A stretch of DNA of 34,125 nt, taken from assembly GCA_013151495.1 (NCBI GenBank), contig JAADIE010000074.1, forward strand, positions 1 to 34,125, in the 5' to 3' direction. Positions 1 to 34,125 of the stretch are shown piece after piece; the first letter of the stretch is position 1; the number at the start of each line of letters is the position of its first letter. A model generated the notes under the pieces. The model was not told the DNA's origin. It did no database searches and saw only the letters and a program-made list of their open reading frames with translations. The position numbers and the translations under genes are program-made. The stretch is from Nitrospirota bacterium. Its GTDB lineage: Bacteria; Nitrospirota; Thermodesulfovibrionia; Thermodesulfovibrionales; JdFR-85.

Positions 1-310
1 CTGATATTAAAGGGAGACCAGAAGATGATCCGAATGCTTCCTTATACATTGGAAAAACAATAAAATCCTCTCCAGTTTTTTTAAATCCTCCCTGAATATA
101 AATTTCACCATAACGAGAGAGCTCTTTTGCTCTTATTGCGCTTTCTGAAGATGACACACTTCTTCTCAACATTAATAATTGTGGATTGTTTTTGAGGGCA
201 ATTTGAACTGCTTCATCTAAACTGAGACTTTTTGCATAAACATCAATAATACCGCTACTTAGAATCATAAAAACAACAAAGAATGTAACAAGCTTTCCTC
301 TATTAATCAC
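1..310 (-). CDS. TolC-family outer-membrane efflux protein, N-terminal part (runs off the window)
   Basis: The reverse frame opens at a GTG (308-310) and stays open to the window edge, giving about 103 residues. The N-terminus is a Sec signal peptide: basic start INRGK, a hydrophobic stretch, and a likely signal-peptidase site after VYA near residue 26. It is followed by SLSLDEAVQIALKNNPQL, the hallmark opening of outer-membrane efflux (OEP/TolC) proteins, in which trimers form a channel across the outer membrane for a periplasmic adaptor and an inner-membrane pump. AAGGGAG lies at good distance before the GTG. The start overlaps the last codons of the upstream TetR gene by 8 bases, so the two are probably co-transcribed and translationally coupled. 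The adaptor and pump genes would be expected further left, outside the window. Family recognition is firm; the substrate is unknown. Confidence 0.85.
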   Translation of the reverse strand, partial: MINRGKLVTFFVVFMILSSGIIDVYAKSLSLDEAVQIALKNNPQLLMLRRSVSSSESAIRAKELSRYGEIYIQGGFKKTGEDFIVFPMYKEAFGSSSGLPLIS

Positions 311-872
311 AGGTTACTCCCTTTAATATCAGAGAAATAATCTCGGGTATTTTATGCTTTATTGATACCTTACCATCAGAGAGAACATATCGCACAGAGG
401 CTGATTGAAAGATTGAGACAGTTACTATTGCCAGTGCCTTACAGTCTGTCTGACCTGATATTTTTCCACTTTCTTTAAGCCTTCTATAGAAGTCTTCAAA
501 GGCACCAACAAATACATTATAAAAATTGAATAGTCTTTCCTTTATCACAGCATTGTTAGTATAGGCAGATTCGGATAATAACAATACTCCAATACCCCTT
601 AACTTTTCGAGTAGATCTAATATTTCATTTATAGTCATCTTTAATGATCTCAAGGTTACCTTCTTCGTCCCTTTGGCAATTACTTCCTGCACATTGCTCT
701 GGAGCCTGTCTATAACTGCAATGATAATATCCTCTTTGCTTTTGAAGTGTCTGTAAATAGCAGGTTCTGTTATTCCACATGCCTCAGCAAGATTCTTTAT
801 CGTAACAGACTTCAAACCGTCTTTTACAGCAATATCTATTGCCCTGCTAACAATCTCTTCTTTCCTGCTCAT
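303..872 (-). CDS. TetR/AcrR-family transcriptional regulator
   Basis: A 189-residue protein with a TetR-type N-terminal helix-turn-helix at about residues 9-53. The recognition helix reads TEPAIYRHFKSKEDI, which is diagnostic of the family. The C-terminal ligand-binding half is not specific enough to name a ligand. GGAGG lies six bases before the ATG. It is first in an apparent operon with the overlapping TolC-type gene, so it probably represses an efflux system and itself. A palindrome overlapping its own promoter (897-920) is the likely operator. The divergent diadenylate cyclase gene shares this intergenic space and could fall under the same control, which is inference. Confidence 0.9.
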   Translation of the reverse strand: MSRKEEIVSRAIDIAVKDGLKSVTIKNLAEACGITEPAIYRHFKSKEDIIIAVIDRLQSNVQEVIAKGTKKVTLRSLKMTINEILDLLEKLRGIGVLLLSESAYTNNAVIKERLFNFYNVFVGAFEDFYRRLKESGKISGQTDCKALAIVTVSIFQSASVRYVLSDGKVSIKHKIPEIISLILKGVTCD

Positions 873-896
873 TCCTAACCTCCGTGTTGCTTTATA

Positions 897-920
897 ATGT
901 TAGTTTACACTAACTAACAT
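897..920. promoter_or_regulatory. Probable TetR operator palindrome
   Basis: ATGTTAGT (897-904) and ACTAACAT (913-920) form a perfect 8-bp inverted repeat with an 8-base spacer. A second CTAAC copy inside the spacer (910-914) also pairs with GTTAG (899-903). Sites of the TTAGTTAGTGTAAACTAA type are common for TetR-family repressors of efflux and fatty-acid genes. It covers the -10 box of the tetR promoter. Confidence 0.65.
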
Positions 921-931
921 TTGTTTGTCAA
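902..931 (-). promoter_or_regulatory. Promoter of the tetR-tolC operon
   Basis: On the minus strand there is TTGACA (926-931), an 18-base spacer, and TAAACT (902-907). The -10 box lies inside the palindromic operator, which fits autorepression. Confidence 0.55.
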
Positions 932-954
932 TATTTTTTGTGTTAATATATATA
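925..954 (+). promoter_or_regulatory. Possible promoter of the diadenylate cyclase gene
   Basis: On the plus strand TTGTCA (925-930) is followed, after 16-18 bases, by overlapping TATATA boxes (947-954). Transcription would start around 959-961, essentially at the ATG at 960. No Shine-Dalgarno sequence is present, so the mRNA may be leaderless. Confidence 0.35.
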
Positions 955-959
955 AGATT

Positions 960-1853
960 ATGAAATCACAGAGAAGTATAATTATAGAAAATGCACTCAG
1001 GCTCTTAAAAGAAACCAATAGTAATTGTCTATTCCTCTTTCTTAATACCCTACGCGATTGCAACTGGTTTTTAAGGTTAGAATTGTCGGCTAAGACTAAT
1101 ATTGTGGTTATTGTTCCAAAACATTTAAACATTAATGATGCCCCTTTCAGGTCATCTGGAATAAAAATTATAAAAAGCTGGGCTGGAAATCAGACGAGAT
1201 TTTCAAGGATCAAATATGCCTTTTTGCAGGGAGTGCTTCACGGCATTATAAATAGCGATAGCAAGGTTGTTTGTGTATTGGGTCCCTGGGGAAAGAGCCA
1301 TCTTGATACAATAACCATACATGATCTCGGTTTATCATGGAGTGAAGAGTTTCCTTTTGATGTCCGGTCATTAATTAATAACAGGGCATTTAATGTTTTG
1401 ATGGCGGTAGTAGATATTGCACTTGATATTGGCGCCTTGGGGCGTGAAGGCAAACCTGTGGGAACGACCTTTGTAGTAGGAGATACCAAAAATGTTATGG
1501 CCTATTCACATCAAGCTGTTTTTAATCCTTTCAAAGGATATCCAAAAAAGGAACGTCTTATAAACCGCCCCGAAGTTGTGGAAAGTATAAAAGAGCTTGC
1601 CAAGCTTGATGGCGCAATAATAATTTCAGAAGATGGTGTGGTCGAGGCGGCAGGTAGACATCTTGACACTTCACGAGCAACTACAAGATACTTAAGGGGG
1701 CTTGGAGCCAGACACCGGGCTGCAGCTGGTATAACTTTTAAAACAGAGGCAATTGCTGTGGTAGTTTCAGAAAGCACTGGTAGGGTAACCATCTTTGAGA
1801 GAGGAAGAATCGTTGCAACCCTTGAGCCTGTCATTAGTAGACGACTTGTATAA
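960..1853 (+). CDS. Diadenylate cyclase (DAC/DisA_N domain), DacZ-like architecture
   Basis: A 297-residue protein that should condense two ATP into cyclic di-AMP. The C-terminal half is a DAC domain: KLDGAIIISEDG carries the catalytic DGA motif at about 217-219, and GARHRAAAGIT carries the RHR motif at about 251-253. The N-terminal ~110 residues lack the transmembrane helices of CdaA and the helix-hairpin-helix DNA-binding domain of DisA. They look like a soluble alpha/beta domain (NIVVIVPKHL, then IKIIKSW), resembling the arrangement of archaeal DacZ, though that comparison is from memory. An upstream TTG at 921 is also in frame, but the ATG at 960 is preferred because 921 lies in the regulatory region. 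There is no ribosome-binding site. It is divergent from tetR-tolC and has no obvious operon partner. Confidence 0.88.
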   Translation: MKSQRSIIIENALRLLKETNSNCLFLFLNTLRDCNWFLRLELSAKTNIVVIVPKHLNINDAPFRSSGIKIIKSWAGNQTRFSRIKYAFLQGVLHGIINSDSKVVCVLGPWGKSHLDTITIHDLGLSWSEEFPFDVRSLINNRAFNVLMAVVDIALDIGALGREGKPVGTTFVVGDTKNVMAYSHQAVFNPFKGYPKKERLINRPEVVESIKELAKLDGAIIISEDGVVEAAGRHLDTSRATTRYLRGLGARHRAAAGITFKTEAIAVVVSESTGRVTIFERGRIVATLEPVISRRLV

Positions 1854-1927
1854 CCAGGATTCATAATATGACAGCATTTATTTACTCTTCAATGACCTTT
1901 ACTCACAATTCCATAAGATAACGCTAA

Positions 1928-2095
1928 CCTGCATCTAAAGACATTCTTACAGAACCACATCCAGATGTAATAATTACCTATGCAGGTTCTTTAGAATCTC
2001 CTTATTATAAAATTGAGGTATTTGACATTAATGGCAAAAAAGCACTCTCTTATGTTATAATTGATCAAATATTCAACTATTCATATTATATTTGA
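1928..2095 (+). pseudogene. Possible coding remnant before the metal-sensor gene
   Basis: The 250-base gap between the cyclase and the metal sensor contains a 55-codon open stretch after a TAA at 1925-1927, ending at TGA 2093-2095. Its translation looks protein-like (PDVIITYAGSLESPYY, KIEVFDINGKKALSYVIID) but has no usable start codon or ribosome-binding site. I do not recognise it. It may be the 3' end of a decayed gene, or chance. The rest of the gap (1857-1927) shows nothing. The remnant's last bases overlap the sensor's promoter and operator region. Confidence 0.25.
2056..2095 (+). promoter_or_regulatory. Likely promoter (-10) and ArsR/SmtB operator of the metal-resistance operon
   Basis: TATAAT (2056-2061) is a perfect -10 box, but the -35 region is weak. 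Just downstream TCAAATAT (2065-2072) and ATATTTGA (2088-2095) form a perfect 8-bp inverted repeat with a 15-base spacer. The half-sites resemble CadC/SmtB-type operators. They cover the transcription start and the Shine-Dalgarno GAGGG (2094-2098), as expected for an autorepressing metal sensor. Confidence 0.45.
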
Positions 2096-2106
2096 GGGTT
2101 CAATAT

Positions 2107-2475
2107 ATGAAGAAAAGTGATAATGATTATATCTGTAAGGTAGATTTCTTTGACCCGAAAAGGGTTTCTACTGTTAAGAAAAGGCTTAAACCCGAACGAA
2201 CCATGCAACTACTTGCAGAAACCTTCAAGGTACTGGGTGATACAACAAGGGTGAAAATACTTTTTGCACTATCACAGCAGGAACTCTGTGTTTGTGATCT
2301 GGCCAAACTTTTTGATATATCAAAGTCGGCAGTTTCTCATCAACTCAGGCTTCTTAGAAATATGAGACTTGTTAAGTACCGTAAGGATGGTAAGATGGTT
2401 TACTACAGTCTTGATGACGATCATATAAAAAACCTCTTTGATGAATGCCTGAGGCATGTGGAGGAGATAGAATGA
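2107..2475 (+). CDS. ArsR/SmtB-family metal sensor (CadC/SmtB type)
   Basis: A 122-residue winged-helix repressor expected to leave DNA on binding Zn(II), Cd(II) or Pb(II). The HTH region is DLAKLFDISKSAVSHQLRLL (residues 64-83). Both classical metal sites are visible. The alpha-3N site has C10 near the N-terminus plus ELCVCDL (C61, C63), as in CadC. The alpha-5 site has D104, H106, H117 and E120, the spacing and even the numbering of SmtB. The ATG at 2107 is preferred over the in-frame TTG at 2092 because GAGGG lies eight bases before it. The stop overlaps the start of the next gene (ATGA, 2472-2475), so sensor and ATPase are translationally coupled and the ATPase is its target. Confidence 0.92.
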   Translation: MKKSDNDYICKVDFFDPKRVSTVKKRLKPERTMQLLAETFKVLGDTTRVKILFALSQQELCVCDLAKLFDISKSAVSHQLRLLRNMRLVKYRKDGKMVYYSLDDDHIKNLFDECLRHVEEIE

Positions 2476-4646
2476 CCAGGAAATACACCCTTGATGGCCT
2501 TACCTGAGCAACCTGTGCATCAAAGATCCAGGCGGCTCTTAGGGAACTACCCGACATAAAGGCTGAGCTTAATTTTGCTACAGCCACTCTTTATATAGAG
2601 GATTCTGATAGCACCTCTGAACAGAAGGTCTTCGAGATTATTAACTCTATCGAGCCTGCTGTTAAAATAATTCCGCAAGATGAAGTCCAGGATGATCATG
2701 ACCACGGAAACGGTTCCGTGATACTAAAAAAGATCTCTTATGCAGGTGCCTTTTTTGCAATTGGTCTTTTAACCGATTTTTACTTTTTAAAGAATGCAGA
2801 CAAGTCCAGTCCTTTTAACATCTCGTTCTGGTATATATTTGTGCCATATTTTATAGCATACATTATTTCTGGCTACGACATTCTTGGGAAGGCTTTAAAA
2901 GGACTTCGTAAGGGAGACCTTTTTAATGAAAACTTTCTTATGAGTATAGCAACTCTTGGAGCCTTTGCTATTGGTGAGTTTCCAGAGGCTGTTGGAGTGA
3001 TGCTCTTTTTTAAGGTAGGCGAGTACTTTGAAGACAGAGCTGTAAACCACTCAAGGAAATCAATAAAGAAACTTCTTAAAATAAAGGCAGAATTTGCCAA
3101 TCTCTGGGTAGATGGTAAAACAAAACAGGTCCCCCCAGAGGAAGTAAAGGTAGACGATGTTATTGTTGTCAGGCCAGGTGAAAGAATTCCTCTTGATGGA
3201 ATAGTAATTCAAGGGCAATCCAATGTCGATACCTCTGCCTTAACAGGTGAATCTGTACCTCGAGCTTTAAGCCCTGGCGATGAGGCCCTATCAGGTATGG
3301 TTAACCTTAATGCTATGATACTATTAAAAGTAACCCGTCCGTTTGAACAATCAACTGTAAGCAAGATACTTCAGCTTGTTGAGAAGGCTGCATCCCAGAA
3401 GGCACCAACTGAAAAGTTTATCAGTAAGTTTTCAAGATACTACACCCCTTCGGTTGTATTTGCCGCAGTACTTATTGCCATATTGCCTCCTATTTTTTAT
3501 CAGTCCGGTATTATGCAATCTCTCTTTACTCACCAAGAGACATGGTCTGAATGGGTTTACAGATCTCTTGTGTTCCTGGTTATAGCCTGCCCGTGTGCAC
3601 TTGTGCTTTCGATACCGGTTGGTTTTTTTGGTGGCATTGGTGCATCTGCCAAAAAGGGAGTCCTTTTTAAAGGTTCTAATTATCTTGAGGCCTTCAGAAG
3701 TATCCATACCATGGTATTCGACAAAACAGGCACCCTTACTGAAGGAGTCTTCAAGGTGGTCGAGGTTAATCCTGCAAATGGTTTCTCAAGGGATGAGCTT
3801 CTCAGGTTTGCTGCACTGGCAGAAAGCCATTCCACCCACCCCATTGCCCGTTCCATATCAGAGGCCTATGGGAAGAAAATAGAAGAAAGTAGCATTGAAC
3901 ATTATGAGGAAATACCGGCTCATGGTGTAAAAGTGGTTGCCGAGGGAAAAGAAATACTTGCAGGTAACGATAGAATCCTGCATCTTTCGGACAAGGCTAT
4001 TGAACATAAAAGCTGTGTTACGGCTGGCACGGTAGTGCATGTAGCGGTGGACAGGACCTATGCAGGTTATATCGTGCTTGCAGACAAAATTCGTGACGAT
4101 GCAAAACAAACCATTCAGAAGCTGAAATCAGAGGGAATAAAAAAGATAGTAATGCTTACAGGAGATGACAAGGAGGCTGCTGAACGAGTAGCCAGGGAAC
4201 TTTCCCTGGATCAATACCACGCAGAGTTGTTACCCCAGCAAAAGATAGAGATTGTTCAGCAGCTTGAAAAAGCCCTCGACAGAAAAAAAGAAAAGATTGC
4301 CTTTGTTGGTGATGGAATAAATGACGCCCCTGTGCTTGTAGCCTCCGACATTGGCATTGCAATGGGTGGGCTTGGTTCAGATATGGCTGTTGAGGCAGCA
4401 GATGTGGTATTGATGAAGGATCGTCTTACCGGGCTACTTGATGCCCTTTATATTTCAAGAAGAACTAGAAATATTGTATTTGGCAATATTTTAATGGTCT
4501 TTCTGGTGAAGGCCTTCTTCCTTGTCTCAGGAGCACTTGGTTTTGCTACCATGTGGGAGGCTGTTTTTGCTGATGTAGGAGTTGCCATCTTTGCAGTATT
4601 AAACTCTACACGTATACTAAAGGATAAAAAGCATTTAAAACTGTAG
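2472..4646 (+). CDS. Heavy-metal (Zn/Cd/Pb) P1B-type ATPase with in-frame TGA, probable selenoprotein
   Basis: With TGA at 2505-2507 read as selenocysteine the protein is 724 residues. It has an N-terminal HMA domain (1-70), an acidic HDH linker (~74-78), and a full P1B ATPase. Visible motifs are TGES in the actuator domain, the CPC metal site (C373, C375), phosphorylation motif DKTGT at 417, and GDGINDA near 613. Late helices carry LVKAFF and ADVGVAIFAVLNS, the K and D pattern of Zn/Cd/Pb exporters. Residue 12 replaces the first Cys of the HMA CxxC motif: DGLT-Sec-ATCASKIQ. GGAGGAG sits five bases before the ATG, and the gene is coupled to the sensor. A GTG at 2718 would give a 642-residue protein without HMA but has no good ribosome-binding site. 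Alternatives are a nonsense mutation or a base error. The 3' end overlaps the convergent sirtuin gene by 12 bases. Confidence 0.8.
2506..2538 (+). promoter_or_regulatory. Candidate bacterial SECIS hairpin at the TGA
   Basis: Immediately at the TGA, GAGC (2506-2509) can pair with GCTC (2535-2538). After a 2x2 internal loop, CCTG (2512-2515) pairs with CAGG (2529-2532). ATC (2519-2521) can further pair with GAT (2525-2527), leaving an AAA loop. Alternatively the 13-base apical loop starts TG. Position just after the stop codon within the coding region fits bacterial SECIS elements. The hairpin is modest, was folded by eye, and is not proof. Confidence 0.45.
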
Positions 4647-5390
4647 TGCCTCTAAAATTGCATCCATTACCCGGGAGGCAGACTCCCTGAAAACCACACT
4701 TGCCAGGTGGTCCCATGGTGTTTCTGTGCGATTAATAAATATCAATTTACCACCCTTTTCAAAGGTAATTCTTGGGATAGAAGCAGCAGGTTCAACCTGT
4801 AACGATGAGCCAATCATAAACATCAGGTCAGACCTCTGGGCCTCTTGGACTGCCTCCATCATCTCCTTTTCAGGCATGGGCTGTCCGAAAGAGACAGTGG
4901 CAGGTTTTATATAACCCCCACAGTGATCACATACAGGTTCAAACTCAACCTCCTCCAGTTTTTCATCTATCTCCTCTATTGGCCATGTCTTCGAGCAGTT
5001 CACACATTCGGCTTTACGATTTGTGCCATGCAGTTCGATAACCCTTGAGCTGCCTGCATCCTGATGAAGGCCGTCTATATTCTGTGTAATTACAGCCTTA
5101 AGTATACCCTTTGCCTCAAGCAATGCAAGGGCCTTGTGGGCATTATTTGGTTTTGCATTACGGAGTTCTCTGAACAGTTCGTGTTTCATCTTCCAGTACT
5201 GTTGTCTTGCATCTGAACTCTGAAGAAACTCCTGATAGGTTATTATCCTGTAACGGTCCCAGATGCCACCGGGACTGCGAAAATCCGATATACCCGATTC
5301 GGTTGATATACCGGCACCGGTGAAGGCAGTAATATAGCCTGCCTTCTTAATAAGCTCTACAGCCTTTTCAATTCGTTCTTTAAAATCCAT
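4635..5390 (-). CDS. cobB: NAD-dependent protein deacylase, sirtuin family
   Basis: A 251-residue sirtuin that removes acyl groups from lysines using NAD and releases nicotinamide. Visible motifs are FTGAGISTESGISDFR for NAD binding, TQNIDGLH, catalytic His in ELHGT, four zinc cysteines (CVNC and CDHC), and the C-terminal GSSLQVEPA nucleotide loop. The start is uncertain: ATG at 5388-5390 has GGAG only three bases away, while an in-frame TTG at 5397-5399 is the alternative. It is convergent with the ATPase and overlaps its end by 12 bases. A palindromic element fills the gap upstream. Nicotinamide released here could feed the nicotinamidase-like hydrolase and NadE in this window. Confidence 0.92.
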   Translation of the reverse strand: MDFKERIEKAVELIKKAGYITAFTGAGISTESGISDFRSPGGIWDRYRIITYQEFLQSSDARQQYWKMKHELFRELRNAKPNNAHKALALLEAKGILKAVITQNIDGLHQDAGSSRVIELHGTNRKAECVNCSKTWPIEEIDEKLEEVEFEPVCDHCGGYIKPATVSFGQPMPEKEMMEAVQEAQRSDLMFMIGSSLQVEPAASIPRITFEKGGKLIFINRTETPWDHLASVVFRESASRVMDAILEALQF

Positions 5391-5418
5391 ATTCTCCAAA
5401 AGGTATCTTCTTTAAAGA

Positions 5419-5554
5419 AAATACAGGGGATATTAATTTTTCGTCTCATTCTCGCAGGCCATCCCTGGCCTGCTCCGAGGAAATTTTGCGTGCTTGCCAT
5501 CACGGCAAGCACTTGCAAAATTAAAGCCGCTCAAAATTAATACCCCCTGTATTT
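5419..5554. repeat. Nested palindromic element (MITE- or REP-like)
   Basis: The 190-base gap between ubiA and cobB is mostly one structured unit. Outer 22-bp arms (5419-5440 and 5533-5554) are inverted repeats with a single mismatch. Inside are GCAGGCC/GGCCTGC (5454-5460 and 5467-5473). There is also a strong hairpin, GTGCTTGCC (5490-5498) with GGCAAGCAC (5504-5512) and a five-base loop, itself flanked by AATTTTGC (5482-5489) and GCAAAATT (5515-5522). No coding sequence is inside. The layout suggests a non-autonomous palindromic repeat; it could also act as a terminator for ubiA. No second copy was seen in the window. Confidence 0.7.
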
Positions 5555-5590
5555 ATAAAACGCATCATCATTTATAAAACATTATTGTCT

Positions 5591-6442
5591 TCAGATTAAA
5601 AGGTCGGCAAAAGTAAAAAAGAAAACAGTAAGACTTATGTATCCGTTCATATTAAAAAAGGCCATATCCAGTTTACTGAGGTCGTCCTCTCGAACAAGCC
5701 TGTGTTCGTAAAACAGCAAAGCCCCCACAATTCCTAACCCTATATAAAATATTATCCCCAGCTTAAAAACCAGTGCTGTCACTAATAGCAAAAGCCAGGT
5801 AAGTAGATGAAAGACCCTGGAGATGTATATTGCCTTCTTAATTCCAAACTTCTGTGGAATTGAATAAATTCCATACCCTTTGTCAAACTCTACATCCTGA
5901 AGGGCATAAAGCGTGTCAAAACCGGCAAGCCAGAAAACAACAGCAAGAACAAGAAAAAATATCTCCATCGAGATCTCACCCTTTACAGCAATCCATGCCC
6001 CGAGGGGGGCACCGGCTATTGCAATACCAAGCACAAGATGACACAGCCAGGTAAACCTCTTTGTAAAGGGATACACAACAAAGAACGCAATTGCTACAGG
6101 AGAGAGTTTAAGACAAAGCGGATTTAGTCTGTAAGCTGAATACACAAAAACACCCAGCGAGACAATTATGAATAGCCATGCCTCGGTTATCTTTATTTTC
6201 CCAGATGGAATCTCCCGCTGAGAGGTCCTCGGGTTTTTTGCATCGATCTCCCTGTCTATTACCCTGTTAAGCCCCATAGCAGCCGAACGACCTGAAACCA
6301 TTGCCACTGTAATCCACAGGATTGTATGCAGATCAGGCACTCCTCTTGAGGCAAGTACTGCTGCGGTAAAGGCAAAGGGGAGAGCAAAGACAGAGTGGGA
6401 GAATTTTATCATCCGAAGATAGAGGACTATCCTGTTAAGCAT
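5591..6442 (-). CDS. ubiA: UbiA-family prenyltransferase (menaquinone/ubiquinone-type, possibly MqnP)
   Basis: An integral membrane protein of 283 residues with about eight hydrophobic segments. The first Asp-rich motif is NRVIDREIDAKNPRTS (N59, D63, D67). The second is DTLYALQDVEFD (D176, D183, D187), followed by YSIPQKFG. Both coordinate Mg-prenyl-diphosphate while the chain is attached to an aromatic ring. The family opening MIKFSHSVFALPFA supports the ATG at 6440-6442 over an in-frame TTG six bases upstream; no strong ribosome-binding site is visible. In an anaerobe using the futalosine route the likely role is prenylation in menaquinone synthesis, but no other mqn or ubi gene is nearby, so the exact substrate is inferred. 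Confidence 0.85.
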   Translation of the reverse strand: MLNRIVLYLRMIKFSHSVFALPFAFTAAVLASRGVPDLHTILWITVAMVSGRSAAMGLNRVIDREIDAKNPRTSQREIPSGKIKITEAWLFIIVSLGVFVYSAYRLNPLCLKLSPVAIAFFVVYPFTKRFTWLCHLVLGIAIAGAPLGAWIAVKGEISMEIFFLVLAVVFWLAGFDTLYALQDVEFDKGYGIYSIPQKFGIKKAIYISRVFHLLTWLLLLVTALVFKLGIIFYIGLGIVGALLFYEHRLVREDDLSKLDMAFFNMNGYISLTVFFFTFADLLI

Positions 6443-6451
6443 AACCAAAAA

Positions 6452-6808
6452 TTAAGGCTTTACATAGGCATAACCTTTTGCCTGACATCTTATAAGCTCG
6501 GTAATACCTGCCGGCACTACCTGTACAAATTCCGGCAGATTGTCCTCATTAAGACAAACTGTTCCGCCAGCACAGAGGTTCTTTAAGGAATTACGGCAGG
6601 CCTTAAAGACCACACCCTTTTCTGCAAGGGTTTTCATTTTGTCAACTTTATCACTGTCAGCATAAGCCTGTACTGATGGTCCGTTAGACAGCACAATAAC
6701 ATCTGCACCATCATCACCTACATCCTTTAGCAGATTTGTAATATTACCGAGTGCTGTTTCCCATCTTTCAGAATTGTTAACATGGAAGATTACCTTTAGT
6801 TTCTCCAT
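6452..6808 (-). CDS. DsrE/DsrF-like small sulfur-relay-fold protein
   Basis: A 118-residue protein with the DsrE-like fold pattern: [11 protein letters not shown] at the N-terminus, ALGNITNLLKD, ADVIVLSNGPSV, then KGVVFKACRNSL. Cysteines lie in KACRNSLKNLCAGG and KLIRCQAKG-like positions (C in ELIRCQAKG). Family members include sulfurtransferases of the DsrEFH/TusBCD relay and several uncharacterised single proteins. This one resembles the uncharacterised group. The ATG shares one base with the ilvN stop, so it is co-transcribed with ilvBN, although a functional link to branched-chain amino acid synthesis is not evident. Confidence 0.75.
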   Translation of the reverse strand: MEKLKVIFHVNNSERWETALGNITNLLKDVGDDGADVIVLSNGPSVQAYADSDKVDKMKTLAEKGVVFKACRNSLKNLCAGGTVCLNEDNLPEFVQVVPAGITELIRCQAKGYAYVKP

Positions 6809-7293
6809 TACTTCTTCACACCCTCCCTTGCTATGGCAATCTTACCTGTTCTTACAAATTCCTTTATTCCAAAGGGTCTCATAAGCTCTACAAAGGCTGA
6901 AATCTTCTTTTCATCGCCGGTGATTTCAACAGTATATGTTCTCGGGCTTGAGTCGACCACCCTGCCCCGGAAGATCTCGGTAAGTCTCAGGACCTCTGCC
7001 TTGTCTTCCTGTTTTGGTGCAACCTTTATAAGTACCATCTCGCGCTCAACATGGTCAATCTCGGTCAGGTCTGTAACTTTAATAACATCTATAAGCTTGT
7101 TAAGTTGCTTTGTAATCTGTTCAATGATCTTGTCGTCTCCGGTTGTAACAATAGTCATAATTGATATCTGGGGGTCTATTGTTTCTCCAACCGAAAGACT
7201 TTCTATGTTGTAGCCTCTGCCACTGAAGAGGCTAGAAATCCTGGCAAGTACACCAAACTTATTCTCAACAAGCACACTTATTGTATGTCTCAT
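6808..7293 (-). CDS. ilvN: Acetolactate synthase small (regulatory) subunit
   Basis: A 161-residue ACT-domain subunit that activates IlvB and gives valine feedback control. It begins [36 protein letters not shown], the standard IlvN/IlvH ACT opening, followed by a second ACT-like half (REMVLIKVA...). AGGAGG lies nine bases before the ATG at 7291-7293. A longer in-frame opening to 7356 would add a lysine-rich extension inside the ilvB coding end and is rejected. It starts 13 bases after ilvB in the operon ilvB-ilvN-dsrE-ubiA. Confidence 0.96.
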
Positions 7294-7306
7294 CTCTCTG
7301 GTCCTC

Positions 7307-9043
7307 CTATTTGACAGCCCTGAGTTTCTTTTCTTTTTTCTTTTTTTCCTCACCAAATATCATCTCATCCAGTGCAGCACCAGCTGGAACCATTGGATAG
7401 ACCTTTTCCTTCCAGTCTACTATAAAATCCATTACCACAGGCTTGTCTTTTACCTTGAGGGCCTCTTTAATTACATCATCCACCTCAGATGGCTTTGTTG
7501 CCCTCAGCCCAACAGCTCCGTAAGCCTCGGCAACCTTAACGAAATCGGGCACCACATCAAGATAGCTATAGGAGTAACGCTCTCCGTAGAATAGCTCCTG
7601 CCACTGACGAACCATGCCAAGATACATGTTGTTCAGTATAGCTATCTTGACTGGTAGCTTATAGGTTACACAGGTTGCAAGCTCCTGTATGTTCATCTGA
7701 AAACTACCATCACCTGCAATATCTATAACAGTTTTGTCAGGAAAGGCAACCTGAGCACCCATGGCAGCAGGAAAACCATACCCCATGGTGCCAAGCCCAC
7801 CAGATGTCAGAAATGTACGGGGTTTGTCAAACTTGAAGAACTGGGCTGCCCACATCTGGTTCTGACCAACCTCAGTTGAAATAATAGCCTTGCCTTTCGT
7901 AAACTCATAGAGCCTTTCTACGACATACTGAGGCTTTATTACCTCTTCGTCAAACTCATAAGTCAGTGGTCTTTCCTTTTTCCATTTATCTATCTGTTTA
8001 AGCCAGGCCTTTCTTACAGCATCCCACTGTTTCTTTTCTGTCTCTTTCAGCACCTGAAGGATTCCCTTTAATACCCTCTTTGCATCACCCACTATCGGTA
8101 CATCCACACGAACATTTTTCCTGATAGAGGTAGGATCAATATCTATATGAATGATCTTTGCATGAGGTGCAAAGTCATTGATTCTTCCGGTTACACGATC
8201 ATCAAAACGCATACCCACTGCAATCAAAAGATCAGCCTCCTGGATCGTCCTGTTTGCATAATATGAGCCATGCATTCCTGGCATACCAAGGCAGAGTTCA
8301 TGGGTTCCAGGGAAGGCTCCAAGCCCCATCAGGGTCATGATTACCGGGATCATGGTATACTCTGCAAGGTCCTTGAGTTCCTTTGATGCATTGGAGCTAA
8401 TAACTCCACCGCCGGCAATAATCACAGGCTTTTTAGACTTCTGAATCAGGCTGGCAGCCTGTTTGATCATCCATTTATTACCTTCATATTTTGGATTGTA
8501 TCCGCGAAGGGTTATCTTTTCAGGCCACTGAAATGTGGTCTTATCACCGGTAACATCTTTGGGAAGATCTATCAGTACTGGCCCGGGCCTGCCAGTGGTT
8601 GCTATGTAAAAGGCCTCCCTTATTGTTCTCGCCAGATCTTTAACATCCTTAACAAGATAGTTGTGTTTGGTGCAAGGACGGGTTATACCTACAATGTCTG
8701 CCTCCTGAAAGGCATCGTTACCAATTAATTTTGTAGGCACCTGACCTGAAAACACAATAATGGGTATAGAGTCCATATAGGCTGTGGCTATACCTGTAAC
8801 CGTGTTGGTTGCACCAGGGCCTGATGTCACCAGCACCACACCTGGTTTGCCAGTTGCCCTGGCATAGCCATCTGCAGCATGTACAGCACCCTGTTCATGA
8901 CGCGTCAGGATGAGCTTCAGGTCTTTATCGTCATAGAGAAGATCAAAGATGTTTAAAACAACACCCCCTGGATAACCAAAGATGTGTTTTACTCCTTCCC
9001 TTTTCAAACACTCAATTACTATCTCTGCACCTGTCTTTTTCAT
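7307..9043 (-). CDS. ilvB: Acetolactate synthase large (catalytic) subunit
   Basis: A 578-residue ThDP enzyme condensing pyruvate into acetolactate for valine and leucine, or into acetohydroxybutyrate for isoleucine. Catalytic Glu is in [16 protein letters not shown] (E50). The ThDP/Mg motif runs GDGSFQMN to LNN (about 444-472), and FAD-domain signatures lie between. Two ATGs are in frame. The one at 9041-9043 has AAGGAG eight bases upstream, whereas the one at 9050-9052 lies against it, so the former is chosen. The C-terminus is an unusual lysine-rich tail (KKKKEKK). The 76-base AT-rich gap upstream probably holds a promoter, but no clear boxes were seen. Confidence 0.97.
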
Positions 9044-9119
9044 ATCTATCATTCTCCTTGGAATTATTGATAAAGAAAACTATTAATCATAAATTTTATC
9101 ATATAATAATTGAAAATAT

Positions 9120-9764
9120 CTATTGATTTTCCCATCCATAAGCGCCTATCAGGGGAACAAAAACACAGAGTGTGCTGTATTCTGCTTCAAAGCCATCTTT
9201 GTTCTTTCTCAACCTTACAAGCTGCTGGCTATAACGTGTTCCAACAGGTGCCACAAGTATACCACCATCAGCAAGCTGTTCCTTTAACGGCTCGGGCACC
9301 TCTGGTGCAGCAGCAGTGATTATGATCCTGTCGTATGGGGCATGCTCGGGCAGTCCCATTGAGCCATCCCCCACAACAATATGTACATTGTCGTAGCCAA
9401 GCGTCTCCAGTATCTTCTTTGCCCTTTCAGCAAGACTGTGAATCCTTTCTATGCTGTAAACCTCTGAGGCAAGCTCTGCAAGTATTGCCGCCTGATAGCC
9501 AGAACCAGTACCCACCTCAAGTACCTTTTCATCACCTCTAAGCTCAAGCAACTCGGTCATCCTGGCAACCATATAGGGCTGTGAAATGGTCTGGCCCTCA
9601 CCAACAGGAAGGGCCATGTCATCGTAGGCTCTGTAAAGGTCTTCCTCCCTGACAAAAAGGTGTCTTGGTACCCGCAGCATGGCATCAAGCACCCTTGGAT
9701 CGCTGATGCCCCTTGCTACGAGCTGTGTTTGAACCATTCTTTTTCTTTGTTCAGTAAAGTCCAT
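9120..9764 (-). CDS. pcm: Protein-L-isoaspartate O-methyltransferase
   Basis: A 214-residue SAM-dependent methyltransferase that repairs isoaspartyl residues in aged proteins. Family signatures are MLRVPRHLFV, VGEGQTISQPYMVARM (substrate-carboxylate region) and the SAM-binding glycine loop VLEVGTGSGYQAAILAEL (about 81-98), then VGDGSMG. The ribosome-binding site before the ATG at 9764 is weak, and M10 is an alternative start. It lies 12 bases downstream of the nicotinamidase-like gene. Confidence 0.94.
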   Translation of the reverse strand: MDFTEQRKRMVQTQLVARGISDPRVLDAMLRVPRHLFVREEDLYRAYDDMALPVGEGQTISQPYMVARMTELLELRGDEKVLEVGTGSGYQAAILAELASEVYSIERIHSLAERAKKILETLGYDNVHIVVGDGSMGLPEHAPYDRIIITAAAPEVPEPLKEQLADGGILVAPVGTRYSQQLVRLRKNKDGFEAEYSTLCVFVPLIGAYGWENQ

Positions 9765-9776
9765 AAAAAAACAGTA

Positions 9777-10301
9777 CTAAAGAATCTTTGCACCCAGGAC
9801 ATTTTTCATAATCCTCAGGCCTGCCTCGTGATCCTCATCACTAAGGCCAGCCACTGCATCCTTTACCACTTCAACATTGTATCCCCTGAGCACTGCATCA
9901 GAGGCCGTAAAAAGTACACAAATATGCGTTACACACCCGGTGAGTCTAACTGTATCAACTCCCAGTGTCTCAAGAGTGCTCTGGAGTTTGGTATTATAAA
10001 AACCGGAATAGGTGGTCTTTTCTACAACAATATCATCCTTACCCGGCTTTAACTCATCCACCACCTGTGCCCCAAGGGTACCCTTTACAGCATGCTCGGG
10101 CCATCCAAATCTCTTGAATTCGCTATCATTGGGTTCGTGGGCATCACATACAAATATAACCGGTTCTCCTTCCCGATGGGCACGATCTATCTCCTTCTTT
10201 ATTGCTTGTATGATCTTCCTTGTAGAAGGTACCTCAAGGGGCGCACCCTCGCGTACGAAATCATTAAGCATATCAATAACAATAAGGGCCCTTTTACCCA
10301 T
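9777..10301 (-). CDS. Isochorismatase-fold cysteine hydrolase, nicotinamidase-like
   Basis: A 174-residue cysteine hydrolase with the D-K-C triad of the isochorismatase/nicotinamidase fold: D10 in IDMLNDF, K95 in VVEKTTYSGF and C128 in THICV. The cis-peptide region TGCVTHIC and a possible metal-site set (D53, H55, H70 in CDAHEPND...WPEH) match nicotinamidases that convert nicotinamide to nicotinate. GGAGG precedes the ATG by six bases. Substrate assignment is uncertain because many family members act on other amides. Support is circumstantial: a sirtuin and NadE in the same window would complete nicotinamide recycling, although no nicotinate phosphoribosyltransferase was seen. Confidence 0.8.
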   Translation of the reverse strand: MGKRALIVIDMLNDFVREGAPLEVPSTRKIIQAIKKEIDRAHREGEPVIFVCDAHEPNDSEFKRFGWPEHAVKGTLGAQVVDELKPGKDDIVVEKTTYSGFYNTKLQSTLETLGVDTVRLTGCVTHICVLFTASDAVLRGYNVEVVKDAVAGLSDEDHEAGLRIMKNVLGAKIL

Positions 10302-10324
10302 AACAAACCTCCAGACACTAAATT

Positions 10325-10373
10325 AAATCTAAAATCTAAAATCTGAAATCTTAAATCTAAAATCCAAAATCAA
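10325..10373. repeat. Heptad tandem repeat, seven units of AAATCTN type
   Basis: Seven consecutive 7-bp units (AAATCTA, AAATCTA, AAATCTG, AAATCTT, AAATCTA, AAATCCA, AAATCAA) fill the gap between the nicotinamidase-like gene and argB, and their last bases include the argB stop codon. Short heptameric arrays of this kind are recalled from several bacterial groups. Function is unknown. Variable copy number between strains would be expected. Confidence 0.85.
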
Positions 10374-11248
10374 ACTATCTCTGTTCCGATTCCCTCTTCA
10401 GTAAAGATCTCAAGCAGCAGGCAATGGGGCATCCTGCCGTCTATTATATGGGTTTTTGAAACACCGGCCTTGAGTGCATTCATACAGGCCTGCACCTTTG
10501 GGATCATGCCCTCTTTTATAATCCCCTTTTTTATGAACTGCTCTGCCTCCTTCATCCTCAGAGTAGAGATTATCTGGTTTTTTTCATCCATCACACCCTT
10601 TACATCCGTTAAAAGTATCAGTTTTTCAGCCTTAAGCGCTGCAGCCAACGAAGATGCCACATAATCGGCATTGATATTAAGGGTTTCGCCATCATTACTG
10701 ATACCAACAGGTGCAATCACTGGAATAAATCCGCCCGAGTCTAATTGCTCTACTATATCAGGGTTAATCTCCTGGACCTCACCCACAAGGCCAAGATCAA
10801 TGATCTCATCGGCCCTGTCGGTGTCTGATTTTTTCTTGATCTTCTTTCTCTTAGCCTTAATAAGATTTCCATCCTTACCAGACAGACCAACTGCCTTTCC
10901 ACCATGACGGTTTATAAGTGCCACTATCTCCTTGTTAACCAATCCACCAAGTACCATCTCAACAATATCTATGGTCTCTTCATCGGTAACCCTCTGACCG
11001 TGAACAAAAGTGGGCTGCTTACCCATCTTTTTCATGGTCTCCGAGATCTTTGGTCCACCCCCATGCACAACCACCACATTTATTCCAATGTATTTAAGCA
11101 ACACCACATCCTGAGCAAAAGCATCCTTGAGATACTCTTCTTTCTGGGCAGCCCCTCCGTACTTGATAACAAAGGTTTTACCATAAAAGGTCTTGATATA
11201 AGGCAATGCCTCTATTAAAACCTCTGCCTTTTCAACCACTGCCTTCAT
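10370..11248 (-). CDS. argB: Acetylglutamate kinase
   Basis: A 292-residue amino-acid kinase that phosphorylates N-acetylglutamate, the second step of arginine synthesis. Motifs are VIKYGGAAQ (K29), [12 protein letters not shown], the substrate region [17 protein letters not shown], and [10 protein letters not shown] near the C-terminus. An N-terminal helix before the KYGG motif suggests the arginine-sensitive hexameric class. The usual KYGGNAM reads KYGGAAQ here, a small departure. GGAGG precedes the ATG. It starts four bases after the fmdE-like stop, so it is co-transcribed with unrelated housekeeping genes. Its stop lies in the heptad array. Confidence 0.96.
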
Positions 11249-11252
11249 TGGT

Positions 11253-11831
11253 CTATCCTCCTTCTGCGCAGGGAATGCAAACTATCTTCCCATCTTTAAC
11301 CCTTGCCCTTGGCTCCATCACCTTTTCACCACACATAGCACAGACCACTGATGGATAAATTCTTGCCTCAGGCGGCAACTGGACATCAAGTTTTCTGATA
11401 TCAAAAAGCTCATCAACCCTGGCATCCATTATGGCCTTTATCTTTCTTGCCTTCCGGTTATGAACAACCTTTAAAACCTCTTCTGAACGTTCACCATCCA
11501 TGTACCGCTTCCATGCTTGTTTTTCTTCATCAGACTCCTCTGGAGCCTGCCATTTAATGGAAATCCTCAGGGCCTCTCCTGAAGGGCGCTTAACAAAGGT
11601 ATAGACCTGCTTTCCATAATCCCTGAATACGAGATTTCCCTTTCCAAAGGTACAACCAGTTACAACCTGCACAGCATCCACTGCACAGGAATTGTTCTCC
11701 ACAATTGCAACAAGCTCCTCGTCTTCTGGTCTTAATGAAAAGTTCTCAATCACATATTTTGCAACCCTGTATCCAAGGGCTAACCCGGGGCAGGCATGGC
11801 CGTGAAACTTCACAACCTCTTCAAAATCCAT
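11253..11831 (-). CDS. FmdE-family protein with C-terminal zinc ribbon
   Basis: A 192-residue protein. The N-terminal FmdE domain has [12 protein letters not shown] (H10, H12, C14) and [21 protein letters not shown], with cysteines likely to bind metal. The C-terminus has CAMC (164-167) and CIPC (185-188), a four-cysteine zinc ribbon. The family is named after a protein co-purifying with formylmethanofuran dehydrogenase in methanogens. Bacterial members are usually not linked to methanogenesis and have been associated with molybdenum enzymes, but no such enzyme is adjacent. GAGGAGG from the rlpA end serves as its ribosome-binding site. The biochemical role is not known. Confidence 0.82.
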
Positions 11832-12500
11832 TTACAGAACCTCCTCATATCTGGTGAGAATTACCTCGTAACCTTCTCTTTTTAACCTGAGCGCCACTCT
11901 TTCCGCATCTAACAGGTTCACAAATTTTCCAACAATCACCCTGTAATAGGTACGGCCATTTATATATTTTTTTATTATATGAACATTTCTGTATGAAATA
12001 GACAGGGCCTTTTTCAGACGCCAGGCATTGTTCTTTTCCCTGAACGATCCCACCTGTATGGTATATGGCCCGTCACCTTTAATCTGGTATTTTACTGTCT
12101 TAATATATCTGTTATCTCGTCCGATAAACTCTACATAAACCCTACCTGTCCCCTTTGCTATAAGGCCTATCTTCTTAGCTGCAGCATAAGAGAGATCTAT
12201 GTCTCTACCTCTTACAAAGGGGCCTCTATCGTTTATTTTTACCACAACAGACCTTCCGTTCTCCGGATTAATAACCCTAAGTTTAGTGCCAAAAGGCAGT
12301 GTTTTATGGGCTGCTGTCAGTCTGTACATATCGAATATCTCGCCAGAGGCAGTTCGCCTGCCATGAAACTTTGGACCATACCAGGAGGCCACCATAACCT
12401 GTTTTCCTTTTGGAATATACTGGTATTTAGGTGCTGATGCGCAGGAAACCAGTACTACCACGGGGAGCAGAAAAAAGAGTAATCTGAGTTTTTTTAACAT
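11832..12500 (-). CDS. rlpA: RlpA-family lipoprotein, septal-ring lytic transglycosylase type
   Basis: A 222-residue outer-envelope lipoprotein. The signal peptide ends in LVSC with lipidated Cys20. A double-psi beta-barrel spans about 35-130 (ASWYGPKFHGRRTASGEIFD, then VKINDRGPFVRGRDIDLS), with the acidic residues expected for cleavage of denuded glycan. The C-terminal SPOR domain (about 145-220, YTIQVGSFREKNNA) targets septal peptidoglycan. The stop directly abuts the fmdE-like start. The 48 bases to hslU show no clear promoter. Confidence 0.93.
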   Translation of the reverse strand: MLKKLRLLFFLLPVVVLVSCASAPKYQYIPKGKQVMVASWYGPKFHGRRTASGEIFDMYRLTAAHKTLPFGTKLRVINPENGRSVVVKINDRGPFVRGRDIDLSYAAAKKIGLIAKGTGRVYVEFIGRDNRYIKTVKYQIKGDGPYTIQVGSFREKNNAWRLKKALSISYRNVHIIKKYINGRTYYRVIVGKFVNLLDAERVALRLKREGYEVILTRYEEVL

Positions 12501-12548
12501 TACCCCTTCACCTTGTAAAACCTTTTTTGGGCCCTGCCCTGTGCGTGT

Positions 12549-13949
12549 TTATAATATGTATCTACTTAAATCCTCGTCCTTAACTATTTCAGAGAGTTTT
12601 TCTCGTACATATTCACGATCGATGGTAATAGTTGAGCCCTTCTTCTCAGGTGCCTCAAAGGAAATATCCTCAAGCAGTTTTTCCAGCACTGTATGCAATC
12701 TGCGGGCACCAATGTTTTCTGTCTTTTCGTTGACCTCCTGCGATATGGTTGCAATCTCCTCTATGGCATCTTCAGTAAACCTTAGCTGCACATCCTCTGT
12801 TTCAAGCAGCGATACATACTGCTTGATAAGTGCATTGTCTGGTTCGGTCAGGATCCTTTTGAATTCCTCCTTACCAAGGGGTTCAAGCTCAACACGTATG
12901 GGAAACCTGCCCTGTAGCTCAGGAATCAGATCCGAAGGTTTTGCCATATGAAAGGCACCGGCTGCTATAAAAAGTATATGATCTGTTCTAACAGGGCCGT
13001 GCTTGGTGGTAACCGTAGTGCCCTCAACAATTGGAAGCAGGTCTCTCTGTACACCTTCTCTGGAGACATCAGGGCCATGGGCTGACCCTCTTGAGGCCAC
13101 CTTGTCTATCTCGTCGATAAACACTATACCGGCCTGTTCGGCCCTCCTAATAGCCTCCTTTTTGACCTTTTCCATATCTATCAGCTTGTCAGCCTCTTCC
13201 TTTGTCAGTATCTCAAGGGCCTCGGGCACCTTTACCTTACGCCGTTTTGGTCTTTCAGGAAATATGTTTCCAAGCATCTCCTTTAGGTTTATCTCCAGCT
13301 CCTCAAGGCCCACATTTGATATGACCCCGAAGGGCATTACCTTCTCCCTGACCTCGATATCAACATAACGGTCATTAAATTTTCCATCCCGTAGCTGCTG
13401 ACGCAGCTTCTCTCTGGTTTCAGAGTACCGGCTTTGTTCTTGTGGTTGCTGCAAACCAAGGCCCGTTCTCGGAGGTGGTAAAAGCAGATCCAGCACCCTT
13501 TCCTCGGCATGTGCCCTTGCCTGTTCCTGAACACTCTCGAAATGCTCCTTTTTTACCATGCTGACTGCAATCTCTGTAAGGTCACGAATCATAGACTCCA
13601 CATCTCTACCAACATAACCAACCTCGGTAAACTTTGATGCCTCTACTTTTAAAAAAGGAGCATTTGCAAGACGGGCCAACCGACGGGCTATTTCCGTCTT
13701 TCCCACACCAGTGGGACCAATCATTATGATGTTTTTAGGAAGTATCTCCTCCCTTAGTTCAGGGCTGAGCTGCTGGCGGCGCCAGCGATTTCTCAAGGCT
13801 ATGGCAACTGCCTTTTTAGCCTTCTTCTGGCCTATAATAAATTTATCCAGCTCACTAACAATTCTTGAAGGAGTAAGCTCCTCCATCTCCCTGACCCAGG
13901 TGTAATGCTCCTGGGTTTCAGTATCATTCAGACTTTCTATCTGTTGCAT
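12549..13949 (-). CDS. hslU: ATP-dependent protease ATPase subunit HslU
   Basis: A 466-residue AAA+ unfoldase that feeds substrates to HslV. Walker A is GPTGVGKT (78-85), Walker [10 protein letters not shown] near 275, the pore loop is close to GYVGRDV, and the C-terminal LSRYIL tail inserts into HslV. GAGGAG lies seven bases before the ATG at 13949, so translation starts there. This leaves about 21 extra residues before the usual [18 protein letters not shown] opening. It begins one base after the hslV stop. The order trmFO-xerC-hslV-hslU matches the widely conserved codV/codW/codX-type cluster. Confidence 0.97.
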
Positions 13950-13950
13950 A

Positions 13951-14478
13951 TTAAATCTCCTCTATAATCAGTTTTTCATTTGTGTAAATGCATATATTTG
14001 CTGCTATCTTCATTGCCCTTTCGGCAATCTCACGGGCTGACAGGCTGGTGTTTTCTAAAAGTGCCCGGGCAGCTGCCTGAGCATAGGGACCACCAGAGCC
14101 AATTGCCGCAATGCCCTGCTCTGGCTCAATAACATCGCCCGTGCCTGATATTATCAGGGTATGCTCCCTGTCTGCTACCACCAGCAGGGCCTCAAGCCTC
14201 CGCAGTATTTTGTCGGTACGCCAGTCTTTAGCCAGTTCCACTGCCGCCCGTGTTAGATTACCTCTGTATGATTCAAGTTTACCTTCAAATTTTTCAAACA
14301 GAGTAAAGGCATCGGCAGTTGCTCCAGCAAAGCCTGCAACCACATTGTCTTTATAAAGACGTCTTATTTTACGGGCATTGTGCTTCAGGATTGTGTTGCC
14401 CATGGTCACTTGACCATCGCCAGCTATGGCCACCCTGCCGTCTCTTCTAACACACAGGATTGTAGTACCTTTAAACAT
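13951..14478 (-). CDS. hslV: ATP-dependent protease catalytic subunit HslV
   Basis: A 175-residue N-terminal-nucleophile peptidase of the proteasome beta type. The active-site Thr is T5 in [14 protein letters not shown], so a four-residue propeptide must be removed after Gly4, which is longer than the single Met in many homologues. AGDGQVTMG and [16 protein letters not shown] are family signatures. AGAGG lies five bases before the ATG at 14476-14478; the GTG two codons upstream is rejected. Confidence 0.96.
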
Positions 14479-14527
14479 GAACACCTCTTTAATAATGTGA
14501 TTTATAAAGTTTTATTATAACAAACAG

Positions 14528-15430
14528 TCAGGTGTTTTTATTATCCTGGCTGTCATCATTGTCTCTTGAAAGAGGATGACTGCGATCGTAGATCTCCATC
14601 AGATGTGTTATATCAAGATGGGTATACACCTGGGTTGATGAAAGACTGCTATGACCAAGCAGTTCCTGTATCACCCTCAGGTCTGCACCACCTTGCAATA
14701 AATGGGTTGCAAAGGAATGGCGCAGGGTATGAGGCCCTATACTACCACTAATACCGGCCAGCTTTGCATATTTGACCACTATCTTTCTGATACTCCTTTC
14801 AGTTAGCGCCCCACCCTGTCGGTTTATAAAAAGGGCCTCTGTTTCCTTCTTCAGTAGCTTTCTTTCGATGATGTATCTCTTCAGGGCATCTCTGGCCTTT
14901 GAACCAATAGGAACAATCCTTTCCTTTCTCCTTTTCCCCCTTACCTTTACAAATCCATCTCGAAGATTTATGTCATCTACTGTTAGCGAGGCCACCTCGC
15001 TTACCCTCAGACCGGCTGAATATATAAGCTCAAGAATGGCCCTGTTTCTGACAGGAAGAAACCCAAAGCCCTCTGGTTTTTCTACAAGTTCAAAGGCCTC
15101 ATCAACCGAGAGAAAACGAGGCAGGTTTCTGTCGGTCTTTGGATTCTGTACCAGTTTGGCAGGGTTCACTTCAATATACCCCTCTCTATTTAAAAACCTG
15201 AAAAAAGACCTGAGTGTGGCAAGTTGTCTGGAGACAGTGGTCTTTGATTTACCTTCCTTCAGCCGTTTTGCAATAAACCCCCTGATATGACTGATCTCGA
15301 TTTCCTTAACAGGGGTCTTTACAAACTCGAAAAACTCCTCCAGATCCTTCCTGTAGGCCCTCAGGGTATGGCGTGAGGCTGACTTTTCGAGTTCCATATA
15401 CCTGAGAAATTCCCTGATGAACTCCTTCAT
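14528..15430 (-). CDS. xerC: Tyrosine recombinase XerC
   Basis: A 300-residue site-specific recombinase with a SAM-like N-terminal DNA-binding domain and a catalytic domain. The catalytic set is R142 (SAGLRVSE), K166 (VRGKRRKE), H234 and R237 (HTLRHSFATH), H260 (LGHSS) and nucleophile Y269 (VYTHLD). Full length and position between trmFO and hslV mark it as the chromosomal dimer-resolving XerC rather than a phage integrase. It starts four bases after trmFO. Confidence 0.95.
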   Translation of the reverse strand: MKEFIREFLRYMELEKSASRHTLRAYRKDLEEFFEFVKTPVKEIEISHIRGFIAKRLKEGKSKTTVSRQLATLRSFFRFLNREGYIEVNPAKLVQNPKTDRNLPRFLSVDEAFELVEKPEGFGFLPVRNRAILELIYSAGLRVSEVASLTVDDINLRDGFVKVRGKRRKERIVPIGSKARDALKRYIIERKLLKKETEALFINRQGGALTERSIRKIVVKYAKLAGISGSIGPHTLRHSFATHLLQGGADLRVIQELLGHSSLSSTQVYTHLDITHLMEIYDRSHPLSRDNDDSQDNKNT

Positions 15431-15434
15431 CTCC

Positions 15435-16760
15435 CTATTCCGGTAAAACCTTCTCTAAATACTTTTTCCAGGCCCTTAAGGCTCGTTCAACAATTAACAT
15501 CCGCTTTTTCTTTTTATCTCTTACTCTCTCTTTGAAATCAAACAATCCAAAGTTTATATTGCTTGGTTGAAACCCCCTGGGATTGCTTTCAGTAATATAA
15601 CGGATCAGGGCCCCATGGGCACTCTCTGGCGGCACCTCAACAAATTCCTTTCCAAGGATTCTTCGCGCTGCATTTATTCCTGCTATCAGCCCCATTGCAG
15701 TTGATTCGATATATCCTTCCACACCGGTTAGCTGTCCGGCAATATAAAGGGTTTTCCTCTTTTTCAGTGTAAGGTCTTTATTCAGAAACATTGGCCCATT
15801 AATAAATGTGTTTCTGTGGATGCTTCCGTACCGCAGAAACTCGGCATGCTCAAGTCCTGGAATCAGACGAAAAACCCTTTTCTGTTCAGGCCACTTAAGT
15901 CGTGTCTGAAAACCTACTATATTATAGGCTGTTCCGCCTATGTCTTCAACCCTGAGCTGAACCACTGCATAGGGCTGTTTGCCAGTGCGTGGGTCAATAA
16001 GCCCAACCGGTTTCATCGGACCGAATCTTAAAGTGTCCTTTCCCCTACGAGCCATTACCTCGATAGGCATACAACCCTCAAAGACCCTTTCATCCTCAAA
16101 CTCTCGTGCCCGTACACGGTCTGCCTCGATCAGGGCATTATAAAACCTCTCGTATTCCTCCTTTGTCATCGGGCAGTTTATATAATCATCGCCCCCCTTA
16201 CCATATCGGGATGCCCTGAAAACCCTTGAGTAGTCAATGCTGTCGGCATCCACAATCGGAGCAATGGCATCATAAAAATAGAGATACTCCTTACCAAGCA
16301 GGCCCTGGAGGTCTTCGGCAAGGGCCTCAGAGGTAAGGGGCCCTGTGGCAACAATACATATACCCTCGGGCAGTTCGGTTACCTCCTGTCTTTTTATCTC
16401 TACAAGAGGATGTTCTGTCAACTTTTCGGTAATATAACGGGCAAAAAGTTCCCTGTCTACTGCCAGGGCACCACCAGCCGGAAGACTGTATTTGTCGGCA
16501 GCCTCCATTATCAATGACCCGGCAAGACGCATCTCCTCCTTTAACAGGCCTGCTGCCGTGTATTTATCTGATGCCCTGAGGGAATTTGAACAGACCAGTT
16601 CCGAAAGGTAATCAGTTTTGTGAGCCGGTGTGCTTTTTTTCGGACGCATTTCATATAAAACAACCCTTACACCCCTTCTGGCAGCCTGCCAGGCAGCCTC
16701 AGAGCCAGAAAGCCCACCACCTATAATCTTTAAAATATCCACAGTCCTGCAGCCAGACAC
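15435..16760 (-). CDS. trmFO: Folate/FAD-dependent tRNA (uracil-54-C5) methyltransferase
   Basis: A flavoprotein making m5U54 in the tRNA T-loop from methylene-tetrahydrofolate. The FAD dinucleotide motif is [13 protein letters not shown]. Family signatures are [27 protein letters not shown] with the conserved Cys, and SPSN-like [11 protein letters not shown] near the C-terminus. The start is ambiguous: GTG at 16758-16760 gives 441 residues, while GTG at 16740-16742 starts six codons later, closer to the usual family start and with AGGA just upstream. The gene begins directly at the foot of the rpmA terminator, so its mRNA needs read-through or its own promoter (a TATAAT lies at 16793-16798). 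Confidence 0.95.
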
Positions 16761-16792
16761 AAAAAGACCCTGCCAATCAAGCAGGGTCTTTT
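16761..16792 (-). terminator. Intrinsic terminator after rplU-rpmA
   Basis: Perfect 12-bp arms (16762-16773 and 16781-16792) with a seven-base loop form GACCCTGC/GCAGGGTC capped stems, flanked by A- and T-runs on both sides. On the minus strand the stem is followed by TTTTT running straight into the trmFO GTG. It ends the rplU-rpmA transcript. A TATAAT box on the minus strand (16793-16798) sits just before it. Confidence 0.9.
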
Positions 16793-16829
16793 ATTATAAG
16801 CTTCTTCTGGAGATGAAACTATGTAAGCC

Positions 16830-17096
16830 TTAACTGGTGGCCTCAACAGGATAGACACTAACCTTCATTCTTCTTCGGTCTTTACGCTCGAATTTAACTA
16901 TGCCATCTATCAGGGCATAAAGGGTATCATCGCCACCACGGCCAACATTAAAGCCAGGATGAAACTTTGTACCCCTCTGTCTTACGAGGATATTGCCTGC
17001 CTTTACAAACTGGCCTGCATATCTTTTAACACCAAGGCGTTTCGCCTCGCTGTCGCGACCATTACGAGAACTTCCAACTCCCTTTTTATGTGCCAT
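16830..17096 (-). CDS. rpmA: 50S ribosomal protein L27
   Basis: An 88-residue L27 beginning [26 protein letters not shown], the typical N-terminus that reaches toward the peptidyl-transferase centre. It lacks the cleaved N-terminal extension known in Firmicutes. GGAGG precedes the ATG. It lies two bases after rplU in the standard rplU-rpmA pair and is followed by an intrinsic terminator. Confidence 0.98.
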
Positions 17097-17098
17097 AA

Positions 17099-17416
17099 TT
17101 AACCTCCAGGATTAATGTTTTCAATCTGTAATTTGGTATAAAACTGTCTGTGTCCTCTCAGTCTTTTGTAGCCCTTACGGGGTTTCTTCTTGAAGATGAT
17201 CACCTTTTTGTCTTTTGCAGTTTCAATAACCCTTGCCTTTACCCTGGCTCCTTCCACATAAGGTGTACCTACTACCATTTTATCAGAGTCTGAAATAAGT
17301 AAGACCCTGTCTATCTCTATGGTCTCACCTTCTGGAGCCTCAAGTTTTTCAACCTTAATAACCTGCCCCTCCTGGACTCTGTACTGTTTGCCACCACTTT
17401 CAATAACTGCGTACAT
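17099..17416 (-). CDS. rplU: 50S ribosomal protein L21
   Basis: A 105-residue L21 starting [18 protein letters not shown], with the C-terminal [14 protein letters not shown] region contacting 23S rRNA. The ATG at 17414-17416 has GGAGG eight bases upstream; the codons before it (MCV) are not part of the protein. It is the first gene of the rplU-rpmA unit. Confidence 0.98.
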
Positions 17417-17467
17417 TACGCACACCTCCGGTAATTATTATTCCAATACCATACTGACTGACTTAAT

Positions 17468-17497
17468 ATTTAAAAATATTTAGATAAAAAAAGTCAA
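17468..17497 (-). promoter_or_regulatory. Probable rplU-rpmA promoter
   Basis: On the minus strand TTGACT (17492-17497) is followed after 18 bases by TTAAAT (17468-17473) in an AT-rich stretch. A 16-bp all-AT palindrome (17465-17480) overlaps the -10. The -35 is good and the -10 weak. Confidence 0.4.
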
Positions 17498-17515
17498 TTC
17501 TTTCGGACGGTTAAA

Positions 17516-18193
17516 CTACTCCAGATTATTTAATGAAAGAAGATATTTTCTAAGGCTTTCCCTGTCCTGGGTGTTGAGGTTCTTAAATTCAATTCCAACT
17601 CTGTATGTCCTGGCCCCTTCCTCTGGAGTTATCACATTTGCAACTCTGCCTGTTACATTGATACGAGTTTTATCATCGAGCTTTAGCGTCATATCATAAT
17701 GTTCATTTAGCTTCATGGGCATATAGGTCTCTATGAGCATACCCGATAAACTCATCTTTTTTACTACAAAGTCAAGGGGAGTATCTATCTCAGCCCTGTC
17801 ATTTTGTACCCTGAATCTGCCAAGGATCCTTTTCTCAAGGGTCATTACCCTGTTCTTTTCTATAAACTCTGCTATCTCATTGGCCCTTTTTGTAAAGATC
17901 CTGTTGAATTTTATTCCTGATCGATATATAGGTATAACATCACCTGACTCAAGTCTCTGTGTCTTTTGCAGTCTGGACCAGACCACCTGCCCGTCTATCT
18001 CGATCGTCTTATCTTCATTATTTGCAAGTTTGATTCTATATTTTTTGTCAATGTTTAACATCTTGTTTGTCTCGATAGCCATTCCCTCAAGACTCATGTT
18101 CAGTATTTTTACCTCAAAGGTATAGGTGAGCTCTCCTTCTACTGAATCTACCTCGTAGCGTTTGTGGGATCGTCTTTCCTTCTTTTTTCCCAT
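17516..18193 (-). CDS. Tandem PilZ-domain protein (c-di-GMP receptor candidate)
   Basis: A 225-residue soluble protein with two PilZ-like halves. The first has R8-x3-R12 (RSHKR) and NMSLEG (32-37), the complete RxxxR plus D/NxSxxG c-di-GMP-binding signature. The second has RILGR (122-126) and KMSLSG (146-151), where Lys replaces the Asp/Asn, so ligand binding there is doubtful. GGAGGG precedes the ATG. It sits between the MEMO1-like gene and rplU with no flagellar, pilus or cellulose genes near to suggest an output. Family assignment is firm; the pathway is unknown. Confidence 0.85.
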   Translation of the reverse strand: MGKKKERRSHKRYEVDSVEGELTYTFEVKILNMSLEGMAIETNKMLNIDKKYRIKLANNEDKTIEIDGQVVWSRLQKTQRLESGDVIPIYRSGIKFNRIFTKRANEIAEFIEKNRVMTLEKRILGRFRVQNDRAEIDTPLDFVVKKMSLSGMLIETYMPMKLNEHYDMTLKLDDKTRINVTGRVANVITPEEGARTYRVGIEFKNLNTQDRESLRKYLLSLNNLE

Positions 18194-18218
18194 TAATCCC
18201 TCCTACACAAAAAGAGAT

Positions 18219-19022
18219 TTATTTAATAATAATTCCAGCATACCCAACAACCTGGTCATAGTCTCCGTTTATATCACCAGAGTTTGAATATTTTAATAAT
18301 TCTGCTTTTTGAGCTCCAAGCTCTATGGAGGCAAAAAGCATGGCCGTAACAGGCAGATAACCACACATGGAAATTCTATTTGCGACCACGGTGTTGTAAA
18401 GACCTTCCGGATCGAGCTCCAGTATCCGGTCAATTGCCATGAAGTCAAATTCCCTGGCCCTGTCGGCCGGTAAATAATGGCTCATATCCGAACTGGCAAT
18501 TATGATTACTGGATAATCAGAATCCCTGATTGCCTGAGCTATACTGAGGCCAAGCATCCTGCATTCCTGAACAGATGCTTGCATCATGGATATGGGAACT
18601 ATCTTAACCTCTTTTCTGTAGTAAGCAATAAATGGAAGTTGTACCTCAATGGAGTGCTCAAAAAGGTGAGCCCTCTCATCCATATTGACAAGCCCTTTTG
18701 CATTTTTATATATCCTGTGTGCCAGTGCATGGTCTATTTCGAATACCCCGGTAGGAATCTCCCAGCCCCCCTCTGCCATCAAGGATATAGCGCTACCCAG
18801 GCCTGTATGATTGGGGCCAAGAATAACAAAGGTATCCGGAAATTCTATCTTTGAGTAAACAAGCCCTGCCACCGGCCCTGAATACATAAGACCGGCATGA
18901 GGAGAAACAGCTCCTATTACTTTTTCGCGTGGCAGGTCCTGTACATAAAGTGAGACCTCCTCAATTAACCCTTCTTTTGTGCCCCTGTAAAACTGACCAG
19001 CAACAGCCGGTTGCCTTATCAT
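18219..19022 (-). CDS. MEMO1-family protein (AmmeMemoRadiSam system protein B)
   Basis: A 267-residue MEMO-like protein related in fold to extradiol dioxygenases. Conserved features are RQPAVAGQFY at the start, SPHAGLMYSGPVAG, LGPNHTG, FEHSIEVQLPF and ASSDMSHYLP. These histidines and Asp line a metal pocket in relatives. In many anaerobes it clusters with an AMMECR1 protein and a radical SAM enzyme; neither is adjacent here. It may be in one operon with dnaB and the PilZ gene. Bacterial function is not established. Confidence 0.9.
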   Translation of the reverse strand: MIRQPAVAGQFYRGTKEGLIEEVSLYVQDLPREKVIGAVSPHAGLMYSGPVAGLVYSKIEFPDTFVILGPNHTGLGSAISLMAEGGWEIPTGVFEIDHALAHRIYKNAKGLVNMDERAHLFEHSIEVQLPFIAYYRKEVKIVPISMMQASVQECRMLGLSIAQAIRDSDYPVIIIASSDMSHYLPADRAREFDFMAIDRILELDPEGLYNTVVANRISMCGYLPVTAMLFASIELGAQKAELLKYSNSGDINGDYDQVVGYAGIIIK

Positions 19023-19034
19023 TTCCCCCTCTCT

Positions 19035-20414
19035 TTAAAAGGCCTCTTCACCCTCTTCATAGATTATATCACTTGCGTAATCTACAAATCTTGTACAGCT
19101 TGATAGGAATGTTAGATTTACTGTATCAGTTGGACCATTTCTCTGTTTGGCAATGATCACCTCGGCCTTTCCCCTGCTTTCAGGGTTGTTCTTGTTGTAA
19201 ACCTCGTCTCTATATAAAAACAGTATTACATCGGCATCCTGCTCTATAGCACCCGATTCTCTGAGATCAGCAAGAGTCGGTCGTTTGTCATGGCGTTGCT
19301 CGACAGCCCTGTTCAGCTGACTAAGCGCTATAACAGGTACCTCGAGCTCTTTAGCCAGGGCCTTTAAAGACCTGGAAATATCGGATATCTCCTGTTCGCG
19401 CCTTTCAAAACTACCACGGCCTTTCATAAGCTGTAGGTAGTCAACAATAATAAGGCTCAGGCCTCCTTTTTCTAACTTAAGCCTCCGTGCCTTTGCCCTC
19501 ATCTCGAGCACAGAAAGATTTGAGGAGTCGTCTATGTATACCGGTGCCTCTGCCAGTTTACCTGCAGCAGAGGTCAGCTTGTGCCAGTCTTCCTTACCAA
19601 TAAATCCCTTCCTTACTTTATTTGCGTCCACCATGGCCTCAGAACAGAGCATCCTGATGGCAAGCTGTCTCTTTGACATCTCCAGACTGAATATAGCAAC
19701 AGGCTCGCCCCCCTCTACTGCCACATGCTGGGCAATGTTGAGAGCAAAGGTGGTCTTACCCATTGAAGGACGGCCTCCAACGATAATCAGATCACCTGGC
19801 TGAAACCCGGTTGTAAGCTCATCAAGATCCCTGAATCCTGAAGGTACACCGGTTATTGCCTTTTTGCTGTCGTACAGGTCCTCTATCATCTGGAAGCTGT
19901 CCTTGATAACATCCTTCATGCTTGAAAATGTAGTGGTTGTACGCTTGTCGGATATCTCAAAAATGGTCTTTTCAGCCCTATCGACCATTTCATCTGCTGG
20001 CATTCCCTCGTCGTAGACCATCTCAATTACTTCAGTGGCAGCATGAATAAGCCCCCGCATAAGCGCCTTTTCCCTGATTATCTTTGCATGATGCTTTACA
20101 TTTGCAGCAGTAGGAACCGCTGCAACCAGGGATGATAGATAAGAGGCCCCACCTACACTTTCAAGCTCCTTTTTCATCTGCAGGTGTTCTTTAAGTGAAA
20201 TGATATCTATTTCCTCGCCCCTTTCAAAGAGCTCTGTCATGGCAAGGAAGATCTTGCGGTGAGCCTCTCTGTAGAAATCCTCAGGGGTGATGATCTCAAG
20301 AACCTTCAGGAGGGCCTCTTTGTCAAGCAGTATCGCACCAAGAACCGATTGTTCAGCCTCAATGCTTTGAGGAGGAACCCTTGCTGTTAACTGATCATAT
20401 CCGGCTACATTCAT
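19035..20414 (-). CDS. dnaB: Replicative DNA helicase DnaB
   Basis: A 459-residue hexameric helicase that unwinds DNA at the replication fork. The N-terminal domain opens VPPQSIEAEQSVLGAILLD. The RecA-like C-terminal domain has Walker A GGRPSMGKTTFALN near 205-220, Walker B LIIVDYLQLMKGRG, and LSQLNRAVEQR with the arginine region. No intein is present. The rplI-dnaB order is common in bacteria. The ribosome-binding site is weak. Confidence 0.97.
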   Translation of the reverse strand: MNVAGYDQLTARVPPQSIEAEQSVLGAILLDKEALLKVLEIITPEDFYREAHRKIFLAMTELFERGEEIDIISLKEHLQMKKELESVGGASYLSSLVAAVPTAANVKHHAKIIREKALMRGLIHAATEVIEMVYDEGMPADEMVDRAEKTIFEISDKRTTTTFSSMKDVIKDSFQMIEDLYDSKKAITGVPSGFRDLDELTTGFQPGDLIIVGGRPSMGKTTFALNIAQHVAVEGGEPVAIFSLEMSKRQLAIRMLCSEAMVDANKVRKGFIGKEDWHKLTSAAGKLAEAPVYIDDSSNLSVLEMRAKARRLKLEKGGLSLIIVDYLQLMKGRGSFERREQEISDISRSLKALAKELEVPVIALSQLNRAVEQRHDKRPTLADLRESGAIEQDADVILFLYRDEVYNKNNPESRGKAEVIIAKQRNGPTDTVNLTFLSSCTRFVDYASDIIYEEGEEAF

Positions 20415-20432
20415 ATAAGGAACTTATAAAGG

Positions 20433-20879
20433 TTATTCATCCTTAACAACCTGAACCGTTAGCTCAGCCACCACATCCTTATGTAACTTCACCTTTACTT
20501 TATATTCACCGAGCCTTTTGATCGGTTCTTCAAGGATGATCTTCTTTCTGTCTATCTCAAACCCCTCCGCGGTAAGTGCCTTTTCTATATCAATAGTTGT
20601 AACTGAACCGAATAGCTTATCTTCCTCTCCGGCCTTGGCCTTTATTGTCAGCACCTTGGAGGAAAGCTTGTCTGCCAGAGCCTGGGCTGCATTTTTTATC
20701 TTTTCTGCCTTTTGCCTGAGAACCCTTTTGTAGTGTTCAAACTCCTTTATATTTTTAGGATTGGCAACAACCGCCAGGTTCCTTGGAATAAGATAGTTTC
20801 TTGCATAACCAGGCTTAACATTAACAATATCTCCAACACTTCCAAGACGATCAACATCCTCTTTTAGAATGACCTTCAT
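20433..20879 (-). CDS. rplI: 50S ribosomal protein L9
   Basis: A 148-residue L9 with the N-terminal rRNA-binding domain MKVILKEDVDRLGSVGDIVNVKPGYARNYLIP, a long connecting helix and a C-terminal domain. It is of normal length. AAGGAG lies upstream of the ATG. It is first in an apparent rplI-dnaB-MEMO-PilZ unit driven from a clear promoter at 20936-20965. Confidence 0.97.
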   Translation of the reverse strand: MKVILKEDVDRLGSVGDIVNVKPGYARNYLIPRNLAVVANPKNIKEFEHYKRVLRQKAEKIKNAAQALADKLSSKVLTIKAKAGEEDKLFGSVTTIDIEKALTAEGFEIDRKKIILEEPIKRLGEYKVKVKLHKDVVAELTVQVVKDE

Positions 20880-20910
20880 GACAGTCCCTCTCCTTTCAAT
20901 ACAGAGTATT

Positions 20911-20965
20911 TTGGCTATGAGTGAATGTGATATTTAGTATAGCCAAGGTTATTTAAATGTTTCAA
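20911..20965 (-). promoter_or_regulatory. rplI operon promoter with overlapping inverted repeat
   Basis: On the minus strand TTGAAA (20960-20965), an 18-base spacer, and TATACT (20936-20941) make a good sigma-70 promoter. TTGGCTAT (20911-20918) and ATAGCCAA (20939-20946) are perfect 8-bp inverted repeats. One arm lies on the -10 box and the other just downstream of the start, so DNA binding by a regulator is more likely than an RNA hairpin. Confidence 0.6.
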
Positions 20966-20987
20966 GTTTAATTTACCCTTTGCTGGT

Positions 20988-21026
20988 TTGACTAAAAGGT
21001 CAGGATTTTGTATACTGCTCAGTATA
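20988..21026 (+). promoter_or_regulatory. Promoter and palindromic operator of the DUF3786 gene
   Basis: TTGACT (20988-20993), a 17-base spacer, and TATACT (21011-21016) form a near-consensus promoter. The -10 box is half of the perfect palindrome TATACTG-CT-CAGTATA (21011-21026), which extends imperfectly into flanking T- and A-runs. This placement is typical of a repressor operator. The roughly 75-base leader that follows has no evident ribosome-binding site before the ATG. Confidence 0.65.
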
Positions 21027-21099
21027 AAAAATACAACTTTATATTGTTAAAGTATTACTTTTACTTAATCTGCTAACTATTTGTTATTTTTAATTATTT

Positions 21100-21873
21100 A
21101 TGAATCCTGTAGAGATTTATAAAATCCTGCCCAAAACCAACTGTGGCAGATGCCCTCAAAAGACCTGTATGGCCTTTGCACTTTCGCTCCTTAAGGGAGA
21201 GGTAAAAGCAGATGCATGTCCGGAACTGTCTGAGCATGCAAGGCAGGAACTCTCAAAGATCGAGATTAAGGACTGGAAGGCTGAGCTTATAGAAAAACTA
21301 CAGAAAGAGATCCAGGAGATTGACCTGAGTGAGGTAGCCGAGGGCATTGGGGCAGAGCTAAGAGATGGCAATTTAATTATCAGGTGTTTTGGTACAGATT
21401 ATACCGTGGCACCAGATGGTGAAATAACAACCAGTGGGCATATTAATCCCTGGATAAAGATACTGCTGCTACATTATATAAGAACAGCGGGTAAGGGAGA
21501 GTTTTCAGGCCGATGGGTCTCATTTTCAGAACTAAAATCTGGTATGGTAAAGGAGGCATCCTTCAGGCGAGACTGTGAAGAGCCACTTCGGGAGTTACTT
21601 GATAAACACTTCCCTGTGGTAGAACGTATGCTTTTGGCACTCGGGGCAACGCCAACCAAGCATGAGGCTAGTAAATATGCATGGCAACTAAAGGCCCTAC
21701 CCAAGCTACCGGTACTGATATTATACTGGCCTGAGGAGGATGGTGAGCCCTCGGCACTAAAAATACTCTTTGACAGTACGGCTGACAGGTTCCTGGATGT
21801 GGAGTCAATTATATTTGTGCTTGAGGGCCTTATAAATATAATTGAACACGCCTTAAGTGCCCATAATCATTAA
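21100..21873 (+). CDS. DUF3786 protein with N-terminal Fe-S (4Fe-4S) domain
   Basis: A 257-residue protein. Residues 1-45 form a small Fe-S domain with C15, C18, C23 and C40 (NCGRCPQKTCMAFA ... ADAC), the pattern of the corrinoid/Rnf-type PF04060 cluster. The rest is a DUF3786 domain with features such as TDYTVAPDGEI and FSELKSGM and an ending rich in alpha-helix. Proteins of this layout occur in anaerobes such as sulfate reducers and acetogens and may bind corrinoid or a related cofactor, but function is unproven. The start is supported by the conserved opening MNPVEIYKILPKTNCG, although no ribosome-binding site precedes it. It has its own strong promoter. Confidence 0.82.
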   Translation: MNPVEIYKILPKTNCGRCPQKTCMAFALSLLKGEVKADACPELSEHARQELSKIEIKDWKAELIEKLQKEIQEIDLSEVAEGIGAELRDGNLIIRCFGTDYTVAPDGEITTSGHINPWIKILLLHYIRTAGKGEFSGRWVSFSELKSGMVKEASFRRDCEEPLRELLDKHFPVVERMLLALGATPTKHEASKYAWQLKALPKLPVLILYWPEEDGEPSALKILFDSTADRFLDVESIIFVLEGLINIIEHALSAHNH

Positions 21874-21877
21874 AAGA

Positions 21878-21907
21878 TTGCAAGAATCTAATCCTAAAGG
21901 TTAAAAT
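21878..21907 (+). promoter_or_regulatory. Possible prs promoter
   Basis: TTGCAA (21878-21883), an 18-base spacer, and TAAAAT (21902-21907) lie in the 78-base gap before prs, followed by AAGGAGAGG as the ribosome-binding site. Confidence 0.45.
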
Positions 21908-21951
21908 ATTTATCCTGAAATTGATCTTATCCCGAAAGGAGAGGAATTCTT

Positions 21952-22896
21952 ATGCCTGAAGGTATTAAGCTTGTTACCGGTAATGCTAACAGACCCCTTG
22001 CAGAGGAGATCTCCAAGGAACTTGGTGAGCCTCTGACCGACGCAACAGTTTCTCGTTTTAGTGATGGTGAGATCATGGTTCAGATCAACGAAAATGTCCG
22101 CGGCGCAGATACCTTTGTAATCCAGCCCACCTGCTCCCCTGTTAACGACAATATCATGGAACTTTTACTGATCATCGATGCCCTCAGAAGGGCCTCTGCC
22201 AGAAGAATCACAGCGGTTATCCCCTATTATGGATATGCACGTCAGGACAGAAAGGTCCAGCCAAGGGTGCCTATATCCTCCAAACTGGTAGCAGACCTTA
22301 TCGAAACAGCAGGTGCACACCGGGTATTAACTATGGATCTGCACGCGGGGCAGATTCAGGGTTTTTTTGATATACCAGTGGACCATCTCTATGCTACCCC
22401 GGTGCTGCTTGACTACATAAAGGAACATTATCCAGATGGTAATCTGGTAATTGTTTCACCTGATGCAGGTGGTGTGGAACGTGCAAGGGCTTTTGCAAAG
22501 AGGCTTGGCTGTTCCCTTGCAATTATCGACAAGAGAAGAGAGAGGGCAAACATCTCAGAGGTAATGAATGTAATAGGTGATGTAAAAGGGAAAGACACCC
22601 TTGTGCTTGATGATATGATAGACACAGCAGGAACCACTGTTCAGGCTGCAAAGGTGCTCATTGAAAAAGGGGCTCGAAGGGTAGCTGCAGCATGTACCCA
22701 TGCAGTGCTTTCCGGGCCAGCCATAGACAGGATAAACAACTCTCCCCTGGAAGAGGTAATTGTAACAAACACCATACCTCTTGACAGCAAAAAGGAAAAA
22801 TGTAGTAAACTAACTGTTCTGAGTATTGCAAAGCTTTTTGCCGAATCCATAAAGAGAATACATGAGGAGACATCAATAAGTTCACTTTTTGTCTGA
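21952..22896 (+). CDS. prs: Ribose-phosphate pyrophosphokinase
   Basis: A 314-residue class I PRPP synthase, making PRPP from ribose-5-phosphate and ATP for nucleotide, His, Trp and NAD synthesis. Motifs are [53 protein letters not shown] and the PRPP loop [13 protein letters not shown]. It is normal in length. It leads a plus-strand unit prs-rplY-pth, an arrangement found in many bacteria. Confidence 0.98.
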
Positions 22897-22910
22897 TTAA
22901 GGAGGAATAA

Positions 22911-23579
22911 ATGGAAAGGGTTGTTTTGGAGGCAGAAGACAGAACAGAGCTTGGAAAAGGTCCGGTCAGGGCTTTAAGGCGTGCCGGGTACACCCCTGCA
23001 GTGCTTTACAGAGCTGGCAGATCAAGACCAATTAAACTGAAAAAGCGGGACCTGGTCAAGTTCATCAACACAACTATGGGTGAACAGGTCATGATTACCC
23101 TGAAGTTTCCAAACGAAGAAAAGCTTGCACTGCTTAAGGACTACCAGGTTGACCCGGTGAAAAATGAGCTTCTTCATACAGACTTCTACGAGGTATCTCT
23201 GAAGGAGAAGGTAAGGGTTACTGTTGAGGTGGTACTTGTTGGCGAGCCAGTGGGTGTGAAAAGAGAGGGTGGAATACTCCAGCATGGTCTAACAGAAATC
23301 GAGATCGAGTGTCTGCCCGAGGCCATCCCACCGCATATCGAGGTGGATGTATCTGAACTACGGGCTGGTGAATCAATCCATGTGGGTGATCTTAAGCTGC
23401 CAGAGGGTATCAGGGTGCTGGAAGATCCCAAGGAGGTGCTTGCAACTGTAACAGAGCCAACTGCAGAGGCAGAAGAGACAGCTGAAGAGGTTGAAGAGGC
23501 AGAACCTGAGGTAATCAAGAAGGGCAAGAAAGAGGAAGCTGAAGAGGAAGAGGCCTCTAAAGAGTCTAAAGAGGAATAA
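22911..23579 (+). CDS. rplY: 50S ribosomal protein L25 / general stress protein CTC
   Basis: A 222-residue CTC-type L25. The N-terminal 5S-rRNA-binding domain covers about 1-95 (AEDRTELGKGPVRALRRAGYTPAVLY), followed by the beta-rich TL5/CTC domain to about 185. The final ~40 residues are an acidic Glu/Lys low-complexity tail. AAGGAGG precedes the ATG, 14 bases after prs. Confidence 0.96.
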   Translation: MERVVLEAEDRTELGKGPVRALRRAGYTPAVLYRAGRSRPIKLKKRDLVKFINTTMGEQVMITLKFPNEEKLALLKDYQVDPVKNELLHTDFYEVSLKEKVRVTVEVVLVGEPVGVKREGGILQHGLTEIEIECLPEAIPPHIEVDVSELRAGESIHVGDLKLPEGIRVLEDPKEVLATVTEPTAEAEETAEEVEEAEPEVIKKGKKEEAEEEEASKESKEE

Positions 23580-23585
23580 GCCGAG

Positions 23586-24146
23586 TTGTGGATTGTTGCT
23601 GGACTTGGTAATCCAGGCAGAAGGTATAAAAAGACCCGACACAACCTTGGCTTTGAGGTAGTAGATTTATTAGCAAAAAGATGGGCCCTTTCCTTTAAGG
23701 AAAAAGACCTATATGAGATAGCTAAGGGGCTTTACAGACAACGAGAAGTTGTCCTTGTAAAGCCCCTTACATTTATGAACCTAAGTGGCGAGGCCATTAA
23801 GGTAGTTAAGGACTTCTACAAGATATCCCCTCAAAACATAATCGTAGTCCATGACGACCTTGACCTTCCCCCTGGTCGGATAAAACTTAAAAAGGGCGGC
23901 TCCTCTGGAGGACATAAAGGGGTTCAGTCCATAATCGACAGGCTTTCAGACAGAGGATTTTTAAGGGTAAAGCTCGGCATAGGAAAGCCTGAAGATGAAC
24001 CCATTGAGGGCTATGTTCTTAGAAAACCCTCCGCGGCAGAGGCACCTCTTATTGAGGAAGCCATAGAGAAGGCAGCTGATGCTGTTGAGGAAATCATTGT
24101 CTCTGGGATTGATATCGCAATGAATATCTACAATAAAAAAGAATAG
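23586..24146 (+). CDS. pth: Peptidyl-tRNA hydrolase
   Basis: A 186-residue enzyme that frees tRNA from prematurely released peptidyl-tRNA. Catalytic and binding residues visible are H19 in KTRHNLGFEVV, N68 in LTFMNLSG, and D92 in VHDDLDLPPG, plus KGGSSGGHKGVQSI. The start is a TTG at 23586-23588, with GAGG about 11 bases upstream at the end of rplY; no ATG or GTG would preserve the WIVAGLGNPG opening. It ends 11 bases before the convergent nfo gene, with no terminator hairpin seen between. Confidence 0.96.
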   Translation: MWIVAGLGNPGRRYKKTRHNLGFEVVDLLAKRWALSFKEKDLYEIAKGLYRQREVVLVKPLTFMNLSGEAIKVVKDFYKISPQNIIVVHDDLDLPPGRIKLKKGGSSGGHKGVQSIIDRLSDRGFLRVKLGIGKPEDEPIEGYVLRKPSAAEAPLIEEAIEKAADAVEEIIVSGIDIAMNIYNKKE

Positions 24147-24157
24147 TTAAACTCTTA

Positions 24158-25021
24158 TTATTCAAGCAATTCTTTAACTTTTTTAAGATTTCTCACATCA
24201 TCCTTTTCCGTTTTCTTTGGTGTTTCAAGGATCAGTGGAATGCCTCTGGTCATGGGATGATTAAGAAATACCCTGAAGCCATTGTCCCCAATATAGCCAA
24301 GGCCAATATGTTCGTGTCTGTCGATACCTGAAGAAAGAGGCCTCTTTGAGTCGTTAAGGTGAATTAGCTTTATTTTTAATGGGCTGATGAACTCCTCAAT
24401 CTCACTGTACAGACTATCGCAGCCCTCTCTGGTGGTGATATCATAACCTGCCTGAAAGGCATGGCAGGTGTCTATACAAAGACCACCTATTGAGTCTGGA
24501 CCTGCCTTTTCAGTGATAATTGAGAGGTTTTCAATGGTAGAGTAGATGTCGCCTTTCTGGCCTGCTGTATTTTCAAGAAGTATTCTACCTTTGACCCCTG
24601 CTCTTGTGGTGGCCTCTTTTATAGCCTCTGAGGCAAGCTTAATGGCCACATCTATTGGTTGCCCTACCGCCCTTCCAGGATGAAGGACCAGATAATCAGC
24701 CCCTGTTTGCTCAAGAATCATTAACTCGTAAGCAAGCAGCTTTATAGAGCGAGTTCTTACACCTTTGTCTGGAGATGAAAGATTGATTAAATAGCTACAG
24801 TGGATAAACACTGGTGAGATGCCAAGACTTTTCCTCAGGTTTCTGAACTGCCTGATATCAGCCTCGTCCGGCTCCGGGGTATCCCAGGACCGTGGGCTAT
24901 GACAGAAGATCTGCATGGTGTTACACCCGAGTTTTTCTGCCCTTTTAAGTGAGAGGCTGATGCCACCAGATATGGAGGTATGAACCCCTAAGAGCGGGAC
25001 CTTGCCTTTGCCTCTTCCCAC
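24158..25021 (-). CDS. nfo: Deoxyribonuclease IV (AP endonuclease)
   Basis: A 287-residue TIM-barrel enzyme that cuts DNA at abasic sites with three zinc ions. Signatures are LGVHTSISGGISLSLKRAE, HCSYLINLSSP, LVLHPGRAVG, ILLENTAGQKGD, GLCIDTCHAFQAGYD, IHLNDSKRPLSSGIDRHEHIGLGYIG and the closing LILETPK. The GTG at 25019-25021 is the furthest plausible start and lies 34 bases inside mazG. A purine-rich stretch upstream may serve as the ribosome-binding site. It is the last gene of the long minus-strand run. Confidence 0.95.
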   Translation of the reverse strand: MGRGKGKVPLLGVHTSISGGISLSLKRAEKLGCNTMQIFCHSPRSWDTPEPDEADIRQFRNLRKSLGISPVFIHCSYLINLSSPDKGVRTRSIKLLAYELMILEQTGADYLVLHPGRAVGQPIDVAIKLASEAIKEATTRAGVKGRILLENTAGQKGDIYSTIENLSIITEKAGPDSIGGLCIDTCHAFQAGYDITTREGCDSLYSEIEEFISPLKIKLIHLNDSKRPLSSGIDRHEHIGLGYIGDNGFRVFLNHPMTRGIPLILETPKKTEKDDVRNLKKVKELLE

Positions 25022-25761
25022 AGTCTGTCCATCTCCTCAAGCGTCATCTCTGTGATGTCCTTACCTCTCTGGCGGGCCTTTTCCTCGATATAATTAAACC
25101 TCTTTATAAATTTGGATGTGGTCTTTTGCAGGGCCTCTTCAGGATTGATATTTACGAACCTTGAAAGATTAACAAGGGAAAAGAACAGATCCCCCAGTTC
25201 CTCCTCTATCTCATGTTTTCTGCCATGCCTGAGGGATTCTATAAACTCATTAAACTCCTCCTTAACCTTTTCAACCACCTCATCCACCTCAGACCAGTCA
25301 AATCCGACCTTTGAGGCCCTCTCCTGCACCTTTTTAGCCCTTAAAAGAGAAGGCATGGCCTTTGGAATTCCCTCAAGCACCGATTCAGAGAGTTTCCCCT
25401 CTTTCTTTTTGTACTCATCCCAACGCTTTACCACCTGATCAGCCGTGTCGAGCCTGTCTGAGCCAAACACATGAGGATGTCTGGAGATCATCTTTTGATT
25501 AATGCTTTCAAGTACATCCCAGATATCGAACTCACCTCGTTCCTCAGCAAGCCTTGCATGAAATACGATCTGGAACAAAAGATCCCCAAGCTCCTCCTTC
25601 ATCTTCTCTGGATCGGCCTCATCAATGGCCTCAAGGAGCTCATAGGCCTCCTCTATAAGGTAGCTCTTTAAACTCTGATGGGTCTGTTTACGGTCCCAGG
25701 GGCAGCCATCCTCTGCCCTCAGTCTGCTCATAATCTCTACGGTCTTGCGAAAGCTATCCAT
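24988..25761 (-). CDS. mazG: Nucleoside triphosphate pyrophosphohydrolase MazG
   Basis: A 257-residue protein of two tandem MazG all-alpha domains. The first has CPWDRKQTHQSLKSYLIEEAYELLEA and EELGDLLFQIVFHARL. The second has the Ex2E...ExxD pattern near IEEELGDLFFSLVNLSRF. It hydrolyses (d)NTPs and can lower ppGpp-linked nucleotide pools. The ATG at 25759-25761, one base after the queE stop and preceded by AGAGG, is preferred over an upstream in-frame start inside queE. Confidence 0.95.
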   Translation of the reverse strand: MDSFRKTVEIMSRLRAEDGCPWDRKQTHQSLKSYLIEEAYELLEAIDEADPEKMKEELGDLLFQIVFHARLAEERGEFDIWDVLESINQKMISRHPHVFGSDRLDTADQVVKRWDEYKKKEGKLSESVLEGIPKAMPSLLRAKKVQERASKVGFDWSEVDEVVEKVKEEFNEFIESLRHGRKHEIEEELGDLFFSLVNLSRFVNINPEEALQKTTSKFIKRFNYIEEKARQRGKDITEMTLEEMDRLWEEAKARSRS

Positions 25762-25762
25762 A

Positions 25763-26410
25763 TTACACACCTCTTTTGTCACCAAAAATGAATTTATGTA
25801 GTTGCAGGTTAAGCCTTACCGAAAGCCTTTCCTTTAAGATCCATTCTGCCAGCTGTTTCGGCTCAATATATCCCTTGGCAGGTGAAAAAAGCACCCTCTT
25901 TTGGGGCAGGGAATAACGGTTTACCATCTCTACAGACCAGAGAAAGTCGTCTTTTGAGGTTATCACGAATTTAACCTCGTCGTTGGGTCTTAATCTGTAA
26001 AGGTTTCGAAAATCCATCTTTTCGGACATACCACTGCCTGGTGTTTTCACATCCAGCACAGCCACTGCCCGTGGATCAAGCCTTGTAATATCAACAGATC
26101 CATTTGTCTCAACAAGCACCTGAAATCCACTGTCAGAAAGCCTGGTCACAAGCTCAAAGGCGCCCTCCTGGATCAATGGCTCACCACCTGTAATCTCTAC
26201 AAGAGAAAGCCCTGACTCTCTGGCTTTTTTTAATAGTTCGGTAACCTCCACCTCTTCGCCTTCTGCATAGGCATACTCGGTATCACAATAGCTACATCGC
26301 AGATTACATCCAGTAAGTCGTATAAAAAAGCATGGGTAACCTGCATAGCTGGATTCACCCTGAATACTGGAGAAGGTCTCACATAGTTTAACTGTCTTTG
26401 TGACAATCAT
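25763..26410 (-). CDS. queE: 7-carboxy-7-deazaguanine synthase (radical SAM)
   Basis: A 215-residue radical SAM enzyme in queuosine and 7-deazaguanine biosynthesis, converting carboxytetrahydropterin to 7-carboxy-7-deazaguanine. The cluster motif CNLRCSYCDTEYA has CX3CX2C spacing, preceded by ETFSSIQGESSYAGYPCFFIRLTG and followed by EITGGEPLIQ and VETNGS. The C-terminus LQLHKFIFG is typical. No other queC, queD or queF gene is in the window. The ribosome-binding site is weak. Confidence 0.95.
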   Translation of the reverse strand: MIVTKTVKLCETFSSIQGESSYAGYPCFFIRLTGCNLRCSYCDTEYAYAEGEEVEVTELLKKARESGLSLVEITGGEPLIQEGAFELVTRLSDSGFQVLVETNGSVDITRLDPRAVAVLDVKTPGSGMSEKMDFRNLYRLRPNDEVKFVITSKDDFLWSVEMVNRYSLPQKRVLFSPAKGYIEPKQLAEWILKERLSVRLNLQLHKFIFGDKRGV

Positions 26411-26434
26411 CAGAGTCCGATTTAAGATGGTCCT

Positions 26435-26917
26435 TTAGAAATTAAATATCTCTTTCAGGGCTTTCTCCACTGGCTCGGGAACAAGCCCCTTTACAGAGCC
26501 TCCAAAGGAGGCTATCTCCTTTATCATTGTAGATGAAAGGAAGGAGTACTCCTCAGAAGGCATCATAAATACCGTCTCCACATCAGAGTCAAGCCTTCGA
26601 TTCATTAGGGCCATCTGCATCTCATACTCAAAGTCCGAAACTGCTCTCAACCCCCTGACAATTGCCACCCCACCCTTTTTCTTAACATAATCCACAAGCA
26701 GCCCATTGAAGGCCTCTACCCTGACCTTCTCAAGCCCTTTCAGGGATTCCTCTATCAACTGCACCCTTTTTTCAATGGGGAAGAGGGGCTTTTTCTTCAG
26801 ATTTACAGCCACTGCAACAATCACCTCATCAAAGATCCTGAGGCTTCTCTTAACAATATCAATATGACCGTTTGTTATAGGATCGAAGCTACCAGGACAT
26901 ATTGCCAGTTTACTCAT
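26435..26917 (-). CDS. coaD: Phosphopantetheine adenylyltransferase
   Basis: A 160-residue enzyme of coenzyme A synthesis that adenylates 4'-phosphopantetheine. The nucleotidyltransferase motif is [16 protein letters not shown] with the T/HxGH core, and [20 protein letters not shown] and [15 protein letters not shown] are standard. It overlaps rsmD by four bases (ATGA). The rsmD-coaD pair is common. Confidence 0.97.
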
Positions 26918-27471
26918 TCTTTCACCTCTAACACATAGGTTGTGATATTGGTATCTCCATAGTTGTACTCTTTAAGTTTACAAAGTCCTTCAACCGAGTC
27001 AGGAAGCCTGCGTTTTGAAAAGTGCTCCACGATAACCATGCCAGTGTCTGCCAGAACAGGGTGTTTGGCAATCAAAGGTAACACGAGCATAATCTCTTCC
27101 GACTGATAGGGCGGATCCACAAATATATACTGAACCTTCTCACCTCTGTCAGCAAGCCTTTTTATAAAATTAACCGCCTTCATCCTGTAAACATGTACTC
27201 CCTCTTTGAACCCAAATTGGGTTGCCAGCTTTTTTATAAGTTCAACCCTCAATGGGTTTATCTCTACAAAGTAGCATTTAGAGGCACCTCTACTCAGGGC
27301 CTCAAGGCCCACAGCTCCTGTGCCCGCATATAGGTCAACAAAGGTAGCACCCTGAATCTGGGGTCCAATAATATTGAATATCGCCTCTCTGACCTTCGCT
27401 GCAGTAGGTCTTATATCCTTGCCCTTTGCCTTTACCGATCTACCCTTTGCTTTGCCTGCAGTTATCCTCAT
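26914..27471 (-). CDS. rsmD: 16S rRNA (guanine-966-N2) methyltransferase
   Basis: A 185-residue SAM-dependent methyltransferase. Opening [17 protein letters not shown], then [19 protein letters not shown] loop [19 protein letters not shown] and catalytic VDPPYQ (DPPY) identify it. It overlaps coaD by four bases and starts three bases after purN. Confidence 0.96.
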
Positions 27472-27474
27472 GGA

Positions 27475-28125
27475 TCAGTTCCCGATTGGTGGATTTATTA
27501 TAAGGTCCAGTTCACTGCGAGGCGCATCAATTATAACCCTTCTGCCTTCCACCTTAAGTCGGCCCTCGGAAAACAGCTTTATTGCATAGGGAAATATCCT
27601 GTGTTCCTGCCTGAGTATTCGCTCTGAAAGGCTATCCTCTGTGTCATCATGATAAACTGGTACTGCTGCCTGTATAATAATTGGACCTGTATCAACGCCC
27701 TCATCCACAAAGTGTACTGTACAGCCAGAGATCTTTACACCATAATCCAGCGCCTGTTTCTGCCCGTGAAGCCCTGGAAAGGATGGCAGTAAGGCCGGAT
27801 GTATATTCATTATCCTCATCGGATAGGCTTCGATCAGGGGTTTCTTGACCACACGCATAAAACCGGCAAGCACAACCAGCTCAACTGATCGTTTCTTAAA
27901 CTCCTCTGCAACCCTGCTATAGTAGGCATCCTTGCTTGAAAAATCGGAGGGTTTCATAACGAGAAACTCGATGGAGTTGTCCTTTGCCCTCTGGATGGCA
28001 TAGGCATCCGGATTGTCTGTTATAAGTAACTCTATAGTTGCCTTAAGATAGCCTGATTTTATTGAGTCTATAATGGACTGAAAGTTAGACCCCCTTCCCG
28101 AAGCCATTACACCTATTTTAAGCAT
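27475..28125 (-). CDS. purN: Phosphoribosylglycinamide formyltransferase
   Basis: A 216-residue enzyme of purine synthesis that formylates GAR using 10-formyl-THF. It begins MLKIGVMASGRGSNFQSII and has VLAGFMRVVKKPLIEAYPMRIMNIHPALLPSFPG with the catalytic Asn-His pair, then GCTVHFVDEGVDTGPII with the catalytic Asp. It overlaps the small membrane-protein gene by eight bases. Confidence 0.97.
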   Translation of the reverse strand: MLKIGVMASGRGSNFQSIIDSIKSGYLKATIELLITDNPDAYAIQRAKDNSIEFLVMKPSDFSSKDAYYSRVAEEFKKRSVELVVLAGFMRVVKKPLIEAYPMRIMNIHPALLPSFPGLHGQKQALDYGVKISGCTVHFVDEGVDTGPIIIQAAVPVYHDDTEDSLSERILRQEHRIFPYAIKLFSEGRLKVEGRRVIIDAPRSELDLIINPPIGN

Positions 28126-28396
28126 CCCTTTCCCCCTTTCTGGTGGTTAAATCGATTATTTTATTGTATATAAATCCTATTATTGTGGCACTGACCAGCC
28201 CGTCTATAAACCCGTACACCAATCCAAGAAAACTGCCAAGTGGCGAAATACTATAACCCGGGTAGATCGACTCAGCCAGTGTCTTCAGAAACAACTCACC
28301 ATAACCAGTAAAATAACTAAGCCAGGTGGTAATAAAAAGTGAAACTCCCCAAACCGTACCCAGCGCAATACCAAGTGCAACAGGTTTTAGTCTCAT
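28118..28396 (-). CDS. Small two-helix membrane protein (holin-like annotation in relatives)
   Basis: A 92-residue hydrophobic protein with two or three membrane segments: about 7-30 (ALGIALGTVWGVSLFITTWLS) and about 53-80 (LGSFLGLVYGFIDGLVSATI), joined by a loop with IYPGYSISP. The glycine-rich, evenly spaced helices and the GYSISPLG segment recall a family often labelled bacteriophage holin in environmental genomes, but there is no phage gene nearby. It is embedded between rsmI and purN with overlaps, so it is a resident gene. Function unknown. Confidence 0.7.
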   Translation of the reverse strand: MRLKPVALGIALGTVWGVSLFITTWLSYFTGYGELFLKTLAESIYPGYSISPLGSFLGLVYGFIDGLVSATIIGFIYNKIIDLTTRKGERDA

Positions 28397-28398
28397 AT

Positions 28399-29223
28399 TT
28401 ATCCTTCCTTTTTAAGGCTCAGATCATAAAGCTCTTTCTGACTTATTTTATATTGAGAGGAGACCTTCTTTACAGCCTCCTTTCTTCTTAAGCCCTTTTT
28501 CATTAACATTAAAACCTCTGAAACCGCCTCCTCCGGGGTCAATCTCCTGTCCTCAGCACCCGATACTACCACCACATATTCACCAGCGATAACCCTTTCC
28601 TGAAGGGCCTCCAGAACCTCACTTACCCTTCCCCTGAGGACCTCCTCGTTTAGCTTTGTTAGTTCATGGCAAAGGGCTATCTGTCTGTCACCCAGAATCT
28701 CGAGTATATCATCCAGGGTATCCAGAATCCTGTGAGGTGATTCATAAAACACTATTGTTCTGGTCTCATACTCGAGGCTCTTGAGCTTTTTCTTCCGTGC
28801 ATTTGGGTTGGCTGAAAGAAAACCAATAAATAAAAACTCCCTTGTTGATATACCCGATACAGACAGGGCAGTCACCAGAGCTGATGGCCCTGGCACCGGG
28901 ACAATCGAAATACCTTCCTCTATTGCCCTTTTGATAACAACCTCACCCGGGTCAGAGATACCAGGGGTGCCAGCATCGGTCACAAGTGCCACTGATTTAC
29001 CTGCCCTCAGATGCCTCAGCACCTCTTCTGCCTTTGTCTTCTCTTTGGCTCCCCAGTAACTGATCAAAGGCTTGGAGATCTCAAAATGACTCAAAAGCTT
29101 TCTTGTATGTCTGGTATCCTCTGCTGCAATGAGATCAACCTCTTTCAGTATTCTCAGAGCCCTTAAGGTGATATCCTCAAGGTTACCTATTGGTGTGGAA
29201 ACTATATAGAGGATACCCGACAT
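28399..29223 (-). CDS. rsmI: 16S rRNA (cytidine-1402-2'-O) methyltransferase
   Basis: A 274-residue tetrapyrrole-methylase-fold enzyme modifying C1402 in the ribosomal P site. Signatures are LYIVSTPIGNLEDITLRALRI, AEDTRHTRKLLSHF, LVTDAGTPGISDPG, VPGPSALVTALSVSG and FYESPHRI. The C-terminal part (EEAVSEVLMLMKKGLRRKEAVKKVS) is the common RsmI extension. It is tightly packed in the operon, two bases before the small membrane gene. Confidence 0.97.
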   Translation of the reverse strand: MSGILYIVSTPIGNLEDITLRALRILKEVDLIAAEDTRHTRKLLSHFEISKPLISYWGAKEKTKAEEVLRHLRAGKSVALVTDAGTPGISDPGEVVIKRAIEEGISIVPVPGPSALVTALSVSGISTREFLFIGFLSANPNARKKKLKSLEYETRTIVFYESPHRILDTLDDILEILGDRQIALCHELTKLNEEVLRGRVSEVLEALQERVIAGEYVVVVSGAEDRRLTPEEAVSEVLMLMKKGLRRKEAVKKVSSQYKISQKELYDLSLKKEG

Positions 29224-29224
29224 C

Positions 29225-29692
29225 TTAACCGCTTTTTCTTAAAAATCGGTTTATCCACATAATATGGCTTTGTTCTTCATTTATAATCTCATCAAGGACC
29301 TCTTTTTCTTTAACAGAATTTCTAAGTCCCACATAATAAAGCAAGGTTTCCTTTTCAAAGGCAAGAGCATAGTCAGCAGCCTCTTCTGCTGACTTTATGT
29401 TTTTCATCCTCTCCATAGCCCTGTCTGCAAGAAAAAATTCGCTTTCAACAAAGGCCCTCATGTACTCTGATACCTCTTCCCATCCCTCTGGCTCTTCATC
29501 ACCTATTATCTCATAAAGCTCTTTGAAGCGTTCCTCGTGTACAAGCTCCTTTTCAGCAAGGGTAGTAAACAGACGGTTCAGATCTTCATTTTCTTTAAAT
29601 CTCTCTGCCATCTTTGTGTAGAAATCATAGCCAAGCCTTTCGGTTCTAACAGCCTGTTCAACCACCTCTCTGACGGAAAACCTCTCTGCCAT
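29225..29692 (-). CDS. Ferritin-like / rubrerythrin-related diiron protein
   Basis: A 155-residue all-helical protein with the ferritin-like repeated ExxH pattern: RTERLGYDFYTKMAERF, then AEKELVHEERFKELYE, then FEKETLLYYVGLRN, then NEEQSHIMWINRFL. The Glu and His residues fit a diiron centre. There is no rubredoxin-like CxxC domain. It may detoxify peroxide or store iron in an anaerobe, but this is inferred. It ends two bases before rsmI. Confidence 0.85.
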   Translation of the reverse strand: MAERFSVREVVEQAVRTERLGYDFYTKMAERFKENEDLNRLFTTLAEKELVHEERFKELYEIIGDEEPEGWEEVSEYMRAFVESEFFLADRAMERMKNIKSAEEAADYALAFEKETLLYYVGLRNSVKEKEVLDEIINEEQSHIMWINRFLRKSG

Positions 29693-29712
29693 AACTACCT
29701 CCTTGCAATTGG

Positions 29713-29985
29713 TTATTTAGTTTTATTCTCTTTTTCTGCAATGACACTCCTGAGTCTACCGTCTATCTTTATAATCTCTTCCACATCCTCACCCCTTAAG
29801 GTCCAGCTGTATTTACCCTTTGCAGTCCTTCTTAGTTCAATTCTGACAGGTTTTTTGGGTATAATCTGAAGTACTTCCTCTTTGCTTTCCTGTTTAAAGA
29901 CCTCCTTCTGTTCTGAGCCATCCAGCTCAGCACAGCCATACAGCCAGAAAATCAATATCAAGACGATTAAAAGTACCCTGTACAT
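29713..29985 (-). CDS. Small predicted lipoprotein, unknown function
   Basis: A 90-residue protein. A hydrophobic N-terminal segment ends in LYGC (Cys18), a plausible lipobox, followed by a Glu/Lys-rich linker and a short domain RIELRRTAKGKYSWTLRGEDVEEIIKIDGRLR. No family recognised. It lies eight bases after nadE and 20 before the ferritin-like gene, so it is co-transcribed. Confidence 0.65.
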   Translation of the reverse strand: MYRVLLIVLILIFWLYGCAELDGSEQKEVFKQESKEEVLQIIPKKPVRIELRRTAKGKYSWTLRGEDVEEIIKIDGRLRSVIAEKENKTK

Positions 29986-29993
29986 TTAATAAA

Positions 29994-31724
29994 TCAATAG
30001 CTTTTGTATTTATTTGTAATAGGAAAACGTCTGTCACGTCCAAAGGCCCTTGGGGTTATCTTTATGCCAGGCGGAGCCTGTCGTCTCTTATACTCGCTAC
30101 GGTCGATCATCCTTATTACCTTTTTGGAGCACTCCTCCTCACAACCAAGATTCAGTATCTCCTCGAAGCTTCTATCCTCCTCTACATAGGCCTTGAGTAT
30201 AGGATCAAGCACCTCATATGGCGGCAGGGTATCAGTGTCTTTCTGGTCAGGTTTCAACTCAGCAGATGGTTCCTTCCAGAGTACACGTTCAGGTATTAAC
30301 GGAAATCCTGCCCTTTCATTTCTCCATCGGGCAAGCCTGTAAACCAGGGTTTTTGGTACATCCTTTATCACCGCAAAACCACCCGCCATATCACCATACA
30401 GTGTTGCATATCCAACAGACATCTCTGATTTATTTCCTGTAGTCAGTACAAGCCAGCCAAATTTATTGGATATCGCCATCAGGAGATTACCCCTTATTCG
30501 GGCCTGTATGTTTTCCTCGGCCACATTTGGCTCGGTACCTTTAAAAACCTCCTTTAATGCCTCCAGATAGCTTTTAAAGATTCCGCTGATTGGAATCTCG
30601 ATTAACTCTATCCCTAAATTTTTAACAAGCTCGTATGCATCTTCTCTACTTTCCTTTGATGTATATTCTGAGGGCATAAAAACCCCATATACCATATCCT
30701 TTCCAAGTGCATCAACGGCTATGGTGGCAACCAGTGATGAATCAATCCCACCACTTAGCCCGATAAGCACCCTCTGGAAGCCATTTTTCCTTACATAGTC
30801 CTTTGTGCCAAGCACAAGCGCTGTATAGACCTCTTCGGTTTGTTCAAGAGGCTCTGTTGGGCAGTACTTAATGTTTGCCTTTTTACGCTGCAAGGCCTTT
30901 TCATGAACTATTACCTCTGAGCATGTACAGTCTTTAAAATAAAAGACCTCCTGTCTGCGTCGAGGATCATGAAGTCTGCTCATAAAAACAGCATCGAGAT
31001 CCAGATCTACCACAATAAGCTCTTCTTCAAACTGTTTGCCCCTGTAAATAAGCTCTCCCTGTTGATCAAACACAAGGCTATGTCCATCAAATACAAGCTC
31101 ATCCTGTCCACCTACTGCATTCAGGTAGGCCACAATCACAAGATTGTCTGAGGCCCTGGTTGAAAGCATCCTGCTACGGTACTCGGCCTTGCCCATATGA
31201 TAGGGAGAGGCATTTATATTTATTATCAGTTCAGCACCAGAAAGTGATTGATCCCTGGCAGGACCGTCGGGATACCAGATATCCTCACAGATATTTATAC
31301 CAAACATAACATTACCAGCCCTGTAGACCCTGTTGGTCTTACCAGTCTGAAAATAGCGCAATTCATCAAAGACACCATAGTTTGGCAGAAACCTCTTGTG
31401 ATAGCTATCAACCAGACGACCATTGTAAAAAACAAAGGCAGCATTGTATATGTCCTGATCCCTGTCCACCCCACCTACAATGGCGATGGTGCTGCCTACT
31501 GATTTTTTTATCTCCTTTACGGCCTCCAGATTGTCCTCAATAAACTGGGGCTTTAGCAAAAGGTCTTCAGGTGGATAGCCTGTGATGGCAAGCTCAGGGA
31601 AGGCAATTATATCGGCCCCCTCATCACCCGCCTTTCTGATGTATTCAATGATCTTTTTGGTATTACCCTCGATATCCCCAACAGTGGTATTTATTTGAGC
31701 AAGGGCCAAACGTAAAGTCTTCAA
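29994..31724 (-). CDS. nadE: Glutamine-dependent NAD synthetase
   Basis: A 576-residue two-domain enzyme completing NAD synthesis. The N-terminal nitrilase-type glutaminase has the Glu-Lys-Cys triad in [29 protein letters not shown] and [13 protein letters not shown]. The C-terminal synthetase has the ATP-PPi motif [21 protein letters not shown] and [19 protein letters not shown]. The start is a TTG (31722-31724) with AAGGAG about eight bases upstream; there is no better ATG. The 56-base gap before it may hold a promoter, but no clear one was seen. Confidence 0.97.
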
Positions 31725-31780
31725 AGGAAATCTCCTTTTTCAAATTTGTATCTATATTAACAGATTGGGTCTTTGTATAA

Positions 31781-32473
31781 TCAATGGTATTGTATGGCCC
31801 TGTAAATGAAAACTCCCCCCATAATTATTATGATTATAGCAGAAAAACTATATATATACCTCCTGAATCTCTGATTTAAATATCCCACAGTATTTCCAAA
31901 TAAAATTAGAGCTGGCAGTGTTCCAAGTCCAAAAATCCCCATATAGGCCATTCCCTGTAGAAAAGCCACTGGATGGGATGGGCTTTCCATTGTTGCTCGT
32001 GCTACCAACAGCAGGGATGTATATACAAGACCGCAGGGCAAAAATCCCATTACAAGGCCAAAGGGCAACAGGGTTCCTTCGCTTATATTACGACCAAGAA
32101 ACACTGAAGTCTTATTTACCACTTTAGCAACCGGGAGGCTTTCGAGTTTCTGTACCAGAGCGCTGAAAATCCCTATCATGCTGAAGCCAAGCGCAACGAT
32201 AACTATACCCGCAAAGATCATTATGCCCCTTTGCAGAGACTCAATCCTGGAAGCAAGCGAAACAAAGGAACCGGCATAGCCCACCAACCCACCAAGAAAC
32301 ATATAGGTAAATATGCGTCCGATATTATACATCAGGTGTGGTAATATTGCCTTTCGGGACAATCTTAGTGAATAACCCGCCACTACCGGGCCACACATAC
32401 CAATGCAATGACCAAAACCGCCCCCTAACCCGGCAATAAAAAGTGCTAAGTAAAGGCTTTGATTTATCTCCAT
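31781..32473 (-). CDS. TauE/SafE-like (DsbD_2-type) membrane protein, cbb3-oxidase-linked
   Basis: A 230-residue protein with about six transmembrane helices. GLGGGFGHCIGMCGPVVAGYS near residues 15-35 carries the two-Cys first-helix motif, and LVMGFLPCGLVYTSLLLVA is the second repeat with PCG. Proteins of this family usually follow ccoGHIS or fixGHIS and are called sulfite exporter TauE/SafE; a role in copper or thiol delivery to the oxidase is more likely than sulfite export here. It is 12 bases downstream of the lipoprotein gene and part of the ccoG-fixH set. Confidence 0.85.
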   Translation of the reverse strand: MEINQSLYLALFIAGLGGGFGHCIGMCGPVVAGYSLRLSRKAILPHLMYNIGRIFTYMFLGGLVGYAGSFVSLASRIESLQRGIMIFAGIVIVALGFSMIGIFSALVQKLESLPVAKVVNKTSVFLGRNISEGTLLPFGLVMGFLPCGLVYTSLLLVARATMESPSHPVAFLQGMAYMGIFGLGTLPALILFGNTVGYLNQRFRRYIYSFSAIIIIIMGGVFIYRAIQYH

Positions 32474-32485
32474 AGCAAAGGTCTC

Positions 32486-32911
32486 TCAGGGCTTTACATC
32501 AAAAACAAAGTAGGTACTTCCAAGGCCAGGGATTTCAATGTCTGCCCTCCATATGGTCTTTCCACTTGGACACCTTACTATAACACCCTGGCCTTTGTAG
32601 GTACCATCCTCTGATCTATGAAGCAGGACTGCATTTTCACCCATGTCCATCCCGGGCATACTGAGCTTCAGAAGTAGTCTATCTTCCTTAAGGGTCTCTT
32701 TCTGTTTGATAGCTATAGAAAACTCAAGCCTTCTCATGGCCCTTACCGGCTTTGGGGTAATATCAAACACTACAGTGCTTCCCCCTATCTCTTTTATACA
32801 GGGACCGCTATTTATTTCGCAATCGACATCCACAATGGGGCTTTGGCTACAGGAAAAGGTAAGTAGCAAAACAAGAAGGATCAAACCTTTCAGGAAATAT
32901 CTATCTGCCAT
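32486..32911 (-). CDS. Predicted lipoprotein, FixH/YtkA-like
   Basis: A 141-residue exported protein. The signal sequence ends LLTFSC (Cys21), a non-ideal lipobox. The body has LLLKLSMPGMDMGENAVLL and EDGTYKGQGVIVRCPSGKTIWRADIEI, matching the beta-sandwich pattern of FixH/YtkA proteins with a Met-rich MPGMDM segment. Two further cysteines are in CEINSGPC. It starts 22 bases inside fixH, with only a weak ribosome-binding site. It may handle copper in the periplasm, which is inference from the Met motif and neighbours. Confidence 0.7.
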   Translation of the reverse strand: MADRYFLKGLILLVLLLTFSCSQSPIVDVDCEINSGPCIKEIGGSTVVFDITPKPVRAMRRLEFSIAIKQKETLKEDRLLLKLSMPGMDMGENAVLLHRSEDGTYKGQGVIVRCPSGKTIWRADIEIPGLGSTYFVFDVKP

Positions 32912-33327
32912 ATCCGCTCTGTCTTTATCAATTTATGATCGAGCATTAATCTAAGATACCATTTACCCTCTCTTGGAAAGTCAAGGACCGCTGAGTAAAC
33001 ACCTGCCCTTTTCTCTTTAAGCACAAAGGCCTTATCTTCTTTGTCGTTAGATACAGCGCCTCTTATCAACATGACCCTGGCACCTTTTAAAGGCCCCATG
33101 GAGGTATTGATTGAAAGTACCAGCTCTGAGTGTCTGCCTACTGGTTGTTTAAGAATGGTAAACTTCAGGCCCAGTTCCTCTTCCTTTTTTTTCAGGTCGA
33201 AATACTTAAGAGACTTCTCGTAGTAATGATCAACAATCAGCCCATCATGCACCTTGTAGGCATAATAAAAGGTTATCACCATTAAAACTGTAAAAACGAA
33301 ATACAAAAAATATATAAACCTCTTCAT
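32890..33327 (-). CDS. fixH: FixH/CcoH cbb3-oxidase assembly protein
   Basis: A 145-residue single-pass membrane protein. One N-terminal helix (MKRFIYFLYFVFTVLMVITFYYAY) is followed by the FixH signature VHDGLIVDHYYEKSLKY and a periplasmic beta domain. FixH/CcoH is needed for stable assembly of cytochrome cbb3 oxidase. The start overlaps the ccoG stop (ATGA). Confidence 0.88.
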   Translation of the reverse strand: MKRFIYFLYFVFTVLMVITFYYAYKVHDGLIVDHYYEKSLKYFDLKKKEEELGLKFTILKQPVGRHSELVLSINTSMGPLKGARVMLIRGAVSNDKEDKAFVLKEKRAGVYSAVLDFPREGKWYLRLMLDHKLIKTERIWQIDIS

Positions 33328-34125
33328 AGAAAACCAGCCTCCCTTTGTATTTTTAACCCCTTTGAACTGAGGGTAAATCTCACCATCTGCGAGTCCTTTA
33401 TCCTTCTTACCATCACCTTACCTCTTACAGAGCCAAAGGGCTCGAGCCTTACTGTGTTGTTTCCTATAATTACAAAATCCTCATTAACCGTGAGCCTGAA
33501 AATATACTCTTTACTGGTATTGTTGTAAATCGAGTAGCTATAGCTGTTTACCTCCTTAACAGGTGCAACAGGGTCTCTTGAAATAACAAATTCAACCTCA
33601 GGTCTGAGATAAAACACAATTAAAAAGACTATGGTAAACACGCTCACGACCAGCGCAAGTATCAGATTCTTCAATCTCCAGGGTCTCCCGGTATAACCGA
33701 TAAAGGGCTTAATTCCTCTTTTTTCAGTCATACTTATACAGGCATCAATGCATTCGGCACAGGCAATACATTCTCTTCTTAATCCCTTTTTAATATCTAT
33801 ACCAACCGGACATACCCTTACACATTTGTCACACCCCATACAATGCTCATCTGTTCTTTCCTTGAAACTGATTACCAGTGTATCCCTGTCAAATAAACCA
33901 CTCTGAAGCATAGAGTACGGGCATATTGATGTACAGAACCTCCTTCCAAGGAATGCAAGTTCTGCATAAATCACAGCCCATTGAACAAGAAAGAACCAGG
34001 TTATGGTCTTAGAAACAAATAGCCTCTTAATAGTCTCCTCAGGTGGCACAAAATACCATATAAGTGTCAGAGACACAAGCGCTGAAAGAGGCAATAGAAC
34101 AACCTTCTGAATCAACTCTCTCCTG
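33324..34125 (-). CDS. ccoG: Cytochrome c oxidase accessory protein CcoG (5' end outside window)
   Basis: 267 codons to the window edge; the frame stays open there (RRELIQKVV...), so the N-terminus and first helices are missing. Visible are RRFCTSICPYSMLQSGLFDRDTLVISF, the CcoG family signature, and two 4Fe-4S sets (CMGCDKCVRVCP and CIACAECIDAC). A further transmembrane helix and the C-terminal periplasmic beta domain (IFRLTVNEDFVI) follow. CcoG is a Cu(II)-reducing assembly factor for cbb3 oxidase. It is followed by fixH, the FixH-like lipoprotein and the SafE-like gene. ccoI and ccoS are not present in this stretch. Confidence 0.93.
   Translation of the reverse strand, partial: RRELIQKVVLLPLSALVSLTLIWYFVPPEETIKRLFVSKTITWFFLVQWAVIYAELAFLGRRFCTSICPYSMLQSGLFDRDTLVISFKERTDEHCMGCDKCVRVCPVGIDIKKGLRRECIACAECIDACISMTEKRGIKPFIGYTGRPWRLKNLILALVVSVFTIVFLIVFYLRPEVEFVISRDPVAPVKEVNSYSYSIYNNTSKEYIFRLTVNEDFVIIGNNTVRLEPFGSVRGKVMVRRIKDSQMVRFTLSSKGLKIQREAGFL

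What the first reader, a model, noticed from the sequence alone, without database searches (positions are those of the whole stretch)
960..1853. DacZ-like diadenylate cyclase outside the usual bacterial architectures
The DAC motifs DGA and RHR are intact, but the N-terminus is neither membrane-bound (CdaA) nor part of DisA with a DNA-binding domain. The combination resembles archaeal DacZ. c-di-AMP signalling in this lineage is little described, and the gene sits back to back with an efflux regulator.
Basis: partly seen in the sequence, partly recalled or inferred. Interest (0 to 1): 0.55.

Follow-up and report, generated by a model that had tools for sequence, protein, structure and literature searches.

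The report
Bacterial DacZ-type c-di-AMP synthase
This gene encodes a soluble enzyme predicted to make the signal molecule c-di-AMP, built like the archaeal DacZ/CdaZ enzymes with a sensor-like domain shaped like the regulatory end of pyruvate kinase, and it sits as a second such enzyme in scattered bacteria.

Summary
Window 960-1853 (+) encodes 297 residues with a diadenylate cyclase (DAC) domain whose DGA (217-219) and RHR (251-253) motifs are invariant in 38 aligned full-length sequences. The N-terminus is neither a CdaA membrane domain nor part of a DisA. Modelled with the whole protein or alone, it matches the C-terminal allosteric domain of pyruvate kinase (alone: Z 14.1, 2.4 A, 122 residues). 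A tree puts the DAC domain with archaeal DacZ, apart from CdaA, CdaS and DisA (100/100). It is not a new kind: Braun et al. 2019 (PMC6741144) reported bacterial homologues in this branch with this N-terminal fold. Distinctive is a bacterial subfamily (Nitrospirota, Desulfobulbaceae) in which half of the N-domain is as conserved as the catalytic domain: 23 of 62 columns invariant, against 2 of 66 in the other half. That half lies where pyruvate kinases hold their effector pocket, suggesting a c-di-AMP synthase gated by an unknown ligand. The gene is patchy: 14 of 295 genomes of the phylum hold a full-length copy, each with a second DAC match. The divergent efflux regulator is real but not conserved. 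Synthesis and ligand are untested.

The parts
960..1853 (+). dacZ-like gene: soluble diadenylate cyclase, 297 aa
960..1343 (+). N-terminal domain, residues 1-128, fold of the pyruvate kinase C-terminal (allosteric) domain
   Evidence: AlphaFold2 models; VIA-align Z 12.5 within the whole protein and Z 14.1 alone; Pfam DacZ_P below cut-off, matched at E<=0.01 by 32 of 38 sequences
1179..1205 (+). residues 74-82 WAGNQTRFS, just before and at the start of the last long helix of the N-domain; W74, G76, N77, Q78, R80, F81, S82 invariant; absent from the two archaeal and three other bacterial N-domains compared
1281..1310 (+). residues 108-117 GPWGKSHLDT, loop between the last two strands, at the topological place of the pyruvate kinase effector loop; G108, P109, H114, L115, D116, T117 invariant
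   Evidence: effector-loop position from PMC10338316
1335..1361 (+). residues 126-134 SWSEEFPFD, conserved link between N-domain and DAC domain
1386..1823 (+). DAC catalytic domain, residues about 143-288
1440..1556 (+). residues 161-199 GREGKPVG..GD..NPFKGYP, stretch shared with DacZ proteins; holds about 8 columns before NPF that the CdaA, CdaS and DisA rows shown lack
   Evidence: alignment
1608..1616 (+). DGA motif (217-219)
1710..1718 (+). RHR motif (251-253)
303..872 (-). divergent TetR-family regulator; neighbour, not a conserved part
896..921 (.). perfect 10-bp inverted repeat AATGTTAGTT-N6-AACTAACATT, likely operator of the TetR regulator; only site in the genome at up to 3 mismatches
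   Evidence: overlaps a minus-strand promoter-like site (consensus match only)

Best explanation
It is a soluble bacterial diadenylate cyclase of the DacZ/CdaZ class. Two DAC domains meet and join two ATP into c-di-AMP (established for the DAC fold; inferred here from intact motifs). The N-terminal domain has the fold of the allosteric C-domain of pyruvate kinase. It most likely binds a small ligand, perhaps AMP or another phosphorylated metabolite, in a pocket made by the conserved stretch 74-82 and loop 108-117, and passes the state to the DAC domain through the conserved link 126-134. The enzyme would thus supply c-di-AMP in response to an internal metabolic signal, beside the membrane-bound CdaA of the same genome. 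Shown by computation: fold, class, conservation, co-occurrence. Inferred: catalysis, ligand, direction of regulation.
For: DAC family match and invariant motifs. DacZ-class branch 100/100 in a 60-row tree; DAC identity 32-35% to two archaeal DacZs and 42-48% to five other DacZ-like proteins of the phylum, against 19-28% to the CdaA, CdaS, cyanobacterial, CdaA-YbbR and DisA rows. tblastn of the DAC part against 72,556 plasmid records at E<=10 gave two Haladaptatus dacZ genes and one unannotated hit at E 9, although the CdaA query finds DACs in 43 records there. N-domain = pyruvate kinase C-domain; the best rows are M. tuberculosis pyruvate kinase, one of them with the activator AMP (5ws9). Residues 67-128 are as conserved as the DAC domain (mean share of the commonest residue per column 80% against 79%), residues 1-66 far less (52%). 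The genome holds the rest of a c-di-AMP system: CdaA beside a YbbR-like ORF (named by eye), a 7TM-HD phosphodiesterase of PgpH type, a 333-aa DHH-DHHA1 protein, five TrkA_C domain matches.
Against: No activity was tested. Sequence comparison alone does not link the N-domain to pyruvate kinase: hhalign against eight PK C-domains of the phylum gave probability 0.8%, E 0.073, and the N-domain profile found no pyruvate kinase in the PDB at E<=10. The loop after the first strand (about residues 29-34), the place of phosphate-binding threonines in S. pneumoniae pyruvate kinase, is variable, so FBP-type binding is unlikely. The curated DacZ cut-offs are not reached. The branch that sets the DacZ class apart is itself long (3.52) and the archaeal side has only two near-identical rows.
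Confidence: 0.72

Rival explanations
1. It is a DacZ-class cyclase whose N-domain is a dimerisation or scaffold domain without a ligand; the conserved half is the contact with the DAC domain or with a partner protein.
For: Pyruvate kinase C-domains also make subunit contacts (C-C interface; PMC4448766, passages). The link 126-134 beside the DAC domain is itself conserved.
Against: The invariant residues sit in two loop regions at strand and helix ends, where pyruvate kinases hold effector residues, and include W, N, Q, R, H and D side chains common in binding sites. Burial could not be checked.
Confidence: 0.22
2. The protein is not an active diadenylate cyclase: a degenerate second copy, with CdaA doing all synthesis.
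For: Patchy distribution, 14 of 295 genomes with a full-length copy, each with a second DAC match; some relatives (such as L032, L033, L036, L037) have SQS in place of SES at 270-272.
Against: DGA and RHR invariant in 38 of 38; 49 of 155 columns of residues 143-297 invariant. A degenerate copy would not keep this.
Confidence: 0.05
3. It makes a different cyclic or linear nucleotide on the DAC fold.
For: Nothing direct; specificity is only inferred from motifs.
Against: The class has members with reported c-di-AMP synthesis (H. volcanii DacZ, M. jannaschii CdaZ; PMC6741144, passages), and the same genome has phosphodiesterases of the c-di-AMP types.
Confidence: 0.03
4. It belongs functionally to the divergent TetR/efflux locus, being switched on by the same regulator.
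For: 87-bp shared intergenic region with a perfect palindrome at 896-921.
Against: The BLAST cluster of this TetR occurs beside the gene only in the window and its own second copy L047, among 53 entries compared. The palindrome overlaps the promoter-like site of the TetR gene itself.
Confidence: 0.12

Closest known systems
DacZ (Haloferax volcanii) and the archaeal DacZ class
   Same: Two-domain layout: N-domain of PK C-terminal fold (for archaea as reported in PMC6741144), C-terminal DAC with the longer stretch before NPF; one branch in the tree with two Haladaptatus DacZs.
   Different: Only 32-35% DAC identity to the two Haladaptatus DacZs; N-domain signatures WSGNQTRFS and GPWGxxHLDT absent there; haloarchaeal dacZ lies in an operon with mscS2 (PMC6741144), which is not seen in the window; here it accompanies a CdaA. 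The H. volcanii sequence itself was not at hand.
CdaZ/DacY (Methanocaldococcus jannaschii)
   Same: N-terminal PK C-type domain plus DAC, as described in PMC6741144.
   Different: No sequence of it was at hand; not compared directly.
Other DacZ-like proteins of the same phylum (G183, G140, G111; short forms G178, G122)
   Same: DAC of the same class, 42-48% identical; for G183, G140, G111 an alignable N-domain with LD[TS] after the fourth strand.
   Different: Lack WSGNQTRFS and the SWSEEFPFD link; the G178 and G122 frames lack most of the N-domain.
CdaA/DacA
   Same: DAC fold and motifs.
   Different: No transmembrane N-terminus in the window protein; DAC identity to the CdaA rows 19-28%.
DisA
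   Same: DAC fold and motifs.
   Different: The DAC domain is C-terminal here; no linker or DNA-binding part; DisA model matched at E<=1e-25 in 0 of 295 genomes of the phylum.

Membership tests
DAC domain superfamily (PF02457) | curated Pfam score and DGA/RHR motifs | tested here: met
   84.2 bits against 27; motifs invariant in 38 of 38
DacZ/CdaZ class | DAC domain groups with archaeal DacZ apart from CdaA, CdaS, DisA | tested here: met
   45-row branch 100/100; DisA represented by one long-branched sequence, archaea by two Haladaptatus rows
DacZ/CdaZ class | N-terminal domain with the fold of the pyruvate kinase C-terminal domain | tested here: met
   Z 14.1, rmsd 2.4, 122 aligned of 135; Z 12.5 in the whole protein; predicted models, not solved structures
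DacZ_P (PF21755) | curated Pfam score of the sensor domain | tested here: not met
   23.1 bits against 27.4, though covering 2-118 of 125 model positions, E 6.2e-5; 32 of 38 sequences match at E<=0.01
haloarchaeal DacZ equivalog (NF041371) | curated NCBIfam score | tested here: not met
   124.9 bits against 430; so it is not the haloarchaeal orthologue, only of its class
DacZ/CdaZ class | synthesis of c-di-AMP | not testable with these tools
   needs a bench assay
CdaA | N-terminal transmembrane domain CdaA_N and TIGR00159 score | tested here: not met
   no CdaA_N match; 48.7 bits against 188.8
DisA | PRK13482 score; DAC followed by linker and DNA-binding domain | tested here: not met
   37.3 bits against 201; the protein ends 14 residues after the Pfam DAC match
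metabolite-gated allosteric domain (pyruvate kinase-like) | ligand binding at the effector site | not testable with these tools
   only position and conservation of the loops

The most novel reading that the evidence does not exclude
A bacterial subfamily of DacZ has turned the pyruvate kinase allosteric domain into a dedicated, strictly conserved sensor (WSGNQTRFS plus GPWGxxHLDT pocket) that ties c-di-AMP production to one central metabolite, giving these bacteria a second, soluble, metabolism-driven input to c-di-AMP beside membrane-bound CdaA.
Probability: 0.35. Interest if true: 0.62.

Novelty: new member of a known kind. Interest (0 to 1): 0.4.

Why it matters
What the pyruvate-kinase-like domain of DacZ/CdaZ enzymes senses is open: PMC6741144 only suggests a regulatory role. 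In the two archaeal and three other bacterial sequences compared here the N-domain shares few residues, which hides the pocket. This subfamily keeps a sharply defined set of invariant residues at the place of the pyruvate kinase effector site, so ligand screens and point mutants can be chosen at once. It also places the class, with a full c-di-AMP toolkit around it, in Nitrospirota and Desulfobulbaceae.

Tried and rejected
Conserved operon: ORFs of at least 70 aa from 54 entries (41 relatives, 12 loci, the window) were clustered by BLAST; the DAC cluster covers 53 of them and the largest neighbour cluster 7. Several entries are the same locus twice (L047 is the window itself), so even 7 is an over-count. 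No partner gene emerged. Sequence link of the N-domain to pyruvate kinase or to stand-alone PK_C proteins (AF0103/MTH1675 kin, one in this genome): hhalign not significant. c-di-AMP riboswitch RF00379: none in this genome. DisA in the phylum: 0 of 295 at E<=1e-25. Phage records: no match. An archaeal DacZ was not modelled.

Rows dropped before alignment A1: of 42 loci, L044 (a CdaA-like match), L005 and L041 (reading frame ends early), L042 and L043 (cut at contig ends). Conservation counts rest on the remaining 37 plus the window. Of the 41 orthologue loci I gave the genomes of 19 to (the 20th handle was that of L044). Matches beyond a length limit are not printed, so fragments may be missed. 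For only part of the 14 orthologue genomes is the second DAC match itself printed there; for the rest only the count of two was shown. 'CdaA-type' is judged by score; three of those CdaAs were read (L086, L087, L088).

While thinking I laid residues 83-117 beside human PKM2 as recalled from memory; this is not used as evidence. I rely on topology, on the aligned ranges and on the two papers.

Full report
What is there. The ORF at 960-1853 (+) begins with ATG and encodes 297 residues. Pfam finds DAC (PF02457) at residues 161-283, E 6.9e-24, and, below its cut-off, DacZ_P at 5-124 (23.1 bits against 27.4). NCBIfam's best match is DacZ, NF041371, 124.9 bits (cut-off 430), ahead of CdaA 48.7 and DisA 37.3. 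The same genome holds one other DAC match, an ordinary CdaA beside an ORF that looks like YbbR.

Relatives. A scan of genome contigs returned 42 loci. One, L044, is only a distant, CdaA-like match. By record title the other 41 are 26 Nitrospirota, 10 Desulfobulbaceae or other delta-type, 3 labelled Proteobacteria or Pseudomonadota, 1 Spirochaetes and 1 unplaced (BMS3Abin06). Nearly all are metagenome bins, so single odd placements may be binning errors. Thirty-seven of them plus the window gave a full-length alignment; identity to the window is 60-79%. The motifs DGA and RHR are invariant.

Distribution. In 295 genomes of the window's phylum (names not given; Nitrospirota inferred from the nearest named relatives) the profile found 14 genomes with a full-length copy, fragments in two more (G156, residues 188-297 at a contig start; G130, residues 267-297 in a 76-aa frame), and five with more distant DacZ-like proteins (G183, G140, G111, G178, G122). 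The printed list is cut, so further fragments may exist. Each of the 14 has two DAC matches. The one other listed genome of the same genus (G251) has a single weak match of the CdaA kind. Of 19 orthologue-bearing genomes searched directly with PF02457, 18 also have a strong CdaA-type match (E 3.5e-40 or better), and one (G304, the genome of L026) only this protein; some genomes may occur in both sets. DisA was found in 0 of 295 at E<=1e-25. So the protein is a patchy, usually second, diadenylate cyclase.

Class. A careful tree of 60 DAC domains (158 columns) puts the 38 window-family rows, five other proteins of the phylum and two Haladaptatus DacZs on one side of a 100/100 branch, with CdaA, CdaS, a cyanobacterial DAC, CdaA-YbbR fusions and DisA on the other. 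That branch is long (3.52), the archaeal side has two very similar rows, and DisA is one long-branched sequence; the joins the program warns of do not touch this branch. Identities agree: 32-35% to the archaeal DacZs, 42-48% to the five others, 19-28% to the rows of all other classes. The DacZ proteins also share a stretch (window residues 161-199, GREG..NPFKGYP) with about 8 columns before NPF that the CdaA, CdaS and DisA rows shown lack. With the DAC part as query, tblastn of the plasmid collection at E<=10 gave two Haladaptatus dacZ genes and one unannotated chance-level hit (E 9), while the CdaA query matched 43 records.

N-terminal domain. AlphaFold2 gives mean pLDDT 80.2 for the whole protein and 84.7 for residues 1-135 alone. 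In the whole model, residues 1-128 match pyruvate kinase C-domains (7z4q, Z 12.5, rmsd 2.5, 118 aligned) and 134-291 match DAC domains. Alone, all 50 rows shown by Foldseek and all 50 by VIA-align are pyruvate kinases; the best is M. tuberculosis pyruvate kinase, Z 14.1, rmsd 2.4, 122 aligned, 14% identity. Comparison by sequence was not significant, so the link rests on fold. PMC6741144 (section 3.1 read, other passages seen) reports the same fold for archaeal DacZ, DacY/CdaZ and close bacterial homologues. The class and its bacterial presence are therefore known; whether the window subfamily is among those homologues I could not see.

What is distinctive. Conservation splits the N-domain: 2 of 66 columns invariant in residues 1-66, but 23 of 62 in 67-128, where the mean share of the commonest residue (80%) equals that of residues 143-297 (79%). 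The invariant residues fall mainly in W74-S82, before and at the start of the last helix, and G108-T117, the loop between the last two strands. In pyruvate kinases the effector loop lies just before the last strand and, in human M2, Trp482 and Arg489 of a preceding helix contact the effector's phosphate (PMC10338316, passages). The aligned ranges (model 1-124 on M2 405-531; model 1-123 on the S. pneumoniae enzyme 379-500) put Trp482 and Arg489 near model residues 75-85 and the pneumococcal effector loop 482-492 near 104-115; this is a reckoning from range ends, not a residue alignment. The place of the pneumococcal phosphate-binding threonines (407-412), near model 29-34, is variable here. A ligand other than FBP, or an interface, are the two readings; I favour a ligand. 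The three G183-type and two archaeal proteins lack these signatures apart from LD[TS] or ADS at the end of the loop.

Surroundings. No conserved neighbours were found. Here the gene is divergent from a TetR gene that precedes an outer-membrane efflux protein gene cut by the contig end. A perfect 26-bp palindrome at 896-921 is unique in the genome at up to three mismatches and overlaps the promoter-like site of the TetR gene (a consensus match; the scan found 9 sites where shuffles give 4.8). It is probably that regulator's own operator; an effect on dacZ is possible and untested.

A working c-di-AMP system is likely. The genome holds CdaA, a PgpH-type 7TM-HD protein next to a PhoH-like ORF, a 333-aa DHH-DHHA1 protein next to a TruB-like ORF, and five TrkA_C domain matches (PhoH and TruB named from the sequences by eye). 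No c-di-AMP riboswitch was found.

Literature searched: terms DacZ, CdaZ, Nitrospira (13), Nitrospirae (89), Desulfo (14), Deltaproteobacteria (67), DacZ with bacterial homolog (90). Going by titles and abstract starts of these listings, and by what I opened, only PMC6741144 dealt with this class at length; PMC10117811 (one passage) lists CdaZ as one of five DAC types. The reviews by Corrigan and Gruendling and by Commichau were not opened and are known only as cited there.

Noticed in passing
window 2472-4646 (+): The metal-transport P-type ATPase listed from a GTG at 2718 is in frame with an upstream HMA domain through a single TGA at residue 12 (GLT-U-ATCA), at the first cysteine place of the CxxC metal site. 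The RNA after the TGA folds well (z -2.75) and the genome has a tRNA-Sec with anticodon TCA: a likely selenocysteine-containing metal ATPase. No SECIS model was run.
   Followed up: partly
window 896-921: Unique perfect palindrome between the TetR gene and the dacZ-like gene.
   Followed up: partly
L081 (G311), L082 (G301), L083 (G307): CdaA-like frames of 421-490 aa that continue into what looks like YbbR/CdaR repeats, possible CdaA-CdaR fusions, in a deltaproteobacterial, a Nitrospiraceae and a 'Proteobacteria' bin (domain named by eye).
   Followed up: no
L084 (G310), L085 (G307): Very divergent DAC-domain frames of 499 and 515 aa with DGS or DGA and RGARYNSA in place of RHR, further DAC matches in genomes that also carry the window-type enzyme.
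   Followed up: no
L068 (G183:C1): A genome of the phylum whose only match with the A1 profile is a DacZ-like protein, so DacZ may stand alone there.
   Followed up: no
L010 and L012; G308:C47 and G308:C2: Two different window-type cyclase genes in contigs of one metagenome bin (CALZGI01); G308 (genome of L034) also shows two DAC matches in the score range of this type. Possible duplications.
   Followed up: no
G000:C1:8291-8728 (L103): Stand-alone PK_C protein related to AF0103 and MTH1675 (PDB 1vp8, 1t57), described there only as hypothetical or conserved proteins.
   Followed up: no
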